Program-made: the position numbers and the translations under genes | Origin: Candidatus Blastococcus massiliensis AP3 | Lineage (GTDB): Bacteria; Actinomycetota; Actinomycetes; Mycobacteriales; Geodermatophilaceae | Direction: 5' to 3' | DNA: 64,000 bases | Assembly (NCBI RefSeq): GCF_000582785.1 | Contig: NZ_HG931174.1 | Location: 84,273-148,272 of the forward strand | In this document: positions 1 through 64,000 of the stretch, in pieces | How positions within the stretch are numbered: the stretch's first letter is position 1 | Layout: each line of letters begins with the position of its first letter | Notes under the pieces: model-generated | What the model saw: only the letters and a program-made list of their open reading frames with translations | The model's database searches: none | Told to the model about the DNA's origin: nothing

Positions 1-425
1 GCGACGGTGTCGCCGCCGATGACCGCGGCCCCCAGGGGCGCGCACTCCGCCGCCATCCCGGTCGCCACGCCCTCCAGCCAGGCGGTGGGGGTGTCGGCCG
101 GGCAGGCCAGGCCGACCAGCAGCGCGGTGGTCGTGCCACCCATCGCGGCGACGTCGGCGAGGTTCGCGGCGGCGGCCTTGTGCCCGACGTCCTCGGCCGT
201 CGACCAGTCCCGCCGGAAATGGCGGCCCTCCACCAGGACGTCGGTGGTCGCCACCACCCGCCCGTCGGGCGTGGCCAGCACGGCGGCGTCGTCCCCGGGA
301 CCCACCTCCGCCAGGGCCGCCGTACCGGTGCGGGCGAGCACGCGGGCGATGACGCCGAACTCCCCGACGGCCCCGACGGTGTCGGCGCCGTCCTCGCGCG
401 GCACGAACGGACGGGGCCGACTCAC
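1..425 (-). CDS. thiL: Thiamine-monophosphate kinase, N-terminal part (cut by window edge)
   Basis: ThiL phosphorylates thiamine monophosphate to thiamine pyrophosphate in the cytoplasm, the last step of cofactor synthesis. About 141 codons are visible, read leftwards from a GTG at 425. Residues 41-50 read VGPGDDAAVL, the Gly-Asp-Asp nucleotide/metal-binding motif of the ThiL/PurM superfamily, followed by the TTDVLVEGRHF strand and the HKAAAANLADVAAMGG helix typical of the family. The C-terminal half lies outside the window. It diverges from the RAM-domain gene at 518, so the ~90 bp between them should carry both promoters. Thiamine kinase identity rests on these motifs and on the thiL-DUF3515-ddl order, which matches the M. 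tuberculosis region. Confidence 0.9.
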   Translation of the reverse strand, partial: MSRPRPFVPREDGADTVGAVGEFGVIARVLARTGTAALAEVGPGDDAAVLATPDGRVVATTDVLVEGRHFRRDWSTAEDVGHKAAAANLADVAAMGGTTTALLVGLACPADTPTAWLEGVATGMAAECAPLGAAVIGGDTV

Positions 426-517
426 CGGGTGCCTCCGATCACTGGGGTAGGTTGCCGAACTGACCGCCAGACGGCGGGGACGACGTATCGGCGCAGTTGC
501 CGGAGGAAGGATCTCCC

Positions 518-751
518 GTGGTCCACGCCTACATCCTCATCCAGACCGAGGTCGGCAAGGCCGCCCAGGTCGCCACGACCATCAGCGAGATCAGCGGGGT
601 GACCCGGGCCGAGGACGTGACCGGCCCCTACGACGTGATCGTGCGCGCCGAGGCCGAGACCGTCGACGAGCTCGGTCGGCTGGTCGTGGCGCGGGTGCAG
701 TCGGTCGACGGCATCACCCGCACGCTGACCTGCCCCGTCGTCAACATCTGA
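518..751 (+). CDS. Stand-alone Lrp/AsnC ligand-binding (RAM/ACT-like) domain protein
   Basis: This 77-residue protein is only the C-terminal effector-binding domain of the Lrp/AsnC family, with no DNA-binding domain. It begins VVHAYILIQTEVG and contains the typical GPYDVIVRAEAET segment, alternating strands and helices of an alpha-beta sandwich. I place the start at GTG 518, eight bases after a GGAGGAAGG ribosome-binding site; a TTG at 497 would put that site inside the gene. Stand-alone RAM proteins form oligomers that bind amino acids, but their target is usually unknown. It sits between divergent thiL and a DUF3515 gene. A role as amino-acid sensor is inference. Confidence 0.85.
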   Translation: MVHAYILIQTEVGKAAQVATTISEISGVTRAEDVTGPYDVIVRAEAETVDELGRLVVARVQSVDGITRTLTCPVVNI

Positions 752-796
752 CGGTCCTCCCGCCCCGCCCGCCTTACCCCTGCGAGCTCTGACACC

Positions 797-1399
797 CTGA
801 CCGAGCACCCGCCTGCGCCGGAGCGCCCCGACGACCCGCTGCGGCGCATCGCCCTGATCGCGACCGCCGTCCTGGTACCGGTGGTCGTGGTGCTGGTCGT
901 GCTGGCCAACGTCCTGGGCGGCGGGAACGAGGACGACGACACCGCCGCGCGCGGACCGGCCGAGATCGAGGGCACGGCTCCCCAGCAGCGCGCCGACCTC
1001 CCGCCGCTGCCGGTGGAGGTCCCCCCGGTCACGCCGGAGACCGAGGGGCCCTGCACGGCGCTGATGGCCGTCCTGCCACTGGAGCTGGCCCGCCAGCCGT
1101 CCCGGCCGGTGCAGACGGACTCCCCGTTCGCCTACGCCTGGGGCGACCCGGCCGTCGTCCTGCGCTGCGGCGTGGAGCGGCCCGCGGGCTGGGTGACGGG
1201 CGCCGCGGCCATCCAGATCAACGGCGTGCAGTGGTACGTCGACACCGACGATCCCGAGACCACGGTCTGGACGACGGTCGACCGGCCCGTCTACGTGGAG
1301 CTCACCCTGCCGCCGGGCGTCGACAGCGCCCCGGTGACGGCACTGACCACCCAGATCGCCGAGGCACTCCCCTACCAGGAGCCCACCCCCGGGCCCTGA
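797..1399 (+). CDS. DUF3515 membrane-anchored protein (non-standard or unclear start)
   Basis: A single transmembrane segment (RIALIATAVLVPVVVVLVVL) is followed by an acidic linker and a DUF3515 domain with conserved PCTALMAVLP, AWGDPAVVLRCGV and INGVQW segments. It is probably anchored in the membrane with the domain outside. Function is unknown; homologues sit next to ddl in many actinobacteria, e.g. Rv2980. The start is odd. The first ATG/GTG/TTG in frame is GTG 881, which would delete half the membrane segment. Upstream, the frame is open from the previous gene's TGA at 749-751 but holds only CTG at 797, followed by LTEHPPAPERPDDPLRR. I annotate from the CTG as the most sensible N-terminus, with low confidence in the start and good confidence in the family. 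Confidence 0.75.
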   Translation: MTEHPPAPERPDDPLRRIALIATAVLVPVVVVLVVLANVLGGGNEDDDTAARGPAEIEGTAPQQRADLPPLPVEVPPVTPETEGPCTALMAVLPLELARQPSRPVQTDSPFAYAWGDPAVVLRCGVERPAGWVTGAAAIQINGVQWYVDTDDPETTVWTTVDRPVYVELTLPPGVDSAPVTALTTQIAEALPYQEPTPGP

Positions 1400-1412
1400 G
1401 CGCGGCCGCCCG

Positions 1413-2078
1413 TCATCCGGCCGGCAGCCTGTCCAGCTGCGCGACCACCACGGCGTGGACCTCGTCGGTCGCGCCGTCGAGGGAAGCGGCGACGGCCGTG
1501 ACGGCGACGCTGAACGGCCCGCGCGTGCACCACACGAAGGCCGCGGGACCGGACAGCTCCGGCCGGCGGGGCTCGGCCACCTGGAGCTCACGACAGCCGT
1601 CGGGCAGGTCCGGGTCACCCTCGCTCAGCAGCCCGCCGTAGTGCGCGGCGTCGTTGCGCGCGAGGTCCTCGGCGTACGCGCCGGCACCCTCGCCGTCCTC
1701 GAACTGGTCGATGAAGACCCCGGTCAGCGGCCCCTCCCCCGTCCCGGGCCCCCAGAACCGCTCCCAGCCGTGGCGGTAGTCGTAGTCCCGGAGGACCGCG
1801 CGCTCGCGGGCGGGGTCGTCGGCGTACCCGGCGACGTCCTCGACCCGCTTCGCTCCCGCCGGCGGCTCGATCTCGGCGTCCGGCAGCCGCGGCAGCCCCG
1901 AGGGCACCTCCTCGACGACCAGCGGCTCCAGCTCCTCGGGGGAGGCGGGGAGGGACGGCGCCGCGACCGCGGTCTCCGCCGTCCCCTCGTCCTCTCGACC
2001 GCACGCGGGCACGACGACGACGGGTAGGACGGCCAGCAGGACGGCGACCCGGCGGCGGGGCCACCGTCCGGAGCTCAC
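1413..2078 (-). CDS. Predicted lipoprotein of unknown function
   Basis: The 221-residue product starts [15 protein letters not shown]: an arginine-rich n-region, a hydrophobic stretch and the lipobox-like VPAC around residue 27 (the Pro is unusual at that position). It is therefore likely a lipid-anchored exported protein. The mature part is acidic, with the aromatic-rich [12 protein letters not shown] segment and two later Cys residues that might form a disulfide. I do not recognise a named domain. Its GTG start overlaps the ddl stop as GTGA, so it is translationally coupled to D-Ala-D-Ala ligase. A role at the cell envelope is plausible from that link but unproven. It faces the DUF3515 gene tail to tail. 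Confidence 0.75.
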
Positions 2079-3196
2079 CGTGGAGCCAGGGCGCCGGACA
2101 CCAGCCGGTCGACCAGTTCGGCGAAGTCCACGCCACTGGCTGCCCACATCCGGGCGAACATGGAGATCGGGGTGAAGCCGGGCATGGTGTTGACCTCGTT
2201 GATCACCAGCTGCTCGGCGCCGTCGGCGCCGGTGCCGAGGAAGAAGTCGACGCGGGCCAGGCCCCGGCAGTCCAGCGCCAGGTAGGCGCGGCGGGCCGCT
2301 GCCTGCACCGCCTCCGTCTGCGCCGGGGTGAGGTCCGCGGGGATGTCGAACTCGGCCGCGTCGTCGAGGTACTTGGCGGCGAAGTCGTACCAGTCCACGC
2401 CCTCGCGCAACCTGATCTCGGCCGGCACGCTGGCCTCCGGGAGGCCCGTGCCGCGGGCGGCGAGGACCCCGCACTCGATCTCCCGGCCGGTGACGGCCGC
2501 TTCGACGATCACCTTGGGGTCGACGGCGGCGGCAGCGGCCACCGCCTCGGGGAACCGGCCCCAGTCGGTGACCTTGGTGATCCCGATGCTCGAACCGGCG
2601 CGGGACGGCTTGACGAAGACGGGCAGTCCGAGCCGCTCTCGGGCGGCGTCGTCGAGCACCGCGGGATCGGGGCAGACGGCGCCGTCGGCGTCGCGCAGCA
2701 CCACGTGGTCGCCCTGCGGCAGCCCGGCTGCGGCCAGGAGCTTCTTGGTGAACTCCTTGTCCATGGAGGCCGCGCTGGCGAACACGCCGGAGCCCACGTA
2801 GGGCAGGCCGCTCATCTCGAGCAGCCCCTGCACGGTGCCGTCCTCGCCGAACGGGCCGTGCAGCACCGGGAACACCACGTCGACCGCGGTGAGCACCTCG
2901 CCCATGCCGGCGCCGGGCTCGAGGACGGCCAGGCCCCGGCCGGCGGGGTCACCGACCAGGGAGACCGCCGTCCCGCCGGTGACCTCCGGGAGCTCGCCGT
3001 CGGTGATGGCCAACGCCTGCTCGCTGTCGGTCAGCACCCAGCGCCCGTCGCGGGCGATGCCCACCGGCACCACCTCGTAGCGCTCGGGATCCAGCGCAGC
3101 CATGACCGCACCGGCCGAGACGCAGGAGATGGCGTGCTCGGCGCTGCGGCCCCCGAACACGACCGCGACGCGCACCTTGCCTGCCTGCCCGTTCAT
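2075..3196 (-). CDS. ddl: D-alanine--D-alanine ligase
   Basis: This ATP-grasp ligase joins two D-alanines for the peptidoglycan stem peptide in the cytoplasm. The 373-residue length fits the family. The N-terminus has [19 protein letters not shown], the Ddl signature in which GGRSAEH holds the first substrate. [15 protein letters not shown] and [13 protein letters not shown] follow, and the C-terminal [16 protein letters not shown] carries the metal-binding Glu and Asn. It starts with ATG at 3196, ten codons before the first beta strand. Its stop overlaps the start of the downstream lipoprotein. The M. tuberculosis equivalent is ddlA (Rv2981c), next to gpsA as here, although phosphatidylcholine synthase and a Cys/Met enzyme have been inserted between them in this genome. 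Confidence 0.97.
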
Positions 3197-3273
3197 CGGG
3201 TCGACCCTAGTGCCGCGTTCCCGGGCGCACGCGCCGTCCCGCCGGGGCGTGGCGGGTGTGGCAGCCTCGACGC

Positions 3274-4056
3274 GTGCACGATCACGCCGCCGCGCCGTCG
3301 GGGTCCCCGGCCCCCGCCTTCTCGCGGGGCGCCCGGCTGGCCGGCTGGGCCGTGCACCTGTACACGGCCTCCGGCGCGGTCCTGGGCCTCCTGACGGTCC
3401 TCGCGGCCATCGAGGGCGAGGTCGAGACCGCCTTGTGGCTGGTGCTGGCCACGCTGTTCGTCGACGGCACCGACGGCATGCTGGCCCGCCGTCTCCGGGT
3501 CAAGGAGACGATCCCCTGGTTCGACGGCGCCCTGCTCGACAACATCGTCGACTACCTGACGTTCACCTTCGTCGCGGTCGTGCTGCTCTGGACGACGGAC
3601 CGGCTGCCCGACGGCGCGGTCGGCTGGGTGGTGGCCGCGCTGCCCCTGCTGGCCTCCTGCTACCAGTTCTGCCGGGTCGACGCGAAGACCGAGGACCACT
3701 ACTTCCTCGGCTTCCCCAGCTACTGGAACATCGTCGCCCTCTACGCGATCGTCCTGGACCTCGGCACCACCGCGGTGGCCGTCCTCCTCGTGGTGCTGAC
3801 CGTGCTGGTGTTCGTGCCGATCAAGTACGTCTACCCCTCGCGCACCGTCCTGCTGCGCAGCCTGAACATGGGGCTGGCCACCGCCTGGCTGGTGAGCGTC
3901 GTCGTGCTGCTCCTGCAGTACCCCGACCCGCACCCCGTGGCCGTGGCGCTGAGCCTCGCCTACCCCGTCTACTACACCGCCGTCAGCGTCTGGCTCACGG
4001 TGGCCGGCAGCGGGCAGCGGGCCGGGTCAGCCCAGGGCGGCCAGACCGCGGCCTAG
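3274..4056 (+). CDS. pcs: Phosphatidylcholine synthase-like CDP-alcohol phosphatidyltransferase
   Basis: This integral membrane enzyme is predicted to condense CDP-diacylglycerol with free choline to give phosphatidylcholine. The CDP-alcohol phosphotransferase motif is present as DGMLAR, then 12 residues, then [10 protein letters not shown]. That 12-residue spacing and the flanking [10 protein letters not shown] match bacterial phosphatidylcholine synthases (Pcs) rather than PgsA or Pcs-unrelated family members. The YTASG segment, the [10 protein letters not shown] loop and PIKYVYPSR are further Pcs-like landmarks. About seven hydrophobic segments are visible. GTG 3274 is chosen; GTG 3256 in the same frame is possible and neither has a clear ribosome-binding site. 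The 3' end overlaps the convergent PLP enzyme by 30 bp. Phosphatidylcholine is a known polar lipid of Geodermatophilaceae. Confidence 0.85.
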
Positions 4057-5154
4057 GTCCTCGACGAGGTCGTCGGTGTCCTCGATGCCGCAGGAGAACC
4101 GCACGAACCCGGGCGGGACGGCGTCGCCGCCCCACTGCGCCCGCCGGTCGACGGTGCTGTGCACGCCGCCGAAGCTGGTCGCCGCCGACCAGAGCCGGGT
4201 GCCGGCGAGCAGCCGGGCGACCGCGTCCTCGTCCGCCAGCTCGCAGGAGAGCACCCCGTTGGGGCGCAGCATCTGCCGCCCGGCCACCTCGGAGGAGGGG
4301 TCGCCCACGCGCCAGGGCCAGCGCAGCCCGGTGACCGCGGGCGAGGAGGCCAGCAGCTCGGCCACCGCGGCGGCGTTCTGCGCCTGGCGCGCCAGCCGCA
4401 GGTCGAGGGTGCTCATCGACCGGTGCCCCAGCCAGGCCTCGAACGGGCCGGGGGTGCTCCCGGTGCGGTTCCGGAAGCCCAGCACCTGCGCGTACAGCTC
4501 GTCGTCGGCGGTGCTGACGTGCCCCAGCAGCAGGTCGCTGTGACCGGTCAGCGCCTTGGTGTCGCTGCCCACGGTGAGGTGCGCGCCCAGCGCCAGCGGC
4601 CGCTGGCCCAGCGGCGTCGCCGTGGTGTTGTCGACGGCGACCACGGTGCCGGCCGCCCGCGCGGCGCGGGCCACGGCGGCGATGTCGCAGACGTCGAGCT
4701 GCGGATTGCTCGGCGTCTCCAGCAGCACCATCGCCACGCCCGCCAGGCCGCCGTCGGCCGCGAAGCGCTCGATCTCGGGGGTGGGGACCTCGGTGACCGC
4801 GATGCCGAACCGGGTCAGCTCCTCGGCGCCCAGCATGCGGGTCGTGTAGTAGCCGTCCGACGGCAGGACGACGCGGTCTCCGCTGCCCACGCAGGCCAGC
4901 ACCGTCGCCGTCAGCGCCGCCATCCCGGTGGCGAAGGAGAGGCACCGCCCCCCGTCGAGCTCGCCGACGGCGGCCTCGAAATCGCGCAGCGTCGGGTGCT
5001 CGGTGCGGGCATAGGCGTCCCGGCCACCGGCGCGCGGCGGCAGGTCACCGAGGTGGAAGGGCGCGGCGAAGACCGGCGACGGCCGCAGCGGCGCACCGGG
5101 AACGGCGGGGTGCTCCCCCGCCCGCACGGAGCGGGTGCCGTCCCCCCAGCTCAT
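4027..5154 (-). CDS. Cystathionine gamma-lyase/synthase family PLP enzyme
   Basis: A 375-residue fold-type I PLP enzyme of the Cys/Met metabolism family, cytoplasmic, acting on sulfur amino acids (trans-sulfuration or gamma-elimination). Diagnostic segments are TGMAALTATVLACV, DGYYTTRMLG, VLLETPSNPQLDVCDI, AVDNTTATPLGQRPL and SDTKALTGHSDLLLG, where the Lys forms the PLP Schiff base. The C-terminus ends [18 protein letters not shown], which is standard. The sequence cannot tell gamma-lyase from gamma-synthase or homocysteine synthase. Translation appears coupled to gpsA through two tiny ORFs (see 5151-5182). It has no place in the M. tuberculosis order and looks like a local insertion. Confidence 0.85.
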   Translation of the reverse strand: MSWGDGTRSVRAGEHPAVPGAPLRPSPVFAAPFHLGDLPPRAGGRDAYARTEHPTLRDFEAAVGELDGGRCLSFATGMAALTATVLACVGSGDRVVLPSDGYYTTRMLGAEELTRFGIAVTEVPTPEIERFAADGGLAGVAMVLLETPSNPQLDVCDIAAVARAARAAGTVVAVDNTTATPLGQRPLALGAHLTVGSDTKALTGHSDLLLGHVSTADDELYAQVLGFRNRTGSTPGPFEAWLGHRSMSTLDLRLARQAQNAAAVAELLASSPAVTGLRWPWRVGDPSSEVAGRQMLRPNGVLSCELADEDAVARLLAGTRLWSAATSFGGVHSTVDRRAQWGGDAVPPGFVRFSCGIEDTDDLVEDLGRGLAALG

Positions 5155-5182
5155 TCGGGCTTCGTCATTCGGGCCTCGTCAT
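5151..5182 (-). CDS. Two chained five-codon minicistrons between gpsA and the Cys/Met PLP enzyme gene
   Basis: Reading leftwards, the gpsA TGA (5179-5181) overlaps an ATG (5182). That ATG opens the ORF MTRPE-stop (5165-5182). Its TGA overlaps the ATG of a second ORF, MTKPE-stop (5151-5168), whose TGA overlaps the ATG of the PLP enzyme (5154). Three successive ATGA junctions therefore link the two real genes. The cause is a 14-bp unit repeated at 5153-5166, 5167-5180 and, less well, 5181-5194. Because 14 is one less than 15, each repeat recreates an ATGA overlap. The peptides themselves probably have no function; the arrangement may tune translation of the downstream gene. Confidence 0.6.
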
Positions 5183-5194
5183 TCCGGCTTGGCC
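5153..5194. repeat. Three tandem 14-bp repeats at an operon junction
   Basis: Plus-strand units ATTCGGGCTTCGTC, ATTCGGGCCTCGTC and a diverged ATTCCGGCTTGGCC follow each other without spacing. The first two differ at one base; the third differs at five and encodes the GpsA C-terminus. Replication slippage is the simplest origin. Consequences for translation are described under the minicistrons. Confidence 0.8.
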
Positions 5195-6174
5195 TCGCGG
5201 GACATCATCGCCTGCACCATCCGGGCCGCGGGCTGTCCGTCGTGGCAGACCCGCACGACAGCCTCGGTGATCGGGACGTCGACCCCGTGCGCCCGGGCCA
5301 GGTCGAGCACCGAGCGGCAGCTCTTCACGCCCTCGGCGGTCTGCCGGGTGCTCTCCTGCACCTCCTGCACGGTCATGCCGCGGCCGAGCTTCTCGCCGAA
5401 CGTCCGGTTGCGCGACAGCGGCGAGCTGCAGGTGGCCACGAGGTCGCCCAGTCCGGCGAGCCCCGCGAAGGTGGTGAGCTCGGCGCCCAGGGCCATGCCC
5501 AGCCGCGCGGTCTCGGCGAGCCCCCGGGTGATCAGCGACGCCCGGGTGTTGTCCCCGAACCCCAGCCCCTCGGCGATGCCGCAGGCCAGCGCGATGACGT
5601 TCTTCACCGCGCCACCCAGCTCGCAGCCGACCAGGTCGGGGTTGGTGTAGGGGCGGAAGTAGCGGGTCTTGCAGGCGTCCTGCACCTGGGCCGCGCGGTC
5701 GCCGTCGCTGCACGCGATGACCGTGGCGGCCGGCTGCTCCTCGGCGATCTCCCGGGCCAGGTTGGGCCCCGAGAGCGCCGCCACCCGGTCGGCGCCCGCG
5801 CCGGTGACCTCGCAGATGACCTCGCTCATCCGCTTGGTCGTGCCGAGCTCGATGCCCTTCATCAGGCTCAGCAGCGTGGCGTCGGCCGGCAGCAGCGGCG
5901 CCCAGTCGACGAGGTTGCCCCGCAGCGACTGCGAGGGGACGGCGAGGACCACGAGCTCGGCTCCCTGCAGGGCCTCGCCGGCGTCGGTGGTCGCCCGCAC
6001 GGACGCGGGCAACCGGATGCCGGGCAGGTAGTCGCGGTTCTCCGCGTCCTCGGTGATCGCCCGCGCGAGCTCGGGCCGGCGGGCGTGCAGCGCGACGTCG
6101 CACCCGGCGTCGGCGAGCACCTTCGCGAACGTCGTCCCCCACGAACCGGCTCCCAGGACCGCCGCCCGCCTCAC
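5179..6174 (-). CDS. gpsA: NAD(P)-dependent glycerol-3-phosphate dehydrogenase
   Basis: GpsA reduces dihydroxyacetone phosphate to sn-glycerol 3-phosphate, the backbone for phospholipids. The N-terminal Rossmann motif [10 protein letters not shown] starts at about residue 8; [10 protein letters not shown], the catalytic-lysine segment [13 protein letters not shown] and the C-terminal [11 protein letters not shown] are all present. Length is 331 residues, the family norm. The GTG start at 6174 overlaps the plsC stop as GTGA and is preceded by GGAGGT. A much longer in-frame ORF extends upstream but reads antisense through plsC and is not real. Neighbour plsC uses its product, so plsC-gpsA is a coherent phospholipid operon. 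Confidence 0.96.
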
Positions 6175-7004
6175 GCGACACCTCCCGCGAGGTCGCCGGG
6201 CAGCTCGCGCCGGGGGCGCGGGTAGAACGCCACCGGCGCGGGCTCGCCGCGCAGCTCGGCCAACTGGTCGCGGACGCGGCCCATCATGAGGTCGGTGGTC
6301 TCCTTCAGCAGCTCGGCGGTGACCGGTCCCCCGGCCCGGACCCGAGCGCGCTGCTCGGAGAGGTCGATCGGCTCGCCGACGTAGTAGTCGGCAGGCGTCC
6401 GGGGCCGCAGGTACAGCTTCTTGGCGTGGTAGTCGTGGAGCCGCTGCGGACCCCACTGGGCGACGGGCAGCACGACGGCATCGGTGGTCAGCGCGAGCCG
6501 CGCGGCACCGGTGCGCGACTCCATCGGCCACCACTCGGGGTCGCGGGTGACCGAGCCCTCGGGGTAGATGACCACCACGTTGCCGGCGGCCAGGTCGTCC
6601 TGCGCCGCGGCCAGGGCGCCCACCGCGTCCGAGGAGTACCGGGCGACCGGGATCTGACCGGCGGACCGCAGGATCGCCCCGGCCAGCCCCTTGAACACCG
6701 ACTCCTTGGCCAGGAAGTGCGGCATCCGGCCGTGGTCGAACACCAGCCGGGCGCAGGCGATCGGGTCGAGGATCGACACGTGGTTGGCCACCAGCAGCAC
6801 CGGCCCGCTCCTGGGCAGGCGGTCGCCGTGCCGGTAGCGGATGCGGAACATCAGCTTCGACGCCGGGAAGACGACGGCGATGCAGAGCCAGAACGCCCAG
6901 CCGATGCGCCCACGGGTGCGCCACCTGCCGGGCCGGCGGCTCGGGGGCCGCTCGACCGGCGCGGACCCGTCGTCCGAGCCCCGCCAGGACGTCTGCTCCG
7001 CCAC
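6171..7004 (-). CDS. plsC: 1-acyl-glycerol-3-phosphate acyltransferase (PlsC family)
   Basis: Membrane-associated acyltransferase that probably acylates lysophosphatidic acid in phospholipid synthesis. Residues 75-80 read HVSILD, the HX4D catalytic motif. YPEGSVTRD is the acyl-acceptor EGT motif with Ser for Thr. A hydrophobic helix at about residues 36-48 precedes the catalytic domain. The start is GTG 7004, eleven bases after a GGGGAGGA ribosome-binding site; the open frame upstream of this is a shadow of cofC. 277 residues suits the family. It is coupled to gpsA by a 4-base overlap. Substrate specificity (lysophosphatidate versus another acceptor) cannot be read from sequence. Confidence 0.93.
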
Positions 7005-7124
7005 CGGCTGTCCTCCCCGTCTCCTGTGATCTGCCCCATGATCGACCCTGCGGTCCCCCGGCGGGAGCACCGGGGTCCCCGGGGAGCGGCGACCGGCGCC
7101 GAGCGGTGTGCTGCCATTGTCGCC

Positions 7125-7781
7125 GTGTCCCCGTGGTCGGTCGTCGTCCCGGCGAAGCGGCTCGCCGTGGCCAAGACCCGGCTGCGGCCGCTGACCGACC
7201 GGGCCGACGGGGCCTCCGACGCCCACGAGGCGCTGGTGCTCGCGCTGCTCGCCGACACGGTGGCGGCGGCCCTGGCGTGCCCGTCGGTGGGCGACGTCGT
7301 GGTGGTGACCGACGAGCCCGCGGCCGCGGCGCTGGTGCGCCACCTGGGTGCCCGCCCGGTCGCCGACGAGCCGGACCGCGGGCTGAACCCGGCCCTGGAG
7401 CACGGCGCCCGCGTCGCCCTCGGGACGGCCGTCGCCGCCCTCTCCTCCGACCTGCCGGCGCTACGACCGGACGAGCTCGCCGCCGCCCTGCGCGCCGCCG
7501 ACGCCGCCCCGCGGTCCTTCGTCCCCGACGCACAGGGCAGCGGGACCACGATGCTCACCGCGCGCGGCACCCCGCTGCGGCCGCGCTTCGGGACGGGGTC
7601 CGCGCGGCTCCACCGCGACGACGGCGCGGTCCCCCTGGACGGCGCGTGGCCGGGGCTGGTCCGCGACGTCGACACCGTCGAGGACCTGCGGGCGGCCGTG
7701 GCTCTGGGTGTGGGAGCCCGGACCGCGGCCCTGCTGGCCGGTTCGCCGACTCTCGCCGTTCACCTCGGTGCGGCACGATGA
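7125..7781 (+). CDS. cofC: Phosphoenolpyruvate/2-phospho-L-lactate guanylyltransferase (F420 biosynthesis)
   Basis: CofC/FbiD transfers GMP from GTP to phosphoenolpyruvate (or 2-phospholactate) to make the activated side-chain precursor of coenzyme F420. The protein opens [16 protein letters not shown], the nucleotide-binding loop of the family, and has [32 protein letters not shown] and GTTMLTA. Length is 218 residues from GTG 7125; a longer frame would include low-quality N-terminal sequence. The order fbiD-ppk-mutT1 equals Rv2983-Rv2984-Rv2985. It indicates that this organism makes F420, although the other fbi genes are not in the window. It diverges from plsC across a 120-bp gap. Confidence 0.92.
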
Positions 7782-7785
7782 ACCG

Positions 7786-9870
7786 GTGCCCTCCCGCGAC
7801 GACGCCGTCCCCCTCCCGGCCGACCGCTTCCTGAACCGGGAGCTGTCCTGGCTGGACTTCAACGCCCGCGTGCTGGAGCTGGCGGAGGACGACCGGCTGC
7901 CGCTCCTGGAGCGGGTGAAGTTCCTGGCGATCTTCGCGAGCAACCTCGACGAGTTCTACATGGTCCGCATCGCGGGGCTGAAGCGCCGGCAGAGCACGGG
8001 GCTGACGGTGCGCTCCCCCGACGGGCTCACCATCCGGGAGCAGCTGGAGCGGGTCACGGCCCGGACGCAGGAGCTGGTCCAGCGGCACTCCGACGTCTTC
8101 AACAAGGACGTGCTGCCGCGGCTCGAGGAGGCCGGTATCCGCATCGTCCACTGGGACGAGCTGGAGGAGGCCGCCGCGCTGAAGCTGCGGGAGTACTTCC
8201 GCGACCAGGTCTTCCCGGTGCTCACGCCGCTGGCGGTCGACCCGGCGCACCCCTTCCCGTACATCAGCGGGCTCTCGCTGAACCTCGCGGTGTCGGTGCG
8301 CGACCCGGACACCAACGCACCCCGCTTCGCCCGGCTCAAGGTGCCCAACAACGTGCCCCGCTTCGTGCCCGTGGCGATCGCCGGGTCGGTGGCGGACGGT
8401 GCGCCGTCGGCGGCCTTCCTGCCGCTCGAGGAGCTCATCGCCGCCCACCTGTCCCAGCTCTTCCCGGGCCTGGACGTGCTCGACCACCACTTCTTCCGTG
8501 TCACCCGGAACGCCGACCTGGAGGTCGAGGAGGACCGCGACGAGGACCTGCTCCAGGCGCTCGAGCGGGAGCTGGCCCGCCGCCGCTTCGGACCGGCGGT
8601 GCGGCTGGAGGTCGCCGAGCCGATGGACCCGCGGATCCTCGAGGTGCTCGTCTCCGAGCTGGAGGTGCAGCCCGACGACGTCGTGCACGTGCCCGGGTTG
8701 CTCGACCTCGCCTCGCTCATGGCCCTGTACGACCTGGACCGGCCCGAGCTCAAGGACGAGCCGTTCGTGCCGACCACCCATCCGCGGCTGAGCGAGGGCG
8801 AGACGCCCAAGAGCGTGTTCGCGACGCTGCGCGAGGGCGACGTCCTGGTCCACCACCCGTACCACTCGTTCGCGACCAGCGTGCAGCGCTTCATCGAGCA
8901 GGCCGCCGCCGATCCGAACGTGCTCGCGATCAAGCAGACGCTCTACCGGACCTCCGGTGACTCACCGATCGTCAACGCGCTCATCGAGGCGGCCGAGGCC
9001 GGCAAGCAGGTCGTCGTCCTGGTGGAGATCAAGGCCCGCTTCGACGAGGAGGCCAACATCAGCTGGGCCCGCTCGCTGGAGAGGGCCGGCTGCCACGTCG
9101 TCTACGGGCTGGTCGGCCTCAAGACCCACTGCAAGACGGCGCTGGTGGTGCGCCGGGAGCAGGGCGTCATCCGGCGCTACTGCCACATCGGCACGGGCAA
9201 CTACAACCCGAAGACCGCGCGCCTCTACGAGGACCTCGGCATCCTCACCGCCGACCCCCGGGTGGGCGCCGACCTCACCGACCTGTTCAACGTGCTCACC
9301 GGCTACTCGCGGCAGACCAACTACCGCACCCTCATGGTCGCCCCCCACGGCGTCCGGAACGGCCTGGTGGAGAAGATCCGCCGCGAGGTGCGGCACGCCG
9401 CCGAGGGCCGTCCGGCCGGCATCCGCATCAAGGTGAACTCGCTGGTCGACGAGAAGATCATCGACGCCCTGTACGAGGCCTCGCAGGCCGGCGTCCCCGT
9501 CGAGCTCTTCGTCCGCGGCATCTGCGCCCTGCGCCCCGGGGTGGAGGGGCTCTCGGAGAACATCCGTGTGCGCTCCGTCGTCGGCCGCTTCCTCGAGCAC
9601 AGCCGGGTGATCTCTTTCGTCAACGGCGGCGAGCGCGAGTGGTGGATCGGCAGCGCCGACCTCATGCACCGCAACCTCGACCGTCGCGTCGAGGTCCTGC
9701 TGCGCGTGTGCGACGACGTCGCCCGGAGGCAGCTGCACGAGGCGCTCGAGGCCGCGCTGGGCCCGGACGTGCGGTGCTGGGAGCTGCGCAGCGACGGGCA
9801 GTGGGAGCGGCTGGAAGGACGCGACTACCAGGCCGACCTGATGGACCGCATCCATGCCCTCGCCGGCTGA
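7786..9870 (+). CDS. ppk1: Polyphosphate kinase 1
   Basis: PPK1 polymerises the gamma-phosphate of ATP into inorganic polyphosphate, reversibly. The 694-residue product has the full four-domain layout: N domain starting [17 protein letters not shown], head domain, and two phospholipase-D-like C domains. [14 protein letters not shown] includes the autophosphorylated histidine; [23 protein letters not shown] and [10 protein letters not shown] are conserved active-site segments. GTG 7786 is taken as start because it lies just after the cofC stop and directly precedes the conserved N domain. mutT1 overlaps its 3' end by 17 bp. Links to stress and phosphate storage are known for the family. Confidence 0.97.
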
Positions 9871-10789
9871 GGGCAGGGAGATCGCGGCCGCCGGCGGAGT
9901 CGTGTGGCGGGCCGCGGGGTCCGGGATCGAGGAGTCCGGGATCGAGGTGGCGGTCGTGCACCGCGCCCGGTACGACGACTGGTCGCTGCCCAAGGGCAAG
10001 CTGGAGCCCGGCGAGCACGCCCTGCAGGCCGCCTGCCGCGAGATCGTCGAGGAGACCGGGCTCGCCGTCGTCCCCGGCCGCCGGAGTCTGACGACCCGGT
10101 ACGACGTCGAGGGCGTGCCGAAACGGGTGGACTACTGGCTGATGCGCTGCGCCGGAGGCACGTTCCTGCCCAACGACGAGTGCGACGAGCTGCGGTGGCT
10201 CTCCCCCGCCGACGCCGCCGCACTGGTCACCCACGAGCACGACCGGGAGGTGCTCGCCGACGCCGCGCGCACCGACCTGCCTCCCGAGGTGCGGCTGCTG
10301 CTGGTGCGGCACGGCAAGGCGGGCAGCAGCGACAGGTGGACCGGTCCGGACGGGGAGCGCCCCCTCACGGCCGCCGGCGAGGAGCAGGCCCGCCGGCTCG
10401 CCGACGTGCTGCCGCTGTTCGGGCCGGGCGCCGTCGTCAGTGCGACGCCGCTGCGCTGCCGGCAGACGGTGGCGCCGCTGGCCGGCCGGCTGGGGGGAAC
10501 GGTCGAGGAGCACCCCGAGTGGGGCGAGCCGGAGTTCGGCGGCGACCCGCAGCGCGCGCTGGAGACGGCGCTGCGGCTGCTCGACGGACCTGGCGTCACC
10601 GTGGTGTGCAGTCAGGGCGGGACGATCCCCACGGTCCTCCAGGCCCTCGGGGTGCACGGCCACGGCGTGCCGGGGCTGCTCCCGCCGGCCGCCAAGGGCA
10701 GCGTGTGGGCCCTGGGTGGCCGCCCGGGGGCGCTGGTGGCGGACTACTACCGCGACGTCGCGCCCCCGGATCCGTCAGGCGGCCGGTAG
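9854..10789 (+). CDS. mutT1: Two-domain NUDIX hydrolase plus histidine phosphatase (MutT1-like)
   Basis: The N-terminal half is a NUDIX hydrolase with a complete box at residues 48-70, starting GKLEPGE and ending REIVEETGL. The C-terminal half is a histidine-phosphatase (phosphoglycerate mutase-like) domain beginning [10 protein letters not shown], catalytic His153. Mycobacterial MutT1 (Rv2985) has the same fusion and location after ppk; it degrades 8-oxo-GTP/8-oxo-dGTP and diadenosine polyphosphates. The start ATG 9854 lies inside ppk, a 17-bp overlap. Its end overlaps leuD tail to tail by 15 bp, leaving no room for hupB, which occupies that position in M. tuberculosis. Confidence 0.93.
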
Positions 10790-11374
10790 CGCGCGCGGCA
10801 GCCAGGCGGGGCGGTTCGTCTCGAACGCCTGGATGTCGTCGAGGTGCCGCTCGGTCAGGCCGACGTCGTCGAGCCCCTCGAGCAGCCGCCAGCGGATGTA
10901 GTCGTCGATCTCGAACGGCACGACGACGTCCGCGTAGCTCACCGTCTTCGACTGCAGGTCCACGGTCACCTGCGTGGCCGGGTCGGCCTCGATCGCCGTC
11001 CAGAGCCGCTCCACCTCGGCCTGCGGCAGCACGACGGTGAGCAGCCCGGCCTTGGTCGAGTTGTTGCGGAAGATGTCGGCGAACCGGGAGCTGATGACCA
11101 CCCGGAACCCGCCGTCGAGCAGCGCCCAGTTCGCGTGCTCGCGGGAGGAGCCGGTGCCGAAGTCGGGTCCGGCGACCAGGATCGAGGCGTCGGCGTACTC
11201 GGGCCGGTTGAGCACGAAGTCGGGCTCGTTGGTGCGCCACGCGACGAACAGGCCGTCCTCGAAGCCGGTGCGGGTGATCCGCTTGAGGTACTCGGCCGGG
11301 ATGATCTGGTCGGTGTCGACGTTGGTGCGGCGCAGCGGCGCGGCGTTGCCGGTGTGGGTGACGAAGGCGTCCAC
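10775..11374 (-). CDS. leuD: 3-isopropylmalate dehydratase small subunit
   Basis: LeuD completes the isopropylmalate isomerase with LeuC, converting 2- to 3-isopropylmalate in leucine synthesis. The same heterodimer type can also handle citramalate in the citramalate route to isoleucine. The protein (199 residues) has [14 protein letters not shown] near the N-terminus, [10 protein letters not shown], which forms the substrate-binding Ser/Arg loop, and [18 protein letters not shown]. It starts at GTG 11374, three bases after leuC ends, so the two are one operon read leftwards. The 3' end overlaps mutT1 by 15 bp. Confidence 0.97.
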
Positions 11375-11377
11375 GAG

Positions 11378-12784
<1,407 letters not shown>

Positions 12785-12845
12785 GGTTCGTCCTCTCACC
12801 GGGGGTCGCCCGGTCCCGTCGCGCGGTTCTCGCACAGTGGTTGTG

Positions 12846-12860
12846 TCTCACTGTGTGAGA
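12846..12860. promoter_or_regulatory. Perfect palindrome TCTCAC-TGT-GTGAGA between leuC and iclR (probable operator)
   Basis: Six-base arms pair perfectly around a three-base spacer, midway in the 91-bp divergent leuC-iclR gap (62 bp from the leuC start, 16 bp from the iclR start). IclR-family regulators divergent from leuCD (LtbR of Corynebacterium, NdgR of Streptomyces) bind here and control leucine genes. The site would overlap the iclR promoter, suggesting autoregulation. Binding is inference. Confidence 0.6.
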
Positions 12861-12875
12861 TGCAAGTATTGCTGT

Positions 12876-13577
12876 GTGGGACAGCCTAACCCCGTTGCGG
12901 TTCTGGACAAAGCGGTCGCGATCCTCCGCGCGGTCGCCGACGAGCCGGCCACCCTCGCCGAGCTGGTCGCGCGCACCGGACTGCCCCGTGCCACGGCCCA
13001 CCGACTGGCCGTGGCGCTCGAGGGCCACCGGCTCGTCCGGCGCACCGACACCGGGACCTGGGCCCCCGGGCCGGCGCTCGCCGAGCTCGGCCGCGGCTCG
13101 GCCGACCTGGGCGACCTCGCGGGCCGGCACCTGGTGGCGCTGCGGGACGCGACGGGCGAGAGCGCCCAGTTCTACGTCCGTGACGGCGCCAGCAGGGTCT
13201 GCGTCGCCGCTGCCGAACGCACCAGCGGCCTGCGCGACACCGTCCCCGTCGGCGCACGACTGCCGATGACCGCGGGCTCCGCGGCCCACGCACTCCTCGC
13301 GTTCACGCCCGTCGACGAGGTCAACCGGCTGCTCCCGAACGCCAGCTTCACCGCCCGGACGCTGCTCGACGTCCGCCGCCGCGGGTGGGCGCACAGCATC
13401 GCCGAGCGCGAGGCCGGGGTCGCCTCCCTGTCGGCGCCGGTCCGCGACGGCGCGGGCTCCGTGCTGGGGGCGGTGTCCATCTCCGGCCCGGTCGAGCGGC
13501 TCGGCCGGCGGCCGGGCCCCGAGGTGGTCGGCGCCGTCCTCGACGCCGCCGCCGCCATCGCTCGCGCAGCTCGCTAG
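12876..13577 (+). CDS. IclR-family regulator (NdgR/LtbR-like), divergent from leuCD
   Basis: Residues 1-65 form a winged helix-turn-helix (AVLDKAVAILRAV, TLAELVARTGLPRATAHRLAVAL); the rest is the IclR effector domain with GARLPMTAGSAAHALLAF and REAGVASLSAPVRDGAGSVLGAVSISGP. The 233-residue length and position next to leuCD match Rv2989, NdgR and LtbR, which repress leuCD and related amino-acid genes. I chose GTG 12876; an ATG-free extension upstream would cover the palindrome and encode Cys-rich sequence with no family match. The likely effector is leucine or an intermediate, which the sequence cannot tell. Confidence 0.92.
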   Translation: MGQPNPVAVLDKAVAILRAVADEPATLAELVARTGLPRATAHRLAVALEGHRLVRRTDTGTWAPGPALAELGRGSADLGDLAGRHLVALRDATGESAQFYVRDGASRVCVAAAERTSGLRDTVPVGARLPMTAGSAAHALLAFTPVDEVNRLLPNASFTARTLLDVRRRGWAHSIAEREAGVASLSAPVRDGAGSVLGAVSISGPVERLGRRPGPEVVGAVLDAAAAIARAAR

Positions 13578-13588
13578 GGTCCGCTCGG

Positions 13589-14200
13589 CTACCGGCCCCC
13601 CACGGCCAGCAACGGCGCGAGGTAGCGGCGGACCTCCCCGGCCATGTCGACCGACTCACGGTCGTAGAGCCACTGGACCTGCAGGCCGTCCATGAGCGCC
13701 GCCAGAGCCCGCGCCGTCCCCGCGCGATCGACGTCCCGGCGGAGCAGGCCCGCCTCGGCAGCGCCGTCGAGCCGGGCCCGCAGCAGGGAGACCGTGCCCG
13801 CGTAACGCCTGACGAAGTACTCGTGCAACGGATGGTCCGGAGCTGTCGCCTCGGCCGACAGCACGACGTAGAGCCCGACCGACTCGGGATTGCGCTGGTT
13901 GTGCTCGACCAACGCCACCAACGCGGCCAGCGGGTCGAGCCCGGCCGCCACCGCCTCGACGGCCACCTTCCCCGACTGCTCGTCGTGCCAGTCGACCACG
14001 GCCTGGAGCAGGCGCTCCTTGCTCGGGTAGTGGTGCAGCAGGCCCGCCTGGCTGAGACCCGCGCGTTCGGCGACGTCCCGGAGGGAGCCCGTGCGGTAGC
14101 CGGACGCGGCGAAGACCTCCACCGCTGCGGTCACGATCCGCTGCCGTCGGCCCGCGGTCTTGGCGTACTCCCCGCGCGACGTGGTGGCGGGTCGCGTCAT
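13589..14200 (-). CDS. TetR-family transcriptional regulator
   Basis: The N-terminal TetR helix-turn-helix is clear: RIVTAAVEVFAASGYRTGSLRDVAERAGLSQAGLLHHYPSK is the usual spacing, with HHYPSKERLL closing the domain. The C-terminal ligand domain is unremarkable and ends LDGLQVQWLYD-like, as in many TetR_C members. The start is ATG 14200, giving 203 residues; an upstream GTG/ATG frame to 14242 is possible but runs into the shared promoter. It diverges from the GH3 beta-glucosidase, so it may control that gene, with a sugar-related inducer. That control is inference from position only. Confidence 0.88.
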   Translation of the reverse strand: MTRPATTSRGEYAKTAGRRQRIVTAAVEVFAASGYRTGSLRDVAERAGLSQAGLLHHYPSKERLLQAVVDWHDEQSGKVAVEAVAAGLDPLAALVALVEHNQRNPESVGLYVVLSAEATAPDHPLHEYFVRRYAGTVSLLRARLDGAAEAGLLRRDVDRAGTARALAALMDGLQVQWLYDRESVDMAGEVRRYLAPLLAVGGR

Positions 14201-14320
14201 GCCCCGGAGCTTAGGCGAGGGCGGGGAGGGAAAACCTAGCACCGGCTCGGTTTTGTCGTTACGTTGTGCGCTGGCTCACCCGGCCGGGTGCAGCGCACCA
14301 CCCCTGACGAGAGCGGGCCC

Positions 14321-16771
14321 ATGACGACCGACGCCGCCGCACCCGCGGACGCCCAGCTCACCGACGCCCTGGCTGCGCTCTCCCTCGAGGAGAAGGTGCG
14401 GCTGCTCACCGGGCGGGACTACTGGACCACCTGGCGCCTCGACACGATCGGCCTGCGCCGCATCCTCGTCTCCGACGGCCCCTCCGGCGTCCGCGGCGAG
14501 CTGTGGGACGAGCGGGACCCCTCGCTCAACCTGCCCTCGGCCACGGCGCTGGCCGCCGCCTGGGATCCCGGGCTCGCGCGCCGCTACGGCGCGGCGGCCG
14601 CCGTCGAGGCCCGGCGCAAGGGCGTCGACGTCGTGCTGGGCCCGACGATCAACCTGCACCGGTCACCTCTGGGCGGCCGGCACTTCGAGTGCTACAGCGA
14701 GGACCCGGTCCTCACCGCCGAGCTCGCCGCCGCCTACGTGACCGGGGTCCAGGACAACGGCGTCGGGGCGACCCCCAAGCACTACATCGCGAACGACTTC
14801 GAGACCGACCGCTTCACCGTCGACGTCCGCGCCGACGACCGCACACTCCGCGAGCTCTACCTGCTGGCGTTCGAGAAGGCGGTCGTCGAATCCCGGGCCT
14901 GGCTCGTCATGAGCTCCTACAACTCGATCAACGGCGCGACGGCCAGCGAGAACGCGCTGCTGGAGACGCCGTTGAACAGCGAGTGGGGGTTCGACGGCGT
15001 CGTCATCAGCGACTGGACCGGGGTCCGCAGCCTGGAGAGCGCGAAGGCGTCGCAGGACCTCGTCATGCCCGGCCCCCAGGGGCCGTGGGGCGAGGCGCTG
15101 GTCACCGCCGTCCGGGACGGCGAGATCGACGAGGGCGACGTCGACCGCAAGGTGCTGCGCATCCTGCGGCTCGCGCAGCGCGTCGGGGCCCTGCCCGGCA
15201 CCTCACCGGCCGAGCCGGTCCTGGTCGAGGACGGTCCGGCCCTGGCCCGCGAGGCCGCCACGGAGGGCACCGTCCTGCTGGAGAACCGGGGCGAGCTGCC
15301 TTGGGACCCCACGGCCCTGCGGTCCGTCGCCGTCATCGGCAACAACGCCTCCGCGGCGCGCACCCAGGGCGGCGGCAGCGCGACCGTCGTGCCCGAGTAC
15401 ACGGTCTCCCCGCTGGACGGGCTCCGCGCCGCCCTGCCCGGCGTCGAGGTGAGCTACTCCGTCGGCGCGGTGGTGCAGCAGGGCGTCGCCGAGCTGCCGC
15501 TGCGCGAGCTCACCAACCCCGTCACCGGCTCCCCCGGCCTGCGTGCGCGCTTCCTCGCCGAGGACGGCGCCGAGCTGCTCGCCGAGGACCGGCGCTCCAG
15601 CAACCTCGTCTACTTCGGCGGTGACGTCCCCATCGAGGAGGCGGCGGAGTTCGAGCTGTCCACCCGGCTGACCCCCACGGACAGCGGCGCCGTCCGGCTG
15701 GGCTACGCCCTGGTCGGCACCGCCCGGTTGTACGTCGACGGCGAGCTGCTCGTCGAGCAGCGCCTCCGCCCGGACGGGACGAATCTGGGTGCCTCCTTCA
15801 TGGACCCGCCGACGGCGTCGGCCGAGGTGCGGCTCACCGCGGGGAAGCCGCTCGACATCCGGCTGGTCTACGACCTGCGGCGCCGCCGCGGTCCCGCCGC
15901 ACGGGCCATGTCGCTGCGCCTCGGCACCGAGCCGGCCGACGTCGACGCGGACGCACTGATCGCCGAGGCCGCTGCCTCCGCCGCGGCGGCCGACGTGGCA
16001 CTGGTCGTCGTCGGCACGAACTCGGTCGTCGAGTCAGAGGGCTACGACCGGACGACGCTGGCCCTGCCCGGGCGGCAGGACGACCTCGTCCGGGCCGTCG
16101 TCGCTGCCAACCCGCGCACGGTGGTGCTGGTGAACGCGGGCGCCCCGGTGCTCCTGCCGTGGCGCCACGACGTCGCCGCCGTGCTGGTGGGCTGGTTCGG
16201 CGGACAGGAGTTCGGCACCGCGGTCGCCGACGTCCTGCTGGGCGCGGCGGAGCCCGGCGGGCGGCTGCCGACCACCTGGCCGGCCCAGGAGGCCGACGTC
16301 CCGGTGCTCTCCTGCACCCCGGTCGACGGGGCCCTGGAGTACGCGGAGGGCATCCACATCGGCTACCGGGCCTGGCTGAGACAGGAGGCCCCACCCGCGT
16401 ACTGGTTCGGCAGCGGCCGCGGCTACACGCGGATCGACCTCACCGGCATCGACGCGCCCACCGAGGCACGCCCCGGCGACGTCGTGACGGTGACCGCCGA
16501 GGTGGCCAACCGCGGCGACCGCGACGGCAAGCAGGTCGTGCAGGTCTACGCCGAACGTGCGGGGTCCGCCGTCGACCGGCCGGTGCGCTGGCTGGTCGGC
16601 TCCGCCCCGGTGCGGGTGCCGGCGGGCGGGACGGCGCGGGTGGACGTCGCCGTCGCGACCCGGTACCTGGCGCACTGGGCCGACGGCTGGCGGTACGAGC
16701 CGGGCGCCTACCGGCTGCGGGTCGGCACCAGCGCCGTCGACCTGCCGTTCGAGACGCCCCTGACGCTGTAG
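14321..16771 (+). CDS. Glycoside hydrolase family 3 beta-glucosidase with PA14-like insert
   Basis: Retaining exo-acting hydrolase that removes beta-linked glucose (or similar) residues. Domains in order: GH3 N-terminal barrel (about 20-300) with SDGPSGVRG, the conserved KHYIANDFE (Lys-His) and nucleophile Asp231 in GVVISDWTG; GH3 C-domain split by a PA14-like beta module (about 400-535, LRARFLAEDG to VRLTAGKPLDIRL); the rest of the C-domain with GTNSVVESEGYDRTTLALPG; and a C-terminal fibronectin-III-like domain. No signal peptide is seen, so it probably acts in the cytoplasm on imported oligosaccharides. Start ATG 14321 follows a GAGAGCGGG stretch. No transporter lies nearby. Confidence 0.92.
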   Translation: MTTDAAAPADAQLTDALAALSLEEKVRLLTGRDYWTTWRLDTIGLRRILVSDGPSGVRGELWDERDPSLNLPSATALAAAWDPGLARRYGAAAAVEARRKGVDVVLGPTINLHRSPLGGRHFECYSEDPVLTAELAAAYVTGVQDNGVGATPKHYIANDFETDRFTVDVRADDRTLRELYLLAFEKAVVESRAWLVMSSYNSINGATASENALLETPLNSEWGFDGVVISDWTGVRSLESAKASQDLVMPGPQGPWGEALVTAVRDGEIDEGDVDRKVLRILRLAQRVGALPGTSPAEPVLVEDGPALAREAATEGTVLLENRGELPWDPTALRSVAVIGNNASAARTQGGGSATVVPEYTVSPLDGLRAALPGVEVSYSVGAVVQQGVAELPLRELTNPVTGSPGLRARFLAEDGAELLAEDRRSSNLVYFGGDVPIEEAAEFELSTRLTPTDSGAVRLGYALVGTARLYVDGELLVEQRLRPDGTNLGASFMDPPTASAEVRLTAGKPLDIRLVYDLRRRRGPAARAMSLRLGTEPADVDADALIAEAAASAAAADVALVVVGTNSVVESEGYDRTTLALPGRQDDLVRAVVAANPRTVVLVNAGAPVLLPWRHDVAAVLVGWFGGQEFGTAVADVLLGAAEPGGRLPTTWPAQEADVPVLSCTPVDGALEYAEGIHIGYRAWLRQEAPPAYWFGSGRGYTRIDLTGIDAPTEARPGDVVTVTAEVANRGDRDGKQVVQVYAERAGSAVDRPVRWLVGSAPVRVPAGGTARVDVAVATRYLAHWADGWRYEPGAYRLRVGTSAVDLPFETPLTL

Positions 16772-16787
16772 CCCGGGCCGGAACGCC

Positions 16788-16821
16788 GCGAGCCCCCGAC
16801 CGGTACCGGTCGGGGGCTCGC
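16788..16821. terminator. 34-bp perfect palindrome, probable bidirectional terminator
   Basis: The 17-bp arms GCGAGCCCCCGACCGGT and its reverse complement meet with no spacer; the RNA would fold with a small central loop. It lies 17 bp after the GH3 stop and directly downstream of the first tRNA-Glu (minus strand), so it can end both transcripts. There is no U tract, as is usual in actinobacteria. Confidence 0.75.
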
Positions 16822-16830
16822 GCTGCGCTG

Positions 16831-16903
16831 TAGCCCCGAAGGGATTCGAACCCTCGCTACCGCCGTGAGAGGGCGGCGTCCTAGGCCGCTAGACGACGGG
16901 GCC
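16831..16903 (-). tRNA. tRNA-Glu (CTC anticodon), copy 1
   Basis: The reverse strand folds into a full 73-nt cloverleaf: acceptor GGCCCCG paired with CGGGGCT (G-U at position 1), anticodon stem CCGCC/GGCGG around loop CTCTCAC with anticodon CTC, and a T-loop GGTTCGAATCC. CCA is not encoded. It differs from the second copy at one D-loop base (T here, C there). Confidence 0.95.
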
Positions 16904-16948
16904 GTGCTGCACCCCGATTCTGCCATGCCGCGGTGGCCCGACCGGTGC

Positions 16949-16977
16949 GGGGTCGATCACACGGGGGTCGATCACAC
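16949..16977. repeat. Short tandem repeat between the tRNA-Glu copies
   Basis: GGGGTCGATCACAC occurs at 16949-16962 and again at 16964-16977, a 15-bp period. It lies upstream of tRNA-Glu copy 1 (minus strand), i.e. where its promoter should be. No function is evident. Confidence 0.7.
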
Positions 16978-17003
16978 GGGTCGACCACAGGCAGGGGAAC
17001 GGC

Positions 17004-17037
17004 GAGAGCCCCCGACCGGACTCGGTCGGGGGCTCTC
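17004..17037 (-). terminator. Intrinsic-type terminator after tRNA-Glu copy 2
   Basis: Arms GAGAGCCCCCGACCG and CGGTCGGGGGCTCTC (15 bp, perfect) flank the loop GACT, six bases beyond the tRNA 3' end. The core GAGCCCCCGACCG-type stem resembles the palindrome after copy 1, so tRNA plus terminator seem to have been duplicated together. Confidence 0.8.
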
Positions 17038-17043
17038 GATGCG

Positions 17044-17116
17044 TAGCCCCGAAGGGATTCGAACCCTCGCTACCGCCGTGAGAGGGCGGCGTCCTGGGCC
17101 GCTAGACGACGGGGCC
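17044..17116 (-). tRNA. tRNA-Glu (CTC anticodon), copy 2
   Basis: Identical to copy 1 except one D-loop base. Same acceptor stem, CTC anticodon and T-arm, 73 nt, CCA not encoded. The spacing of about 213 bp between copies and the shared downstream terminator suggest tandem duplication. Confidence 0.95.
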
Positions 17117-17173
17117 GTGCTGTCTTGCTCGGAGGAGCTGGCACAGCTTCGGAGAAGCCATGCCATTGCCTCG

Positions 17174-17245
17174 CTGGGGTACCAGGACTCGAACCTAGAC
17201 TAACGGAACCAGAAACCGTCGGGCTGCCAATTACCCCATACCCCA
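17174..17245 (-). tRNA. tRNA-Gln (CTG anticodon)
   Basis: The reverse strand gives a 72-nt cloverleaf: acceptor TGGGGTA pairs perfectly with TACCCCA, discriminator base G, anticodon CTG in loop context TTCTGGTT, and T-loop GGTTCGAGTCC. CCA is not encoded. It is upstream of the two tRNA-Glu genes on the same strand, and 10 bp downstream of the CPBP gene stop. Confidence 0.95.
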
Positions 17246-17255
17246 TGGGCCGTTC

Positions 17256-18299
17256 TCACGGCGCCGCAGAAGACGATACCCGACGCACCGGACGGTGGTC
17301 GGACCCCCCTGTGCTCCGCGCGCCACCGCGTGCCACGAGAGCGAGGAAACCCGCCAGTCCTGCGGCCCCGAGGAGAGCGAACACCTCACCCGGGCCGGAG
17401 GGCGTCAGGGCCGGCACGGCCTCCTCCCCCAGGCCCGCACCCAGGAGGAGGACGACCACCCCGCAGACCGCGTGCAGCGCGATCGCCGCCTCGAGGCCGC
17501 CGGTGAGCGCCACGGCGGCCGAGGCGGCCAGCCCGAGGGCCACCCGGCCGAGGAAGACGGTCAGATCGTCGGTCCCGTACAGCGCTGCCCACAGCAGCGC
17601 GCTGAGGACGGCGGCGACGACCGCGCCCGTGCGCGGACGGCCGATCCACCCGGCCACCGCCTGGCTCAGGTAGCCGCGGAACAGGACCTCCTCCGCGGCG
17701 GCGCGCAGCGGCACGGTGAGCAGGCCCACCAGCAGCACCCAGGCCAGGTCCGGCACCGGACCGGTGACGTCGCGGTCGGCGAGGAGGACGGCGCCGCCGG
17801 TGGCCAGCGCCACGCCGACCCCGGCGGTGAGGAGGGCGACGAGGCCCAGCCGTCGCAGGAGCGGCCACCGGAGCCGGCCCGCGACGGACAGCCCGGGTCC
17901 CGGACCGACCCCGTGCACCACCGGCCAGGCCAGGACGACGGCGGGCAGCGCGACGGCGAGCAGCAGGTTCGCGACCAGGAGGCCGCGCCAGGTGAGCGGC
18001 ACGGCGTCGAGGTCCGCGCCCACGCCGAACAGCAGGTCGACGATCCGGGTCAGGATCAGCCCGATCCCGAGCAGGAACGCGATCAGCAGCAGCCCCGCGA
18101 CGGGACGCCACCACGCCCATGGGCCGTCGCGCATCGCCAGCAGGTACGACGGCGGTCGCTCCGGCTGCGGGTCCGGCGCGGCGTCGTCCTCCTGCGTCAG
18201 CGCCGGCGCGGGCACGTCCGACGACGGCCGCAGCGTGGGCGGCGGCCCGGTGTAGGGCGCCTGCTCCTCCTCCCGCTCCTCCGGCGCCGCGGCGGTCAT
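17256..18299 (-). CDS. CPBP-family (CAAX protease/bacteriocin-processing) membrane protein with altered motifs
   Basis: A 347-residue protein with a Pro/Glu-rich cytoplasmic N-terminus (1-55) and about eight membrane segments. Motif 1 of the CPBP/Abi family, EEVLFRG, is intact at residues 203-209. Motif 2 normally supplies a metal-binding His (FxxxH), but here reads LLWAALYG with Tyr241 in that place. Motif 3 (normally HxxxN) reads HAVCG, His276 with Gly for Asn. Proteolytic activity is therefore doubtful. The ATG at 18299 overlaps the gltX stop as ATGA, so it is co-translated with glutamyl-tRNA synthetase and directly precedes the tRNA-Gln/Glu cluster on the same strand. Function unknown. 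Confidence 0.8.
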
Positions 18300-19768
18300 C
18301 CGCCGGCGAGCCCGCGGGCCGCGGTCAGCCGGGCGAGCGTGCGTTCCCGGCCCAGCAGCTCCATCGACTCGTACAGCGGCGGGGAGACGGTGCGCCCGCT
18401 GACGGCCACCCGCACGGGCCCGAACGCCAGCCGCGGCTTGAGACCCAGCCCGTCGACGAGAGCGGACTTCAGCGCCGCCTCGATGGCCGGGGTGCTCCAC
18501 TCCGCCAGTTCGCCCAGCGAGGCGGTGGCCGCGTCGAGCACGGCGATGGCGTTCTCACCGGACAGCTGCTTCTCCGCGGCCGCGGGGTCGATCACGACCT
18601 CGTCCACGAACAGGAAGCCGAGCAGGCCGACGGCCTCCGACAGCACGACCATGCGCTCCTGCGCCATCGGCGCGATCGCCTGCAGCACGGCGGCCTGCTC
18701 CGCCGTCGGCGGCTCGCCGACCAGCCCGGCGTCGGCCAGGTAGGGCACGACGCGGGTGGTGAACTCCTCCACCGGCAGCGCCCGCAGGTGCGTGGCGTTG
18801 ATCGCCTCGGCCTTCTTCAGGTCGAAGCGCGCCGGGTTGGCGCTCACCCGGGAGACGTCGAACGCCTCGACCAGCTCGGCGGTCGAGAAGATGTCGCGGT
18901 CCTCGGCGATCGACCAGCCCAGCAGGGCCAGGTAGTTCACCAGCCCCTCGGGCAGGAAGCCACGCTCGCGGTAGACGTCGAGGTTCGACGTGGGGTCCCG
19001 CTTCGACAGCTTCTTGGTCCCCTCGCCGGTCACCAGCGGGAGGTGCCCGAACCGCGGGGTCACCGTGGCGACGCCGACGTCGGTCAGCGCGGCGTAGAGG
19101 GCCAGCTGGCGCGGCGTGGACGGCAGCAGGTCCTCACCGCGCAGGACGTCGGTGATGCCCATCAGGGCGTCGTCGACCGGGTTGACGAACGGGTAGAGCG
19201 GCGCGCCGTTGCCGCGCACCAGCACGAAGTCCGGCACCGCGCCCGCGGCGAAGCGCACCTCGCCGCGCACCAGGTCGGTCCAGACGAGGTCCTCATCGGG
19301 CATGCGCAGGCGCAGCACGGGCGTGCGCCCCTCGTCGCGGAAAGCGGCCTTCTGCGCGTCGGTGAGGTACCGGTCGTGGTTGTCGTAGCCGAGCTTCGGG
19401 TCCTGGCCGGCTGCCCGGCGGCGGACGTCGACCTCCTCGTTGGTCGAGAAGGACTCGTAGGCGTGCCCCGACTCGAGCAGCTTGGCGGCCACCTCGCGGT
19501 AGATCTCGGAGCGCTCCGACTGCCGGTAGGGACCGTGCGGCCCGCCGACCTCGGGGCCCTCGTCCCAGTCCAGGCCCAGCCAGCGCAGGCTGTCGAGCAG
19601 GTGCCGGTAGGACTCCTCGGAGTCGCGGGAGGCGTCGGTGTCCTCGATGCGGAAGACGAACGTCCCGCCGTGGTGCCGGGCGTGCGCCCAGTTGAACAGC
19701 GCCGTCCGGATCAGGCCGACGTGGACCAGACCGGTGGGCGACGGGCAGAAGCGGGTGCGCACGCTCAC
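18296..19768 (-). CDS. gltX: Glutamate--tRNA ligase
   Basis: Class I aminoacyl-tRNA synthetase charging tRNA-Glu (and, with the GatCAB system in this window, supplying Glu-tRNA-Gln for amidation). The N-terminus reads [21 protein letters not shown], with HVGL as the HIGH motif; the KMSKS motif is [21 protein letters not shown] and [32 protein letters not shown] are strongly conserved. Length 490 fits. GTG 19768 overlaps the stop of the FAH-family gene as GTGA. Two tRNA-Glu genes and one tRNA-Gln lie downstream on the same strand, a functionally tight grouping. Confidence 0.97.
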
Positions 19769-20583
19769 CGGGCGCCGCCCGCGGTGGAGACGGCGTCGGC
19801 GCCGGTGACCGAGCTGGTCAGGGTGCCGAGGCCCTCGATCGTGCACTCGACCCGCTGACCCGGCCGGATCGGCCCGACCCCGGCCGGAGTCCCGGTGAGC
19901 ACCACGTCGCCCGGGAGCAGCGTCATCACCTGCGAGATGTAGGAGATCAGCGTCGGGAGGCCGAAGATGAGCTGGCTGGTGCGTCCGTGCTGGCGGCGCT
20001 CGCCGTCGACGGTGCAGGTGACCTCCAGGTCGGCGGCGTCCAGCCCGAGGGCACCCAGGTCGGTCTCGATCCACGGCCCCAGCGGGCAGAAGGAGTCGAA
20101 GCCCTTCGCGCGGGTCCACTGCCCGTCGCTGCGCTGCATGTCGCGCTCGGTGACGTCGTTGCCGATCGTGTAGCCGAAGACGCTGCTCAGCGCCTGCTCC
20201 GGTGACACGTTGCGGGCACCGCGGGCGCCGATGACCACGGCGAGCTCCGCCTCGTGGTGCACGTTCGTGCTCCCCGGCGGGATGCGGATGGCGTCACCCG
20301 GGCCGATCACCGACGTCGACGGCTTGAGGAACAGCAGCGGCTCCGTGGGGGCGTCGCCGGTCTGTCCCTTCATCTCCGCGATGTGGTCGGCGTAGTTCTT
20401 GCCCACGCAGACCACCTTGCTCGGCAGGATCGGCGAGAGCAGACGGACGTCGGCCTGCGCGTAGCGGGCCCCGGTGAAGGAGATCTGGCCGAAGGGGTGA
20501 CCCTCGATCTGGGCCACCTGGCCGTCTCCGTCGAGGACGCCGAAGGACATGCCCTGAGGGGAGGCGAAGCGGACGATGCGCAC
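19765..20583 (-). CDS. Fumarylacetoacetate hydrolase family protein
   Basis: A 272-residue FAH-fold enzyme (Rv2993c-like) that would hydrolyse or decarboxylate an acylpyruvate-type substrate in the cytoplasm. Metal and substrate motifs are visible: [38 protein letters not shown] (metal-binding Glu pair), [14 protein letters not shown] and [13 protein letters not shown], and [12 protein letters not shown] near the end. Exact substrate cannot be told; acylpyruvase and 2-hydroxyhepta-diene-dioate isomerase are both used as labels for this group. ATG 20583 is the start; it is coupled to gltX by a 4-base overlap. It diverges from a VOC gene over 43 bp. Confidence 0.9.
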
Positions 20584-20626
20584 GCACCGAGGCTAGTCCG
20601 GCCGCTCCGGCGCTACGGTTCCGGCC

Positions 20627-21031
20627 ATGGCCTGCCGGTTCAGCGAGCTCGTGATCGACTGCCGGGACCCCGAGGCGCTCGCCGCCTTCTGGGCCGCCGT
20701 CCTCGACTACCGGGTGCTGGGCCGCGAGGACGACGGCAGCGTCGAGATCGGACCGGCCGAGGGGTTCGGCGGCACCGCGCCCACCCTGGTGTTCGGGAAG
20801 GTGCCGGACCCGACGCCGGGCAAGGTGCGGCTGCACATCGACGTGAGCCCCACCGACCGCGACCAGGACGGCGAGCTGCAGCGGCTGCTGGACCTGGGCG
20901 CCACGGGGGCCGACGTCGGCCAGACCGGAGACGAGACGTGGCACGTGCTCGCCGACCCCGAGGGCAACGAGTTCTGCCTCCTGCGCACGCGCATCGACCC
21001 GCTGCCCGTACGGCCCGCCGGGATCAAGTGA
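20627..21031 (+). CDS. VOC-fold (glyoxalase-like) protein
   Basis: 134 residues forming one VOC/glyoxalase-like unit: SELVIDCRDPEALAAFWAAVLDYRVLG at the start and DETWHVLADPEGNEFCLLR at the end, the standard beta-alpha-beta-beta-beta pattern. The family includes dioxygenases, isomerases and antibiotic-binding proteins; this one cannot be assigned. ATG 20627 has no strong ribosome-binding site and lies 43 bp from the divergent FAH-family gene, so the transcript may have a short leader. The stop codon is inside the left arm of a long inverted repeat. Confidence 0.85.
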   Translation: MACRFSELVIDCRDPEALAAFWAAVLDYRVLGREDDGSVEIGPAEGFGGTAPTLVFGKVPDPTPGKVRLHIDVSPTDRDQDGELQRLLDLGATGADVGQTGDETWHVLADPEGNEFCLLRTRIDPLPVRPAGIK

Positions 21032-21095
21032 CCTGATCGTCGAGCGTCCTACCTCACGTCCCACGGTGAGGGAGGACGCCGCATGATCAGGTCAC
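21028..21095. repeat. Nested inverted repeat, 68 bp, overlapping the VOC stop codon
   Basis: Outer arms GTGACCTGATC (21028-21038) and GATCAGGTCAC (21085-21095) are perfect. After symmetric 6-base internal loops come inner arms CGTCCTACCTCAC (21045-21057) and GTGAGGGAGGACG (21066-21078), with one mismatch, around an 8-base loop. In addition ACCTGATCGTCG occurs twice, at 21031-21042 and just after the right arm at 21094-21105. It could terminate the VOC transcript, or be an element remnant. Confidence 0.7.
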
Positions 21096-21159
21096 CTGAT
21101 CGTCGCGGGATGCAGGACGGCGGGTGGCCGCAGGGCCGTCCGAGGACGACGATGTCGAG

Positions 21160-21486
21160 GTGATCCTGATCGTCGTGAAGTTCCCCGTCCGGCCCGAGCG
21201 CGCCGACGAGTGGGTGGCGCTGGCCGCCGACTACGCCCGCTCGGTGAACGCCGAGGAGGGCTCGCTGTTCTTCGAGTGGTCCCGCAGCCTCGATGATCCG
21301 GACACGTTCGTCTGCGTCGAGGGCTTCCGCGACTCCGACGCCGGCGCCGCGCACGTGGGCACGGACGCGTTCAAGCGCTTCGTCGAGCAGGCACCGGACC
21401 TGGTCGCCGCGCAGCCGCAGATCATCTACGTCGACGCCCCGGACCTGTCCGGCTGGGGCCCGATGGGCGAGATCCAGCCCCGCTGA
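21160..21486 (+). CDS. Antibiotic biosynthesis monooxygenase (ABM) domain protein
   Basis: A small (108-residue) ferredoxin-like dimeric alpha-beta barrel of the ABM family: VILIVVKFPVRPERADEWVAL, EEGSLFFEWSRSLDDPDTFVCVEGFRD and AFKRFVEQAPDLVA. Members include heme-degrading, quinol-oxidising and antibiotic-oxidising enzymes, so the substrate is open. I place the start at GTG 21160 right at the first strand; GTG 21124 gives 12 more residues (MAAGPSEDDDVE) and is a fair alternative. Six bases separate it from the downstream glutamine-amidotransferase-like gene, so the two are probably co-transcribed. Confidence 0.82.
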   Translation: MILIVVKFPVRPERADEWVALAADYARSVNAEEGSLFFEWSRSLDDPDTFVCVEGFRDSDAGAAHVGTDAFKRFVEQAPDLVAAQPQIIYVDAPDLSGWGPMGEIQPR

Positions 21487-21491
21487 CCGGC

Positions 21492-22220
21492 GTGCGGCCG
21501 TTCCTGCTGCTCTCCTCCCGCCCCGAGGACGAGGCGGCCGACGAGGAGTACGCCTCGTTCCTGCGCTTCACCGGTTTGCCCGCCGACCGGCTCCGCCGGA
21601 TCCGTCTGGAGGGCGGCCCGCTGCCCGCCCTCGACCTGGACGGCTACGCCGGGGTCCTGCTGGGCGGCGGGCCGTTCAACTCCAGCGACGCCGACGACGA
21701 GAAGTCCCCGGTCCAGCTGCGGGTGGAGCGCGAGGTCAGCGGGCTGCTCGACGAGATCGTCGGGCGGGACCTGCCCTTCTTCGGCGCCTGCTACGGGATC
21801 GGCACCCTGGGGACCCACCAGGGCGGCGTCGTCGACCGGACGTACGGCGAGCCGGTGTCGGCGGTCGAGCTGACGCTCACGCCGGAGGGTCGGGCCGACC
21901 CGCTCCTCGCCGGCGTGCCCGACCGGTTCGAGGCGTTCGTCGGCCACAAGGAGGCCTGCCGCGTCCTGCCCCCTCGCGCGGTGCTGCTGGCCTCGTCGCC
22001 GGCCTGCCCGGTGCAGATGTTCAGGGTGGGCGACAACGTCTACGCCACCCAGTTCCACCCGGAGCTCGACGTGCCCGGGATCGTGCAGCGGGTGCACATC
22101 TACCAGGACGCCGGCTACTTCCCACCGTCCGAGCTCGAGGCGGTCATCGCCCGGCTGACGCCCGCGGTGGTCACCCACCCCCCACGCCTGCTGGCGAACT
22201 TCGTGGCCCGCTACGGCTGA
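21492..22220 (+). CDS. Class I glutamine amidotransferase (GMP synthase-like stand-alone)
   Basis: A 242-residue class I glutamine amidotransferase domain with nucleophile Cys in FFGACYGIGTLG and catalytic His in ATQFHPELD, followed by the Glu of the triad. It resembles the YfeJ/GuaA-like stand-alone glutaminases rather than a subunit with an obvious partner, and no synthetase domain lies adjacent. Some relatives are gamma-glutamyl hydrolases. The Gly preceding the Cys is replaced by Ala-Cys-Tyr as in that subgroup. GTG 21492 follows the ABM stop by five bases. The 3' end overlaps cimA tail to tail by 10 bp. Confidence 0.85.
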   Translation: MRPFLLLSSRPEDEAADEEYASFLRFTGLPADRLRRIRLEGGPLPALDLDGYAGVLLGGGPFNSSDADDEKSPVQLRVEREVSGLLDEIVGRDLPFFGACYGIGTLGTHQGGVVDRTYGEPVSAVELTLTPEGRADPLLAGVPDRFEAFVGHKEACRVLPPRAVLLASSPACPVQMFRVGDNVYATQFHPELDVPGIVQRVHIYQDAGYFPPSELEAVIARLTPAVVTHPPRLLANFVARYG

Positions 22221-23797
22221 GGGTGGCGCAGGACGGCGTAGGTCAGGGCGTCGACCAGCGCGTGCCACGACGCCTCGACGATGTTGGCGTGGACACCGAC
22301 GGTGGTCCACTCCCCCACGCCGTCGGTGGTGTCGATGAGCACCCGGGTGGTCGCGCTGGTGCCGCCCTTCCAGCCGAGGATGCGGACCTTGTAGTCGGCC
22401 AGGGCGACGTCGGCCAGCTGGGGGTAGCGGTGCACCAGCGCCTGCCGCAGCGCGTTGTCCAGCGCGTTGACCGGCCCGTTGCCCTCCGCGGTGCTGATCA
22501 CCCGCTCGCCGTCGACGTGCACCTTCACCGTCGCCTCGCTGACCACGACGCCGTTGCCCCAGTGCTCGACGGAGGTCTTGTAGCTCTCCAGCTCGAACAG
22601 CGGTGGCGGGGCGTCCGGGAGCTGGCCGCGCAGGAGGAGCTCGAAGGAGGCGTCCGCGGCCTCGAACGACCAGCCGTCGGCCTCGAGCACCTTCACCTGG
22701 TCGACGACGCGGCCGATGGCGTCGGACTGACCCGCAAGGTCCACGCCGAGCTCTCGTCCCTTGAGCTCCACCGAGGCGCGGCCGGCCATCTCGGTCACCA
22801 GGATGCGCATGTCGTTGCCGACGACGGCCGGGTCGAGGTGGTTGTACAGCTCGGGGCTCACCTTGATCGCGCTGGCGTGGAGCCCCGCCTTGTGCGCGAA
22901 CGCCGAGGCCCCGACGTAGGGCTGGTGGTCGTCGGGCGCGATGTTGGCCAGCTCGGCGATCGCGTGGCTCACCCGCTGCAGCTCGGGCAGGCACTCGGCC
23001 GGGACCGCCGGGATGCCCATCTTGGTGACCAGGTTGCCGATCAGCGCGAACGTGTCGGCGTTGCCGGCCCGCTCGCCGTAGCCGTTCGCCGTTCCCTGCA
23101 CGTGGGTGACGCCGGCCTCGACGGCGGCCAGGGTGTTGGCCACCGCGCAGCCGGTGTCGTCCTGGCAGTGGATGCCCAGCTTCCCGCTCACCCGCGAGCG
23201 CACCTCGGCCACGACCCGGCCGACGCCCATCGGCAGCATGCCGCCGTTGGTGTCGCACAGGACGCCGACCTCGGCGCCGGCGTCGAACGCGGCCTGCAGC
23301 ACGCGCACCCCGTAGTCGGGGTCGGCGGCGTGGCCGTCGAAGAAGTGCTCGCAGTCGAGGAACACCCGCCGGCCGCGTGCGACGAGGAAGGCGACGGTGT
23401 CGGCGACCATGGCCAGGTTCTCCTCCGGCGTCGTCCGCAGCGCCTCGCGGACGTGCCGGACGTCGGACTTCGCGACCAGGCAGACGACCGGCGACCCGGC
23501 GTCGAGCAGGGCCCGCACCTGCGGGTCCTCCTCGACGCGCACGCCGGCCTTGCGGGTCGACCCGAACGCCACCAGTTGCGCGTGCTTCAGGTCGAGTTCG
23601 GTGCGGGCGCGGGAGAAGAACTCCGTGTCCTTGGGCAGTGCGCCCGGCCAGCCACCCTCGATGAACCCGACCCCGATCTCGTCCAGCAGCCGGGCGACGG
23701 CGAGCTTGTCCGCGACGGAGTAGCTGATGCCCTCCCGCTGGGCGCCGTCGCGCAGGGTGGTGTCGAAGACGTGGAAGTCGGTCTCGCTGGTGGTCAT
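22211..23797 (-). CDS. cimA: (R)-citramalate synthase
   Basis: CimA condenses pyruvate with acetyl-CoA to citramalate, giving a threonine-independent route to 2-oxobutyrate and isoleucine. The 528-residue protein has the HMGL-like barrel FHVFDTTLRDGAQREGISYSV, the metal HCQDDTGCAVAN block, CDTNGG, and a C-terminal LeuA dimer (allosteric) domain with KVRILGWKGGTSATTRVLIDT. VTHVQGTANGYGERAGN is the CimA/LeuA/homocitrate signature; the RDGAQREG and long C-domain fit the citramalate synthase subgroup better than 2-isopropylmalate synthase. ATG 23797 follows AGGAG at good spacing. A leader peptide and attenuator lie upstream (23834-23921), supporting a role in isoleucine synthesis. Confidence 0.92.
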   Translation of the reverse strand: MTTSETDFHVFDTTLRDGAQREGISYSVADKLAVARLLDEIGVGFIEGGWPGALPKDTEFFSRARTELDLKHAQLVAFGSTRKAGVRVEEDPQVRALLDAGSPVVCLVAKSDVRHVREALRTTPEENLAMVADTVAFLVARGRRVFLDCEHFFDGHAADPDYGVRVLQAAFDAGAEVGVLCDTNGGMLPMGVGRVVAEVRSRVSGKLGIHCQDDTGCAVANTLAAVEAGVTHVQGTANGYGERAGNADTFALIGNLVTKMGIPAVPAECLPELQRVSHAIAELANIAPDDHQPYVGASAFAHKAGLHASAIKVSPELYNHLDPAVVGNDMRILVTEMAGRASVELKGRELGVDLAGQSDAIGRVVDQVKVLEADGWSFEAADASFELLLRGQLPDAPPPLFELESYKTSVEHWGNGVVVSEATVKVHVDGERVISTAEGNGPVNALDNALRQALVHRYPQLADVALADYKVRILGWKGGTSATTRVLIDTTDGVGEWTTVGVHANIVEASWHALVDALTYAVLRHPQP

Positions 23798-23833
23798 GGG
23801 AACTCCTGGGAAGGTGCTGCCGGCCCGAACACG

Positions 23834-23861
23834 AAAAAGACCCCCCGGGTACGGGAGGTCT
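23834..23861 (-). terminator. Intrinsic attenuator terminator in the cimA leader
   Basis: Read leftwards, arms AGACCTCCCG and CGGGGGGTCT (10 bp with one G-U) close over loop TACC, followed at once by TTTTT. It lies 36 bp before the cimA ATG and after a short leader ORF, so it can only act by premature termination. A U-tracted terminator is notable in such GC-rich DNA. Confidence 0.85.
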
Positions 23862-23889
23862 GCGCGCAGTCGAGGAGGGGACTGCGCGC
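23862..23889 (-). promoter_or_regulatory. Leader hairpin preceding the cimA attenuator
   Basis: Arms GCGCGCAGTC and GACTGCGCGC (10 bp, perfect) flank an 8-base loop. The 5' arm begins inside the leader peptide TAG stop, and the 3' arm ends directly against the terminator stem. A ribosome held on the Ile codons would cover its 5' arm; one that finishes would sit over it too briefly. I cannot see a convincing separate antiterminator, so the exact switch is open. Confidence 0.65.
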
Positions 23890-23921
23890 TACACGATGAT
23901 GATCGAGCGGGTGGCGTACAT
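23889..23921 (-). CDS. Leader peptide of cimA attenuator (MYATRSIIIV)
   Basis: A ten-codon ORF from ATG 23921 to TAG 23889-23891 encodes MYATRSIIIV: three consecutive Ile (ATC) codons and a Val immediately before the stop. It is the only sizeable Ile run nearby and lies directly before the attenuator hairpins of an isoleucine-pathway gene. The ribosome-binding site is weak. A longer version starting at an upstream in-frame GTG (adding VRALLVA) is possible. The role is by analogy with ilv/leu leader peptides of other bacteria. Confidence 0.75.
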   Translation of the reverse strand: MYATRSIIIV

Positions 23922-23991
23922 CGCGACGAGTAAAGCACGCACGCCGGAAACCACGTGAACGCGCTGCACACCGCTGGCAGGCTGCCCCCTC

Positions 23992-24390
23992 GTGATCCCA
24001 CCCGGCTGGACCCCCGTGCACCGCGCCGACGGCGAGCAGGTGGGCTGGCTGGCGCCCGACGGCGCCGCGGGCCGGGTCGTGCCGCGGCTGCTCACCGGCA
24101 CCCCGCTGGCCGACGCCCGGAAGGCCGCGGACGCCGCGGCGCTGCTGCGCGCCGAGGGGCTGGCTGCGCTGGACCGCCGGTGGTGGGCCCGGCTGCCGGG
24201 TGAGCCGCTGACCGGTGTCGTCGACGCCGGGAAGCCGGCCGAGGACTGGTCCTGGCAGTCGGTCGTGCTGGTCGAGTCCTCCCCCGCCGGCTGCACGGTC
24301 CGCCCGGAGTGGCCCGCGCCCGGCGAGACCGGGCGGGCGAGCCTGCCCGTGCCCGTCGGCGACCTGCTGCTGGCGGAGCCCCCGAGCTGA
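23992..24390 (+). CDS. Hypothetical protein
   Basis: A 132-residue protein from GTG 23992, starting VIPPGWTPVHRADGEQVGWLAPD. It is Trp-rich (seven residues, including RRWWARLPG and AEDWSWQSV), has no signal peptide or membrane segment, and shows codon use (GC-rich third positions) like its neighbours, so it is probably a real gene. The PGEP-V-D-GKPAEDW-W-V-L-V pattern repeats no domain I recognise. It is divergent from the cimA leader and convergent with leuB (25 bp apart). Function cannot be inferred from the flanking amino-acid genes. Confidence 0.65.
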   Translation: MIPPGWTPVHRADGEQVGWLAPDGAAGRVVPRLLTGTPLADARKAADAAALLRAEGLAALDRRWWARLPGEPLTGVVDAGKPAEDWSWQSVVLVESSPAGCTVRPEWPAPGETGRASLPVPVGDLLLAEPPS

Positions 24391-24414
24391 CCCGACAGAG
24401 GCCGGCCCGGGAAC

Positions 24415-25437
24415 TCAGCCGCTGGCGAGCGCGGCGAGCCGGTCGCCGACCTCCGCGGTGCGGACCGGCTGCTGGGGGTCGCGGGTGGAGAGGTCGAACG
24501 CGACGGCGGCGTTGACCTTCCTCGCCTGGTCCGCGCGGCCGAGGTGCTCGAGCAGCAGGCCGACCGACAGCACCGTGGCGGTCGGGTCGGCGACGCCCTG
24601 GCCGGCGATGTCGGGGGCGGAGCCGTGCACCGGCTCGAACATGCTGGGGTTCGTGCCCGAGGCGTCGAGGTTGCCGCTGGCGGCCAGGCCGATGCCCCCG
24701 GTCACCGCGGCGGCGATGTCGGTGACGATGTCGCCGAAGAGGTTGTCGGTGACGATCACGTCGTAGCGGCCCGGATCGGTGATGAAGAACATCGAGGCGG
24801 CGTCCACGTGCTGGTAGGCGACGGTGACGTCGGGGAACTCCGCGGAGACCTCCTCCACGATCCGGGACCAGAGGTTCCCGGCGAACGTGAGGACGTTGGT
24901 CTTGTGGATCAGCGTCAGGTGCTTGCGCGGCCGGCTGACGGCCCGCTCGAACGCGTAGCGCACCACCCGCTCGACGCCGAAGGCGGTGTTGAGGCTGACC
25001 TCGGTGGCGAGCTCCTGCGGGGTGTCCTTGCGCAGCACGCCGCCGTTGCCGACGTAGGGGCCCTCGGTGCCCTCGCGGACGCAGAGCATGTCGATCGGCC
25101 CGCTGTCGGCCAGTGGCCCGCGGACGCCGTCGAACAGCTTGGCCGGGCGCAGGTTGACGTGGTGGTCGAGCTCGAAGCGCAGCCGCAGCAGCAGACCGCG
25201 CTCGAGGATGCCGGGCGGCACGCTGGGGTCGCCGATGGCGCCCAGCAGGATCGCGTCGTGCCGGCGGAGCTCGTCGAGCACGGTGTCGGGCATGAGCTCG
25301 CCGGTCCGCTGCCACCGGGCCGCGCCCAGGTCGTAGGGGGTGGTCTCGAGGTCGGGGGCGACCTCGCGGAGGACCTTGAGCCCCTCCTCGACGACCTCCG
25401 GGCCGATGCCGTCTCCAGGGATCACTGCCAAGCGCAT
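24415..25437 (-). CDS. leuB: 3-isopropylmalate dehydrogenase
   Basis: LeuB oxidatively decarboxylates 3-isopropylmalate in leucine synthesis and, with CimA present, probably also methylmalate in the citramalate route. The 340-residue protein has [14 protein letters not shown] at the N-terminus, [20 protein letters not shown] (substrate Arg), [55 protein letters not shown] and [14 protein letters not shown]. This short actinobacterial subtype matches Rv2995c. ATG 25437 is preceded by AGGAG; 16 bp separate it from serA, so serA-leuB are probably one transcript. Confidence 0.96.
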
Positions 25438-25453
25438 GAGGAGAACTCCTGGG

Positions 25454-27067
25454 TCAGAGGGTGTCGAGGTCGGCGGCGCGGGCCTCACGGGCACCGATGC
25501 GCCCGGCGATGGACTCGAGCAGCTCGGGGGTGACCGGGCTGTCGACGGTGACGGCCATGAGCGCCTCGCCGCCCTCGGTCGTGCGGCTCACCTGGGCGCC
25601 GGCGATGTTGATGCCGGCCTCCCCCAGTGCCGCACCGACCGCGCCGACGACGCCGGGCCGGTCCTCGTAGGTGAAGAACAGCAGCCTGCCGTCGGCGGCC
25701 AGGTCGATCTCGAAGCCGGCCACCTCGGTGAGCCGGGCGACCTGGTTCTTGCCGTAGAGCGTGCCCGAGACCGAGACCTGGCGGCCGTCGGCCATCGCCC
25801 CGCGCACGGTGACCAGGTTGCGGTACGTGGGGCTCTCCGGATCGCTGGTGAGACCCACCTCGAGGCCGCGCTGCTCGGCGAACAGCGGCGCGTTGACGTA
25901 GGTGACCTGCTCCTCGATCACGTCGGAGAAGACACCCTTGAGGACGGCCAGCTGCAGCACGGCGACGTCGAACTCGGCGAGCTTCCCGCGCACGTCCACG
26001 GTGACCGACTGCGCCAGGCCACCGGCCACGGCGGTGAAGACCCGGCCGAGCTTCTCGGCCAGCGGCAGGCCCGGGCGCACGTCCTCGGCGACGACGCCGC
26101 CGGCCTGGACGTTGACGGCGTCGGGCACGAACTCGCCCTGCAGCGCCAGCCGCACCGAGCGCGCCACGGCGGTGCCCGCCTTGTCCTGCGCCTCGGTGGT
26201 CGAGGCACCCAGGTGCGGGGTGACGACGGTGTTGGGGAGCCCGAACAGCGGGCTGTCGGTGGTGGGCTCCGTGGCATAGACGTCGATGCCCGCGGCACCG
26301 ACCTGACCCGAGCGCAGCGCGTCGGCCAGCGCGGCCTCGTCGACCAGCCCGCCGCGGGCGGCGTTGACGATGATCACGCCGCGCTTGGTGGTCGCCAGCT
26401 CCGCGGCGCCGATGAGGCCCACGGTCTCCGGCGTCTTCGGCAGGTGGATGGAGATGAAGTCCGACTCGCGGAGCAGCTCCTCCAGCGAGACCAGGCGGAC
26501 GCCGAGCTGTGCTGCGCGACCGGGCTGGATGTAGGGGTCGTAGGCGATCAGCTCGACACCGAAGGCGGCCAGGCGCTGCGCGAACAGGACGCCGATGCGG
26601 CCCAGGCCCACGACACCGACGGTCTTGTCGGTCACCTCGACGCCCATGAACTTCGAGCGCTTCCACTGCCCCTCGCGCAGGGTGGCGTCGGCGGCCGGGA
26701 TCTGGCGGGCGGCGGCCAGCAGCAGGGCGACGGCGTGCTCGGCGGCGCTGACGATGTTCGACGTCGGCGCGTTGACGACCATCACGCCCCGCTCGGTGGC
26801 GGCGGCGACGTCGACGTTGTCCAGGCCGATGCCGGCCCGGGCGACGACCTTCAGATTCGGGGCGGCGGCCAGTGCCTCCGCATCGATCTGGGTCGCGCTG
26901 CGGATCATCACCGCCGCGGCGTCGGCGAGCGCAGGCAGCAGCGCGGAACGGTCGGCTCCGTCGACGTGGCGGATCTCGACCTCGGTCCCGAGCACCTCGA
27001 GGACGCTCGGGGCCAGCTCTTCGGCGATCAGGACGACGGGCGCGGTCCCCGACACGATGGCTGTCAC
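25454..27067 (-). CDS. serA: D-3-phosphoglycerate dehydrogenase
   Basis: First enzyme of serine synthesis, oxidising 3-phosphoglycerate with NAD. The 537 residues comprise the catalytic and Rossmann domains ([36 protein letters not shown] with the active-site His), an intervening ASB domain and a C-terminal ACT domain that binds serine for feedback inhibition ([25 protein letters not shown]). It belongs to the long type I form, as in Rv2996c. The start is GTG 27067, the first start after a -10-like TAGGCT; the frame extends far upstream but reads antisense. A palindrome covers the start codon. Confidence 0.96.
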
Positions 27068-27079
27068 GGGGTGACAGCC
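27059..27079. promoter_or_regulatory. Palindrome over the serA start codon; probable leaderless promoter
   Basis: GGCTGTCAC and GTGACAGCC (9-bp perfect arms) flank a 3-base centre. The serA GTG begins the right arm in the gene's direction, and the TAGGCT -10 candidate overlaps the left arm, eight bases before the GTG. If transcription starts at the GTG the mRNA is leaderless and the palindrome acts as a DNA operator rather than an RNA hairpin. Confidence 0.5.
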
Positions 27080-27190
27080 TAAGGACGGCCGCCGGTCGCG
27101 GGTCGGCCGGGTGGCCTGGGGCTCAGGGGTCCTAGACTCGCCCGCCACGGCTCCGCCGTCGGCGGAGGGCCCACGAGGAGGAGCACGTAC

Positions 27191-27826
27191 ATGACCACTC
27201 CCACCGGCAGCGGTTCGGATCTGCCCCCGGAGGACCAGCCGGGCTGGGGCGCCCCTCCCCCGCCGGGGTACGGCCAGCAACCCGGCTACGGCCAGCAGCA
27301 GCCCGGATACGGTCCGCCGCCCGGGTACGGCCAGGCACCCGGCTACGGCCAGCAGCACGGTTACGGCCAGGCGCCCGGATACGGAAGCCCCTACCCCGCG
27401 GCCCCGGGCTACAGCGCCCCGTCCCCCTCGACCCCGCAGCTGGACCCGGCCACCGCGGTGCGCAGCGTCCTGACCCAGTACGCCGTCTTCACCGGCCGCG
27501 CCCGCCGCTCGGAGTTCTGGTGGTTCTGGCTCGCCAGCGCTCTGGCCTCGCTGGTCGCCTCGGTCCTCGACGTCGCGATGGGCAGCGAGGTGATCGCCGA
27601 CACCGGGATCGTCGGCCTGCTGCTCACGCTGGCGCTGATCATCCCGAGCGTGGCCGTGGCCGTGCGGCGGCTGCACGACACCGGCAAGTCCGGCTGGTGG
27701 CTGCTGCTCTGGCTGATCCCGATCGTCGGCTGGATCGTGCTGATCGTCTTCTGGGCGCAGGACGGTCATCCGCACCCGAACCAGTACGGCCCCTCGCCGA
27801 AGTACCAGGCGGCCGGCGGCTACTGA
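27191..27826 (+). CDS. DUF805 membrane protein with Gly/Tyr/Gln-rich N-terminus
   Basis: Residues 1-75 are a low-complexity tail in which PGYGQQ/PGYGQAPGYG-type units bring seven GYG triplets; residues 85-200 are the DUF805 domain with VLTQYAVFTGRARRSEFWWFW, three to four membrane helices and the RRLHDTGKSGWWLLLWLIPIVGWI signature. The 211-residue protein is integral to the membrane with the tail probably cytoplasmic. DUF805 has no known function. ATG 27191 follows GAGGAGGAGCACGT, a strong ribosome-binding site, and a TAGACT -10 candidate lies about 60 bp upstream. It is an insertion between serA and ilvC. Confidence 0.88.
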   Translation: MTTPTGSGSDLPPEDQPGWGAPPPPGYGQQPGYGQQQPGYGPPPGYGQAPGYGQQHGYGQAPGYGSPYPAAPGYSAPSPSTPQLDPATAVRSVLTQYAVFTGRARRSEFWWFWLASALASLVASVLDVAMGSEVIADTGIVGLLLTLALIIPSVAVAVRRLHDTGKSGWWLLLWLIPIVGWIVLIVFWAQDGHPHPNQYGPSPKYQAAGGY

Positions 27827-27838
27827 CGCCGGAACGCG

Positions 27839-27876
27839 GAACGGGCCCCGTCACCTCGTGGTGGCGGGGCCCGTTC
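27839..27876. terminator. Bidirectional hairpin terminator between DUF805 gene and ilvC
   Basis: Arms GAACGGGCCCCG and CGGGGCCCGTTC (12 bp, perfect) close over a 14-base apical segment that can pair further. It lies 12 bp after the DUF805 stop and 13 bp after ilvC ends on the other strand, so it serves both convergent genes. Confidence 0.8.
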
Positions 27877-27889
27877 TGCGTGCGCAGGG

Positions 27890-29020
<1,131 letters not shown>

Positions 29021-29548
29021 TCAGGCGGTGCGCTCGACCGGGCGCAAGGTACCGGTGCCGGACATCGACCTCGGTCCGCGGCCCAGCGCGACCGTGCCGG
29101 ACTGCGCCATCTCCTTGATGCCCATCGGGGCGAGGACGGCGAGCAGCGCCTGCAGCTTGTCGGGGGTGCCGGTCGCCTCGAGGGTGACCGTCTCGGGGTT
29201 GACGTCGATGACGCGGGCGCGGAAGAGCTCGGCCGTCTGCAGCACCTGGGTGCGCTCGGCCAGCGGCGCCCGCACCTTGACCAGGAGCAGCTCGCGCTGC
29301 ACCGCGGCGCCGCCGTCGAGCTCGACGATCTTGATGATCTCCACGAGCTTGTTCAGCTGCTTGGTGATCTGCTCCAGAGGCTGCGCCTCGGCGTCGACGA
29401 CGATCGTCATGCGGGACAGCCCGGGGTTCTCCGTCGGCCCGACGGCCAGCGACTCGATGTTGAACGCGCGCCGGCTGAACAGTGCCGAGACCCGGGCGAG
29501 GACGCCGGACTTGTTCTCGACCAGCACGGACAGGGTGTGACGGGACAT
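29021..29548 (-). CDS. ilvN: Acetolactate synthase small (regulatory) subunit
   Basis: Regulatory partner of IlvB conferring valine feedback inhibition. The N-terminal ACT domain reads HTLSVLVENKSGVLARVSALFSRRAFNIESLAVGPTE, and RMTIVVDAEAQPLEQITKQLNKLVEIIKIVEL follows; the C-terminal ALS_ss domain covers residues about 85-160. Length 175 is normal. The ATG at 29548 overlaps the last base of the ilvB TGA (TGATG), giving translational coupling and equal subunit supply. Confidence 0.97.
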   Translation of the reverse strand: MSRHTLSVLVENKSGVLARVSALFSRRAFNIESLAVGPTENPGLSRMTIVVDAEAQPLEQITKQLNKLVEIIKIVELDGGAAVQRELLLVKVRAPLAERTQVLQTAELFRARVIDVNPETVTLEATGTPDKLQALLAVLAPMGIKEMAQSGTVALGRGPRSMSGTGTLRPVERTA

Positions 29549-31416
29549 CAGACCTGGCCCTCTCCGAAGACGGGCCGCACGTCGCGCGCGGCCAGGATGG
29601 CGTCGTTGCTGGCACCCGCGGCCACCATCGGCCACACCTGGGCGTCGGCACCCACGACGAAGTCGATGACGACCGGTGCGTCGGTGATGGCCATGGCCTT
29701 CTCGATCACCGCGTCGACGTCGTCCTTGGTCTCGCACCGCAGCCCGACGCAGCCGAGGGCCTCGGCCAGCGTCACGAAGTCGGGGATGCGCACCGGCTTG
29801 GGCGTGCCATCGGCGTTCTGGGCGTGCAGCTTGGTGTTGGAGTAGCGGCCCTCGTAGAACAGGGTCTGCCACTGCCGCACCATGCCGAGGTTGCCGTTGT
29901 TGATGACGGCGACCTTGATCGGGATGCCCTCGATCGCGCAGGTGGCCAGTTCCTGGTTGGTCATCTGGAAGCAGCCGTCGCCGTCGATGGCCCACACCGT
30001 GGTGTCGGGGCAGCCCTGCTTGGCGCCCATGGCGGCGGGCACGGCGTAGCCCATCGTCCCGAGGCCGCCGCTGTTGAGCCAGGTGCCCGGCTTCTCGTAC
30101 TTGATGAACTGCGCGGCCCACATCTGGTGCTGGCCCACACCGGAGGTGTAGATCGCGTCGGGCCCGGCGATCGCACCCAGCCGCTCGATCACGTACTGCG
30201 GCGACAGCGCGCCGTCCTCGGGCCAGTCGTAGCCGAGCGGGTAGCGGTCGCGCCAGCTGTCGAGCTGGGTCCACCAGGCGGCCAGGTCCGGCGTGCGCCC
30301 CGCCTCGTGCTCGGCGCGCAGCGCGGTCACCAGCTGACCGATGGTCTCCTTCGCGTCGCCGACGATCGGAACGTCGGCCCGGCGGTTCTTGCCGATCTCC
30401 GCCGGGTCGATGTCGGCGTGCACCACCAGCGCGTCGGGCGCGAAGCTCGACAGCTCACCGGTCACGCGGTCGTCGAAGCGCGCGCCGAGGGCGACGATGA
30501 CGTCGGCCTTCTGCAGGGCGGTGACCGCGGCGACCGTCCCGTGCATGCCGGGCATGCCCAGGTGCTGGGGGTTGCTGTCGGGGAACGCGCCGCGCGCCAT
30601 GAGGGTGGTGACGACGGGGGCACCCGTCAGCTCGGCCAGCGCCGCCAGCTCGTCGGTCGCGCCGGCCTTGAGCACACCGCCACCGACGTAGAGGACCGGC
30701 CGGCCGGCCCCGGCGATCATCGCCGCGGCCTCCCGCACCTGCTTGCCGTGCGGCCGGGTGGTCGGCCGGTAGCCCGGCAGGTCCATCCGCGGCGGCCAGA
30801 CGAAGTCGGTGGTCGCCTGCAGGACGTCCTTGGGGACGTCGACGAGCACGGGGCCGGGACGACCGGTGGAGGCCAGGTGGAACGCCTCGGCGATGCGCTG
30901 CGGGATGTCCGCCGCGTCGGTCACCAGGAAGTTGTGCTTCGTGACCGGCATCGTGATGCCGCGGATGTCGGCCTCCTGGAAGGCGTCGGTACCGATCGAG
31001 CCGCTCGGCACCTGCCCGGTGATCGCCACCATCGGGACCGAGTCCATGTAGGCGTCGGCCAGCGGGGTGACCAGGTTGGTCGCCCCGGGGCCGGAGGTGG
31101 CCATGCAGACCCCGACCCGGCCGGTGGCCTGGGCGTACCCGGTCGCCGCGTGGCCGGCGCCCTGCTCGTGCCGCACCAGGACGTGGCGGACCTTCGAGTC
31201 GAACAGCGGGTCGTAGAGCGGGAGGATCGCGCCGCCCGGGATGCCGAAGACGACGTCGACACCGATCGCCTCGAGCGAGCGGACGAGGCTCTGCGCTCCG
31301 GTGATGCCGGTGGCCGGCGCGACCGCGGCCTCCTCGATGGAGCGGGCCGTGGTCTCGACGCCCGTGAGGGCGGCTGCGGCCTCGCGGGTGGCGGACTCGC
31401 TCGGGGTGCTGGTCAT
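29548..31416 (-). CDS. ilvB: Acetolactate synthase large (catalytic) subunit
   Basis: ThDP-dependent enzyme making acetolactate and acetohydroxybutyrate, the common entry of branched-chain synthesis. The 622 residues hold the three ThDP domains: N-terminal [13 protein letters not shown] and [15 protein letters not shown] with the catalytic Glu; central domain [13 protein letters not shown]-terminal [42 protein letters not shown] with the ThDP-binding GDG...NN motif. ATG 31416 is preceded by AGGAGAGACC. The ~315 bp before it hold an attenuator with a Val/Leu-rich leader peptide, so expression should respond to those amino acids. Confidence 0.97.
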
Positions 31417-31486
31417 CTCGGGGTCTCTCCTGGGCCGTGCTGGACGAGTGCGGGTGCCGCCGGGTGTCGACAGGCTGACGGGCAAC

Positions 31487-31519
31487 AAAAAACCCCTCGT
31501 GCCGCGGGCACGGAGGGGT
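31487..31519 (-). terminator. Intrinsic attenuator terminator in the ilvB leader
   Basis: Read leftwards, ACCCCTCCGTGCC pairs with GGCACGAGGGGT (one bulged base) over loop CGC, and the stem runs into TTTTTT. It sits 71 bp before the ilvB ATG, downstream of a leader ORF, as in the cimA leader. Confidence 0.88.
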
Positions 31520-31521
31520 CA

Positions 31522-31548
31522 GCGCGTCGGTCGGGAGGACCGACGCGC
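31522..31548 (-). promoter_or_regulatory. Leader hairpin preceding the ilvB attenuator
   Basis: Arms GCGCGTCGGTC and GACCGACGCGC (11 bp, perfect) flank loop CTCCC. Its 5' arm starts at the last base of the leader stop codon (TAG) and its 3' arm ends two bases before the terminator stem. The layout is the same as at cimA, including the shared sequence TAGCGCG at the stop. Confidence 0.7.
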
Positions 31549-31613
31549 TAGGCGACTACGAGGACGCTGCGGGAGCAGCCGTCGACGAGCAGGCAGACGT
31601 GGGGCACCTGCAC
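31548..31613 (-). CDS. Leader peptide of ilvB attenuator (Val/Leu-rich)
   Basis: From GTG 31613, seven to eight bases after GGAGG, 21 codons run to TAG 31548-31550, ending SVLVVA. Besides the start there are six Val and three Leu codons and no Ile; one Val uses GTA, rare in this genome. GTG 31607 and 31628 are alternative starts. The composition, the position before hairpin-plus-terminator and the target gene ilvB indicate ribosome-mediated attenuation. This is inference from structure; no homologous sequence was compared. Confidence 0.75.
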   Translation of the reverse strand: MQVPHVCLLVDGCSRSVLVVA

Positions 31614-31659
31614 ACTGTGCGCCTCCACCGGGGCGGTCGTCAACCGACCCGTCCCACTC

Positions 31660-31679
31660 TCTGGACTCCGGTGTCCAGA
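31660..31679. promoter_or_regulatory. Inverted repeat upstream of the ilvB leader
   Basis: TCTGGAC and GTCCAGA (7-bp perfect arms) flank a 6-base spacer, about 47 bp upstream of the leader ORF start. It is in the region expected to hold the ilvB promoter, so a protein-binding site is possible; no regulator is implied by the sequence. Confidence 0.4.
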
Positions 31680-31731
31680 AACGGCGACCACCTCGGGGAG
31701 GTGCCGCCGCCGGGTCACGCCGGCGTGGGGG

Positions 31732-34359
31732 TCAGCGGACGCCGGCCATGCCCGGCCTCAGCGCACCTGCACCGTCCTGGAGCGCGGCCATGAGCTGCTC
31801 GAACGGCATGGGGCGCGCCAGGAGGAAGCCCTGGGCCAGGTCGCAGCCGAAGCCGCTCAGGGCGGCCAGCTGGGCCGACGTCTCCACGCCCTCCGCGACG
31901 ACGGCGATCCGCAGGGCGCGGCCGATGCCGACCAGGGACTCGCACAGCGCGCGCATCCGGGCGTCGCGGTCGATCCGGGACACGAAGGTCCGGTCGAGCT
32001 TGACGACGTCGATCGGCAGGCGGGTGAGGTGGGTCAGCATCGACGAGTCGCCGCCGAAGCCGGCCAGGGCCACCCGCACGCCCATGAGCCGCAGCGTCGA
32101 GATGTCCAGGGCGTCGCGGTCCTCGGTGGAGGTCACGGTGGCGTCGCCGATCTCCAGGACCAGCCGCTCCGGAGCGAGCCCCGACCGGCGCAGGGCGGCT
32201 TCCACGTCGGCCACGAGGGTGCCGGCAGCCACGTAGCCGGCCGGCGCGTCCACGCCCATGGGGATCGGTTCCGGACTCTCGGGCAGTGCGGCGGCGGCGA
32301 GCGCGGCCTCGTCGAGCGCGAACCGCTGCAGTTCGCCGAGGAGACCGGCCTGCTCGGCGATCGGCAGGAACTCCGCCGGCGGGATCTCGCCCAGCTCCGA
32401 GTGCCGCCAGCGCAGCTGCGCCTCGACACCGGCCACCCGGCGGTCGGTGAGCGAGAACACGGGCTGGAACAGCAGGACGAGCTCACCCTTCGCTCGGGCG
32501 GTGCGCAGGTCCTCGCGCAGCCGGTCCCGGCGGGCCGCGGCCTCGCCGAGCTCGGCGCGGTAGCGCTGCGCCATGCCGGTCCCCGCGGTGCGCGCGGCCC
32601 GGACGGCCAGATCGGCGCGGACGAGCAGGTCCTCGACGTCGAGGCCGTGGTCCAGGTCGACCAGGCCCACGCTCGCGGACAGGTCGACGAGGCCCGCGGT
32701 GGTCACGAGCGGCTGCTCGACGACCGACAGGATCCGGTCGGCGAGCCGGTCGGCGTCGGCGCCGGTCCCGGCCGCCAGGACGGCGAACGCCCCGCCGCCC
32801 ATGCGTGCCACGACGTCCTCGCCGCGCACGGTGTCCCGCAGCCGGCGACCGACCTCGGCCACCACGGCACCGACCACGTCGCGGCCGGTGTGCTCGCGGG
32901 CCGCGAGCAGCCCGTCGAGCTCGACCACGAGCAGCGTGTCGCGGTCCTCGTCCGTTCCGGCGGCGAGCCGGTCGTCCAGCAGTTGGAGCATCCCCGCGCG
33001 GTTGGGCAGCGCGGTCTTGGGATCGATGTAGGCGACGCTCTGCAGCGACCGCTCGCGGGCCTGCCGCTCGGTCATGTCACGGCAGTGGAGGACGACGCCG
33101 GCGACGTCGGCGTCACCGCGGAGGTCGGAGATCCCCGCCTCCATGCAGCGCCACACACCGTCGGCGTCCGCCAGGCGCAGACCCAGCAGCACCGCGGCCC
33201 GCGCGTCGGCGGCCAGCGCCTCGGCGAGGTCGGCCCGGTCCTCCGGGTGCACGGCGTCGAGCAGATGCCGTCCCAGGAGCTCGGTCGCCGCCGGTCCCAG
33301 CACCCGGTCGAGCGCCGGCGAGGCCCAGGTGACCCGCAGCTCGCCGTCGAGGATGATCATCGCGTCGACGCCGGAGTGCACGAGCGACCGGAAGTAGGCC
33401 TCGCTGCGGCGCAGTCGCGCGGACAGCTGGTGCTCCTGGCACGCGGTGAACCAGCGGTGCACCACGGCGAGCAGGACGGCGAGCAGGAGCCCGCCCCAGG
33501 TGAACATGTCGAGGTGCCCACCCGTGAAGCGGACGATGCCGGCAGCGGCGACGGCCACCAGCAGGGCACCCATGGGCAGCAGCTGCCCGATGTCGACGGA
33601 GCGGGGGAAGCCGGCCCCGGACGGCGCGGGTGCCGTCCGGCCGGGGTCGAGGAAGACCGCGACGGCGAGCAGCAGCAGCCCCCCGGCCACGAGGAAACGG
33701 GACGCTGCCGTGAGCGCCGCCGCGTCCGAGAGGATGGCCGACGTGCCGATGCCGCGACCGGCGGTCAGCAGCACGGTGCCGACGAGGAGCACCACCGCCA
33801 TCCGCCGGCGAGCCGGCTCCACCAGGCCCAGCACGACGAGCGCGGCGGCCATGGTCGCCGACGTGACGACGACCGCGGCGGCGAGGACCACCCGCTCGGC
33901 CAGGAGCAGGGTGGCCCACTCGTCGACCGACCCGGAGACCAGCAGCCGGACCGTCACGATGCTGGCCGTCAGGAACAGCGCGACCTCGACCGCGCCCCGC
34001 CGACCCGTCCACAGCCGGCGGCGGTCGACCAGGCACAGCAGCCCGAGGATGCCGAGGAGGTAGCCGGGCACGGTCGGCAGCCAGCGCAGGATGACGCCGT
34101 CGAGCGGATCGGCCGGATCGACCACGCCCACCAGGACTGCGCCGAGGACGGGGAACAGCGGCGCGACGGCCAGCAGCCGCCACCCGGCGGAACGGTCCGA
34201 TCGAGCCCCGGCGATCCACACGGTGGCCGCGGCCACCAGGCCTACGACGACGAGGGCGAGGTCTCCGAGGCCTTGCAGGGCAGGCGTCGCAGCGGCGACC
34301 GCGCAGGCGATCGCCACCGGCACGGCCACCGCGAGCAGCCACCATCGACGCGGGTCCAC
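31732..34359 (-). CDS. Membrane PAS-GGDEF-EAL protein with degenerate catalytic motifs
   Basis: An 875-residue protein: about eight membrane helices (1-305), a PAS domain (about 318-430), GGDEF (about 440-600) and EAL (about 620-865). The GGDEF signature is GGGAF (521-525), lacking the Asp and Glu needed for cyclic-di-GMP synthesis. In EAL, the first Glu remains (EAQ, 646-648) and later KLD (787-789) and AEGVE (822-826) are kept, but the DDFGTG metal motif is AGFGGD (766-771) and the metal-binding Asn is Asp704. Both enzymes are probably inactive; the protein may sense or bind a ligand. Start GTG 34359; 87 bp downstream of ilvD, possibly its own transcript. Confidence 0.9.
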   Translation of the reverse strand: MDPRRWWLLAVAVPVAIACAVAAATPALQGLGDLALVVVGLVAAATVWIAGARSDRSAGWRLLAVAPLFPVLGAVLVGVVDPADPLDGVILRWLPTVPGYLLGILGLLCLVDRRRLWTGRRGAVEVALFLTASIVTVRLLVSGSVDEWATLLLAERVVLAAAVVVTSATMAAALVVLGLVEPARRRMAVVLLVGTVLLTAGRGIGTSAILSDAAALTAASRFLVAGGLLLLAVAVFLDPGRTAPAPSGAGFPRSVDIGQLLPMGALLVAVAAAGIVRFTGGHLDMFTWGGLLLAVLLAVVHRWFTACQEHQLSARLRRSEAYFRSLVHSGVDAMIILDGELRVTWASPALDRVLGPAATELLGRHLLDAVHPEDRADLAEALAADARAAVLLGLRLADADGVWRCMEAGISDLRGDADVAGVVLHCRDMTERQARERSLQSVAYIDPKTALPNRAGMLQLLDDRLAAGTDEDRDTLLVVELDGLLAAREHTGRDVVGAVVAEVGRRLRDTVRGEDVVARMGGGAFAVLAAGTGADADRLADRILSVVEQPLVTTAGLVDLSASVGLVDLDHGLDVEDLLVRADLAVRAARTAGTGMAQRYRAELGEAAARRDRLREDLRTARAKGELVLLFQPVFSLTDRRVAGVEAQLRWRHSELGEIPPAEFLPIAEQAGLLGELQRFALDEAALAAAALPESPEPIPMGVDAPAGYVAAGTLVADVEAALRRSGLAPERLVLEIGDATVTSTEDRDALDISTLRLMGVRVALAGFGGDSSMLTHLTRLPIDVVKLDRTFVSRIDRDARMRALCESLVGIGRALRIAVVAEGVETSAQLAALSGFGCDLAQGFLLARPMPFEQLMAALQDGAGALRPGMAGVR

Positions 34360-34446
34360 ACCGGCTGTCTCGGCATCGCCGGGTGTGCGGCCAAGCCGTG
34401 CCGGGCGGACCTCACCCCTTGGGAGGAGGCCCGCACATCACCCCAT

Positions 34447-36171
34447 TCAGCCGCAGATCGCGCCCTGTGCGGCCGATCCGACGAGCTTGGCGTACTTGCC
34501 CAGCACGCCCGTGGTGTAGCGCGGCGGGAGCGGCTCCCAGCCTTCCTCGCGGCGGGCGAGCTCGTCGGCGTCGACCAGCAGGTCCAGCGTGCGGGTGGTG
34601 AGGTCCAGCCGGATCCGGTCACCGTCGCGGACGAAGGCGATCGGGCCGCCGTCGGTGGCCTCGGGCGCGACGTGGCCGATGCACAGGCCGGTCGTGCCGC
34701 CGGAGAACCGGCCGTCGGTGAGCAGGAGGACGTCCTTCCCGAGGCCCGCACCCTTGATCGCGCCGGTGACGGCGAGCATCTCGCGCATGCCGGGTCCGCC
34801 GCGCGGCCCCTCGTACCGGATGACGACGACGTCGCCGGGCTCGAGCGTGCCCTCGGTGACGGCGTCCATGGCGCCCTGCTCGCCGTCGAAGACGCGCGCG
34901 GTGCCCTCGAAGGACTCGGCGTCGAAGCCGGCCGACTTCACGACAGCGCCCTCGGGGGCCAGCGAGCCGCGCAGCACCACGAGGCCGCCGGTCTTGTGGA
35001 TCGGGTCGTTCATCGCGTGGATGATCGCGCCGTCGGGGTCCGGCGGGGCGATCTCGGCCAGGTTCTCGGCCATCGTCTTCCCGGTCACGGTGAGTGCGTC
35101 GCCGTGCAGCAGGCCGGCGTCCAGCAGCGCGCGCATGACGACCGGGACGCCGCCGATGCGGTCGATGTCGGTCATGACGAACCGGCCGAAGGGCTTCACG
35201 TCGGCCAGGTGCGGGGTGCGGTCGCCGATCCGATTGAAGTCCTCGAGGGTCAGGTCGACCTGCGCCTCGTGGGCGATCGCCATGAGGTGCAGGACGGCGT
35301 TGGTCGAGCCGCCCAGCGCCATCACGACGGTGATGGCGTTCTCGAACGCCTTCTTGGTCATGATCTGGCGCGCGGTGATGCCCTTGCGCAGCATGGTCAC
35401 CACGGCCTCGCCGGAGGCGACGGCGTAGGCGTCGCGACGGCGGTCCGGCGCGGGCGGGGCGGCGCTGCCGGGCAGGCTCATGCCCAGGGCCTCGGCGGCG
35501 CTGGCCATGGTGTTGGCGGTGTACATGCCACCGCAGGCGCCCTCGCCGGGGCAGGTGGCCTTCTCGATGGCGGTCAGCTCGTCGCGGGTGATCTTCCCGG
35601 ACGCGCACGCGCCGACGCCCTCGAAGACGTCGATGATGGTCAGGTCCCGGTCGTCGAGCCGGCCCGGCAGCGTGGAGCCGGCGTAGAGGAAGACCGACGC
35701 CAGGTCCAGGCGGGCGGCCGCCATGAGCATCCCCGGCAGCGACTTGTCGCAGCCGGCCAGCAGCACCGAGCCGTCCAGCCGCTCGGCGAACATCACCGTC
35801 TCCACCGAGTCGGCGATGACCTCGCGGGAGACCAGCGAGGCGCGCATGCCCTCGTGGCCCATGGAGATGCCGTCGGAGACCGAGATCGTGCCGAACTCCA
35901 TCGGGAAGCCGCCGGCGGCGCGGACGCCCTCCTTGGATCGCTTGGCCAGCCGGTCCAGCGAGAGGTTGCAGGGGGTGATCTCGTTCCAGGACGAGGCGAC
36001 GCCGATCTGCGGCTTGACCATGTCCTCGTCGCCCATGCCGACGGCGCGCAGCATGGCGCGGGCGGGCGCCTTGGCGTCGCCGTCGGTCACCTCGTAGCTG
36101 CGCGGCTTGAGCGGGTTGCGGGTCGCGCTCGCGGAGTCGTTGCCTGGGATGAGGTCCTCGCCGATCGTCAC
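34447..36171 (-). CDS. ilvD: Dihydroxy-acid dehydratase
   Basis: IlvD dehydrates dihydroxy acids to 2-oxo acids for valine and isoleucine. The 574-residue protein keeps the iron-sulfur cysteines in [23 protein letters not shown] and [31 protein letters not shown] and [23 protein letters not shown] are further signatures. The start is GTG 36171, eight bases after TAGCAT, a good -10 motif, and there is no ribosome-binding site, so the mRNA may be leaderless. The frame extending to 36978 is antisense to the XRE gene and is not real. It diverges from an XRE regulator across 84 bp. Confidence 0.96.
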
Positions 36172-36223
36172 GAGGAGCGATGCTAGGCCGGTCGGCGGCG
36201 GTCGCCGAGTTTGCAGCGATACT

Positions 36224-36241
36224 AGTAGTGACACCACCACT
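36224..36241. promoter_or_regulatory. Imperfect palindrome in the ilvD-xre divergent gap
   Basis: AGTAGTG-ACAC-CACCACT, one mismatch in 7-bp arms, lies 14 bp before the XRE gene start, where the regulator could bind to control itself or ilvD. A weak candidate by itself. Confidence 0.35.
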
Positions 36242-36255
36242 GCACGAGGAGTCGC

Positions 36256-37074
36256 GTGACCGCGTCCACCCGCCGCGAGCTGGCCGAGTTCCTCAGCTCC
36301 CGGCGTCGTCAGCTGTCCCCGGCCGCGGTGGGCCTCCCGGCCGGGGCCAACCGCCGGACGCCGGGACTCCGGCGCGAGGAGGTCGCGCTGCTCGCCGGGG
36401 TGAGCCACACCTGGTACACGTGGCTGGAGCAGGGGCGGGACATCCGGCCGTCCCGGCAGGTGATCGACGCGCTCGCCCGCACGCTGCGGCTGACGACGGC
36501 GGAGCGGGAGTACGTCCTGCGGCTCTCCGGCAACGAACCCTTCCGGGGGGACGGCGGGCTCGAGGCGATGCCCGCGCACGTGCAGCGGCTGATGGACGCC
36601 CTGGGCTCCTCCCCCGCGTACGCGATCACCTCGAGCTGGTCGATCGTCGGCTGGAACCGGGCCTACGAGCGGCTCTACCCCGGGGTGGCGGAGTTGGCGG
36701 AGGCGGACCGCAACCTGCTGTGGGTGGTCTTCACCGATCCGGCCGTCCGCCGGCTCCTGGGTGACTGGACGACCGACAGCCGGCGCTTCCTCGCCCAGTT
36801 CCGCGCCGAGGTCGGCCCGAGGCTGGCCGATCCGGAGGTCGTGGACCTGGTGACGCGCCTGCAGGCGGCCAGCCCGGCGTTCCGCGAGGGGTGGGCCAGC
36901 CACGACGTCGACCGGTTCACCTCCACCGAACGTCGCTTCGAGCACCCGGTGGCCGGCACCCTGGTGCTGGAGCACCACCAGCTCACCCCGGCCGACGCCG
37001 CGGGCCTCCAGCTCGTCGTCTACACCGCGGCGGAGGCGGACAGTGCCGGCAAGCTGGCGCGGCTGTCCTCGTGA
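36256..37074 (+). CDS. XRE-family regulator with MmyB-like ligand-binding domain
   Basis: A 272-residue protein: XRE helix-turn-helix at residues about 35-95 ([44 protein letters not shown]), with the characteristic LRREEVA...YTWLEQGR motif, and a C-terminal MmyB-like PAS-related domain starting [10 protein letters not shown]. In Streptomyces coelicolor this architecture (MmyB) controls an antibiotic cluster, and in related proteins the second domain binds fatty acids. GTG 36256 follows GAGGAG. It is divergent from ilvD, so it might control it; there is no direct support. The PH-domain gene starts 24 bp downstream. Confidence 0.88.
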
Positions 37075-37097
37075 GGCGTCTGGGAGGATCGGCAGCC

Positions 37098-37475
37098 GTG
37101 GACAGCACCGCCCGCTTCCGGATGAACCGCACCACGCTGCTGGCCGTCTTCGCGTTCGCGATCTGCCTGACCACGCTGACGGTGGCCTCGGCCTGGTTCC
37201 TGCTGGCGCTGGTCGTCCCTGCGGTGCTCACTGCCTGGGTGCTGCGCACCGGCTTCGACGTCGGCGACGCCGGCATCACCGTGCGCTCCCTGACCCGGAG
37301 CAGGGCGGTGCCGTGGTCCGAGCTGGCGGGCATCCGCGTCGGCGAGCGGGCCGACCTCTGGCTGGTCACCACCGGCGGCACCGAGGTGCGGCTGCCGGCG
37401 GTCCGCGCCCGCGACCTGCCGGCCATCGGGCGCGCCTCGGCGGGGCGCATCCCGGTGCCGGCCCTGGATCAGTAG
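37098..37475 (+). CDS. Small PH-domain membrane protein
   Basis: A 125-residue protein with two membrane segments at the N-terminus ([21 protein letters not shown] and [17 protein letters not shown]), then a bacterial PH-like domain, [29 protein letters not shown], with the classic Trp of the PH fold. Function unknown; such proteins are common in actinobacteria. GTG 37098 follows GGGAGGATC. It follows the XRE gene on the same strand, and overlaps the 2-hydroxyacid dehydrogenase tail to tail by 7 bp. Confidence 0.82.
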
Positions 37476-38416
37476 CGGTCGACCACGTTGACCAGCGGCT
37501 CGCCGGCGAGGATCCGGCGGAGCTGGTCGCCGACCGCCGCCGCCGCGCGCTCGTTGGTGCCCGGGACGTCTCCTCCGACGTGCGGGGTGAGCAGCAGGTT
37601 CGGCGCCTCCCAGAGCGGGTGCCCGGCGGGCAGCGGCTCGGGGTCGGTCACGTCGAGGGCGGCGCGCAGCCGGCCGGAGGTCAGCTCGGCCAGCAGCGCG
37701 TCGGTGTCGACGACGACCCCGCGGGCGGCGTTGACGAGCAGGGCGCCGTCGCGCATGGCGGCGAGGAAGGCCGCGTCGACCAGCCCGATCGTCTCGTCGG
37801 TGACCGGCACGATCACGATCACGACGTCGGCGTGCGGGAGCAGCTCGGGTAGGTCGCTGGTCGGCCGGACGTCGTCCCGGGCGGTGCGGGCGACGAAGGT
37901 CAGGTCGACGTCGAAGCCCTCGAGCATGCGGCCGATGCGGTGACCGATGTCCCCCGCCCCGACGACCAGGACGCGGGCGCCGACGACCGACGAGTGGGTG
38001 CTCGGTGTCCAGCGCCCGGCCAGCTGCTCCCGCACGAAGAACGGCAGCCCGCGCTGGGCGGCGAGGGTGGCCGCGACCGCCCACTCGGCCGTCGACGGCG
38101 TGTGGGCGCCGCGGGCGTTGCACAGCGCGACGCCGTCGGGCAGCCGCCCGGCGAATCGCTCGGCGCCGGCACTGAGCAACTGCACGACGCGCAGGTCCGG
38201 CAGCGCCGCGAAGACCTCCGGGCCGGGGAAGGGTTCGCCGACGGAGCGCGGGACCCACACCCGGGCGCGGGCGGCGTCACCGGTCGGCGGGCCGTCCGCC
38301 ACCCTCCACCGGTGGGCGCGGATGCGCGGCGAGACCGCCTCGACGGCAGCCGCGAGCGCGCGGGAGGGGACCAGGACGTCGAGCACCTCGTCGGGGCCGA
38401 CCAGAGCTTCGGTCAT
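37469..38416 (-). CDS. D-isomer specific 2-hydroxyacid dehydrogenase
   Basis: A 315-residue NAD(P)-dependent dehydrogenase of the phosphoglycerate/hydroxypyruvate reductase type. The Rossmann loop is VVGAGDIGHRIGRML (GxGxxG variant GAGDIG), the catalytic Arg in VNAARGVVVDTDAL, Glu in DVTDPEPLPAGHPL and His in TPHVGGDVP. The preceding SAGAERFAGRLPDGVALCNARGAHTPSTAEW block is standard. The substrate cannot be told (glyoxylate, hydroxypyruvate or other). ATG 38416 diverges from the PQQ-type lipoprotein 61 bp away. Confidence 0.88.
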   Translation of the reverse strand: MTEALVGPDEVLDVLVPSRALAAAVEAVSPRIRAHRWRVADGPPTGDAARARVWVPRSVGEPFPGPEVFAALPDLRVVQLLSAGAERFAGRLPDGVALCNARGAHTPSTAEWAVAATLAAQRGLPFFVREQLAGRWTPSTHSSVVGARVLVVGAGDIGHRIGRMLEGFDVDLTFVARTARDDVRPTSDLPELLPHADVVIVIVPVTDETIGLVDAAFLAAMRDGALLVNAARGVVVDTDALLAELTSGRLRAALDVTDPEPLPAGHPLWEAPNLLLTPHVGGDVPGTNERAAAAVGDQLRRILAGEPLVNVVDRY

Positions 38417-38477
38417 GAGGCCTGACAGTAGGTGCAACCACCCGTCCGGCCCAGGCTGCGCACGTACTGTGGGAGGC

Positions 38478-39599
38478 ATGCGGCGGGCGAGGGCAGGGGC
38501 GCTGCTCCTGGGCGCCGTCCTGCTCGCCGGGTGTGGCAGCGACGGCTACGAGCCCTCCGGCCCCTTCCGGCCGCTGCCCGAGGGCGCGCCGCCCGAGGTG
38601 GGCCCTCCCCCGACGTCCGCGCCGAACCCGAACCGTCCGGCGGACCCGGGGGCCGGGGAGCAGGTGGGCGACCCCAACGTGGTCGCCTCCGGCCTCGCCG
38701 TCCCCACCGGGCTGGCCCTGCTGCCCGACGGCAGCGCGGTCGTCGGCGAGCGGGACACCGGTCGCATCCTCCAGGTCTTCCCCGACCGCTCCCCCGCGCG
38801 CGAGCTGATGACCGTGCCGGGCGTGGACCCGGCCGGCGACGGTGGCCTGCTGGGACTGGCGGCGTCGCCGACCTATCTCGAGGACGGGCTGCTCTACGCC
38901 TACCTGTCCACGGCCTTCGACAACCGCGTCGTGCGGTTCCCGGTCGGCGGGACCCCGAACGCCGTGCTGACCGGCATCCCCCGCGGGGAGTTCCACAACG
39001 GCGGCGGGCTCACGTTCGGCGCGGACGGCAGCCTCTACGTGGGCACCGGCGACACGGGCGACGCCGCGCTGGCCGCTGATCCCCTCTCGCTCGCCGGGAA
39101 GGTGCTGAGGATCGACGTCTTCGGTTTCCCGCTGGGCGCCGGACCGGTCTTCACGAGCGGCCACCGCGACGTCACGGCCGTGTGCGTCGGCGAGGGGGAC
39201 CGCGTGTTCGCCGTCGACGCCGCGCGCCAGGGCCCCGACGAGCTGAACCTGCTCGTCGAGGGCCGAGACTACGCCGGTGGGAACGGCCCGGTGGTCGAGA
39301 TCGCGCCCGACGCGGACGGGCTGGGCGGCTGCGCCGCGGTGGGTGGTGCGGTGTTCCTCGGCGCGCTGGACGGGGAGCGGGTGCACGCCGTCCCCGTCAA
39401 CGCGGCCGGCGCGGTCGAGGGCGAGCTCGAGGAGTTCCTCGAGGGGGACTACGGCCGGCTGCGCACCGTCGTCGCCGACGGCCAGGGCGCGCTGTGGATC
39501 ACCACGTCGAACCGGGACGGCATCGGCGACCCGGCCGAGGACGACGACAAGGTGCTGCGCATCCAGCCACCGTCGTCGGCCGGCGGCTCCCCGCTCTAG
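38478..39599 (+). CDS. PQQ-dependent sugar dehydrogenase-like lipoprotein
   Basis: A 373-residue exported protein. The first 22 residues, MRRARAGALLLGAVLLAGCG, are a lipoprotein signal with lipobox LLAGC (Cys19). After a Pro-rich linker comes a six-bladed beta-propeller of the soluble glucose dehydrogenase family (GSDH/YliI-like): GLAVPTGLALLPDGSAVVGERDTGRILQ, DGGLLGLAASP, GEFHNGGGLTFGADGSLYVGTGD. The usual PQQ-binding set (GDQGRN and HRNxQG) is altered: HRDVTAVCVGEGD replaces HRNPQG, so PQQ binding and activity are unclear. ATG 38478 follows GGGAGG; a TACTGT -10 candidate lies directly upstream. Confidence 0.85.
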   Translation: MRRARAGALLLGAVLLAGCGSDGYEPSGPFRPLPEGAPPEVGPPPTSAPNPNRPADPGAGEQVGDPNVVASGLAVPTGLALLPDGSAVVGERDTGRILQVFPDRSPARELMTVPGVDPAGDGGLLGLAASPTYLEDGLLYAYLSTAFDNRVVRFPVGGTPNAVLTGIPRGEFHNGGGLTFGADGSLYVGTGDTGDAALAADPLSLAGKVLRIDVFGFPLGAGPVFTSGHRDVTAVCVGEGDRVFAVDAARQGPDELNLLVEGRDYAGGNGPVVEIAPDADGLGGCAAVGGAVFLGALDGERVHAVPVNAAGAVEGELEEFLEGDYGRLRTVVADGQGALWITTSNRDGIGDPAEDDDKVLRIQPPSSAGGSPL

Positions 39600-39921
39600 A
39601 GCTCAAGATCATCACGCACTGGTGGTAGCCGAACACGGCAAGGCAACCGCCCTCACTGTGCGCTGATCTTCGATGGGTCCGCACGGGAGACGCGGACAGG
39701 GCGCCGACCCGAGTAAGCGCAGCTGCACGTCGGGCAGCTCACTCATCGAGCTGGAGCGCGGTCAGCCCGGCGACGTCGACGGCGACGCCCTCCCCGGCGT
39801 CGGCTGCACGAGCTGGAGATCTTCGGACTTCGTGAGCTCGCACGGCCGAGAGCGCTGTCGACGGAAGGCAAGCCGACCGAGCGGTGCATCTGCGGACACA
39901 CGGGCAGTGTGCCGCCGCGAC
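39600..39921. other. Non-coding gap with no identifiable gene
   Basis: These 322 bp lie between the convergent PQQ-like gene and gatB. GC content looks slightly lower than in the flanking genes, with stretches like ATCATCACGCACTGG. Open frames are short and match no domain I know; one frame from 39673 continues only as the antisense shadow of gatB. I see no clear terminator hairpin. It may be the remnant of a decayed gene. Confidence 0.5.
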
Positions 39922-41433
39922 CTAGGAGGAGACCAGCCGCTCCTCGAGCATCCGCTTGACGGTCGCGGCGTCGGCCTTGCCGCGGGTGGTCTTCATGACC
40001 GCACCCACGAGCGCGCCGATGGCCTGCACCTTGCCGCCGCGCACCTTCTCGGCGACGTCGGGGTTGCCCTCGATCGCGGCGTCGACGGCGCTGACCAGCT
40101 CGTCGGACTCCCCCATGACGGCCAGCCCGCGGGCCTCGACCACGGCCGCCGGGTCGCCCTCGCCGGCGAGCACGCCGTCGAGCGCCTGGCGGGCCAGCTG
40201 GTCGTTGATCGTTCCGGCGGAGATCAGCCCGATCAGCTCGGCCACCTGCGCCGGGGTGACGGCCAGCTCACCCAGCTCCGTGCCGGTGTCGTTGGCGCGG
40301 CGGGCGAGGTCCCCCAGCCACCACTTGCGGGCGTCGGCGGGCGAGGCGCCGGCGGCGACGGTGTCGCTGACCAGCTCGACGGCTCCGGCGTTGACCAGCC
40401 AGGCCATCTCGGTCGGCGAGATCCCCCACTCGTCGGAGAGCCGGCTGCGGCGGGCCGCCGGGAGCTCGGGCAGTGCGGCGGCGAGCGTGGCCACCCACTC
40501 CTCGTCGGGCGCGACCGGCACCAGGTCGGGCTCGGGGAAGTACCGGTAGTCGGTCGCCTCCTCCTTGCTGCGACCCGGCGAGGTGCTGCCGGTGTCCTCG
40601 TGGAAGTGCCGGGTCTCCTGCGTGATCGTCCCGCCCTCGTCGAGGACGGCGGCCTGGCGGCGCATCTCGAAGCGCACGGCGCGCTCGACCGAGCGCAGCG
40701 AGTTCACGTTCTTCGTCTCGGTGCGGGTGCCCCACTCGAGGCTGCCGATGGGCGCCAGCGAGGTGTTGACGTCGCAGCGCAGGTTGCCCTGCTCCATCCG
40801 GACCTCGGAGACGCCGAGGGTCACCAGGATCTCGCGGAGCTCGGTGACGTACGCCTTCGCGACCTCCGGCGCCTTCGCGCCGACGCCCGGGATGGGCCGG
40901 GTGACGATCTCGACCAGCGGGATGCCGGCCCGGTTGTAGTCGATCAGCGAGTGGTCGGCGCCGTGGATGCGACCGGTCGAGCCACCCACGTGCAGGTTCT
41001 TGCCGGTGTCCTCCTCCAGGTGCACCCGCTCGATCTCCACGCGGTAGGTTTCGCCGTCCACCTCGACGTCCAGGTGTCCGGCCGTGCACATCGGCTCGTC
41101 GTACTGCGTCGTCTGGAAGCCCTTGGGGATGTCCGGGTAGAAGTAGTTCTTCCGGGAGAACCGGGCCCAGGTGGCGATGCGGCAGCCGAGCGCGAGCCCG
41201 ATGCGGATCGTGGACTCGATCGCGGCGGCGTTGGCCACCGGCAGCGAGCCGGGCAGCCCGAGGCAGACCGGGCAGGTCTGGGTGTTGGGCTCGGCCCCGA
41301 ACGTGGTCGAGCATCCGCAGAACATCTTGGACGCGGTGCCCAGCTCGACGTGGGTCTCCAGGCCGATCACCGGCTCGTAGCGGGTGAGGACCTCGTCGAA
41401 GTCGACGAGCCGGTCGGCGGTGGCGGTGCTCAC
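39922..41433 (-). CDS. gatB: Aspartyl/glutamyl-tRNA(Asn/Gln) amidotransferase subunit B
   Basis: GatB binds Glu-tRNA-Gln (or Asp-tRNA-Asn), activates it with ATP and, with GatA and GatC, converts it to the amide. The 503 residues hold the cradle domain [39 protein letters not shown] (zinc-type Cys), [18 protein letters not shown], and the C-terminal YqeY-like tail [24 protein letters not shown] 41433 follows AAGGAGG at ten bases and overlaps the small membrane gene's stop as GTGA. Confidence 0.97.
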
Positions 41434-41633
41434 GGGGTGGGGCCCTCCTTCGGGGTGTCGGGCCGGGTGGCTGCGCGCTCGGCGCGGCCGGTGACCACGG
41501 CGCCGACGGCGGTCAGCACGCCCAGGACGAGGAAGACGGCGAAGACGGCGCGGTCGGTGACGATCCAGCCGACGATGCCGGCGACGATGACGAACGCGGT
41601 GAGACCCCACGCGGCCTTCAGCGGGCCGCTCAT
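41430..41633 (-). CDS. Small two-helix membrane protein within the gat operon
   Basis: A 67-residue protein, [50 protein letters not shown], then a charged tail: two hydrophobic helices at about 9-26 and 28-46 with a short loop. Its ATG overlaps the gatA stop (ATGA) and its stop overlaps the gatB start (GTGA), so it is coupled on both sides. It is not part of the amidotransferase. In M. tuberculosis pfkA is at this place instead. No function is known; codon usage matches its neighbours, which supports a real gene. Confidence 0.72.
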
Positions 41634-43168
41634 GCGGCACCGCCCGCCGGCCGTGCGGGCATCTGATCGAGGAACCGGGAGCCGCGGGCGGCGTCCTGTG
41701 CGGCCTCGAGCGCGGCGGCGACGCGGTAGCAGCGGTCGTCGGCCAGCGCCGGCGCCATGATCTGGAAGCCGACGGGCAGGCCCTCGGAGAGACCGCAGGG
41801 AACCGAGATCGCCGGGACGCCCGCGAGGCTGGCCGGCAGCGTGCACAGGTCGGCGGCGTACATCGCGATCGGGTCGTCCACGCGAGCGCCGATCGGCCAG
41901 GCCACGGTCGGGCTGGTCGGGCTGACCAGCACGTCCACGTCGTCCCACGCGCTGGTGAAGTCGCGGGTGATCAGCGTGCGCACCTTCTGCGCCTGCCCGT
42001 AGTAGGCCTCGTAGTAGCCGCTGGAGAGGGCGTAGGTGCCGAGGATGATCCGGCGCTTCACCTCGGGGCCGAAGCCCTGCTCGCGGGTGAGCGCCATGAC
42101 CTCGTCGAGGTCGCGCTCCCCGTCGTCGCCGACCCGCAGGCCGTACCGGACGCCGTCGAAGCGGGCCAGGTTGGACGACGCCTCGCTGGGGGCGATCAGG
42201 TAGTAGGCGGGCAGCGCCAGGTCGAACGCCGGGCAGGAGACCTGGCGGACCTCGGCGCCCAGGCTCTCCAGCAGCGCGATCGCCTCGGCGGTGCGGGCGA
42301 GCACTCCCTCGTCGTAGCCGTCGGTGTGGCCCTCGCCGCCGAGCTCGGTGACGACGCCGACCCGCAGGCCGGCGAGGTCGCCCTCGGCGCCGCGGCGGGC
42401 GGCCTCGGCGAGCACCGGCACCCCGGCGGCGATGCTGGTGGAGTCCAGCGGGTCGTGGCCGGCGATCGCCTCGTGCAGCAGGGCCGCGTCGAGGACCGTG
42501 CGAGTCATGGGGCCGGCCTGGTCCAGGCTGCTCGAGAACGCGATGAGGCCATAGCGCGACACCGAGCCGTAGGTGGGCTTGTGGCCGACCAGGCCGGTGA
42601 CGGCGGCCGGCTGGCGGATGGAGCCACCGGTGTCGGTGCCGATCGCCCACGGCGCCAGCCCGCCCGCGACCGCCGCCGACGAACCGCCGGAGGAGCCGCC
42701 GGGGATCCGGTCGGCGTCCCACGGGTTGCGGGTGACCTGGTAGGCGGAGTTCTCGGTGGAGGAGCCCATCGCGAACTCGTCCATGTTCGTCTTGCCGAGC
42801 AGCACCGTGCCGGCGGCCTTCAGCCGGGCGGCGAGCGTCGCGTCGTACGGCGGCCGCCAGCCCTCCAGGATCTTCGAACCGCTCGTGGTCGGAACGCCCC
42901 CGGTGACGACGACGTCCTTCAGTGCCAGCGGGACCCCGGCCAGCGAACCGACCTCGTCCCCGGCCGCGCGGGCGGCGTCCACCTGCCCGGCGGCGTGCAG
43001 CGCGGCCTCGGGGTCGACGTGCAGGTAGGCCCCCAGCTCGCCGTCCTCGGCCGCGATGCGGTCGAGGTAGGCGCGGGTCACCTCCACGGCGGTGACGTCA
43101 CCGCCGGCCAGCAGGCGGCCGAGCTCGGCGGCGTCCGTGGCGGTCAGCTCGGTGGTCAGGCCGGTCAC
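41630..43168 (-). CDS. gatA: Aspartyl/glutamyl-tRNA(Asn/Gln) amidotransferase subunit A
   Basis: Amidase-signature subunit that releases ammonia from glutamine. The 512-residue protein has the Ser-cisSer-Lys triad: Lys in [10 protein letters not shown], and the [15 protein letters not shown] and [12 protein letters not shown] loops. [22 protein letters not shown] and [14 protein letters not shown] are also conserved. GTG 43168 follows GGAGGAGCA and overlaps the gatC stop by 4 bases. Together with gatC and gatB it supplies Gln-tRNA for the tRNA-Gln gene in this window. Confidence 0.97.
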
Positions 43169-43482
43169 TGCTCCTCCCCCAGGATGCGGGGCACGCGGAT
43201 CCGGCCGTCCTCGGCCGCCGGAGCTCCGGCCAGGGCGACGTCGCGCGGCAGGCTGGGCCGGGCGACGTCCTCGCGGAAGACGTTCGTCATCGGGACGGCG
43301 TGCGTCGTGGGAGCGACGTCGTCGACCTCGGCCTTGCCGACCTGCGCCACGGCGTCCAGCACGGCCGCCAGCTGTCCGGCGAAGAGGTCGAGCTCCTCGT
43401 CGGTCACGGCCAGCCGGGACAGGTGCGCCAGGTGGGCCACCTCGTCACGGGTGAGTCGGTCCTTGCGGGACGGCGTGCTCAT
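43165..43482 (-). CDS. gatC: Aspartyl/glutamyl-tRNA(Asn/Gln) amidotransferase subunit C
   Basis: Small subunit (105 residues) that holds GatA and GatB together. [38 protein letters not shown] is the typical helical repeat and the C-terminus VPRILGEEQ is usual. It is the first gene of gatC-gatA-small membrane gene-gatB, all with 4-base overlaps. The ATG at 43482 lies 174 bp from the divergent ACT-domain gene, so both promoters must be in that gap. Confidence 0.96.
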
Positions 43483-43656
43483 GCGGGACGGAACTCCACT
43501 TCACGGGGGCGGTGGCCGGCGCCGGTGACCCCTGCTGGGACCGGGACCTGACCGTGCCACTGTACGTGGGACCGCTGTGCCGATCTCCACCGTGAGAGGC
43601 TGCGCAGGACTGCGATCAACGGAGATCGACCGCCCGAGGATGCCCCCGGAGGAAGC

Positions 43657-44325
43657 GTGTCCCATCTCCTGCGCCTGGTCGTGCCCGACCGTCCCGGCAT
43701 CCTGGGTGCGGTCGCCACCGCACTGGGCGCCGCCGGCATCGACATCGTCTCCCTGGACGTCCTCGAGCGGGGCGGCGGTGTGGCCGTCGACGACCTCGTC
43801 GTCGAGCTCCCGCCCGACCGGCTGCCCGACAGCCTGATCACCGTGGCGCAGAGCGTGCCGGACGTGCAGGTGGAATCGCTGCGGCCCTTCGTCGGCGCGC
43901 TGGACACCCACCGCGAACTGGACCTGCTGGACGCGCTGGCCCGCACCGACGACGGCGCGGCCGCCAAGCTCCTGGCCGCCGAACTGCCGCGCGTCTTCCA
44001 CAGCGGCTGGGCGGTGATCCTCGACTGCGGTCCGGACGGCTCGAGGGAGGTCCGCGCCGCCTCCGAGGCAGCGCCGGCGTTCGACGGGCTCGAGCTGCCG
44101 TGGATGCCGCTGAGCGGTCCGCGTCTGCTGCCGAGCGACGACGAGTGGCTGCCCGAGCGCTGGCGCGAGATGGCGATCGAGATGATGGCCGCGCCCTACG
44201 GCGGGGACGGCTGCGCGATCGTCCTCGGCCGCTCGGGCGGTCCCGCGTTCCGCCGCTCGGAGTTGCTGCGCCTGGCCCACCTCACCGGCATCGCCTCGAC
44301 CGTGGTCCAGCTGCCTCCGGCCTGA
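43657..44325 (+). CDS. ACT-domain amino acid-binding protein (Rv3013-like)
   Basis: A 222-residue protein whose N-terminal ~75 residues form an ACT domain (HLLRLVVPDRPGILGAVATALGAAGIDIVSLDVLERGGGVAVDDLVVEL). The remainder is a GAF-like region (GWAVILDCGPDGS to GGDGCAIVLGRSGGPAFRRSELLRLAHLTGI). It is probably an amino-acid sensor, cytoplasmic, with unknown partner. It is located where Rv3013 is in M. tuberculosis, between gatC and ligA. GTG 43657 is preceded by GGAGGAAGC. It is divergent from gatCAB, so a link with Gln/Asn supply is possible but not shown. Confidence 0.85.
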   Translation: MSHLLRLVVPDRPGILGAVATALGAAGIDIVSLDVLERGGGVAVDDLVVELPPDRLPDSLITVAQSVPDVQVESLRPFVGALDTHRELDLLDALARTDDGAAAKLLAAELPRVFHSGWAVILDCGPDGSREVRAASEAAPAFDGLELPWMPLSGPRLLPSDDEWLPERWREMAIEMMAAPYGGDGCAIVLGRSGGPAFRRSELLRLAHLTGIASTVVQLPPA

Positions 44326-44399
44326 TCCGGCGCAGCCGGAGATGGGCCTCGGCGTTCCTCCCGCGCGCCCGAGGTCCGGGCGTCCAAAACTGTCAGTGG

Positions 44400-44415
44400 T
44401 CGAACATACGATCGA
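44400..44415 (+). promoter_or_regulatory. LexA-type SOS box before the DUF222-HNH gene
   Basis: TCGAACATACGATCGA fits the actinobacterial LexA consensus TCGAAC-N4-GTTCGA at 11 of 12 specified bases. It ends 4 bp before the ATG of the HNH gene, so bound LexA would block the promoter and start. Several mycobacterial members of the 13E12/DUF222 family are known LexA targets. Confidence 0.65.
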
Positions 44416-44419
44416 ACAC

Positions 44420-46411
44420 ATGGAAGCCCAGTCGACCGCCGTGGCGGATGCGCCCGTGGCCGGGTGGGCATCGGGTCCGCTGCGCGTGGTGCAGGCCGCG
44501 GACCGGGAGATCGCCCGGCTGACCGCGGTCCGGGCGCGGGCGATCGCGGAGTTCGCCGCCTCCCGGCCCGCCTCGGTCGACCGGCAGCCCGGTGAGCCGG
44601 GTGCGATGAGCGCCGAGCGCCGCGCCGCCCGGCCGGCGGTGCTGGCCGGGGTGAGCGAGTGGGCGGTGCCGGAGCTGTCGATCGCGCTGTCGATCAGCAA
44701 GCCGGCCGCCGCGCGGGAGCTGGAGCGGGCGATGACGCTGGTGCACAAGCTGCCGGCCACGCTGGACGCGCTGGAGTCCGGGCTGCTGCACACCGGGCAC
44801 CTGTTCACCCTGCTGGAACGGGTCGCGGTCGTCGCCGACGACGCCAAGCGGGCCGAACTCGAGCGTGACGTGCTCGCGTGGGTCGCCGCCCGGGCGGGCA
44901 CGCGGCACCTCACCACCCCCGCGCAGCTGGCCGACAAGGCCCGCCGGATGGGGCTGGGCCGGGACCCGAAGCAGGAAGCGGCCGACCTGCTGGCCGCCCT
45001 GCGCGCCCGCGGCGTCTGGGTGCGCCCGGACCGGCGGCCGGGGATGGCGATGCTCGAAGCGCTGCTCACCGCACCGGAGGCGCAGGCGCTGGTGGATGCG
45101 CTGGGCCGCTACGCCGACGCCCTCGACGACCCGGCCGACACACGCACCCGCGGGCAGAAGATGGTCGACGTCCTGCTCGACCTGGTGCTGCGGCCCGGCG
45201 AATCCCGACTGCCGCCGGTGCAGGCCCAGCTGACCCTGGTCGCCGGAGTCCGCACCCTGCTCGGCGGCGCAGCACCGGGTGATGTGGGTGGCGAGCCGGT
45301 GCCGGCGGAGATGGTCCGCGCCCTCGCCCGAGCCCTCGGCCTCCTCAGCGACGCGCCAGCCACACCGCAGCCCGCCCCCGCGCCCGCGGCGGCCGGGTTC
45401 TGGGACCCGACCGGCCAGCCCGACGAGAGCTGGCCGGAGCACGCCCGGGCCGACTTCGACCGGTGGGAAGCAGAGATCGACGCCCGCGCCCTGGCCGGCG
45501 TGTGGGGCGGCGAGGACGACCCACCACCAGAGGTGCAGCAGCGCTGGTGGGAGGAGGAAGCCCGCCGCAACGCCCACCAACACCCTGACCCCGGCGAACC
45601 CCAGCGCGACCCCCACGACGACGGCGACGTCGCACGGGCCGAAGCCTGCGACGACGAGCCGGAGCCAGCGACGGCCCATGCCCCGGCGCCGACCGAGGGC
45701 GTGCAGGCAGCCGCACGCGCCGCCGCAGAACAGGCCGGCCTCGCCCTGCTCCACCTCGACCAGGCACTGCGCCGCGCCTCGGCCGCCGCCGGCCGCGCCT
45801 GGCTGGATGACCGAGCCGACGACCGAGCCGCGACCGCCGCCCGCGGGCACCTCATCGACGCCGCGAACAGCGACCTGGAGGCACTCAAGTCCGCGTCCGC
45901 GGAGCGGCGTGCAGAGCTGGCCGCACTCCTGGACCGCAGCGCCGGCGGCACCCTGGTCGACCGGCCCCGCATCGCCGTCGTCGACGAACTCACCGGCGCA
46001 CTACTGGCCCTCACCGACGCCCGCGAACTACGCCGCAGATCCCACTGCGGCCAACCCACCTGCACCCGCCGCCCCGAACGCTGCGACCACGACCTCACCG
46101 GCCGCCCCGGCCTCGGCCCACCACCACCCACCGACGGCTACCGGCCCGCCACAGCCCTCGACCGCTACCTCCGCGCCCGCGACGCCCGCTGCCGCTTCCC
46201 CGGCTGCCGACACCCCGTCGCCGAACTCGACCACAACACCCCCGCCCCCCACGGACCCACCAGCGCCTGCAACCTCTGCGGCTTCTGCACCAACCACCAC
46301 CGCTGCAAGCACCAAGCCGCCGACTGGACCCACCACCTCGCCGCCGACGGCACCCTCACCGTCACCACCCCGAGCGGCCTCGCCGCCGCCACCACACCCC
46401 CGCCCTACTGA
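44420..46411 (+). CDS. DUF222 domain-containing HNH endonuclease (13E12 family)
   Basis: A 663-residue protein. DUF222 occupies about residues 20-260 (LSIALSISKPAAARELERAMTLVHKLPATLDALESGLLHTGHLFTLLERV). Next comes an Asp/Glu/Pro-rich middle region, then a C-terminal HNH domain: CRFPGCRHPVAELDHNTP, NLCGFCTNHHRCKH, with the zinc Cys pairs and the HNH His/Asn/His. The family is multicopy in actinobacteria and may be mobile; mycobacterial relatives are 13E12 repeats. ATG 44420 has no ribosome-binding site and follows the SOS box by four bases, so translation is probably leaderless. The final ~500 bp are very C-rich (CAC/ACC codons), unlike neighbours, suggesting a separate history. Confidence 0.9.
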   Translation: MEAQSTAVADAPVAGWASGPLRVVQAADREIARLTAVRARAIAEFAASRPASVDRQPGEPGAMSAERRAARPAVLAGVSEWAVPELSIALSISKPAAARELERAMTLVHKLPATLDALESGLLHTGHLFTLLERVAVVADDAKRAELERDVLAWVAARAGTRHLTTPAQLADKARRMGLGRDPKQEAADLLAALRARGVWVRPDRRPGMAMLEALLTAPEAQALVDALGRYADALDDPADTRTRGQKMVDVLLDLVLRPGESRLPPVQAQLTLVAGVRTLLGGAAPGDVGGEPVPAEMVRALARALGLLSDAPATPQPAPAPAAAGFWDPTGQPDESWPEHARADFDRWEAEIDARALAGVWGGEDDPPPEVQQRWWEEEARRNAHQHPDPGEPQRDPHDDGDVARAEACDDEPEPATAHAPAPTEGVQAAARAAAEQAGLALLHLDQALRRASAAAGRAWLDDRADDRAATAARGHLIDAANSDLEALKSASAERRAELAALLDRSAGGTLVDRPRIAVVDELTGALLALTDARELRRRSHCGQPTCTRRPERCDHDLTGRPGLGPPPPTDGYRPATALDRYLRARDARCRFPGCRHPVAELDHNTPAPHGPTSACNLCGFCTNHHRCKHQAADWTHHLAADGTLTVTTPSGLAAATTPPPY

Positions 46412-46468
46412 GCAGGGGACCCGGCGCTCGCGTCCGAATGTCGGTGGCCATCACTAGCCTGCGCGGCC

Positions 46469-46888
46469 ATGGGCACCGGACCGTTCTGGGACGTCGTCGA
46501 AGGCCGCACCGAGGCACCACCCGTCGCGCACCTGCTGGGTTTCCGCTTCGTGCGCGCGGACCCGGAGGAGGGCACGATCGAGGTCGGATTCACGGCCACC
46601 GAGCAGTTCCTCAACCCGGCAGGGCACATCCAGGGCGGGATGCTCGCCGCGATGCTCGACGACACCATGGGCCCGGCGCTGGTCGCGACGCTCGGCCCCG
46701 GCGAATGGGCCCCGACGACCGACCTTCACATCCAGTTCCACCGGCCGGCCCTCCCCGGTCCGCTCACCGGACACGGGCGGGTGGTCCGCCGTGGCGGAGC
46801 GATCGCCTTCCTCGGCGGAGAACTCGTGGACGCCGACGGGCGCACCGTCGCGACCGGAATCGCGACGGCCGCGCTCCGCCGCGCCTGA
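46469..46888 (+). CDS. PaaI-type thioesterase (hotdog fold)
   Basis: A 139-residue single hotdog domain: EVGFTATEQFLNPAGHIQGGMLAAMLDDTMGPAL includes the HGG-like HIQGG active-site loop with Asp following, and TTDLHIQFHRPALPGPLTGHGRVVRRGG is the central strand pair. It should hydrolyse an acyl-CoA (aromatic or short chain) in the cytoplasm. It follows the HNH gene by 57 bp on the same strand and faces ligA. No pathway partner is adjacent, so the substrate is unknown. Confidence 0.88.
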   Translation: MGTGPFWDVVEGRTEAPPVAHLLGFRFVRADPEEGTIEVGFTATEQFLNPAGHIQGGMLAAMLDDTMGPALVATLGPGEWAPTTDLHIQFHRPALPGPLTGHGRVVRRGGAIAFLGGELVDADGRTVATGIATAALRRA

Positions 46889-46901
46889 CCACCGCGCCGG
46901 G

Positions 46902-49097
<2,196 letters not shown>

Positions 49098-50078
49098 TCA
49101 CTCCGGCTGGAGGTACTTCGCGGCCTCGCGGACATGGGTCATGGCCGCCCGGGCATGGGCGGGGGTCGCACCGGCCAGGCCGCAGGCCGGGGTGAGGGTG
49201 ACCGCGTCCGGCAGCCGGTCGGCGGGGAACCCGAGCTCCCGCCAGAAGGCCTGCACCCGGCTCGCCGTCGCCTTCGGCTCGGGCAACGCGGCGTCGGTGC
49301 CCGGCACCACCCCGACCAGCAGCTGCACCCCGGCCTCGATCGCGGTGCCGACGGCGTCCAGGTCCTGCACCAGCCCGAGGTCGAACGACAGCCCGGCCGC
49401 GCCGGCGGCACGGAAGAGGTCCAGCGGCATCCGCTGCGCGCAGCAGTGCACGACGACGTCACCGGGCAGCGCGTCGAGCATCGCCCGGAGCTCCTCCTCC
49501 ACCACCGCGGCGGCCACCGCGGGCAGCTTCCCGAAGCCGCTGGCCGTCGGCAGCCCGCCCTGCAGCACCGCGGGCACGCTCGGCTCGTCCAGCTGGACGG
49601 CGATGCGGGCACCCGGCACGCGCGCGCCGACCTCGGCGACGTGCGCGGCCAGCCCTTCGGCGAGCGACTGCGCGAGGTCGCGGCGCGCACCCGGGTCGAC
49701 GACGGCGCGCTCCCCGCGGGTCCGCTCCAGGGAGGCGGCCAGCGTCCACGGGCCGGCGGCCTGCAGCTTCAGCGGCCCCTGGTAGCCCTCGGTCTGCTCG
49801 AGCAGGGCGTCCAGATCACGTGCCAGGAACTCCTGCGCCCGCCGCTGGTCGCCGCCCGAGCGTGGCACCAGCCGCCAGCCGGCCGGCGTGAGGTCGACGG
49901 CGAGGTCCACGAGCAGCCCGGCCGTGCGCCCGATCATGTCCGCGCCGGCGCCGCGGCCGGGCAGCTCGGGCAGGTGCGGCATCCCGGGCAGCTCACCGAG
50001 GACGAGCCGGACCGCCTCCGCCGGATCGGCGCCGGGCAGCGACCCGACGCCCGTGGCGGCGCCCCAGGACGACGTCAC
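49098..50078 (-). CDS. MetE C-terminal-domain-like protein (Rv3015c-type)
   Basis: A 326-residue TIM-barrel protein resembling the catalytic C-terminal half of cobalamin-independent methionine synthase, without the N-terminal half. Zinc-ligand positions are kept: HCC in [15 protein letters not shown] and Cys in [23 protein letters not shown] and PGWRLVP-type loops fit a UROD/MetE-like barrel. The GTG at 50078 overlaps the mnmA stop by 4 bases, so it is the last gene of the MFS-iscS-mnmA operon. Because MnmA and IscS move sulfur onto tRNA, a methyl or sulfur-related job is tempting, but the substrate is unknown. Confidence 0.85.
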
Positions 50079-51142
50079 AGAGCCACGGCCGCCTGCCCGA
50101 CGACCCGGTCACCGCGCTCGGCGTCCGGCTCGTAGAGGACGGCGGACTGCCCCGGGGCCACGCCCCGCTGCGACTCGGCCAGCGCGATGCTCAGCCCGCC
50201 GTCGTCGGTGGCGCGCACCTCGCAGGCGACCGGACTGCCGTGGGCCCGGAGCTGGACCTCGAAGCGCCCCGGCAGGGCCGGCGCCGCACCCGTCCACGTC
50301 GGAGCACCGGTGCGCACCTCGTCGACCGAGGCGAGGTCGGCCGTGCCGATGGTCACCGTGCGGCTGACCGGCTCGATGCCCAGCACGTACCGCGGTCGCG
50401 AGTCCCCGGCGCTCACGCCCAGCCCCTTGCGCTGGCCGATCGTGAAGCCGTAGGTCCCGTCGTGCTCGCCGACGGTCGTCCCGGTGGCGGCGTCCACCAC
50501 CGGACCCGGTCGGCTGCCGAGCTTCCGGGACAGGAAGCCGCGGGTGTCGCCGTCGGGGATGAAGCAGATGTCGTGCGAGTCGGGCTTGGCGGCGACGGCG
50601 AAGCCGCGCTCGGCCGCGATCTCCCGGACGCGGTCCTTGGTCATGCCGCCGAGCGGGAACATCGCCGCGGCCAGCTGCTCACCGGTCAGGACGGCCAGCA
50701 CGTAGGACTGGTCCTTGGCGGCGTCGACCGACCGGCGCAGGACGCCGTCGGCCAGCCGGGCGTGGTGCCCGGTCACGACGGCGTCGAAGCCCAGCGCCCG
50801 GGCCCGGTCCAGCACCGCCGAGAACTTGATCTTCTCGTTGCAGCGCAGGCACGGGTTCGGCGTCCTGCCCGCGGCGTACTCGGCCACGAAGTCGTCGACG
50901 ACGTCCTCGGTGAACCGGTCGGCCATGTCCCACACGTAGAACGGGATGCCGAGCTCGTCGGCGACCCGGCGGGCGTCGTGCGAGTCCTCGACGCTGCAGC
51001 AGCCGCGCGAGCCGCTGCGCAGCGTCTGCCGGTTCTGCGACAGCGCCAGGTGCACCCCGGTGACGTCGTGTCCGGCGTCCACGGCCAGCGCCGCGGCGAC
51101 GGCGGAGTCCACTCCCCCGCTCATCGCGGCGAGGATCCTCAC
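50075..51142 (-). CDS. mnmA: tRNA-specific 2-thiouridylase
   Basis: MnmA inserts the 2-thio group at the wobble U34 of tRNA-Lys, -Glu and -Gln. The 355-residue protein has the SGGVDS PP-loop at residues 8-13, [12 protein letters not shown] and SHDICFI with the two catalytic Cys, and [11 protein letters not shown]. The sulfur comes through IscS, whose gene precedes it with a 4-base overlap. GTG 51142 is chosen because it begins just before the P-loop and overlaps the iscS stop as GTGA; longer frames run through iscS antisense-free but out of family. Confidence 0.95.
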
Positions 51143-52329
51143 GACCGGCCCATCCCGGCGCGGCGCGCCCGCTCCACCACGGGGGCGATCACCTCGAGGA
51201 CGGCGTCGACGTCGGCGTCGGCGGAGGTGTGGCCGAGGCTGAACCGCAGCGAGCTGCGGGCGCGGTCCGCGTCGGCCCCCACGGCCAGCAGCACGTGGCT
51301 GGGCCGGGCCACCCCGGCGCTGCACGCCGAGCCCGTGGAGCACTCGATGCCCTTGGCGTCGAGCAGCATGAGCAGGGCGTCGCCCTCGGCACCGGGGAAG
51401 GACAGGTGCGCGTTGCCGGGCAGCCGCCCCGGCCCGCCGGCGACGACGTCGTCCAGCGGGGCGCCGTTGAGCTGGGCGTCGGGTACCTGCGCCACGACCC
51501 CGGCCACGAGCCGGTCGCGCAGCGCGGCCAGCCGGGCGGCCCGCTCCTCGCGGGTGGCGACGGCGCTCGCCGCGGCGGTCGCCAGGCCGACGATCGCGGC
51601 GACGTCGAGCGTCCCCGACCGGACGTCGCGCTCCTGGCCGCCGCCGTGCAGCAGCGGGGTGCACTCGACGTCGCGGCGCAGCAGCAGCACCCCCGCGCCC
51701 ATCGGCCCGCCCAGCTTGTGCCCGGTCATGGTGAGGGCGTCGACCCCGCTCGCGCCGAAGTCCACCGGCACCTGCCCGACCGCCTGGACGGCGTCGGTGT
51801 GCAGCGGCACCCCCACGGCGTGCGCGGTCTCGGCCAGCACCGCGATGTCGCTGACCGTGCCGATCTCGTTGTTGGCCCACATGGCGCTGGCCAGAGCCAC
51901 GTCCCGTCCGTCGCCCAGCGCGTCGGCCAGTGCCTCGGGACTGACCCGCCCGGTCGGCCCGACCGGCAGCCAGGTGACCTCGGCCCCGTCGTGCTTGATC
52001 AGCCACTCGACGCTGTCCAGGACGGCGTGGTGCTCGGCGGGACTGACCACGAGCCGGCGCCGCTGGGCGTCGGCGGCCCGGCGGGCCCAGAACAGGCCCT
52101 TGACCGCCAGGTTGTCGCTCTCGGTGCCCCCGCCGGTGAACAGCACCTCCGAGGGGCGGGCGCCCAGCGCCTCGGCCAGCCGCTCGCGCGACTGCTCGGC
52201 CACCCGGCGCGCGGCGCGACCGCTGGCATGCAGGGAGGACGCGTTGCCGACGCGGCCCAGCTGCTCGCTCATCGCGGCCAGCACCTCGGGGAGCACCGGG
52301 GTCGTCGCCGCATGGTCCAGGTAGGTCAT
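51139..52329 (-). CDS. iscS: Cysteine desulfurase (IscS/NifS family)
   Basis: PLP enzyme that takes sulfur from cysteine for MnmA and Fe-S assembly. The 396-residue protein reads [18 protein letters not shown] at the N-terminus, [38 protein letters not shown] (PLP Lys) and [17 protein letters not shown] with the active-site Cys in the short form of the loop. ATG 52329 overlaps the MFS stop as ATGA. Equivalent to Rv3025c. Confidence 0.96.
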
Positions 52330-53717
52330 GTCGCCGCCAGGGTAGTCGCGCCCGCCGGGGCCTCCTGCCCCGACGGGACCGTGCGGTCGGCCACCCGGGC
52401 ACCCACGAGCGCCGGGACGGTGAGGACGGCGACCGCGGCGACCACCGCGGGCCACAGCGCACCCCCGCCGTCCGCCGCCCCGGCCACCAGGACGCCCGCC
52501 AGCCCCACGCACAGGGCCGACGCGGTGACGTCGGAGATCTGGAAGGCAGCGGAGTTGGCACCGCGGTCGGCCTCGGGCGACTGGTCGAGCAGCAGCACGC
52601 CGACGCTGGGCATGCCCAGCCCCATGCCGACACCGGCCACGGCCCAGGTCAGGTAGGCCGGCCAGCCGCCCAGGGCCGGGATCGCGGTCGTGGCCGTCGC
52701 GGCGAGCCCGAGGGCGAGCAGCAGGAACCCGGCACGCAGCACCCGCTCCCGCGGCACGTGCGTCAGTCGCCCCTGGAGCTGCGCGGCGGTCACCCAGCCG
52801 ACGGCCCCCGCGGTCAGCGGCAGCCCGGCGGTGGTGGCGCTCCACCCGTGCTGCGTGGTGAGGACGAACGGGAGCAGGGCGTCCATGCCGAAGAAGGAAC
52901 CGGCCAGCAGCCCGCGGCCGGCGATCACGGCCGGGATGCCCGGGCGGGCGCGGACCGTGCCGCGCGGCAGCAGCCGCCGCAGTCCGGCGGCCAGGGCCAG
53001 GGCGCCCAGGACGGCCAGGCCGGCCGCGGCGAGGTCGAGTCGCTGACCGGCGTAGAGGCAGGTGGCGATGCCGACCCCGGTCAGCAGCGCCCACGGGACG
53101 TTGCTGGCCCGGCGGCGTGCCGGCTCCGGATCGGGTGCGTGCCCCGATCCGCCGCTGAACAGCAGTGCCAGCCCCGCCCCGACGAGCGGCAGCAGCCCGA
53201 GGAAGACGCCGCGCCAGCCGATGTGCGTGGTCACCAGCCCGGCGACCAGCGGTCCGATCAGCGCGGGCAGCACCCATCCGGCCGCGAAGGCGCCGAACAG
53301 CCGCGGGCGGAGCTCTGAGGAGAACGCCTGCCCGGCGATGACGTAGAGCAGCACGATGACGATGCCGGCGCCGAGCCCCTGCACCGCCCGGCCCAGGACG
53401 AGCACGGCCATGCTCTGGGCGAGGCCGGCGATCAGCAGCCCGGTCGCGAACAACGCCACTCCGGCGAGCACGCCCGGGCGCGGCGGCCTCCGGTCGCCCA
53501 CCTCGCCGCCGATCACCATGCCGGCCACGGACGCCACGAGGAAGGCGCTGAAGGTCCAGGCGTACCAGGCGACGCCGTCGAGCTCGGCGACGGCGGTCGG
53601 CATCGCCGTCCCCACGGCCATCGCCTCGAAGGCGATGAGGGTGACGAGGGTGAGCAGTCCGATCGTCGCCCGACGGTGCTCCGCGTCCCAGATGCTCGCC
53701 GCCGCAGTCCCGTCCAC
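52326..53717 (-). CDS. MFS transporter (drug/H+ antiporter type, 14-TM-like)
   Basis: A 463-residue membrane permease with 12-14 helices. [30 protein letters not shown] begins the first helix as in DHA2-type multidrug exporters (EmrB/QacA-like); motif A appears as [13 protein letters not shown] and motif C-like [12 protein letters not shown] later. Substrate unknown. GTG 53717 is the start. It is the first gene of an operon with iscS and mnmA through 4-base overlaps, which is an odd companion for sulfur transfer. No regulator sits beside it. Confidence 0.87.
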
Positions 53718-53783
53718 GAACCGCCCAACCGTCCGGGTGCCCCGGAGCTTCCCGCTCCGGGGCCCGGATCCGGACGATCGGCG

Positions 53784-54458
53784 TCAGCCGCGGACGGCCA
53801 CGCTCTCCCCCGGGACGGCGGCCGGTGCCGTCTCCTCCTCCGGCCGGCTCAGCGCCCGCCCGAGCAGGACCAGCGCGACCGTCGCGACCGCGATCCCGGC
53901 GACCTCGGTCGCCTTCACGGTGAACTCGGTCGCGACGAAGGCCCCGATGCCGAGCAGCCAGCAGGCCAGCGCCGCCCACGGGAGCGCCCCGGCCCGCCGT
54001 GCCCGGAGCAGTCCCGCGGCGAGGACCACCGGGCCGAGGAGCAGGGCGGGCAGGGTGAGCACCAGCGGCAGGAAGCCCGGGCCGACGTCGGCGTTCGCGA
54101 CCGTCTCGGCCGCCTCCCGGCCGATCGCCGGGTCGGTCAGCTGGTACATGTGCAGGTTGAAGGCGCCGCGGCCGGCGGCGAGCCAGACCCCGCCGAGCCC
54201 CAGCATCACGGTGCCGGCACGCATCAGGCCACTGCCGCGGCCGGAGACGTCCGCTCGCCCGGCCACGACGGCCGCGGCCACGAGCAGCACCCCGGCCAGG
54301 GCGAACAGCGCGGTGGCGAGGGCCTGCATGGGGCGGTCGGCGGCGACGGCCGCCAGCCGGTCGGACCAGGCGGTGCCCATGTCGGGGAGCACCGCCTGGC
54401 CGGCGGTCCAGGCGGCACCGGCGAGCAGGAGCAGCACGGGCAGGGACGAACGCTTCAC
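53784..54458 (-). CDS. Hypothetical multi-helix membrane protein
   Basis: A 224-residue protein with about six membrane helices: [93 protein letters not shown] and [15 protein letters not shown]. The sequence [23 protein letters not shown] links two helices. No domain is recognised, and no signal peptide other than the first helix. GTG 54458 follows GAGGAGATCC. It diverges from the histidine kinase over ~160 bp, so may be a target of that two-component system; this is inference. Confidence 0.78.
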
Positions 54459-54617
54459 GGGGATCTCCTCAGGACGACGTCGACGGACCCGCCGATCGTC
54501 AGCACCGGAACCGTCCCGGGAACTGGCGCGCGGCACCCGGCTGCCTGCACCACGCTCCAGGTGGATCCTGCAGCCCACTCCCTCCCCCGCAGCCGCCGCG
54601 ACTGCCACAGTGACGCG

Positions 54618-55979
54618 GTGCCCGCCGACGTCCTCATCGGGATCGTCCTGGTCGCCTGGCTCGCGTCGGGCCTGGCGGCCGTCTGCCTGACGCCGCGCAA
54701 CACCGCGGCGCGCACGCTGCTGCTGGCCGGTCTCCTGCTCGCGGCGAGCGCCCTGGCCGACTCGCTCGCCGCGGATCCCGACGTGGGCGACCTCCCCTTC
54801 GCCCTCCTGCGCACCGCCGGCTGGATGTCGTTCCTCGGTGCCGTCGCGGCCATCGTCGCGACCCTGGCCCGGCTCCCCGACGGCGCGGCCGACCGGCCGT
54901 GGCACGTCCGGCTCGCAGGGGGCCTGGCCGTGCTCGCCGTCGTCGCGCCGCTGCTGGAACTGGTGGGTTCGGAGTCCCTGGCGGTGGACGAGGACGGTGT
55001 GGTCCACGCCAACCCGCTGGCCGTCGACGCGCTCGAGCCACTGGCAGGTCTGGGCGCCGCCGTACGGGTCACCGAACCGGCCTGGGTGCTGCTGGGCGTC
55101 GCCGTGCTGGTGCTGCGGTGGCGCAGCGGGGATGCCGAGCGGCGGCGCGAGCTCAGCTGGGCCATCCGGAGCATCGCCCTCCTGGCCTGCCTCCTGCTGC
55201 TCATCGTGGTGGTCGAGGTCAGCGGCCTGCCCATCCCGCCCGAGCGGGTCTTCGTGCCGCTCTTCCTGCTGGCGCTCGCGCTGTTCCCCCTCGCCCTGCT
55301 CGTCGGGATCACCCGCCGGGTCCGCGTCCTGGAGGACCATCTGGTCGAGTCGCGCGAGCGGCTGGTCAGCGCCGAGGACGCCGCCCGGCGGACGCTGGAG
55401 CGCGACCTCCACGACGGAGTCCAGCAGCAGCTCGTCGCCGCGCTCTCGCTCGTGGCGCTGGCCTCGCGCCAGGCGTCCCGCCGTCCCGAGGAAGCCCGGG
55501 CCACCGTCGGTGAGGTCGGGCAGCGCATCCAGGACGCCATCACCGAACTGCGCGAACTGGTGCGCGGCCTGCGCCCGCCGGTGCTCGCCGACGCCGGACT
55601 GGTGGCCGCGGTGGAGAGCCGGCTGACCGGCCTGCCCGCCCGGGTCGAGCTGGAGACGCCGCTGGGCCCGGCCGACCGGTGCGCGCCCGCCGTGGAGGCC
55701 GCCGCCTACTTCGTCGCGACGGAGGCGGTCACCAACGCCCTCAAGCACGCGCCGGGCAGCCGGGTCGTGGTGCGCATCGACCTCGTCGACGATCGGCTGT
55801 GCCTCGAGGTGGCCGACGACGGCCCCGGGCTCCCGGACGACCCGCCGGCCGGGCCCGGCCCGAGCGGCCTCAGCGGTCTGCGGGACCGGGTGGAGTCGCT
55901 CCGCGGCACCTTCGCCGTCGTCCGCGCGCCCGGTGGCGGCACCGTCCTGCGGGCCTCGTTCCCGGCGGGAGGGAGGTGA
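54618..55979 (+). CDS. Sensor histidine kinase (NarL/DesK-type)
   Basis: A 453-residue HisKA_3 kinase. Seven hydrophobic segments (1-230) form a membrane sensor region; the DHp helix carries His265 in [18 protein letters not shown], the HisKA_3 signature; the HATPase domain has [17 protein letters not shown] and [15 protein letters not shown] 54618 is the start; upstream frame is antisense to a membrane protein. Signal unknown. It is co-transcribed with the response regulator, whose start lies against its stop. Confidence 0.92.
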
Positions 55980-55981
55980 CG

Positions 55982-56644
55982 GTGCGACTCGTGCTGGCCG
56001 ACGACAACTACCTGGTGCGCGAGGGCGTGCGCCGACTCCTCGACGACGGACCCGAGGTCGAGACGGTGGGCACGGCCGCCAGCGCACCGGAGCTGCTGGC
56101 GCGCGTGGCGCAGCTGCGTCCCGACGTCGTCCTCACCGACATCCGGATGCCGCCGGGGTTCAGCACCGACGGGATCACCGCGGCACGGCAGATCCGGGCC
56201 GAGCACCCCGGCGTCGGCGTCGTCGTGCTCTCGCAGCACGCCGACGCGTCGTACGCGACCACGCTGTTCAGCGCCGGCACGGCGGGTCTGGGTTACCTGC
56301 TCAAGGACCGCGTGTCCGACCGCGACGAGCTGGTCCGCGCGCTGCGCGCGGTGCACGACGGCGGCTCCGTGGTCGACCCGGCCGTCGTCGACGCGTTGGT
56401 GGCCGCGGGACGGCGCACCCGCGACTCACCGGTGAACCGGCTGACCGGCCGGGAGCTGGACGTGCTGCGCGAGATGGCGCAGGGGCGGACGAACGGCGCG
56501 ATCGCGGCCCGGCTGCACGTCTCGGAGTCCGCCGTCAGCAAGCACGTCGCGGCCATCTTCGCCGCGCTGGGCCTGCACGAGTCGCGGCAGGTGGACCGCC
56601 GGGTGAGCGCCGTCCTGGCCTGGCTGGAGCACCGGGACCCCTGA
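55982..56644 (+). CDS. NarL/FixJ-family response regulator
   Basis: A 220-residue regulator. The receiver domain has the acidic pair [16 protein letters not shown], phospho-acceptor Asp53 in [11 protein letters not shown], and Lys in GYLLKDRV. The LuxR-type helix-turn-helix is [51 protein letters not shown] 55982 has the ribosome-binding site GGGAGGTGA at 5-bp spacing; GTG 55976, which overlaps the kinase stop, is an alternative two residues longer. Partner is the kinase just upstream. A strong hairpin follows. Confidence 0.93.
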
Positions 56645-56648
56645 GATC

Positions 56649-56690
56649 GCGTCGAGCGCCGGCCCCCGTACGGGGACCGGCGCTCGACGC
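56649..56690. terminator. Bidirectional hairpin terminator between response regulator and etfA
   Basis: GCGTCGAGCGCCGG and its reverse complement CCGGCGCTCGACGC (14 bp, perfect) enclose a further CCCC/GGGG stem with loop GTA. It starts 5 bp after the regulator stop and lies 16 bp from the etfA stop on the other strand. Confidence 0.85.
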
Positions 56691-56705
56691 GAGGTGCTGC
56701 TGTCG

Positions 56706-57668
56706 TTACTTGCGGGCCTGGATCAGCTCGGTGGCCTGCGGGACGACGGTGTTGAGGTCACCGATGACACCGAAGTCGGCGAGCTCGAAGATCGGCGCCT
56801 CCGGGTCCTTGTTGATGGCGACGATCGTCTTCGACGTCTGCATGCCGGCGCGGTGCTGGATCGCACCGGAGATGCCGACCGCCACGTACAGGTTCGGCGA
56901 GACGGTCTTGCCGGTCTGCCCGACCTGGAAGCTGTGCGGGTAGAAGCCGGAGTCGACCGCGGCACGCGAGGCACCGACGGCCGCGCCGAGCGAGTCGGCC
57001 AGCGCCTCGATGATCGAGAAGTTCTCGGCGCTGGCGACACCACGACCACCCGAGACCACGATGGAGGCCTCGGTGAGCTCGGGACGGCTGCTCTTCTGCT
57101 CGACCACGCGGTCGGTGACCTTGGCCTGCTTGGCGGCGTCGGAGACCGACACCGACACGGCCTGCTCGGCACCCGCGGCCGCAGCCGGCTCGGGGGTGAC
57201 CGAGTTGCCGCGCAGGGTGTAGATCGGCGTGCCGGCGGTGACCTTCGAGTGCACGATCACCGCGCCGGCGAAGGCGGCCTGCGTGGCGGTGCCGTCGGCG
57301 GCGATCTCGGTGACGTCGGTCAGGAAACCGCTGCCGATCTTGATCGCCAGCCGGGCGGCGACCTCCTTGCCCTCGGGCGAGGAGGGGATGACGACGGCGG
57401 CCGGCGACTTCTCGCCCACCAGCTGCGCCAGCACCTCGGCCTTGGGCGCGACGAGGAACTCGTCGATCTCGGGGGCCTCGGCGACGTAGACGGTGGCGGC
57501 GCCGTACTCGGCGAGCTGGTCGCGCACGCCCGCGGCGGTGCCGGGCGCGGCGATGACGACCGCCGACGGCTCACCGAGCGCACGCGCCGCGGTGAGTGCT
57601 TCCAGGGTGGTCTTGCGGACTCCGCCGCCGGCCGGGTTGAGCTCGGCCAGGACCAGGACCTCTGCCAT
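56706..57668 (-). CDS. etfA: Electron transfer flavoprotein alpha subunit
   Basis: FixB/EtfA carries FAD and passes electrons from acyl-CoA and related dehydrogenases to the respiratory chain. The 320-residue protein has the N-terminal adenine-nucleotide alpha-hydrolase-like domain ([22 protein letters not shown]) and the FAD-binding C-terminus [70 protein letters not shown] 57668 is 36 bp after etfB ends. Order etfB-etfA equals fixA-fixB (Rv3029c-Rv3028c). Confidence 0.97.
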
Positions 57669-57704
57669 GCGTGGGTTCTCCTCTTCCTTCGATCCGGGCC
57701 GGAC

Positions 57705-58484
57705 TCAGACGATCTTCTGGCTGGCGAGGTAGTCGACGAACTGCTGCCCGCCGTCGCCCTCGTCGGTGACCTTGACGCCCTCGCCCTTGGGCGGGCGGCC
57801 GGAGAAGTCGAGGACCTGGGTCGTGGCGTTGGCCAGCCCGACGGCCGAGGCGTCGACGCCGATGTCGGCCAGCGACTTGGTCTCGACCGGCTTCTTCTTG
57901 GCGGCCATGATCCCCTTGAACGAGGGGTAGCGCGGCTCGTTGATGGTGTCCCAGGTGGACACGATCGCCGGCAGCGGCGCCTCGACGGCCCAGTAGCCGC
58001 CGTCGGTCTGCCGCTCGATCTTCGCGGTGCCGCCGTCGACCGTGAGCTTGCGGGCACCCGACAGCTGCGGGAGCCCCAGGCGCTCGGCCAGCAGCGCCGG
58101 CATGACGCTCATCTGGCTGTCGGTCGCCTCGGCGCCGCAGATGATGAGGTCGTACTCCAGCTGCCCCAGGGCAGCGGCCAGGACGGCGCTGATCTGCACG
58201 GCGTCGGAGCCCTTGATGGCCTCGTCGGAGATGTGCACCGCCTTGTCGGCGCCCATGGAGAGCGCCTTGCGGATGGCGTCGGTGGCGCTGTCGGGGCCGA
58301 CGGTCAGCACGGTGACCTCGCCGCCCTGGGCCTCCTTCACCACGAGCGCCTCTTCGATGGCGTACTCGTCGATCTCGTTGACGACGTTGTCCGCGGCGGC
58401 GCGCGCGACGGTGTTGTCCGCCGGGTCCAGCTTGCGCTCGCTGCCGGAATCGGGGACCTGCTTGACCAGTACGACGATGTTCAC
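57705..58484 (-). CDS. etfB: Electron transfer flavoprotein beta subunit
   Basis: FixA/EtfB binds AMP and partners with EtfA. The 259-residue protein has VVLVKQVPDSGSERKLDP at the start, DEYAIEEALVVKEAQGGEVTVLTVGP, MGADKAVHISDE, ICGAEATDSQMSVMPALLAERLGLPQ and the family C-terminus. ATG 58484 has a fair ribosome-binding site in the preceding GTAGGTCTGGCG. With etfA it forms an operon; an enoyl-CoA hydratase gene nearby fits fatty-acid oxidation. Confidence 0.97.
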   Translation of the reverse strand: MNIVVLVKQVPDSGSERKLDPADNTVARAAADNVVNEIDEYAIEEALVVKEAQGGEVTVLTVGPDSATDAIRKALSMGADKAVHISDEAIKGSDAVQISAVLAAALGQLEYDLIICGAEATDSQMSVMPALLAERLGLPQLSGARKLTVDGGTAKIERQTDGGYWAVEAPLPAIVSTWDTINEPRYPSFKGIMAAKKKPVETKSLADIGVDASAVGLANATTQVLDFSGRPPKGEGVKVTDEGDGGQQFVDYLASQKIV

Positions 58485-58600
58485 GCCAGACCTACCTCCG
58501 CGACGGGGTCAGGGGGTGCGGGCATGAGGCCCGCCCAGCTCCGACCAAGGAGGTTACTTGCAGGTATGAGGGACGCGGCACGAGGGCCGGGTGAGCCACG

Positions 58601-59713
58601 TCACGAGGGGTCGCCCCATAGCCCCGTGCGGGCGAATCGCTGCAGCCTGGCGGCGTGCGGGGCCAGGTCCAGTCCCTGCGCGGCGACCCACTCGTCGGAG
58701 TAGTAGGTGTGCGCGTAGCGCTCCCCGCCGTCGCACAGGAGGGTGACCACGCTGCCCGTGCGGCCGGCGGCCACCATCTCGGCGACCAGCGCGAAGGCGC
58801 CCCACAGGTTGGTGCCGGTGGAGCCGCCGGCCCGTCTGCCGGTCGTCGTCGCCAGGTGCCGCATCGCGGCGAGCGAGCCGGCGTCGGGCACCCCGATCAT
58901 CCGGTCGACGATCGTGGGCACGAAGGAAGGCTCCACGCGCGGCCGGCCGATGCCCTCGATGCGGGAGGGCATCCCGGTGGTCCAGTCCGGCTCCCGGGCC
59001 GCGTAGCCGGGGAGGAACGCCGAGTTCTCCGGGTCGACGACGGCCAGCCGGGTGGGGTGCCGGCGGTAGCGGATGTACCGGCCGATCGTCGCGCTCGTGC
59101 CGCCCGTGCCGGCACCGACGACGACCCACTCGGGGACCGGGTGCCGCTCGGCGGAGAGCTGCTCGAAGATCGACTCGGCGATGTTGTTGTTGCCCCGCCA
59201 GTCGGTGGCGCGCTCGGCGAAGGTGAACTGGTCGAGGTAGTGGCCCCCGCACTCGGCGGCCAGCCGGCGGGCTTCGTCGTACATGTCCGGAGCCCGGTCG
59301 ACGAAGTGGCAGCGGCCCCCGTGGAACTCGATGAGGGCGATCTTCTCGGGGCTGGTCGAGCGCGGCATCACCGCGACGAAGGGCAGGCCGAGCATGCGGG
59401 CGAAGTAGGCCTCGCTCACCGCCGTCGATCCGCTGGAGGCCTCCACGACGGTGCTGCCCTCGGTGATCTGACCCGAGCACAGGCCGTAGAGGAACAGCGA
59501 CCGGGCGAGCCGGTGCTTGAGGCTGCCGGTCGGGTGGGTCGACTCGTCCTTGAGGTAGAGGTCGACACCCCACTCCGGGGGCAGCGGGTAGACGAGCAGG
59601 TGCGTGTCCGCGCTGCGCCGGGCGTCGGCCTCGACCGTCGCCACCGCCCGGTCGACCCACGCCCGGCCGGCGGGGTCCGAACGGTCGACGTCGTCTGGGC
59701 CCGATGAGCTCAT
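58601..59713 (-). CDS. cds1: PLP-dependent L-cysteine desulfhydrase (Cds1-like, cysteine synthase family)
   Basis: A 370-residue beta-family PLP enzyme. [27 protein letters not shown], the PLP lysine Lys66 in [35 protein letters not shown] (substrate loop), [20 protein letters not shown] and [36 protein letters not shown] are very like M. tuberculosis Cds1 (Rv3684), which breaks L-cysteine to sulfide, pyruvate and ammonia. It is distinct from CysK in the TGSLKHR and [10 protein letters not shown] segments. ATG 59713 and 59731 are both possible; neither has a strong ribosome-binding site. It is not in this place in M. tuberculosis, so it is a lineage-specific neighbour. Confidence 0.88.
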
Positions 59714-59740
59714 GCCCGCATGATCACGCATCCCCCTGGT

Positions 59741-59905
59741 TCAGGACGACGGACAGGCGCATCCCCGCGGCAGGTCGCCGGCCTGGGTGGCACGGCAGAA
59801 GCGCAGCGAGATGGTGTCGTGGGCGCTCAGCGGGTGCGGGCAGTTCCCGCAGGCGTCGGCGGGTGCGTGCTCGTCGGTGGGCGTGGCGGACGGTGCGGAG
59901 ACCAT
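59741..59905 (-). CDS. Small Cys-rich protein (RGCxC type)
   Basis: A 54-residue protein from ATG 59905, acidic N-terminus, then the motif CGNCPHPLSAHDTISLRFC and the end RGCACPSS: six Cys in all, with CxxC and CxC pairs, which points to zinc or iron binding. It resembles the small RGCVC-type proteins I recall from actinobacteria, with low certainty about that name. It sits 27 bp upstream of the cds1-like gene on the same strand, so co-transcription with a sulfide-releasing enzyme is likely. A longer start to 59938 is possible. Confidence 0.62.
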   Translation of the reverse strand: MVSAPSATPTDEHAPADACGNCPHPLSAHDTISLRFCRATQAGDLPRGCACPSS

Positions 59906-60022
59906 GGGTGAACCTGACCGGGCCGGCGACCGGCCCACGGCGTGCTCCTGGTCCCGGCACCGGCGACGGACGGCCGGCGCGCGAGGTGGACCAGGACCCC
60001 CCGGACGCTACGCCTCCCGGCG

Positions 60023-60808
60023 TCAGCGGCCGGTGAACGTGGCCTTGCCCGGCCCGCTCTCCAGGAACGAGCTCATGCCGGTCTTCTGGTCCTCGGTGTC
60101 GAACAGCTCGGCGAACAGCCGGGTCTCCAGCGTCAGCGCCTCGTCCATGGGCAGCTCGAGGCCCTCGTCGATGGCGCGCTTGGCGGCGGCCAGCGCCAGC
60201 GGCGGCCCGGCGGCGAACTTGCGAGCCATCGCCACGGCGGTCTCGTAGACCTCGGCGTCGGGGACGACGGCGTCGGCCAGGCCGATCTCCAGCGCCTCCT
60301 CGGCGCCGACGTGCCGGCCGGTGAAGACCAGGTCCTTGGCCTTGGCCGGGCCGACCAGACGGGCGAGCCGCTGGGTGCCCCCCGCGCCCGGGATGACGCC
60401 GAGCAGGATCTCGGGCTGGCCGATCTTCGCCTTGCTGCCGAGCACGCGGAAGTCGGCGCACAGCGCGAGCTCGTACCCGCCACCCAGCGCGTAGCCGGTG
60501 ATCGCGGCGATGACCGGCTTCGGCACCCGCGCGACGACGCGGAACGACTCCTGCAGCTCCCGGCCCCAGTCCGCCATGCCGACGGCGTCGAGCTGGGACA
60601 TGGCCTTGATGTCGGCGCCCGCGGCGAAGACACGCTCTCCGCCGTAGATGACGACGGCGCGGACGTCGTCGCGCTCCCCCGCCTGCAGCGCCGCGGCGCG
60701 CACCTCCCGGTGCAGCTGCTCGTCGATCGCGTTCATCTTCGGGCGGTCGAGGCGGATGGTGCCCACCCCGTCCTCGACCTGCAGGGTCACGAACTCCGGA
60801 TCGGCCAT
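60023..60808 (-). CDS. Enoyl-CoA hydratase/isomerase (crotonase family)
   Basis: A 261-residue crotonase-fold protein. [14 protein letters not shown] forms the oxyanion hole, and both catalytic Glu residues are kept: [12 protein letters not shown] and [19 protein letters not shown]. This is the true hydratase pattern, so it should hydrate trans-2-enoyl-CoA in fatty-acid beta-oxidation. ATG 60808 is the start. An ABC ATPase gene ends 10 bp upstream in the direction of transcription, so they may be one transcript. EtfBA encoded 2 kb downstream would accept electrons from the preceding dehydrogenation step. Confidence 0.93.
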
Positions 60809-60818
60809 GCGGGGAACC

Positions 60819-61658
60819 TTAGCGAGCGCGGCGGGCGGTGAACCGGCCGTCGGTCCGGGTCACGTCCAGCGGCAGGCCGAAGGTGTCCGAGAGGTTCGCG
60901 GCGGTGACCACGTCGTCGGTCGCCCCCGCGGCCACCACCTCTCCCCCGCGCAGCAGGAGGGCGTGGTCGTACCCGGGCGGGATCTCCTCGACGTGGTGGG
61001 TGACCAGCACTTGCGCCGGGGCGTAGAGGTAGCGGGCCAGGTCCGAGAGGCGGGCCACCAGGTCCTCGCGGCCGCCCAGGTCGAGGCCGGCGCCCGGCTC
61101 GTCGAGCAGCAGCAGCTCGGGGTCGGGCATGAGCGCCCGGGCGATCTGGGCGCGCTTGCGCTCCCCCTCGCTGAGGGTCCCGAACGGCCGGTGCGCGAAC
61201 TGGGCGACGCCCCACTGCTCCATGAGGATGCCGGCGCGGGTGAGGTCGTGGACGTCGTAGCGCTCCCGCCCCCGGCCCACCACGGCGTAGCCGGCCGAGA
61301 CGACGATGTCCCCGGTCGTCTCCGCCGGGCTGATCCGCTGCGCCAGGGCGGCGCTGGTCAGCCCGATGCGGGGGCGCAGCTCGAAGACGTCGACCGCACC
61401 GAGGGTCTCCCCCAGCAGCTGCACCTCGCCCCGGGTCGGGTGCAGCAGCGCCCCGGCCAGCTGCAGCAGCGTGGTCTTGCCGGCCCCGTTGGGCCCGAGG
61501 ACCACCCACCGGTGGTCGGCCTCCACGTGCCAGTCGACACCGCGCAGCAGGTGGGTCTCCCCCCGCACGACGTCGACCCCGGTCATCCGGACGACAGCCC
61601 CTTCGGAGGCGTCTGTGCCGCCCCCACCCACCCCACCGACGCTCGACACGGACCCCAT
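60819..61658 (-). CDS. ABC transporter ATP-binding protein (single)
   Basis: A 279-residue ABC ATPase: Walker A GPNGAGKTT, Q-loop near GLTSAALAQRIS, signature LSEGERKRAQIARAL, Walker B ELLLLDEPGAGLD and H-loop VLVTHHVEEIPPG. The N-terminal 20 residues are Gly/Ser-rich and not conserved, so a later GTG at VRMTGVDVVRG could be the true start. It resembles the ModF/YlmA type of lone ATPases; no permease is adjacent, so it may regulate or partner a distant permease. It diverges from glgX over 62 bp. Confidence 0.88.
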   Translation of the reverse strand: MGSVSSVGGVGGGGTDASEGAVVRMTGVDVVRGETHLLRGVDWHVEADHRWVVLGPNGAGKTTLLQLAGALLHPTRGEVQLLGETLGAVDVFELRPRIGLTSAALAQRISPAETTGDIVVSAGYAVVGRGRERYDVHDLTRAGILMEQWGVAQFAHRPFGTLSEGERKRAQIARALMPDPELLLLDEPGAGLDLGGREDLVARLSDLARYLYAPAQVLVTHHVEEIPPGYDHALLLRGGEVVAAGATDDVVTAANLSDTFGLPLDVTRTDGRFTARRAR

Positions 61659-61720
61659 CCAACCAACCCGCCGCGCACCACGTGCACGCGCACACGCCCC
61701 GGGCTTGGCACGATCGCCCG

Positions 61721-63850
61721 GTGATCGAGCATCCGGTCGCCGAGGTCCTGCCCGGCTCCCCCTCCCCCCTCGGCGCGCACTGGGACGGCACGGGCACGAA
61801 CTTCGCCCTCTGGTCGGCCGGCGCCTCCGCCGTCGAGCTGTGCCTGTTCGACGCCGACGGCACCGAGCACCGCCAGCCGCTGACCGAGACCACGCACCAG
61901 GTGTGGCACGGCCGCCTGCCCGGGATCGGCCCCGGTCAGCGCTACGGCTATCGCGTCCACGGCACCTACGAGCCCTCGACCGGGCAGCGGTACAACCCGG
62001 CCAAGCTGCTGCTGGACCCCTACGCCCGCGCCGTCGACGGCGGGCTGGAGCTGCACCCCTCGCTGTTCGGGCACGCCGACTCCCCCGAGGGTCCGCCCGA
62101 CGACCGGGACTCCGCCCCGCACGTGCCCCGCGGCGTGGTGGTCCACGACATCTTCCCGTGGGACGGCGACCGGCCGCTGCGCACCTCGTGGTCGGACACC
62201 GTGATCTACGAGGTGCACGTCAAGGGCGCGACCATGCGCCACCCCGACGTGCCGGCACACCTGCGCGGAACCTACGCGGGCCTGGCGCACCCCGCCTTCG
62301 TCGAGCACCTGCAGGGCCTCGGCGTCACGGCCGTCGAACTGCTGCCCGTGCACCAGTTCGTGAGCGAGCCGCACCTGCTGCGGCGCGGGCTCACCAACTA
62401 CTGGGGCTACAACACCCTCGGGTTCTTCGCCCCGCACGCCGCCTACAGCTCCGCGGGCGGCGGCGGTGGGCAGGTGACCGAGTTCAAGACGATGGTCAAG
62501 GCGCTGCACGCCGCCGGCATCGAGGTCATCCTCGACGTCGTCTACAACCACACCGCGGAGGGCGACCACACCGGGCCGACCCTGTCGTTCAAGGGCATCG
62601 ACAACAGCGGCTACTACCGCGTCGACCCGCAGAACCCGGCCCGCTACACCGACTACACCGGGTGCGGGAACACCCTGGACGTGCGCCGGCCCGCGGTGCT
62701 GGGGCTGCTCATGGACTCGCTGCGCTACTGGGTCACCGAGATGCACGTCGACGGGTTCCGGTTCGACCTGGCCCCGGCGCTGGCCCGCTCGACGCACGAC
62801 GTCGACCGGTTCTCGGCGTTCTTCGACGTGGTGCACCAGGACCCGGTGGTCAGCCAGGTGAAGCTGATCGCCGAGCCCTGGGACGTCGGCCCCGGCGGGT
62901 ACCAGGTGGGCAACTTCCCGCCGCCGTGGACGGAGTGGAACGCCGCCTACCGGGACACCGTGCGCGACGTGTGGACGGGTGCGCACGTGGGCGTCCGCGA
63001 CCTCGCCTACCGGCTCACCGGCTCCTCGGACCTGTACCGCTCCGACGGCCGGCGCCCCTTCGCCAGCATCAACTTCGTCACCGCCCACGACGGCTTCACG
63101 ATGCGCGACCTGGTGACCTACCAGGACAAGCGCAACGAGGCCAACGGCGAGGACAACCGGGACGGCGAGAGCCACAACCGCGGCTGGAACTGCGGCGTCG
63201 AGGGCGAGACCGACGACCTGGCGGTCAACGCCCTGCGCGGCCGTCAGGTGCGCAACCTGCTGAGCACGCTGCTGCTGTCCACCGGCGTGCCCATGCTCAC
63301 CGCCGGTGACGAACTGGGCCGCACCCAGCAGGGCAACAACAACGCCTACTGCCAGGACGGCGAGCTGTCCTGGCTGGACTGGACCCAGGTCGACGAGGAC
63401 CTGCGGGCGTTCGTCGCACACGTGCTGCGGCTGCGCCGGTCGGCGCCCGTGCTGCGGCAGGAGGCGTTCTTCGAGGGCCACGAGCTGCCCGGCACCGGCG
63501 GCACACGCGACCTCGCCTGGTTCGCCCCCGACGGCGGTCAGCTCACGACGGCCGACTGGTTCGACACCGGGCTGCAGACCGTCGGCATGTACCTCGACGG
63601 GCGGGGCATCCGCGGCCGCGACGCCCACGGCCGGCCAGTGGTGGACGACTCCTACCTGGTGCAGCTGCACGCGGGCCCGGATCCGGTGACCGTCGAACTG
63701 CCCGGACCGCCGTGGGCCGACGGCTACGAGCTGGTGCTGTCCACCGAGTACGCCACCGGGGCACCGCCCGAGACGACCGTGGTGGCGCCGGGTCCCATCC
63801 AGCTCCCGGGCCGCTGCGTCTGGCTGCTCAAGGTCCTCCGCCGACCCTGA
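61721..63850 (+). CDS. glgX: Glycogen debranching enzyme GlgX
   Basis: GH13 isoamylase-type enzyme that cleaves alpha-1,6 branches of phosphorylase-limited glycogen. The 709 residues comprise an N-terminal CBM48 domain (LGAHWDGTGTNFALWSAGASAVELCLFD), catalytic barrel and C-terminal domain. Conserved segments are VYNHTAEG, DGFRFDLAPALA (nucleophile Asp), LIAEPWDVGPGGYQVGNFP (acid Glu) and FVTAHDGFTMRDLV (Asp). GTG 61721 begins VIEHPVAEVLPGSPSPLG; the upstream frame from 61682 is possible but is not conserved. No other glycogen gene is in view. Confidence 0.95.
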   Translation: MIEHPVAEVLPGSPSPLGAHWDGTGTNFALWSAGASAVELCLFDADGTEHRQPLTETTHQVWHGRLPGIGPGQRYGYRVHGTYEPSTGQRYNPAKLLLDPYARAVDGGLELHPSLFGHADSPEGPPDDRDSAPHVPRGVVVHDIFPWDGDRPLRTSWSDTVIYEVHVKGATMRHPDVPAHLRGTYAGLAHPAFVEHLQGLGVTAVELLPVHQFVSEPHLLRRGLTNYWGYNTLGFFAPHAAYSSAGGGGGQVTEFKTMVKALHAAGIEVILDVVYNHTAEGDHTGPTLSFKGIDNSGYYRVDPQNPARYTDYTGCGNTLDVRRPAVLGLLMDSLRYWVTEMHVDGFRFDLAPALARSTHDVDRFSAFFDVVHQDPVVSQVKLIAEPWDVGPGGYQVGNFPPPWTEWNAAYRDTVRDVWTGAHVGVRDLAYRLTGSSDLYRSDGRRPFASINFVTAHDGFTMRDLVTYQDKRNEANGEDNRDGESHNRGWNCGVEGETDDLAVNALRGRQVRNLLSTLLLSTGVPMLTAGDELGRTQQGNNNAYCQDGELSWLDWTQVDEDLRAFVAHVLRLRRSAPVLRQEAFFEGHELPGTGGTRDLAWFAPDGGQLTTADWFDTGLQTVGMYLDGRGIRGRDAHGRPVVDDSYLVQLHAGPDPVTVELPGPPWADGYELVLSTEYATGAPPETTVVAPGPIQLPGRCVWLLKVLRRP

Positions 63851-63872
63851 CGAGCTGGAGAGAACTCGCACC

Positions 63873-64000
63873 GTGACGCAGAAGCCGCCTGTCGACGTGC
63901 CCGCCGACATCGCGTTCGTGCATGCCATCGGTGGTCGTGCGGGGGTGGGCGCCTGGCCGATGCAGGCGGACCTTCCGGGCGCCCGCTTCCTGGTCCGACG
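63873..64000 (+). CDS. Unidentified protein, N-terminal fragment (cut by window edge)
   Basis: From GTG 63873, 42 codons run off the window, starting VTQKPPVDVPADIAFVHAIGG. GGAGAG lies 11 bp upstream. It follows glgX by 22 bp on the same strand, so the two may be co-transcribed. The stretch is too short to name a family; TreY-like or other glycogen or trehalose genes would be natural neighbours but I see no motif. Confidence 0.55.
   Translation, partial: MTQKPPVDVPADIAFVHAIGGRAGVGAWPMQADLPGARFLVR

Follow-up and report, generated by a model that had tools for sequence, protein, structure and literature searches.

The short open reading frame, hairpin and terminator in front of the citramalate synthase gene cimA very probably form a ribosome-mediated transcription attenuator, which would adjust cimA expression to how much charged isoleucine tRNA is available. 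This judgement covers the core attenuator claim; the way in which a stalled ribosome might block the terminator is graded separately below. Citramalate synthase catalyzes the committing step of the threonine-independent isoleucine route. Sequence comparison establishes the mini-ORF, its isoleucine codons, two covarying hairpins, their spacing, the position before cimA and the matching of codons to genes.

All elements of the leader and cimA itself lie on the minus strand of the window, the 64,000-nucleotide stretch of DNA that was analyzed (Table 1); the sequence-only reading gave no strand. The leader ORF reads ATG TAC GCC ACC CGC TCG ATC ATC ATC GTG TAG, with ATC ATC ATC GTG TAG as the regulatory block, and the G of its stop codon is the first base of hairpin 1. 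This hairpin consists of GCGCGCAGTC (23889-23880), the loop CCCTCCTC and GACTGCGCGC (23871-23862). The predicted terminator follows with a spacing of 0 nt and is composed of AGACCTCCCG (23861-23852), TACC, CGGGGGGTCT (23847-23838) and a T run to 23834. The sequence-only reading had described the ORF MYATRSIIIV, with three consecutive Ile codons, a Val codon and the stop, followed by a perfect 10-bp hairpin, a U-tracted terminator and cimA. Each of these elements was confirmed, the gene by its match to TIGR00977.

Table 1. Features of the cimA leader region and of the related ilvB leader, in window coordinates.
Feature	Position	Strand	Details	Basis
-10-like TTTACT	23934-23929	-	7 nt before leader ATG	read from sequence
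Leader ORF MYATRSIIIV*	23921-23889	-	10 codons; ATG 23921, TAG 23891-23889	
Hairpin 1	23889-23862	-	perfect 10 bp	folding and covariation
Intrinsic terminator (predicted)	23861-23834	-	10 bp and T run	folding, terminator scan
Shine-Dalgarno-like AGGAG of cimA	23803-23807	-		read from sequence
cimA, citramalate synthase, target gene	22214-23797	-	ATG 23797	TIGR00977, 613.2 bits (cut-off 450)
ilvB sister leader	31470-31565	-	ilvB ATG 31416	model R1, 44.6 bits, E = 7e-11 in the window

Upstream of the leader on the same strand are leuB and ilvC, assigned by family matches, a gene recognized by eye that we take to be serA, and ilvB, whose protein aligns with that of locus L260, which fits acetolactate synthase models. 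Elsewhere in the genome, a threonine ammonia-lyase match over the cut-off was found (G000:C1:1174152-1175282, minus strand). Because of this match, cimA need not be the only isoleucine route of the genome, and both routes to 2-oxobutanoate may coexist.

The leader RNA folds with an energy of -54.7 kcal/mol compared with a mean of -40.7 kcal/mol for shuffled sequences (z = -4.1), and none of 200 shuffles did as well. Three overlapping terminator-like sites were found, against 0.1 expected. Isoleucine makes up 2.7% of the codons in the 35 long ORFs of the window, and three in a row at a fixed place are therefore expected at about 2e-5 per position. A search of Rfam release 15 at the gathering score returned only three tRNAs in the window and no match to the leader. 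The best sub-threshold scores on the leader strand were 20.8 bits for ar14 (gathering 58.8) and 20.7 bits for Phe_leader (gathering 55), and a known RNA family was rejected as the identity of the leader as none matched at threshold. We regard conservation in relatives as the decisive point for the leader being real.

Within the Geodermatophilaceae, a leader was present at 28 of the 30 loci retrieved with the protein model of cimA. One exception, L007, has no leader, and at the other, L034, the contig ends about 40 nt upstream. An alignment of 27 family leaders (A1) is 81% identical per column; its invariant TAGCGCGC arises by construction, the row-picking script having required it. The covariance model built from A1, R1, matched 108 of 112 family genomes at E ≤ 0.1, a count that takes in ilvB leaders. 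When paired by coordinates, 98 of the 103 family cimA places (102 genomes) had a strong match 25-446 nt upstream, and five had no leader match (G074, G060 (contig end), G072, G065 and G070). A covariance search upstream of cimA in other Geodermatophilaceae was the check proposed with the sequence-only reading, which a leader not conserved between close relatives would have contradicted; by locus and by cimA place, conservation was what the search found.

The leader extends well beyond the family. R1 matched 268 of 397 genomes of the order at E ≤ 0.1, family members included, and cimA follows at all 20 non-family order loci that were chosen by leader score among the matches listed. These 20 order leaders and 20 family leaders were used to build a second model, R2. 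Both models contain the Ile columns, and the leaders found with them are biased towards Ile. R2 matched 248 of 394 class genomes at E ≤ 0.01, some of the matches being ilvB leaders, whereas 310 of these 394 genomes contain cimA. Among the matches listed, 150 of which were to the leader, all 90 checkable ones lie 19-157 nt (median 60) upstream of cimA on the same strand; checkable are those in genomes whose cimA place is also among the matches listed, and the other 60 could not be checked in this way. Again among the matches listed, 60 of 150 cimA genomes had no listed leader match. The sets chosen by protein (the 30 family loci and a further set of 80) were selected independently of the leader, which was then recognized by pattern or by R2. 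Seventy-five of these 80 loci carry it within up to 600 nt upstream of cimA; of the remaining five, contig ends account for L162 and L189 but not for L193, L198 and L213.

Carriers include Blastococcus, Geodermatophilus, Modestobacter, Klenkia, Micromonospora, Actinoplanes, Dactylosporangium, Lentzea, Saccharothrix, Kutzneria, Actinophytocola and many metagenome assemblies. Nonomuraea gerenzanensis also has cimA with the leader, on an 11.85-Mb replicon that was submitted as a plasmid. A large-genome family with the leader (f33) is probably Streptomyces; 71-86 bases of its cimA are 82-89% identical to Streptomyces records. Three plasmid-borne Streptomyces cimA copies (L235, L236 and L237) have no leader; their neighbors include, for example, a gene for a condensation-domain protein or an oxidoreductase. 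Lying next to other biosynthetic genes and lacking the leader, these copies look as if freed from isoleucine control. The final set comprised 156 distinct leaders from the 164 rows of A3, A4 and A6, with L137 and L146 dropped as ilvB leaders. cimA follows 154 of them, and for L120 and L153 no cimA match was found in the 200 nt downstream that were examined.

Covariation was assessed in two alignments, both fitted to a model of this structure and hence leaning towards it. In the 40 order leaders of A3, 96.1% of the pair cells are paired and seven pairs change on both sides. In A4, which holds 51 class sequences including the two ilvB leaders, 95.7% are paired and 13 pairs change on both sides. 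Every slid control was far lower than the real pairing, and on these alignments both hairpins covary. As in an attenuator, a predicted intrinsic terminator lies between ORF and gene, with covarying stems. The lowest four pairs of hairpin 1 are invariant in the 40 order leaders, while its loop varies from 3 to 55 nt across leaders. In minimum-energy folds of the 156 leaders, hairpin 1 and the terminator are separated by 0 nt in 145 cases, by 1 nt in 10 and by 2 nt in one. At terminator pair 6 (23856 with 23843 in the window), a mid-stem U-G wobble is kept in 35 of 40 sequences of A3 and 32 of 50 of A4, as if full strength were avoided.

The isoleucine codons hold a fixed position in the predicted short ORF, as expected of an ORF that carries codons for the end product. 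At least two in-frame Ile codons stand just before hairpin 1 in 148 of the 156 leaders and one in the other eight, compared with an average of 0.013 Ile codons per frame in the other frames. In 150 leaders, an Ile codon falls between -12 and -9, counted from the first paired base, and most Ile codons are 8-14 nt upstream of the hairpin. The ORF has two forms. In the short one (120 of 156), the stop codon is at -5 to +1 and the ORF reaches only to the foot of hairpin 1; in the long one (36 of 156), the stop is at +7 to +23 and the ORF extends into the hairpin. Leader stops are TAG in 128 cases, TGA in 23 and TAA in five; those of the 35 long ORFs of the window are TGA in 23, TAG in 10 and TAA in two. 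Non-family leaders use ATT for isoleucine 166 times and ATC 122 times. ATT accounts for none of the 466 Ile codons in the long ORFs of the window, a figure that describes the background of the window rather than that of the other genomes.

The codon block changes with the gene. About 7.7 kb upstream of the cimA leader, the window contains a sister leader before ilvB, with the codons GTC CTC GTA GTC GCC TAG (VLVVA*), a hairpin and a terminator; read by eye, this hairpin has 11 bp and a 1-nt spacer to the terminator. The idea that every model match is a cimA leader was rejected, as all 20 second matches fetched from family genomes precede ilvB. Their peptides, read from the printed sequence, end in LVVA*, LVIA*, LVVIA*, LVVID* or LVIS*, and hairpin 1 begins at their stop codon. 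In the phylum, R2 matched 40 of 149 genomes at E ≤ 0.001, and 20 matches were fetched, 19 of them outside the class. Thirteen have ilvB downstream (behind another ORF in L276), and Val codons are present in all 13, mostly together with Leu and/or Ile and once with Phe. Two precede cimA and have four Ile codons in a row; one precedes leuA and has three Leu codons. Two further matches from other actinobacterial classes (L280 and L281) have three Ile codons before a leuB-ilvE-cimA run, in which the gene named ilvE by eye is presumably that gene. For the remaining two, L264 and L272, the downstream gene could not be tied to the pathway; the one behind L272, judged by eye, resembles isocitrate lyase. 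A weaker model match, L283 (FVAIA*), stands before a gene that by eye also resembles isocitrate lyase; it may be a chance match or a further use of the leader layout.

The codons therefore follow the pathway: Ile before cimA operons, Val, Leu and Ile before ilvB, and Leu before one leuA. That the codons are exchanged while the RNA layout stays the same is the strongest indication of a ribosome sensing the supply of an amino acid. Together with the wide conservation, this exchange supports the attenuation reading that had been made from the window by itself.

A promoter-like element points to a transcript that starts with the ORF. Of the 32 family leaders, 28 have an ACT whose last base lies 6-9 nt ahead of an in-frame start codon (ATG or GTG), compared with 1.7 expected by shuffling. 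Among the 123 non-family leaders, 121 have a NANNNT hexamer 5-9 nt before an in-frame ATG or GTG, against 28.9 expected. This hexamer is not enriched in family leaders (7 of 32, with 5.8 expected), and TTTACT of the window does not fit it. A NANNNT test on all 156 leaders (131 found, 51.6 expected) was discarded, as it had taken a wrong upstream start for the leader of the window; repeated by group, it showed that family leaders use a different hexamer from the others. A consensus scan found no sigma-70 promoter. The -10-like ACT or NANNNT sits just before the ORF start, which suggests a leader mRNA with its 5' end at the leader ATG or next to it. Upstream of 13 of the 156 leaders, for example L067, L069 and L076, there is an inverted repeat of the type TCTCAC-N-GTGAGA, with 0.9 expected; it may be a site for an IclR-type regulator.

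The start site, the termination and the direction of the response in the following scheme are deduced from these sequence features. Transcription would begin at the leader ATG or next to it, with a ribosome starting on the mini-ORF behind the RNA polymerase. With plentiful isoleucine, the ribosome would pass the Ile codons to the stop codon and cover the 5' strand of hairpin 1, or run into the hairpin loop in leaders of the long form; the terminator would form and transcription would end before cimA. With scarce isoleucine, the ribosome would stall at the Ile codons with its reach ending at the foot of hairpin 1, and cimA would be transcribed. A distance of 8-14 nt is about what a ribosome covers ahead of its A site. 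With the Ile codons at this distance and the stop on the hairpin, a stalled ribosome should leave hairpin 1 free and a finishing ribosome should remove it. As the ON state is expected upon stalling, hairpin 1 should oppose the terminator.

How it might do so is the least certain step. The conserved relation between the two hairpins is near-zero spacing and a GC-rich foot, and a steric block at the polymerase exit is proposed for this reason: hairpin 1, whose GCGCGC foot directly abuts the terminator, would itself be the ON structure and would stop the terminator from closing there. We favor this step tentatively. It is opposed by the folded leader RNA of the window, in which hairpin 1 and the terminator coexist, and no precedent for a terminator blocked sterically by an adjoining hairpin was found in the literature searched. 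A broader and even more tentative proposal is that of a modular attenuator used throughout the actinobacterial phylum, switching without alternative base pairing, with the hairpin as the ON structure and a ribosome on the stop codon removing it. One chassis, comprising a codon block, a stop fused to a GCGCGC-footed hairpin and a terminator at 0 nt, would then be fitted with codons for the amino acid that is made.

Masking of RNA parts as by a ribosome allowed the energy of losing the terminator to be calculated for the 156 leaders. With no ribosome, the median cost is 11.6 kcal/mol and 11 leaders are below 5 kcal/mol. With the RNA upstream of hairpin 1 masked, as by a stalled ribosome, the cost is at least 11.9 kcal/mol in every leader (median 18.0). 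When the 5' arm of hairpin 1 is masked instead, which mimics a ribosome at the stop codon, the median falls to 7.3 kcal/mol, and 45 leaders are below 5 kcal/mol. These costs bear on a classical three-state attenuator, in which the stalled ribosome bars hairpin 1 and its C-rich loop pairs with the 3' arm of the terminator as antiterminator (CCTCCCC with the GGGGGG arm); with isoleucine present, hairpin 1 would act as anti-antiterminator and the terminator would follow. Such pairing has been described between the P1 loop and the P2 right shoulder of the Corynebacterium ilvB-II motif, in the part of that report available (PMC10272879). Family loops are 72% C and 3% G and average 3.4 kcal/mol better than random G+C-rich loops, and once the 5' arm is masked, the most stable fold of the 32 family leaders that lacks the terminator lies only 3.7 kcal/mol (median) above the terminator; the 45 leaders within 5 kcal/mol agree with this reading. 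Nevertheless, against shuffled loops with an unchanged base composition the family loop gains only 1.5 kcal/mol (P = 0.41). In the 124 leaders from other families, the terminator-free fold costs 8.9 kcal/mol and the natural loops do not outperform random ones (P = 0.47), although the rest of the layout stays constant. Furthermore, a ribosome stalled at the first of the Ile codons should, going by the usual footprint, leave hairpin 1 free, and the terminator is then costly to lose in all 156 leaders. We therefore consider the classical scheme unlikely. Loop-to-terminator pairing or a pseudoknot was dropped as the general mechanism and retained mainly for the family: the folding suggests that a classical antiterminator is possible in Geodermatophilaceae leaders but does not belong to what is conserved at the core of the design. 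Classical 2:3 pairing, between the terminator 5' arm and RNA upstream of it, was also rejected, with five or more pairs in only four of 156 terminator-free folds. The G-rich 3' arm has five or more such pairs in 148 of 156, which was given no weight, since partners for a run of G are easy to come by and non-family loops behave as random.

Two readings would give the ribosome little or no part. The hairpins might be a tandem terminator or insulator against transcription from leuB, with an incidental mini-ORF. leuB does lie upstream on the same strand, and hairpin clusters serve as bacterial terminators, according to the available portion of PMC8355165. The in-frame Ile codons of 148 leaders, the switching of codons with the gene, the -10-like element directly before the ORF start and a placement ahead of cimA that stays the same across many families make this reading the least credible of all. 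Alternatively, a protein or small molecule might read the conserved GCGCGCAGACCTC...GGTCTTTTT, leaving a minor part to the ORF. The foot of hairpin 1 and the terminator are indeed conserved as sequence beyond what pairing requires, but at the class level terminator and hairpin positions covary (13 pairs changed on both sides), no Rfam family matched at threshold and codon identity tracks the gene; we rate it as very improbable. The ribosome-mediated attenuator is the preferred reading, with a qualification. The cimA leader appears to work like such an attenuator, but the antiterminator that defines the type was sought and not generally found. The claim of the sequence-only reading that all elements of ribosome-mediated attenuation are there holds for ORF, codons and terminator. 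As to a conserved antiterminator it is too strong, because the candidate, the C-rich loop with the GGGGGG arm, is not conserved outside the Geodermatophilaceae. It had remarked that this pairing is not obvious; the pairing can be drawn in that family and is not detectable elsewhere.

If the attenuator reading is true, a widespread and well-studied bacterial group has an unnoticed isoleucine switch before a central gene. The natural variants, with short and long ORFs, loops of 3-55 nt and Ile, Leu or Val blocks, form a ready set for experiments, and the element could serve as part of an amino-acid biosensor. The sequence-only reading knew of no described isoleucine leader of cimA in this group, and the literature searched (titles and abstract openings) likewise yielded no cimA leader and no RNA-level control of cimA. 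A Methanothermobacter paper (PMC13158618) reportedly contains the words citramalate synthase, leader peptide and attenuation. The available portions of PMC2965389, PMC11109978, PMC10272879, PMC8079986 and PMC1262725 treat leaders of ilvB, leuA, leuS, trp and others, with none for cimA; the word cimA is absent from the main text of the first three and citramalate from that of the first two.

Several actinobacterial leaders resemble the one described here. The ilvB leaders of Seliverstov et al. (2005; PMC1262725) likewise combine a short ORF of branched-chain codons, a U-tracted terminator and a biosynthesis gene. The targets in the text available from that paper are ilvB, leuA and leuS, with no mention of citramalate synthase or of a zero-spacer hairpin pair, whereas the target here is cimA. 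The same text states that the mode of action of these leaders is unclear and that altering the candidate regulatory codons of S. coelicolor ilvB had no effect, which counts against an attenuator. The question raised there in 2005, on leader peptides seemingly without attenuator elements, would become testable if our reading is true.

The ilvBNC attenuator of C. glutamicum also has a leader peptide, a first hairpin and a terminator, and the accessible part of PMC11857589 reports transcription starting one nucleotide from the leader start codon. Loss of that codon reduced expression by 80% (PMC11857589, same part), the opposite of what the steric model predicts for the cimA leader; the C. glutamicum leader is, however, laid out differently. 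In Corynebacterium ilvB-II, most of P1 lies within the uORF and the terminator overlaps the antiterminator (PMC10272879, in part), whereas in the cimA leaders the Ile codons come before hairpin 1. An antiterminator of this loop-to-terminator type can also be drawn for Geodermatophilaceae leaders. Nevertheless, the cimA leaders do not belong to that motif: the ORF ends at the hairpin 1 foot in most of them (120 of 156), the gene is cimA and the loop pairing is not conserved.

The IlvL, LeuL and TrpL leaders of S. lividans are reported to be leaderless in the excerpted PMC8079986, and the same is suggested for the cimA leader. The eight S. lividans leaders shown from Table 4 of that source are without cimA, while our class search finds the cimA leader in probable Streptomyces. 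The ilvB1 attenuator of M. tuberculosis (PMC13236596, consulted in part) also has a branched-chain uORF and a terminator. It controls a different gene and, unlike the cimA leader, has a predicted antiterminator hairpin that excludes the terminator. Its logic, in which a ribosome at the stop codon prevents the antiterminator and a stalled one permits it, is that of the model favored for cimA.
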